Positions 1 to 7,042 of a DNA stretch of 7,042 nt are shown piece after piece. The position numbers and the translations under genes were made by a program. Position 1 is the stretch's first letter; each line of letters starts with the position of its first letter. The stretch lies in assembly GCA_021788565.1 (NCBI GenBank), contig JAJYKO010000284.1, positions 1-7,042 of the forward strand, read 5' to 3'. The DNA comes from Chloroflexota bacterium. GTDB taxonomy: Bacteria; Chloroflexota; UBA6077. Under the pieces are notes generated by a model that had not been told where the DNA came from, made no database searches, and saw nothing but the letters and a program-made list of their open reading frames with translations.

Positions 1-474
1 ACGCTTGATGACGCGGCGGCGATCGCTCGCATCTACAATCAGGGTATCGAGGACCGTGTCGCGACGCTCGAGACGGAGTTGCGCAGCGCAGAGGAGCGGG
101 CGGAGTGGCTGGCGGCTCATGGGACGCGCTACCCGGTCCTGGTCGCGGCGGATAGCACGAACATCGTGCTCGGCTGGGCCTCGCTGAATGTCTTCAATCC
201 CCGGCGGGCTTACGAACAGGTGGTCGACTTTTCGCTCTACGTCGCCCGGGAGCATCGCGGGCGCGGTATCGGCGACTCGCTCCTCGGTGCGCTGGAGGCG
301 CGTGCTCGTTCGCTGGGCTATCACAAGATGGTTCTGGCGGGCTTCCCGACGAACATCCCCGGCAAGCGGCTGTACGAGCGCCACGGCTTCACCCTGGTCG
401 GCATCTATCACGAGCAGGGTTTGCTCGACGGACGGTGGATCGACGTCATGGTGATGGAGAAGCTCCTCGGCTAG
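1..474 (+). CDS. GNAT family N-acetyltransferase, 5'-truncated (phosphinothricin/arsinothricin acetyltransferase-like)
   Basis: The frame is open from base 1 and ends at TAG 472-474, giving 157 visible residues. The fragment begins TLDDAAAIARIYNQGIEDRV, which matches the N-terminal region of Pat/Bar/ArsN1-type acetyltransferases (DAxxIxxIYN), so only about five to ten residues are probably missing. The acetyl-CoA binding signature of the GNAT fold is clear: YVAREHRGRGIGDSLL contains R-x-x-G-x-G/A. The C-terminal part (LYERHGF, then the GLLDGRWIDVMVMEKLL segment) is typical of this subfamily. Known members acetylate the amino group of phosphinothricin, arsinothricin, methionine sulfone or related small amines in the cytoplasm. 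The substrate here cannot be read from the sequence. An ATG at codon 27 (position 79) is too far inside the fold to be the true start. No resistance or arsenic genes are visible beside it, so a detoxification role is inference. Confidence 0.9.
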   Translation, partial: TLDDAAAIARIYNQGIEDRVATLETELRSAEERAEWLAAHGTRYPVLVAADSTNIVLGWASLNVFNPRRAYEQVVDFSLYVAREHRGRGIGDSLLGALEARARSLGYHKMVLAGFPTNIPGKRLYERHGFTLVGIYHEQGLLDGRWIDVMVMEKLLG

Positions 475-496
475 CCCCGGAGTGCGCCAGTGTTAT

Positions 497-583
497 GTCA
501 CCTGCCTGTTGATGTCCTGGAATCGACACTCTAGCGGGTGACGTTCCGGCACCGACTGAAAACTCGATTCCAGGATCTAGCGG
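497..583. repeat. Interleaved inverted and direct repeats upstream of the MFS gene, possible operator
   Basis: The non-coding stretch 475-637 contains two nested dyads. TCCTGGAATCGA (515-526) is the exact reverse complement of TCGATTCCAGGA (564-575), a 12-bp arm with a 37-bp spacer. GTCACCTGC (497-505) pairs with GCGGGTGAC (534-542) with one mismatch. TCTAGCGG also occurs twice as a direct repeat (530-537 and 576-583). The arms interleave, so both stems cannot form at once. The position just before a transporter gene suggests a binding site for a dimeric regulator or a structured leader. No convincing -35/-10 pair was found; TTGATG at 509-514 is the best -35-like hexamer and has no good partner. 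No U-tract follows, so it does not look like an intrinsic terminator for the GNAT gene. Confidence 0.5.
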
Positions 584-637
584 ATGGCGTGTGACGGAGC
601 ACCAACCGGGGGCAGCCGCTGGAAAGAGGTCCAGACG

Positions 638-1918
638 ATGCCAGGAACGCGCCGAAAGTCGATCTTCTTCGGTTGGATGATCGTCGGAGCTCTCGGACTT
701 ACGACAATCGTCTCCTACGGCACCACGTCCTACGCCTTCGGTGTCCTGCTCGCACCCGTTGCCGAGGACCAGGGATGGTCGAGAGCGGCCCTTTCCGGCG
801 CGTACGCCCTCAGCATCCTCGTCGCGGGCGTACTCGGCATCCCCATCGGCCGTCTCGTCGATCGGTTTGGGGCGCGACTCCTCATGAGCGCGGGGAGCGC
901 CATCGGCGGGATCGTACTCGTGGGCCTCTCCCGGGCACATGGCGTTGAGGAGTTCGACCTTCTGTGGGGAATTGGTCTCGGCGTCGCGACCGCCCTCACC
1001 TTCTATCCGGTTTCGTTCACCGTCGTTGCCAACTGGTTCAAGCTTCGTCGGGGCGCGGCGCTCGCCTGGCTCACGACCGTGGGCGGCCTGGCCTCGCCCA
1101 TCTTCATCCCAATGGAGGGGTGGCTCGTCGCCAGCGCAGGGTGGCGGGAAACGCTTCTCGTCCTCGGGCTGACTCAATTCGCCATTGCGCTTCCACTGCA
1201 CGCTCTCGTCGTGCGCCGTCATCCGGAGGATCTCGGGCTACGGCCTGACGGCAGGGTCGAGTCCGAGGATCCGAGTAAGCCCTCTCCGACGCTTGAGACC
1301 CAACCAGAGGGAGTGATGGCGGGGCGTGCGCTGCGGGATGCGGCCTTCTGGAGCCTGAGCGTGGCCGGCGGCCTCGAGCAACTCGCCGCGATGGTCGTCT
1401 TCGCCCACCAGATCGCCCTCATGCTCTCCCGCGGCTTCGATCCGGTCTTCGCGGCTGGCATCGCCGGCCTGATAGGCCTGGCCAGCCTTCCCGGCAGGTT
1501 TCTACTGAACCGCCTGAGCGATCGGTACGATGCGCAACGGTTGCTCGCCTTTGTGCTGGCAACCCTTGGCGCGGGCGTGGTCGTCATCAACCTGGCCAAC
1601 TCGGCGGCCTGGCTCTATCTCTACGTCGTCGTTTACGGGATGGCCTTTGGAGCGCGTTCACCCTTGCGTGCCTCGGTGATGGCCTGGCACTATGGCCGGC
1701 GCGCCTACGGGACCATCACCGCCATGCAGGGAGCTATCATGGCAGTGCCGGCAGCCTTTGGTCCGCTCGCAGCCGGTTGGCTTTACGATCGCCTCGGCAG
1801 CTACCATCTCGCCTTCTGGCTCACAGCTGGCGCGTTCTTGATCGCCTCGTTGCTCATCCTCCTAACTCCGCGACCTGCCCGCAAGGTTGATTCTGGCCCT
1901 GCCATGGGTTATTCTTAG
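638..1918 (+). CDS. MFS transporter, monocarboxylate/oxalate-formate antiporter type
   Basis: This is a 426-residue integral membrane protein with the usual twelve hydrophobic segments of the major facilitator superfamily. The N-terminus (KSIFFGWMIVGALGL) and the following YGTTSYAFGVLLAPVAEDQGW are characteristic of the branch that includes monocarboxylate and oxalate/formate transporters. The MFS loop 2-3 signature is visible as GIPIGRLVDRFGAR (residues about 67-80). A hydrophilic central loop (roughly residues 190-230, rich in E, D, P and R) separates the two six-helix halves, and the second half contains GRFLLNRLSDRYDAQRLL, the equivalent motif. ATG 638 is preferred because AAAGAGGT (623-630) lies 7 bases upstream. 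An in-frame ATG at 584 would add 18 residues of non-conserved sequence, although AGGA at 572-575 could serve it. The substrate cannot be assigned; a small organic acid anion is the family-based guess. A dyad-rich region lies just upstream. Confidence 0.9.
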   Translation: MPGTRRKSIFFGWMIVGALGLTTIVSYGTTSYAFGVLLAPVAEDQGWSRAALSGAYALSILVAGVLGIPIGRLVDRFGARLLMSAGSAIGGIVLVGLSRAHGVEEFDLLWGIGLGVATALTFYPVSFTVVANWFKLRRGAALAWLTTVGGLASPIFIPMEGWLVASAGWRETLLVLGLTQFAIALPLHALVVRRHPEDLGLRPDGRVESEDPSKPSPTLETQPEGVMAGRALRDAAFWSLSVAGGLEQLAAMVVFAHQIALMLSRGFDPVFAAGIAGLIGLASLPGRFLLNRLSDRYDAQRLLAFVLATLGAGVVVINLANSAAWLYLYVVVYGMAFGARSPLRASVMAWHYGRRAYGTITAMQGAIMAVPAAFGPLAAGWLYDRLGSYHLAFWLTAGAFLIASLLILLTPRPARKVDSGPAMGYS

Positions 1919-1996
1919 CTATTGCGAGGTGTTGGCTTCGTTAACCTGTAATTTTGATCCCAGGATAGAAACCAGTAGGAACAGGAACGCGACTGG

Positions 1997-3133
1997 ATGG
2001 CGACTAAGCGAGACTATTACGACGTGCTGGGCGTAGGCCGAAGCGCTTCCCCCGACGAGATCAAGAAAGCGTACCGCAAGCTGGCGATGAAGTTCCATCC
2101 CGACCGCAACCCCGAAGACGGGGCGTCGGAACGGTTCAAGGAAGTCCAGGAGGCCTACGAGGTCCTCGTGGACCCCGACAAGCGCTCGCGCTATGACCAG
2201 TTCGGCCATGCCGGCATGGATGGCAACTTTATGGGCGGCATGGGGGGCTTCGAGGGATTCGGAGGCGCCGGCTTCCCCTTTGGCGACATTTTTGAGACCT
2301 TCTTTGGAGCGGGCGCGAGCACCGGCCGTAGGCGCGGCCCGCAGCGCGGGACCGACCTCCGCTACGACCTCACGGTCGAATTCGATGAGGCGGTTTTCGG
2401 CTGTGAGCGAGAACTCGAGGTGCCTCGGATGGAGGTGTGCCACGTCTGCTCCGGCTCCGGGGCAGAACCCGGCACCCAGCCGGTGACCTGCACACGCTGC
2501 AACGGCCGTGGCGAGATTCGGCGCGTGCAGCAGTCCATCCTTGGCCAGTTCGTGAACGTGACCGTTTGCCCGACCTGCCATGGAGAAGGAACCGTGGTCA
2601 CTAGCCCCTGCCAACACTGCCACGGGCAGGGCAGGGAGAAAGTGACCAGACGGATTAGGGTGAACATCCCCGCGGGCATCGACGATGGATCGCAGATCCG
2701 TCTGACCGGCGAGGGCGAGCCCGGCGCCAACAATGGGCCGCGCGGCAACCTCTACGTCGTCGTGAGCGTCAAGCCGCACCGATACTTCAGGCGTGAGGCC
2801 AACGACATCGTCATCGACCTTCCGATAAACGTGAGCCAGGCAGCCCTGGGCACGGAGGTGGAAGTCCCCACCGTGGATGGCCCCACTGCGCTGAAGATTC
2901 CGGCCGGCACTCAACCCGGGCGCGTATTGCGGATGAAGGCCAAGGGCGTGCCACACCTGCGGGACCAGGGCCGCGGCGACCAGTTGGTGCACGTTTCTGT
3001 GATGGTACCGACAGGTCTGAACGACAAGCAGAAGAAGCTGCTGAAGGAGTTGGGCGAGACCTTCGATACGGAGGTCAAACCCAAGGAGAACAAGGGGTTC
3101 TTCGAGAAGGTAAAGGACGCCTTCGGCGTCTAG
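1997..3133 (+). CDS. dnaJ: Molecular chaperone DnaJ (type I Hsp40)
   Basis: This complete 378-residue protein has the normal length for bacterial DnaJ. The J domain occupies about residues 5-70 with the HPD motif at 34-36, which stimulates the DnaK ATPase. A Gly/Phe-rich linker follows (about 72-106). The zinc domain has all four CxxCxGxG repeats: CHVCSGSG 148-155, CTRCNGRG 165-172, CPTCHGEG 191-198 and CQHCHGQG 205-212. The C-terminal substrate-binding region contains [20 protein letters not shown] and ends in [11 protein letters not shown]. The start ATG has AGGA (1983-1986) ten bases upstream, and [13 protein letters not shown] is a standard DnaJ N-terminus. The 78-bp gap from the MFS gene holds an AT-richer patch with TGTAAT (1947-1952), a possible -10 element without a clear -35. 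No CIRCE-like HrcA operator is visible. grpE and dnaK are not immediately upstream, but prmA, rsmE and mtaB follow as in heat-shock clusters. Confidence 0.97.
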
Positions 3134-3135
3134 GC

Positions 3136-3171
3136 GGGGGACAGCGGTCAGGGGACAGGTGGTCGGGAGAC
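3136..3171 (+). repeat. G-rich imperfect tandem repeat after dnaJ
   Basis: Just after the dnaJ stop codon, GGGGACAGCGGTCA (3137-3150) is followed directly by GGGGACAGGTGGTCG (3151-3165) and then a degraded third unit, GGGAGAC (3165-3171). The units share GGGGACAG and GGTC. The block abuts the first GTAGGG palindrome at 3172. It is non-coding in context and looks like intergenic repeat DNA rather than a terminator. Confidence 0.5.
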
Positions 3172-3198
3172 GTAGGGCAGGGTCTTGTGCCCTGCCGC
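3172..3198 (+). repeat. GTAGGG palindromic repeat, copy 1 (forward)
   Basis: This short hairpin unit starts GTAGGGCAGGG and ends GCCCTGCCGC. Its stem is GGCAGGG (3176-3182) with CCCTGCC (3190-3196), seven pairs closing a 7-base loop. Related units occur at 3217-3242 (inverted), 5826-5852 (forward) and inside mtaB at 6364-6391 (inverted). No U-run follows the stem, so it is not a canonical intrinsic terminator. Confidence 0.75.
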
Positions 3199-3242
3199 AA
3201 CTGATGGGAAGGAGAAGCGGCAGGGCATAAAGCCCTGCCCTA
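3173..3242 (+). promoter_or_regulatory. Long inverted repeat with a Shine-Dalgarno sequence in its loop, upstream of prmA
   Basis: Copies 1 and 2 of the palindromic repeat face each other and can form one stem of 26 positions: 23 Watson-Crick pairs, two G-U pairs and one mismatch. The 18-base loop (3199-3216) contains GGAAGGAGA (3207-3215), the only strong Shine-Dalgarno-like sequence before prmA. If instead copy 2 folds alone, GGAGA is left about six unpaired bases from ATG 3243, with the small hairpin between them. The two foldings are mutually exclusive. An effect on prmA translation is inference; only the pairing and the purine-rich loop are directly visible. Confidence 0.4.
3217..3242 (-). 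repeat. GTAGGG palindromic repeat, copy 2 (inverted)
   Basis: This is the reverse complement of copy 1 at 23 of 26 positions. Its own stem is GGCAGGGC (3219-3226) with GCCCTGCC (3232-3239), eight pairs around the loop ATAAA. It ends at the base before ATG 3243, the outermost candidate start of prmA, so it occupies the place where a ribosome binding site would normally lie. Confidence 0.75.
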
Positions 3243-4149
<907 letters not shown>

Positions 4150-4163
<14 letters not shown>

Positions 4164-4923
4164 CTTCTTCGTCGAGCCGGGAACGATCCAGGGCAGGAGG
4201 GCCGAGATCACGGGGCAACCAGCCCACCAGATCGGGCGTGTCCTGAGGCTCCGCCCGGGCGATACCGTCGAGCTTCTGGACAACAGCGGCTTTGTCTGCG
4301 TGGCTCGGATTGAACTGATCACCAGGGACGCCGTCGACGCCGAGGTCCTGGAGCGTAGGCGGCCGGATACGGAGCCTGGCGTGCGCCTGGAGCTGTATCA
4401 GTCGCTGCTCAAGGGACAGAAGATGGAGTGGGTGCTCCAGAAGGGTACAGAGATAGGGGTCAGCCGCTTTGTGCCCCTGCTAAGTGAGCGGTGCGTCTCC
4501 CGTCCGTCCAGGGCGGATATCGCTGGACGGCTGGAGCGGTGGCGGACCATCGTGCGAGAAGCAGCGGAGCAGTCAGGACGGGCGGTCCTTCCCGAGGTGG
4601 CCGGCCTGGAGGGTTTTGATCAGGCCTGCGCCTCCGCGAACGGGGCGGACCTCGCCGTCATGGCATGGGAGGAGGAGCGAGCAGCTTCCCTGGGCAAACT
4701 GCTGCGTGAAGCCAGGTCGCCGGCCGGCGACAGGCAGGCAAGCGACTTGCGGGTAGCTATGTTGATAGGTCCCGAGGGAGGATTCTCCAGACAGGAAGCG
4801 GAAACAGCTCGGAGCGCTGGCGTGCGGATCGCGGGGCTGGGTCCCCGAATCCTGCGCGCGGAGACAGCGGCGCTGGTGGCGGCGACCGTGGTGCTGTGGG
4901 AAACAGGAGGCCTGGGTGGATAA
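4150..4923 (+). CDS. rsmE: 16S rRNA (uracil(1498)-N(3))-methyltransferase RsmE
   Basis: RsmE is a SPOUT-class enzyme that methylates N3 of U1498 in 16S rRNA at the decoding region, using SAM. The chosen GTG start gives 257 residues and the N-terminus MGERSFFVEP, matching the usual RFFV short lead-in. An in-frame GTG at 4132 would add six residues. Neither start has a clear Shine-Dalgarno sequence, so translational coupling to prmA (14-base overlap) is likely. The PUA-like N-terminal domain covers about residues 1-70. Family motifs include KGQKMEWVLQKGTEIGV (88-104), ERCV, EAAEQSGR, and the trefoil-knot SAM site GPEGGFS (207-213) with LGPRILRAETA (230-240). All the signature residues I would look for are present. 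The gene overlaps the next one by 8 bases. Confidence 0.93.
4905..4910 (+). promoter_or_regulatory. Shine-Dalgarno sequence fixing the GTG start of the SAM hydrolase gene
   Basis: AGGAGG is a perfect anti-16S match lying inside the 3' end of rsmE, five bases before GTG 4916. It supports the GTG start and an 8-base overlap with rsmE. It is the best-placed ribosome binding site in the window. Confidence 0.7.
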
Positions 4924-5815
4924 CGAACTGGAACCCACAATCCCAGCTATCATCACGATCCTCACCGACTTCGGCACGAGTGACGGCTACGTGGCGGCCG
5001 TGAAGGCCGTGATTCTGAGCATAAACCCCAAAGTTGTTCTTGTGGACGTGACTCACGAGATCCCGCCTCAGGATGTCCAGGGCGGTGCCTTCGTGTTGAA
5101 CACCGTGCACCGATTCTTCCCGCCCGGCACCATCCACCTGGCCGTGGTCGATCCCGGCGTGGGCAGCGATCGCGACGCCGTGATCGTGGATACCGGCGAA
5201 GCTCTCTATGTGGCTCCTGACAACGGGCTGCTCAGCTATCTCCTGTCGGACAAGAGGGAGCCCGCCGGCTACGGGATCGTGCCAGTGGATAGTGCCGGCA
5301 CCTTCCCTGTGGAAGTCCCACAGAGGTGGCGCGTCGTGCGGATCGCGGAGCCGCGGTACTGGCTGCCCGACCCAAGCCGGACCTTCCACGGCAGGGATAT
5401 CTTCGCCCCGGTGGCCGCCTACCTCTCGCTTGGAGAGCCAATGGATAGGTTCGGTCCACATGTAGACACGATTCGGTCCTTCGAGGTCCCGTTTGCCAAG
5501 AAGGCACCGGATGGTGCCATCGAGGGTGAGGTTATCCACGTCGACCGTTTCGGCAACCTGATCACCTGTGTCAGGCAGGAAGACCTGCCAAGGGGGCAGG
5601 TGGCGTTGGAGGTCGGCGGCTATCGGATCCTCGGACTTAGTCAGAACTATTCCCAGGGACGGGGCTTGACCGCCCTTGTGGGCAGCTCTGGATACGTCGA
5701 GGTAGCGCTACCGGGCGGATCAGCGGCGGCCATGACCGGGCTGGGATCTGGCTCACCCATACGCGTGGAGCGGATTCGCCTTGGCCTCGTGGATTCGGAC
5801 CACCAAGAGCTGTAA
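4916..5815 (+). CDS. SAM hydroxide adenosyltransferase (DUF62 family, S-adenosylmethionine hydrolase)
   Basis: Proteins of this family use a water-derived hydroxide to split S-adenosylmethionine into adenosine and methionine. They are related to the fluorinase and chlorinase of actinomycetes. The 299-residue product shows the family motifs in order: ILTDFGTSDGYVAAVKAVI (15-33), DVTHEIPPQDVQGGAFVL (44-61), VVDPGVGSDR (77-86), APDNGLLS (100-107), TFHGRDIFAPVAAYL (156-170) and HVDRFGNLIT in the C-terminal beta-barrel. The catalytic Asp-Arg-His triad of the hydroxide branch is intact as D79, R86 and H158; D and R are seven apart, as in characterised members. The segment between APDNG and TFHGRD appears about 20 residues longer than in compact members. 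The insertion loop specific to fluorinases is absent. It sits between rsmE and mtaB, in a run of SAM-using enzymes. Its physiological role is not established. Confidence 0.93.
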   Translation: MDNELEPTIPAIITILTDFGTSDGYVAAVKAVILSINPKVVLVDVTHEIPPQDVQGGAFVLNTVHRFFPPGTIHLAVVDPGVGSDRDAVIVDTGEALYVAPDNGLLSYLLSDKREPAGYGIVPVDSAGTFPVEVPQRWRVVRIAEPRYWLPDPSRTFHGRDIFAPVAAYLSLGEPMDRFGPHVDTIRSFEVPFAKKAPDGAIEGEVIHVDRFGNLITCVRQEDLPRGQVALEVGGYRILGLSQNYSQGRGLTALVGSSGYVEVALPGGSAAAMTGLGSGSPIRVERIRLGLVDSDHQEL

Positions 5816-5825
5816 AGTCTCCACC

Positions 5826-5852
5826 GTAGGGCGGGGACTAGTGCCCCGCCGC
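5826..5852 (+). repeat. GTAGGG palindromic repeat, copy 3 (forward)
   Basis: In the 105-bp gap before mtaB, a unit begins GTAGGGCGGGG and ends GCCCCGCCGC. It matches copy 1 at 22 of 26 aligned positions. The stem is GGCGGGG (5830-5836) with CCCCGCC (5844-5850). Position 5833 is G and its partner 5847 is C, whereas copy 1 has A3179 and T3193 at the same places, so the pair is conserved although both bases differ. There is no U-tract after it. The rest of the gap to 5920 shows no other clear element apart from AGGA at 5907-5910 ahead of mtaB. Confidence 0.7.
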
Positions 5853-5920
5853 CCGTTGCACAACAAGGACGCCGGCGAGCGTATCATCACGCCCATGATC
5901 CTAGACAGGAACGCAACTTC

Positions 5921-7042
5921 TTGAAGCGAATACTCACAGCCTCCATCGCCACCCTTGGCTGCAAGCTGAACCAGAGCGAAAGTGACGAGATGGCGCGCGA
6001 ACTCGCCGAGGCAGGGGTGGATATCGTTCCATTCGGCCAGCCGGCCGACCTCTACCTGATCAACAGCTGCACCGTCACCCACGTGGGTGACCGCAAGTCC
6101 CGCCAACTGATCCGCCAGGCGGCTCGCGCCAATCCCGACGCCTTCATCGCCGTGGCCGGCTGCTATGCCGAACTGGAGCCGGAGGCCGTCTCGGCCATCG
6201 AGGGGGTCGCGGCCGTGGTCGGCAACGCCGGCAAGAGGCGGCTAGTGGAGTCGCTACGTGGGTATTCGCTGGAACTGGGGACGGACGACCGCGACCACGA
6301 TGCGGGGACCGACGTAGGGGCCGGCGGCCCTGCCTGCCCGCCAGGCGCGTTGCCGACGGGGACGCGGGCGGGTACAGCGCCCCGCCCCTACAAGTTGGAT
6401 GGTGGCGGCAGCCAACCCCCAACTCCCAACCCCCATCCCCCATCCCACACCCGTGCCTTCGTTAAGATCCAGGAGGGGTGCGACAACCGCTGCGCCTACT
6501 GCATCGTCCCCAAGGCGAGGGGCCACCAGCGCAGCCGGCCGGCCGAAGACATCCTGGACGAGATCCGCCGCCTTGTGGCCGAGGGTTGCCATGAGGCCGT
6601 TCTGACCGGCGTGAACATCACCGCCTACGATCGCGACCATGGGTCGCCCACCGCTTTAGATGCAGCCCACGGCGCTGGCCTGATACGGCTGCTGGATCGA
6701 ATCCTTTCGGAGACCGACATTCCAAGGGTGCGTCTCTCCTCGCTTCAGCCCGAGGACTGGAATCCCCGCTTCTACGAGCTCTGGACCACGGGCCGGCTCT
6801 GCCGCCACCTGCATCTCTCCCTCCAGAGCGGGTCGGATGCCGTGCTCCGCCGCATGCGCCGGCGCTACAACACAGGGCGGTACGCGCGAATCGTTGAGGA
6901 GGCCAGGCTAGAACTGCCCGACGTCGCGATAACTACCGACGTCATCGTCGGCTTTCCCGACGAGTCGCACGAGGAGCATCAGGAAACGGAAACATTCCTT
7001 CGTTCTGTCGGTTTCGCGGGACTCCACGTCTTCAAGTACTCT
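5921..7042 (+). CDS. mtaB: tRNA (N6-threonylcarbamoyladenosine(37)-C2)-methylthiotransferase MtaB, 3'-truncated
   Basis: MtaB is a radical-SAM enzyme with two iron-sulfur clusters that converts t6A37 of ANN-decoding tRNAs to ms2t6A. The frame is open for 374 codons to the window edge. The N-terminal UPF0004 domain has its three cluster cysteines: TLGCKLNQSE (C14), INSCTVT (C50) and AGCYAEL (C81). The radical-SAM motif is CDNRCAYC (C187, C191, C194) with IVPKARG, followed by LHLSLQSGSDAVLRRMRRRY and DVIVGFPDE. TTG 5921 is chosen because no ATG, GTG or TTG lies in frame upstream in the gap, the first in-frame ATG is past the C14 motif, and AGGA (5907-5910) lies ten bases before. The linker of about 60 residues between the two domains (about 115-176) is unusually long, rich in Gly and Pro, and built partly from repeat DNA. 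The end of the radical-SAM domain and the TRAM domain lie beyond the window. Gene order after dnaJ-prmA-rsmE supports MtaB over MiaB or RimO. Confidence 0.92.
   Translation, partial: MKRILTASIATLGCKLNQSESDEMARELAEAGVDIVPFGQPADLYLINSCTVTHVGDRKSRQLIRQAARANPDAFIAVAGCYAELEPEAVSAIEGVAAVVGNAGKRRLVESLRGYSLELGTDDRDHDAGTDVGAGGPACPPGALPTGTRAGTAPRPYKLDGGGSQPPTPNPHPPSHTRAFVKIQEGCDNRCAYCIVPKARGHQRSRPAEDILDEIRRLVAEGCHEAVLTGVNITAYDRDHGSPTALDAAHGAGLIRLLDRILSETDIPRVRLSSLQPEDWNPRFYELWTTGRLCRHLHLSLQSGSDAVLRRMRRRYNTGRYARIVEEARLELPDVAITTDVIVGFPDESHEEHQETETFLRSVGFAGLHVFKYS
6314..6391. repeat. Palindromic repeat element inserted in frame in the mtaB linker
   Basis: A 78-bp block is bounded by GTAGGGGC (6314-6321) and its exact reverse complement GCCCCTAC (6384-6391). 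Its right part, 6364-6391, is an inverted member of the GTAGGG repeat family, with stem GGGCGGG (6366-6372) and CCCGCCC (6381-6387). Its left end forms a smaller hairpin, GGGCC (6318-6322) with GGCCC (6326-6330). Two inward-facing GTAGGG ends around a short core is also the plan seen before prmA. The block equals exactly codons 132 to 157 of mtaB (GTA to TAC), so the reading frame is kept. No target duplication is obvious. Origin by insertion is inferred from similarity to the intergenic copies. Confidence 0.65.
6412..6452 (+). repeat. C-rich low-complexity block in the mtaB linker (G-quadruplex-prone on the minus strand)
   Basis: Six runs of three to five C (6416-6420, 6425-6427, 6430-6434, 6437-6441, 6444-6446, 6450-6452) are separated by AA, AT, AACT or ACA-type spacers. 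The complement has six G-runs with loops of two to four bases, which meets the usual G-quadruplex pattern. The block is translated as a Pro-rich stretch, roughly QPPTPNPHPPSHT, just before the conserved radical-SAM domain. It lies 20 bp from the palindromic block. Confidence 0.7.

Follow-up and report, generated by a model that had tools for sequence, protein, structure and literature searches.

The window analysed here is a 7,042-nucleotide stretch of DNA from a Chloroflexota bacterium (contig JAJYKO010000284.1), the right end of which is occupied by mtaB, the gene for the tRNA t6A37 methylthiotransferase. This gene, identified from its open reading frame, homologues and Pfam domains, begins with a TTG codon on the forward strand (5921–7042) and continues past the window end. 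Its product has a UPF0004 N-terminal domain at residues 8–101 (5942–6223, forward strand; PF00919, E = 2.7e-23) and a Radical_SAM domain at residues 182–359 (6464–6997, forward strand; PF04055, E = 2.4e-26). Both domains keep their six cluster cysteines, as the first-pass annotation of this DNA had stated; C50, C81, C187, C191 and C194 are invariant, and C14 nearly so, in a 30-row alignment. Within the gene lies a 78-bp palindromic block, GTAGGGGC...GCCCCTAC (6314–6391, forward strand), with perfect 8-bp terminal inverted repeats. The same annotation had placed this block flush with codons 132–157, adding 26 Gly/Pro/Ala-rich residues to the linker in an intact frame, and this is correct when mtaB is counted from the TTG at 5921: the reading frame is free of stop codons through the block, which, given the limits of the two Pfam domains, sits between them. 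Residues 127–173 have pLDDT values below 50 in an AlphaFold2 model made with 30 sequences (mean 77.7), and the linker around the block is predicted to be disordered. The same linker contains a C/A-rich low-complexity stretch (6414–6446, forward strand, read from the sequence) that appears to resemble intergenic sequence. Immediately 5' of the insert, GGGGAC.GACG occurs twice in 6277–6314, 27 bp apart, and is translated as GTD...GTD; this pair may be a local duplication, and the related protein P0001 has one GTD.

The most fitting reading of the block is that two GTAG-tagged REP elements form an inverted dimer, their hairpins facing each other. The left REP (6314–6342, forward strand) consists of GTAG, an 8-bp stem with one mismatch, a 6-nt loop and a GCC tail (the hairpin scan gives 6314–6339, and the tail was read from the sequence). 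The right REP (6364–6391, reverse strand) consists of GTAG, a perfect 7-bp stem (GGGCGGG/CCCGCCC) and an 8-nt loop; the scan, which required stems of at least 8 bp, reported nothing there, and this REP was recognised by eye and by its match to a copy in another genome of the phylum, G019 (below). GTAG stands directly before a short hairpin in both halves (left by the scan, right by eye), and GTAG tags at both outer ends give the block the inverted-dimer form of the GTAG REPs. The whole block strand folds into one long hairpin (-54.4 kcal/mol, z = -3.48), and 1 of 200 dinucleotide shuffles folded as well.

There are two further copies between genes of the window: an inverted dimer after dnaJ (3172–3243, forward strand, from the sequence and an inverted-repeat search), whose left tag is GTAG and whose right tag is degenerate (TTAG), and a single GTAG REP directly upstream of mtaB (5826–5854, forward strand, from the sequence and alignment). 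The dimer contains GTAGGGCAGGGTCTTGTGCCCTGCC, which is identical in 24 of 25 positions to two copies in the relative genome UBA6077. The block had been called a clear member of this intergenic family, and that claim survives in part. The GTAG tag and G-rich hairpin are common to them and the block aligns with the copy at 5826–5853 (6 of 500 shuffles align as well), but 142 of 500 shuffles align as well as the block does with the dimer at 3172–3243, so the case for kinship within the window is more architectural than sequence-based.

We searched 400 genomes of the phylum with an 86-bp query, scoring at most the best two candidates per genome. At least 25 of the 400 match at E = 1e-3, in pieces only, and there is no full copy of the block among the matches listed. 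The firm matches outside the window are in G019 (28 bp at 96% and 42 bp at 86%) and G005 (32 bp at 91%, twice). The right REP, taken as the reverse complement of the block's right half, equals the G019 copy in 27 of 28 bases; that copy adjoins a Y1_Tnp (RAYT-like) gene (PF01797), and an inverted GTAG hairpin lies on the gene's other side. Y1_Tnp genes are present in three of the five genomes searched, eight genes in total, and four of the eight have inverted GTAG REPs on both sides (judged by eye from GTAGGG matches), which is the arrangement published as the REPtron (PMC3733652). These double-flanked genes are in UBA6077 (G001, L202:1372–1965), G019 (L203 and L205) and G005 (L200).

The MtaB linker was compared with those of a close set of 26 proteins (P0001–P0026, 59–75% identical over MtaB), of which P0019 was viewed at the DNA level and the rest as protein. 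The clean 26-codon gap that the first-pass annotation had looked for in close orthologues is not seen: P0003, the nearest MtaB outside the linker (83%), retains the seven residues VGAGGPA that open the block but has neither the remainder of it nor the low-complexity stretch that follows. VGAGGPA is also present in P0001, together with RPYKL of the block end, and neither peptide is found in P0002, P0006 or P0021, though these belong to the same six-row clade (support 98/99). Nor do all close orthologues have the same linker, the outcome that had been named as counting against an insertion; the linker differs among them. AAGF.LR in P0006 and P0016 is read, from the peptide, as another GTAG-type repeat, and other close linkers have PTLS..ERG, SPQGKG or PLPLGEG peptides. 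In UBA6077 (L001, G001), the nearest relative viewed as DNA, the same linker contains a 205-bp array of CCCTCTCCC/GGGAGAGGG palindromes, another dispersed family. A search of that genome with the array gave at least 80 matches at E = 1e-3 among the best 40 of 196 candidates; these reduce to at least 44 distinct places because palindromes match on both strands, that is, the array itself and at least 43 others. Repeat filling is seen at the DNA level in one relative (UBA6077) and by peptide in some others.

Linkers of the 27 close MtaBs (window included) are 48–109 amino acids long (median 71), and those of 60 more distant MtaBs are 47–82 (median 56); our linker parser handled 88 of 122 proteins, the 34 missed by its pattern being distant ones. 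Among 79 further loci 34 were tried, and the 15 that parsed have linkers of 49–69 amino acids. A search of the class found MtaB (E = 1e-75) in two of 29 genomes, UBA6077 being the only clade member. When linkers were labelled by eye, with "none seen" given to ten rows, the five labels required nine changes on the tree, with a minimum possible of four and a mean of 13.8 for shuffled labels, so they are more clustered than shuffles. Exact 6-residue words taken from translated intergenic repeats of UBA6077 are present in eight of the 27 close linkers (7/26 without UBA6077's own; mean of 500 shuffles 1.2, most 5) and in 3/60 distant ones, one identical word in all three. The corresponding figures for 5-residue words are 18/27 (shuffle mean 9.2, most 15) and 10/60 (mean 6.6, most 15). 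Alignment of linker peptides against shuffles gave z of at least 3 in four of the 27 close linkers, UBA6077's own included, and in none of the 60 others; the window linker, at z = 1.8, falls below 3 in this test. Judged from these sequences, the MtaB linker is hypervariable in the clade and is apparently filled by different repeat families. Some relatives fill this linker with repeats of quite other kinds, so the position appears to be one where mobile DNA has landed repeatedly.

The repeats were surveyed in 1.606 Mb of UBA6077, about 27% of the genome, comprising long contigs and contigs already known to hold repeats; because the contigs were chosen partly for their repeats, the densities are not representative. 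Genes were called with an in-house caller (83% coding), and the calls are supported by Pfam domains beside or spanning the inserts. In the 1.6 Mb, GTAG precedes a perfect 8-bp GG-stem 63 times, and each of the 11 other arrangements of these four letters does so 0–4 times. The perfect GTAGGG hairpins (n = 64) include 52 that are intergenic, seven at gene edges, one at a gene end and four internal to genes; with overlapping hits on both strands merged (n = 58) the numbers are 48, five, one and four. The four internal ones fall in two doubtful genes. These REPs are therefore mostly intergenic in UBA6077 (59/64, or 53/58 merged), as are the window's two further copies. A scan allowing one mismatch was rejected as too permissive in UBA6077 (GTAG scored 15.7 per thousand tags, other tags 7.7–10.2); in G005 and G019 the other tags scored equal or higher, and the perfect-stem test replaced the scan in UBA6077 only. 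The bulk of the in-gene repeat copies in UBA6077 belong to a CTCTCCC family that lacks the GTAG tag, with 60 regions in the 1.606 Mb (35 intergenic, 22 internal to genes, and three at edges or ends). Its in-gene copies are read as PLPEGEG, SPRERARVRG or TLTLSRGERE, differing peptides from differing frames; the frame is not set by the element, which speaks against a selected peptide.

Sixteen UBA6077 genes with in-frame inserts could be placed by Pfam, with the domain gaps typed by hand. In a strict count, with HypF and an unclear FAD/ferredoxin protein entered against, the insert lies between Pfam domains in 8/16, whereas the proportion of interdomain residues would predict 2.5 (P = 3e-4). Bare Pfam envelopes give 10/16 (P = 1.6e-6), and an earlier list of 15 hosts gave nine in gaps (P = 1.3e-5). 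The between-domain hosts are MtaB, RimO, CydC, CydD, FtcD, a LivM-LivG fusion, PriA and a BcrAD/DUF2229 protein; the insert is not between domains in an SbcD-like protein, two DUF2298 proteins, AIRS, a PMT-like protein, DnaE and HypF, and its placement is unclear in the FAD/ferredoxin protein. Inserts thus also occur inside domains (the SbcD-like protein, AIRS, the two DUF2298 proteins and probably HypF). HypF has two inserts, the larger of which was entered in the test, and it seems, from a partial match in two stretches, that its YrdC domain is split by the insert. Internal CTCTCCC matches were found in 16 genes; the one in RimO spans 15 bp and looks like chance, and RimO therefore entered the count by virtue of its GTAG REP. 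Left out of the test were C32:82559–84220 and C85:133452–136094 (Pfam hits only beside the repeats), C85:136124–137692, C62:17901–19199 (a GTAG hairpin with one mismatch), genes whose only matches are short and belong to no named family, and two genes with another repeat. In these last two, for MutS2 (C62:29383–31770) and a radical-SAM/SPASM protein (C16:126198–127454), the repeat is of low complexity and lies in frame, its translation being SITHHSSL or PSLITHH.

The clearest example of an empty site is provided by RimO. In UBA6077 it carries a GTAG REP, with one stem mismatch, in the linker equivalent to that of MtaB; this linker is 66 residues long, compared with 40–42 in 20 of 23 close relatives (47, 51 and 86 in the remaining three), and the extra length contains GTAGGGGAGGGGCTTGTCCCCTTCC...CGCCCTAC. 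The neighbouring cydC and cydD genes of UBA6077 (C13:33676–37502) have palindromic repeats at the same spot, between the transmembrane and ATPase domains, and the CydD linker has 82 residues, the median for 118 homologues being 46. The 6-residue word test gives no support outside UBA6077 in the close RimO set (1/24, UBA6077 itself) or in CydD (4/118; shuffle mean 2.0, most 9). The other RimO linkers scored 17/96 (shuffle mean 2.3, most 8), 15 of the 17 through one homologous word, RSVVQG. P0122, a copy of the UBA6077 RimO that is short at its N terminus, and P0243, a 1067-residue fusion, were left out of these word tests; the idea that P0122 is a frameshifted RimO copy was dropped. P0334, from another organism, has a CydD linker of 102 residues, PSPQPPLSL...PFPSKGEG...SPFPEREGGQG, which is repeat-like by eye.

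GTAG REPs, which consist of a GTAG tag and a hairpin, form inverted dimers and flank RAYT genes, have been reported from Chloroflexi (Di Nocera, De Gregorio and Rocco 2013, PMC3733652). Some of them lie in frame in genes, where dimers or grouped repeats encode 20–30 residues, and flexible linkers or loops have been proposed as neutral sites for such intragenic REPs (PMC3733652). These three points, in-frame intragenic copies, 20–30-residue groups and tolerance at linkers or loops, are already known. The first-pass annotation had suggested a system separate from the palindromic elements of Rickettsia; as intragenic GTAG REPs are already published (PMC3733652), the block fits that superfamily and is not a separate system. 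Its other suggestion, that an intergenic-type palindrome has come to lie in frame at a tolerant site as the Rickettsia elements do, is borne out by the position between Pfam domains and by the differing linkers of close orthologues. Rickettsia palindromic elements are about 150 bp long and encode a conserved peptide (Ogata 2000, 2002, cited via PMC3733652 and PMC10969869), and RPE-4 and RPE-6 have been classed with CGTC repeats (PMC3733652). The mtaB block is like them in being a palindrome in frame within a protein at a tolerated site, as theirs are in unrelated proteins. It differs in having GTAG tags, and the in-gene copies of UBA6077 differ in frame and peptide; the lack of a conserved peptide among hosts was assessed with the CTCTCCC family of UBA6077 and not with copies of the window element. 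The enterobacterial RU/ERIC MITE-like units (103–168 bp; Delihas 2007, PMC2759123) are likewise intergenic repeats found in frame in genes, but they are longer than the block and their abstract names no GTAG tag. The nearest precedent for repeated filling of one site is in the recB genes of Xanthomonas, where different REPs occur at about one site (PMC3733652). Relative to the published passages on GTAG REPs (PMC3733652), our observations go further in that, across a clade, one conserved interdomain linker has repeatedly taken up repeats of different families, and that between-domain inserts are counted in one genome. Reports of repeats in MtaB or in Chloroflexota linkers were not found among the papers listed in searches of open-licence literature.

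We consider it very probable that a GTAG REP dimer was inserted into mtaB, is translated and is tolerated there, and that the linker has been hit recurrently by unrelated repeat families, followed by decay or replacement. A RAYT-type tyrosine transposase would have copied the dimer, as a miniature element, into mtaB, and the insertion would have fallen between the two domains with a length that is a multiple of three and a frame without stops. Copies out of frame or within folds would be lost by selection, and the mtaB copy would have stayed because the linker is disordered and the frame open, to be read as Gly/Pro/Ala-rich residues. The MtaB linker of the clade would go on receiving repeats of unrelated families, to decay or be replaced in turn. 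We infer the insertion itself, the RAYT as mover, the near-neutrality and these steps of movement and selection from a pattern consistent with spread by a RAYT, or in some similar way, and survival where a linker tolerates the insert; one relative genome, UBA6077, supplies most of the genome-wide evidence. Counting against this reading are the lack of a clean empty site among the close MtaBs, the rarity of GTAG REPs inside UBA6077 genes, where most in-gene copies belong to the untagged CTCTCCC family, the few linkers (not the window's) that reach z = 3 in the alignment test, and the RimO and CydD word tests outside UBA6077.

The block had been described as domesticated, a word that implies use; the way the linker turns over points to tolerance instead. 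A use can be imagined, in which the mRNA hairpin slows ribosomes between the domains or the Gly/Pro linker tunes their spacing. The hairpin is indeed very stable (z = -3.48) and exactly between the domains, and the VGAGGPA start is common to P0001 and P0003. On the other hand, linker length and sequence vary widely in close relatives, 19 of the 27 linkers have no 6-residue word of known repeats, and UBA6077 inserts also occur inside domains, so functional co-option seems improbable to us. Pro/Gly-rich linkers are common, and it might be argued that slippage of GC-rich codons in a drifting flexible linker has produced a likeness to repeats that is only apparent, the more so as the block aligns with the window's dimer at 3172–3243 no better than shuffles do and the alignment-versus-shuffle test does not single out the window linker. 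Such drift would have to account for the 8-base terminal inverted repeats, for GTAG at both ends, for 27 of 28 bases in common with the RAYT-side copy of G019 and for a clear dispersed repeat in the same MtaB linker of UBA6077, and is very unlikely. An assembly chimera or a broken mtaB is scarcely credible, given the open frame, the intact domains and cysteines, the match of the best relatives over the whole length and the inserts in the same linker of an independent assembly (UBA6077).

Palindromes within proteins are best known from Rickettsia, with scattered REP cases published (PMC3733652). This Chloroflexota lineage offers the same phenomenon with its probable mover close by; the household enzymes concerned have relatives of solved structure (MiaB and RimO), and one linker has several different fillings. 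Comparing many natural fillings of one enzyme makes it testable whether such peptides are tolerated or used. More speculatively, and we regard it as rather doubtful in this full form, the interdomain linkers of the lineage (most clearly in MtaB, RimO and the ABC exporters) could be a standing landing zone that turns intergenic palindromes into protein, with recurrent insertion and replacement, not point mutation, driving the linkers and the hairpin perhaps pausing ribosomes.

Elsewhere in the window, a 29-nt imperfect inverted repeat (72%) at 515–575 lies upstream of an MFS-like transporter ORF and is unlike the GTAG hairpins.
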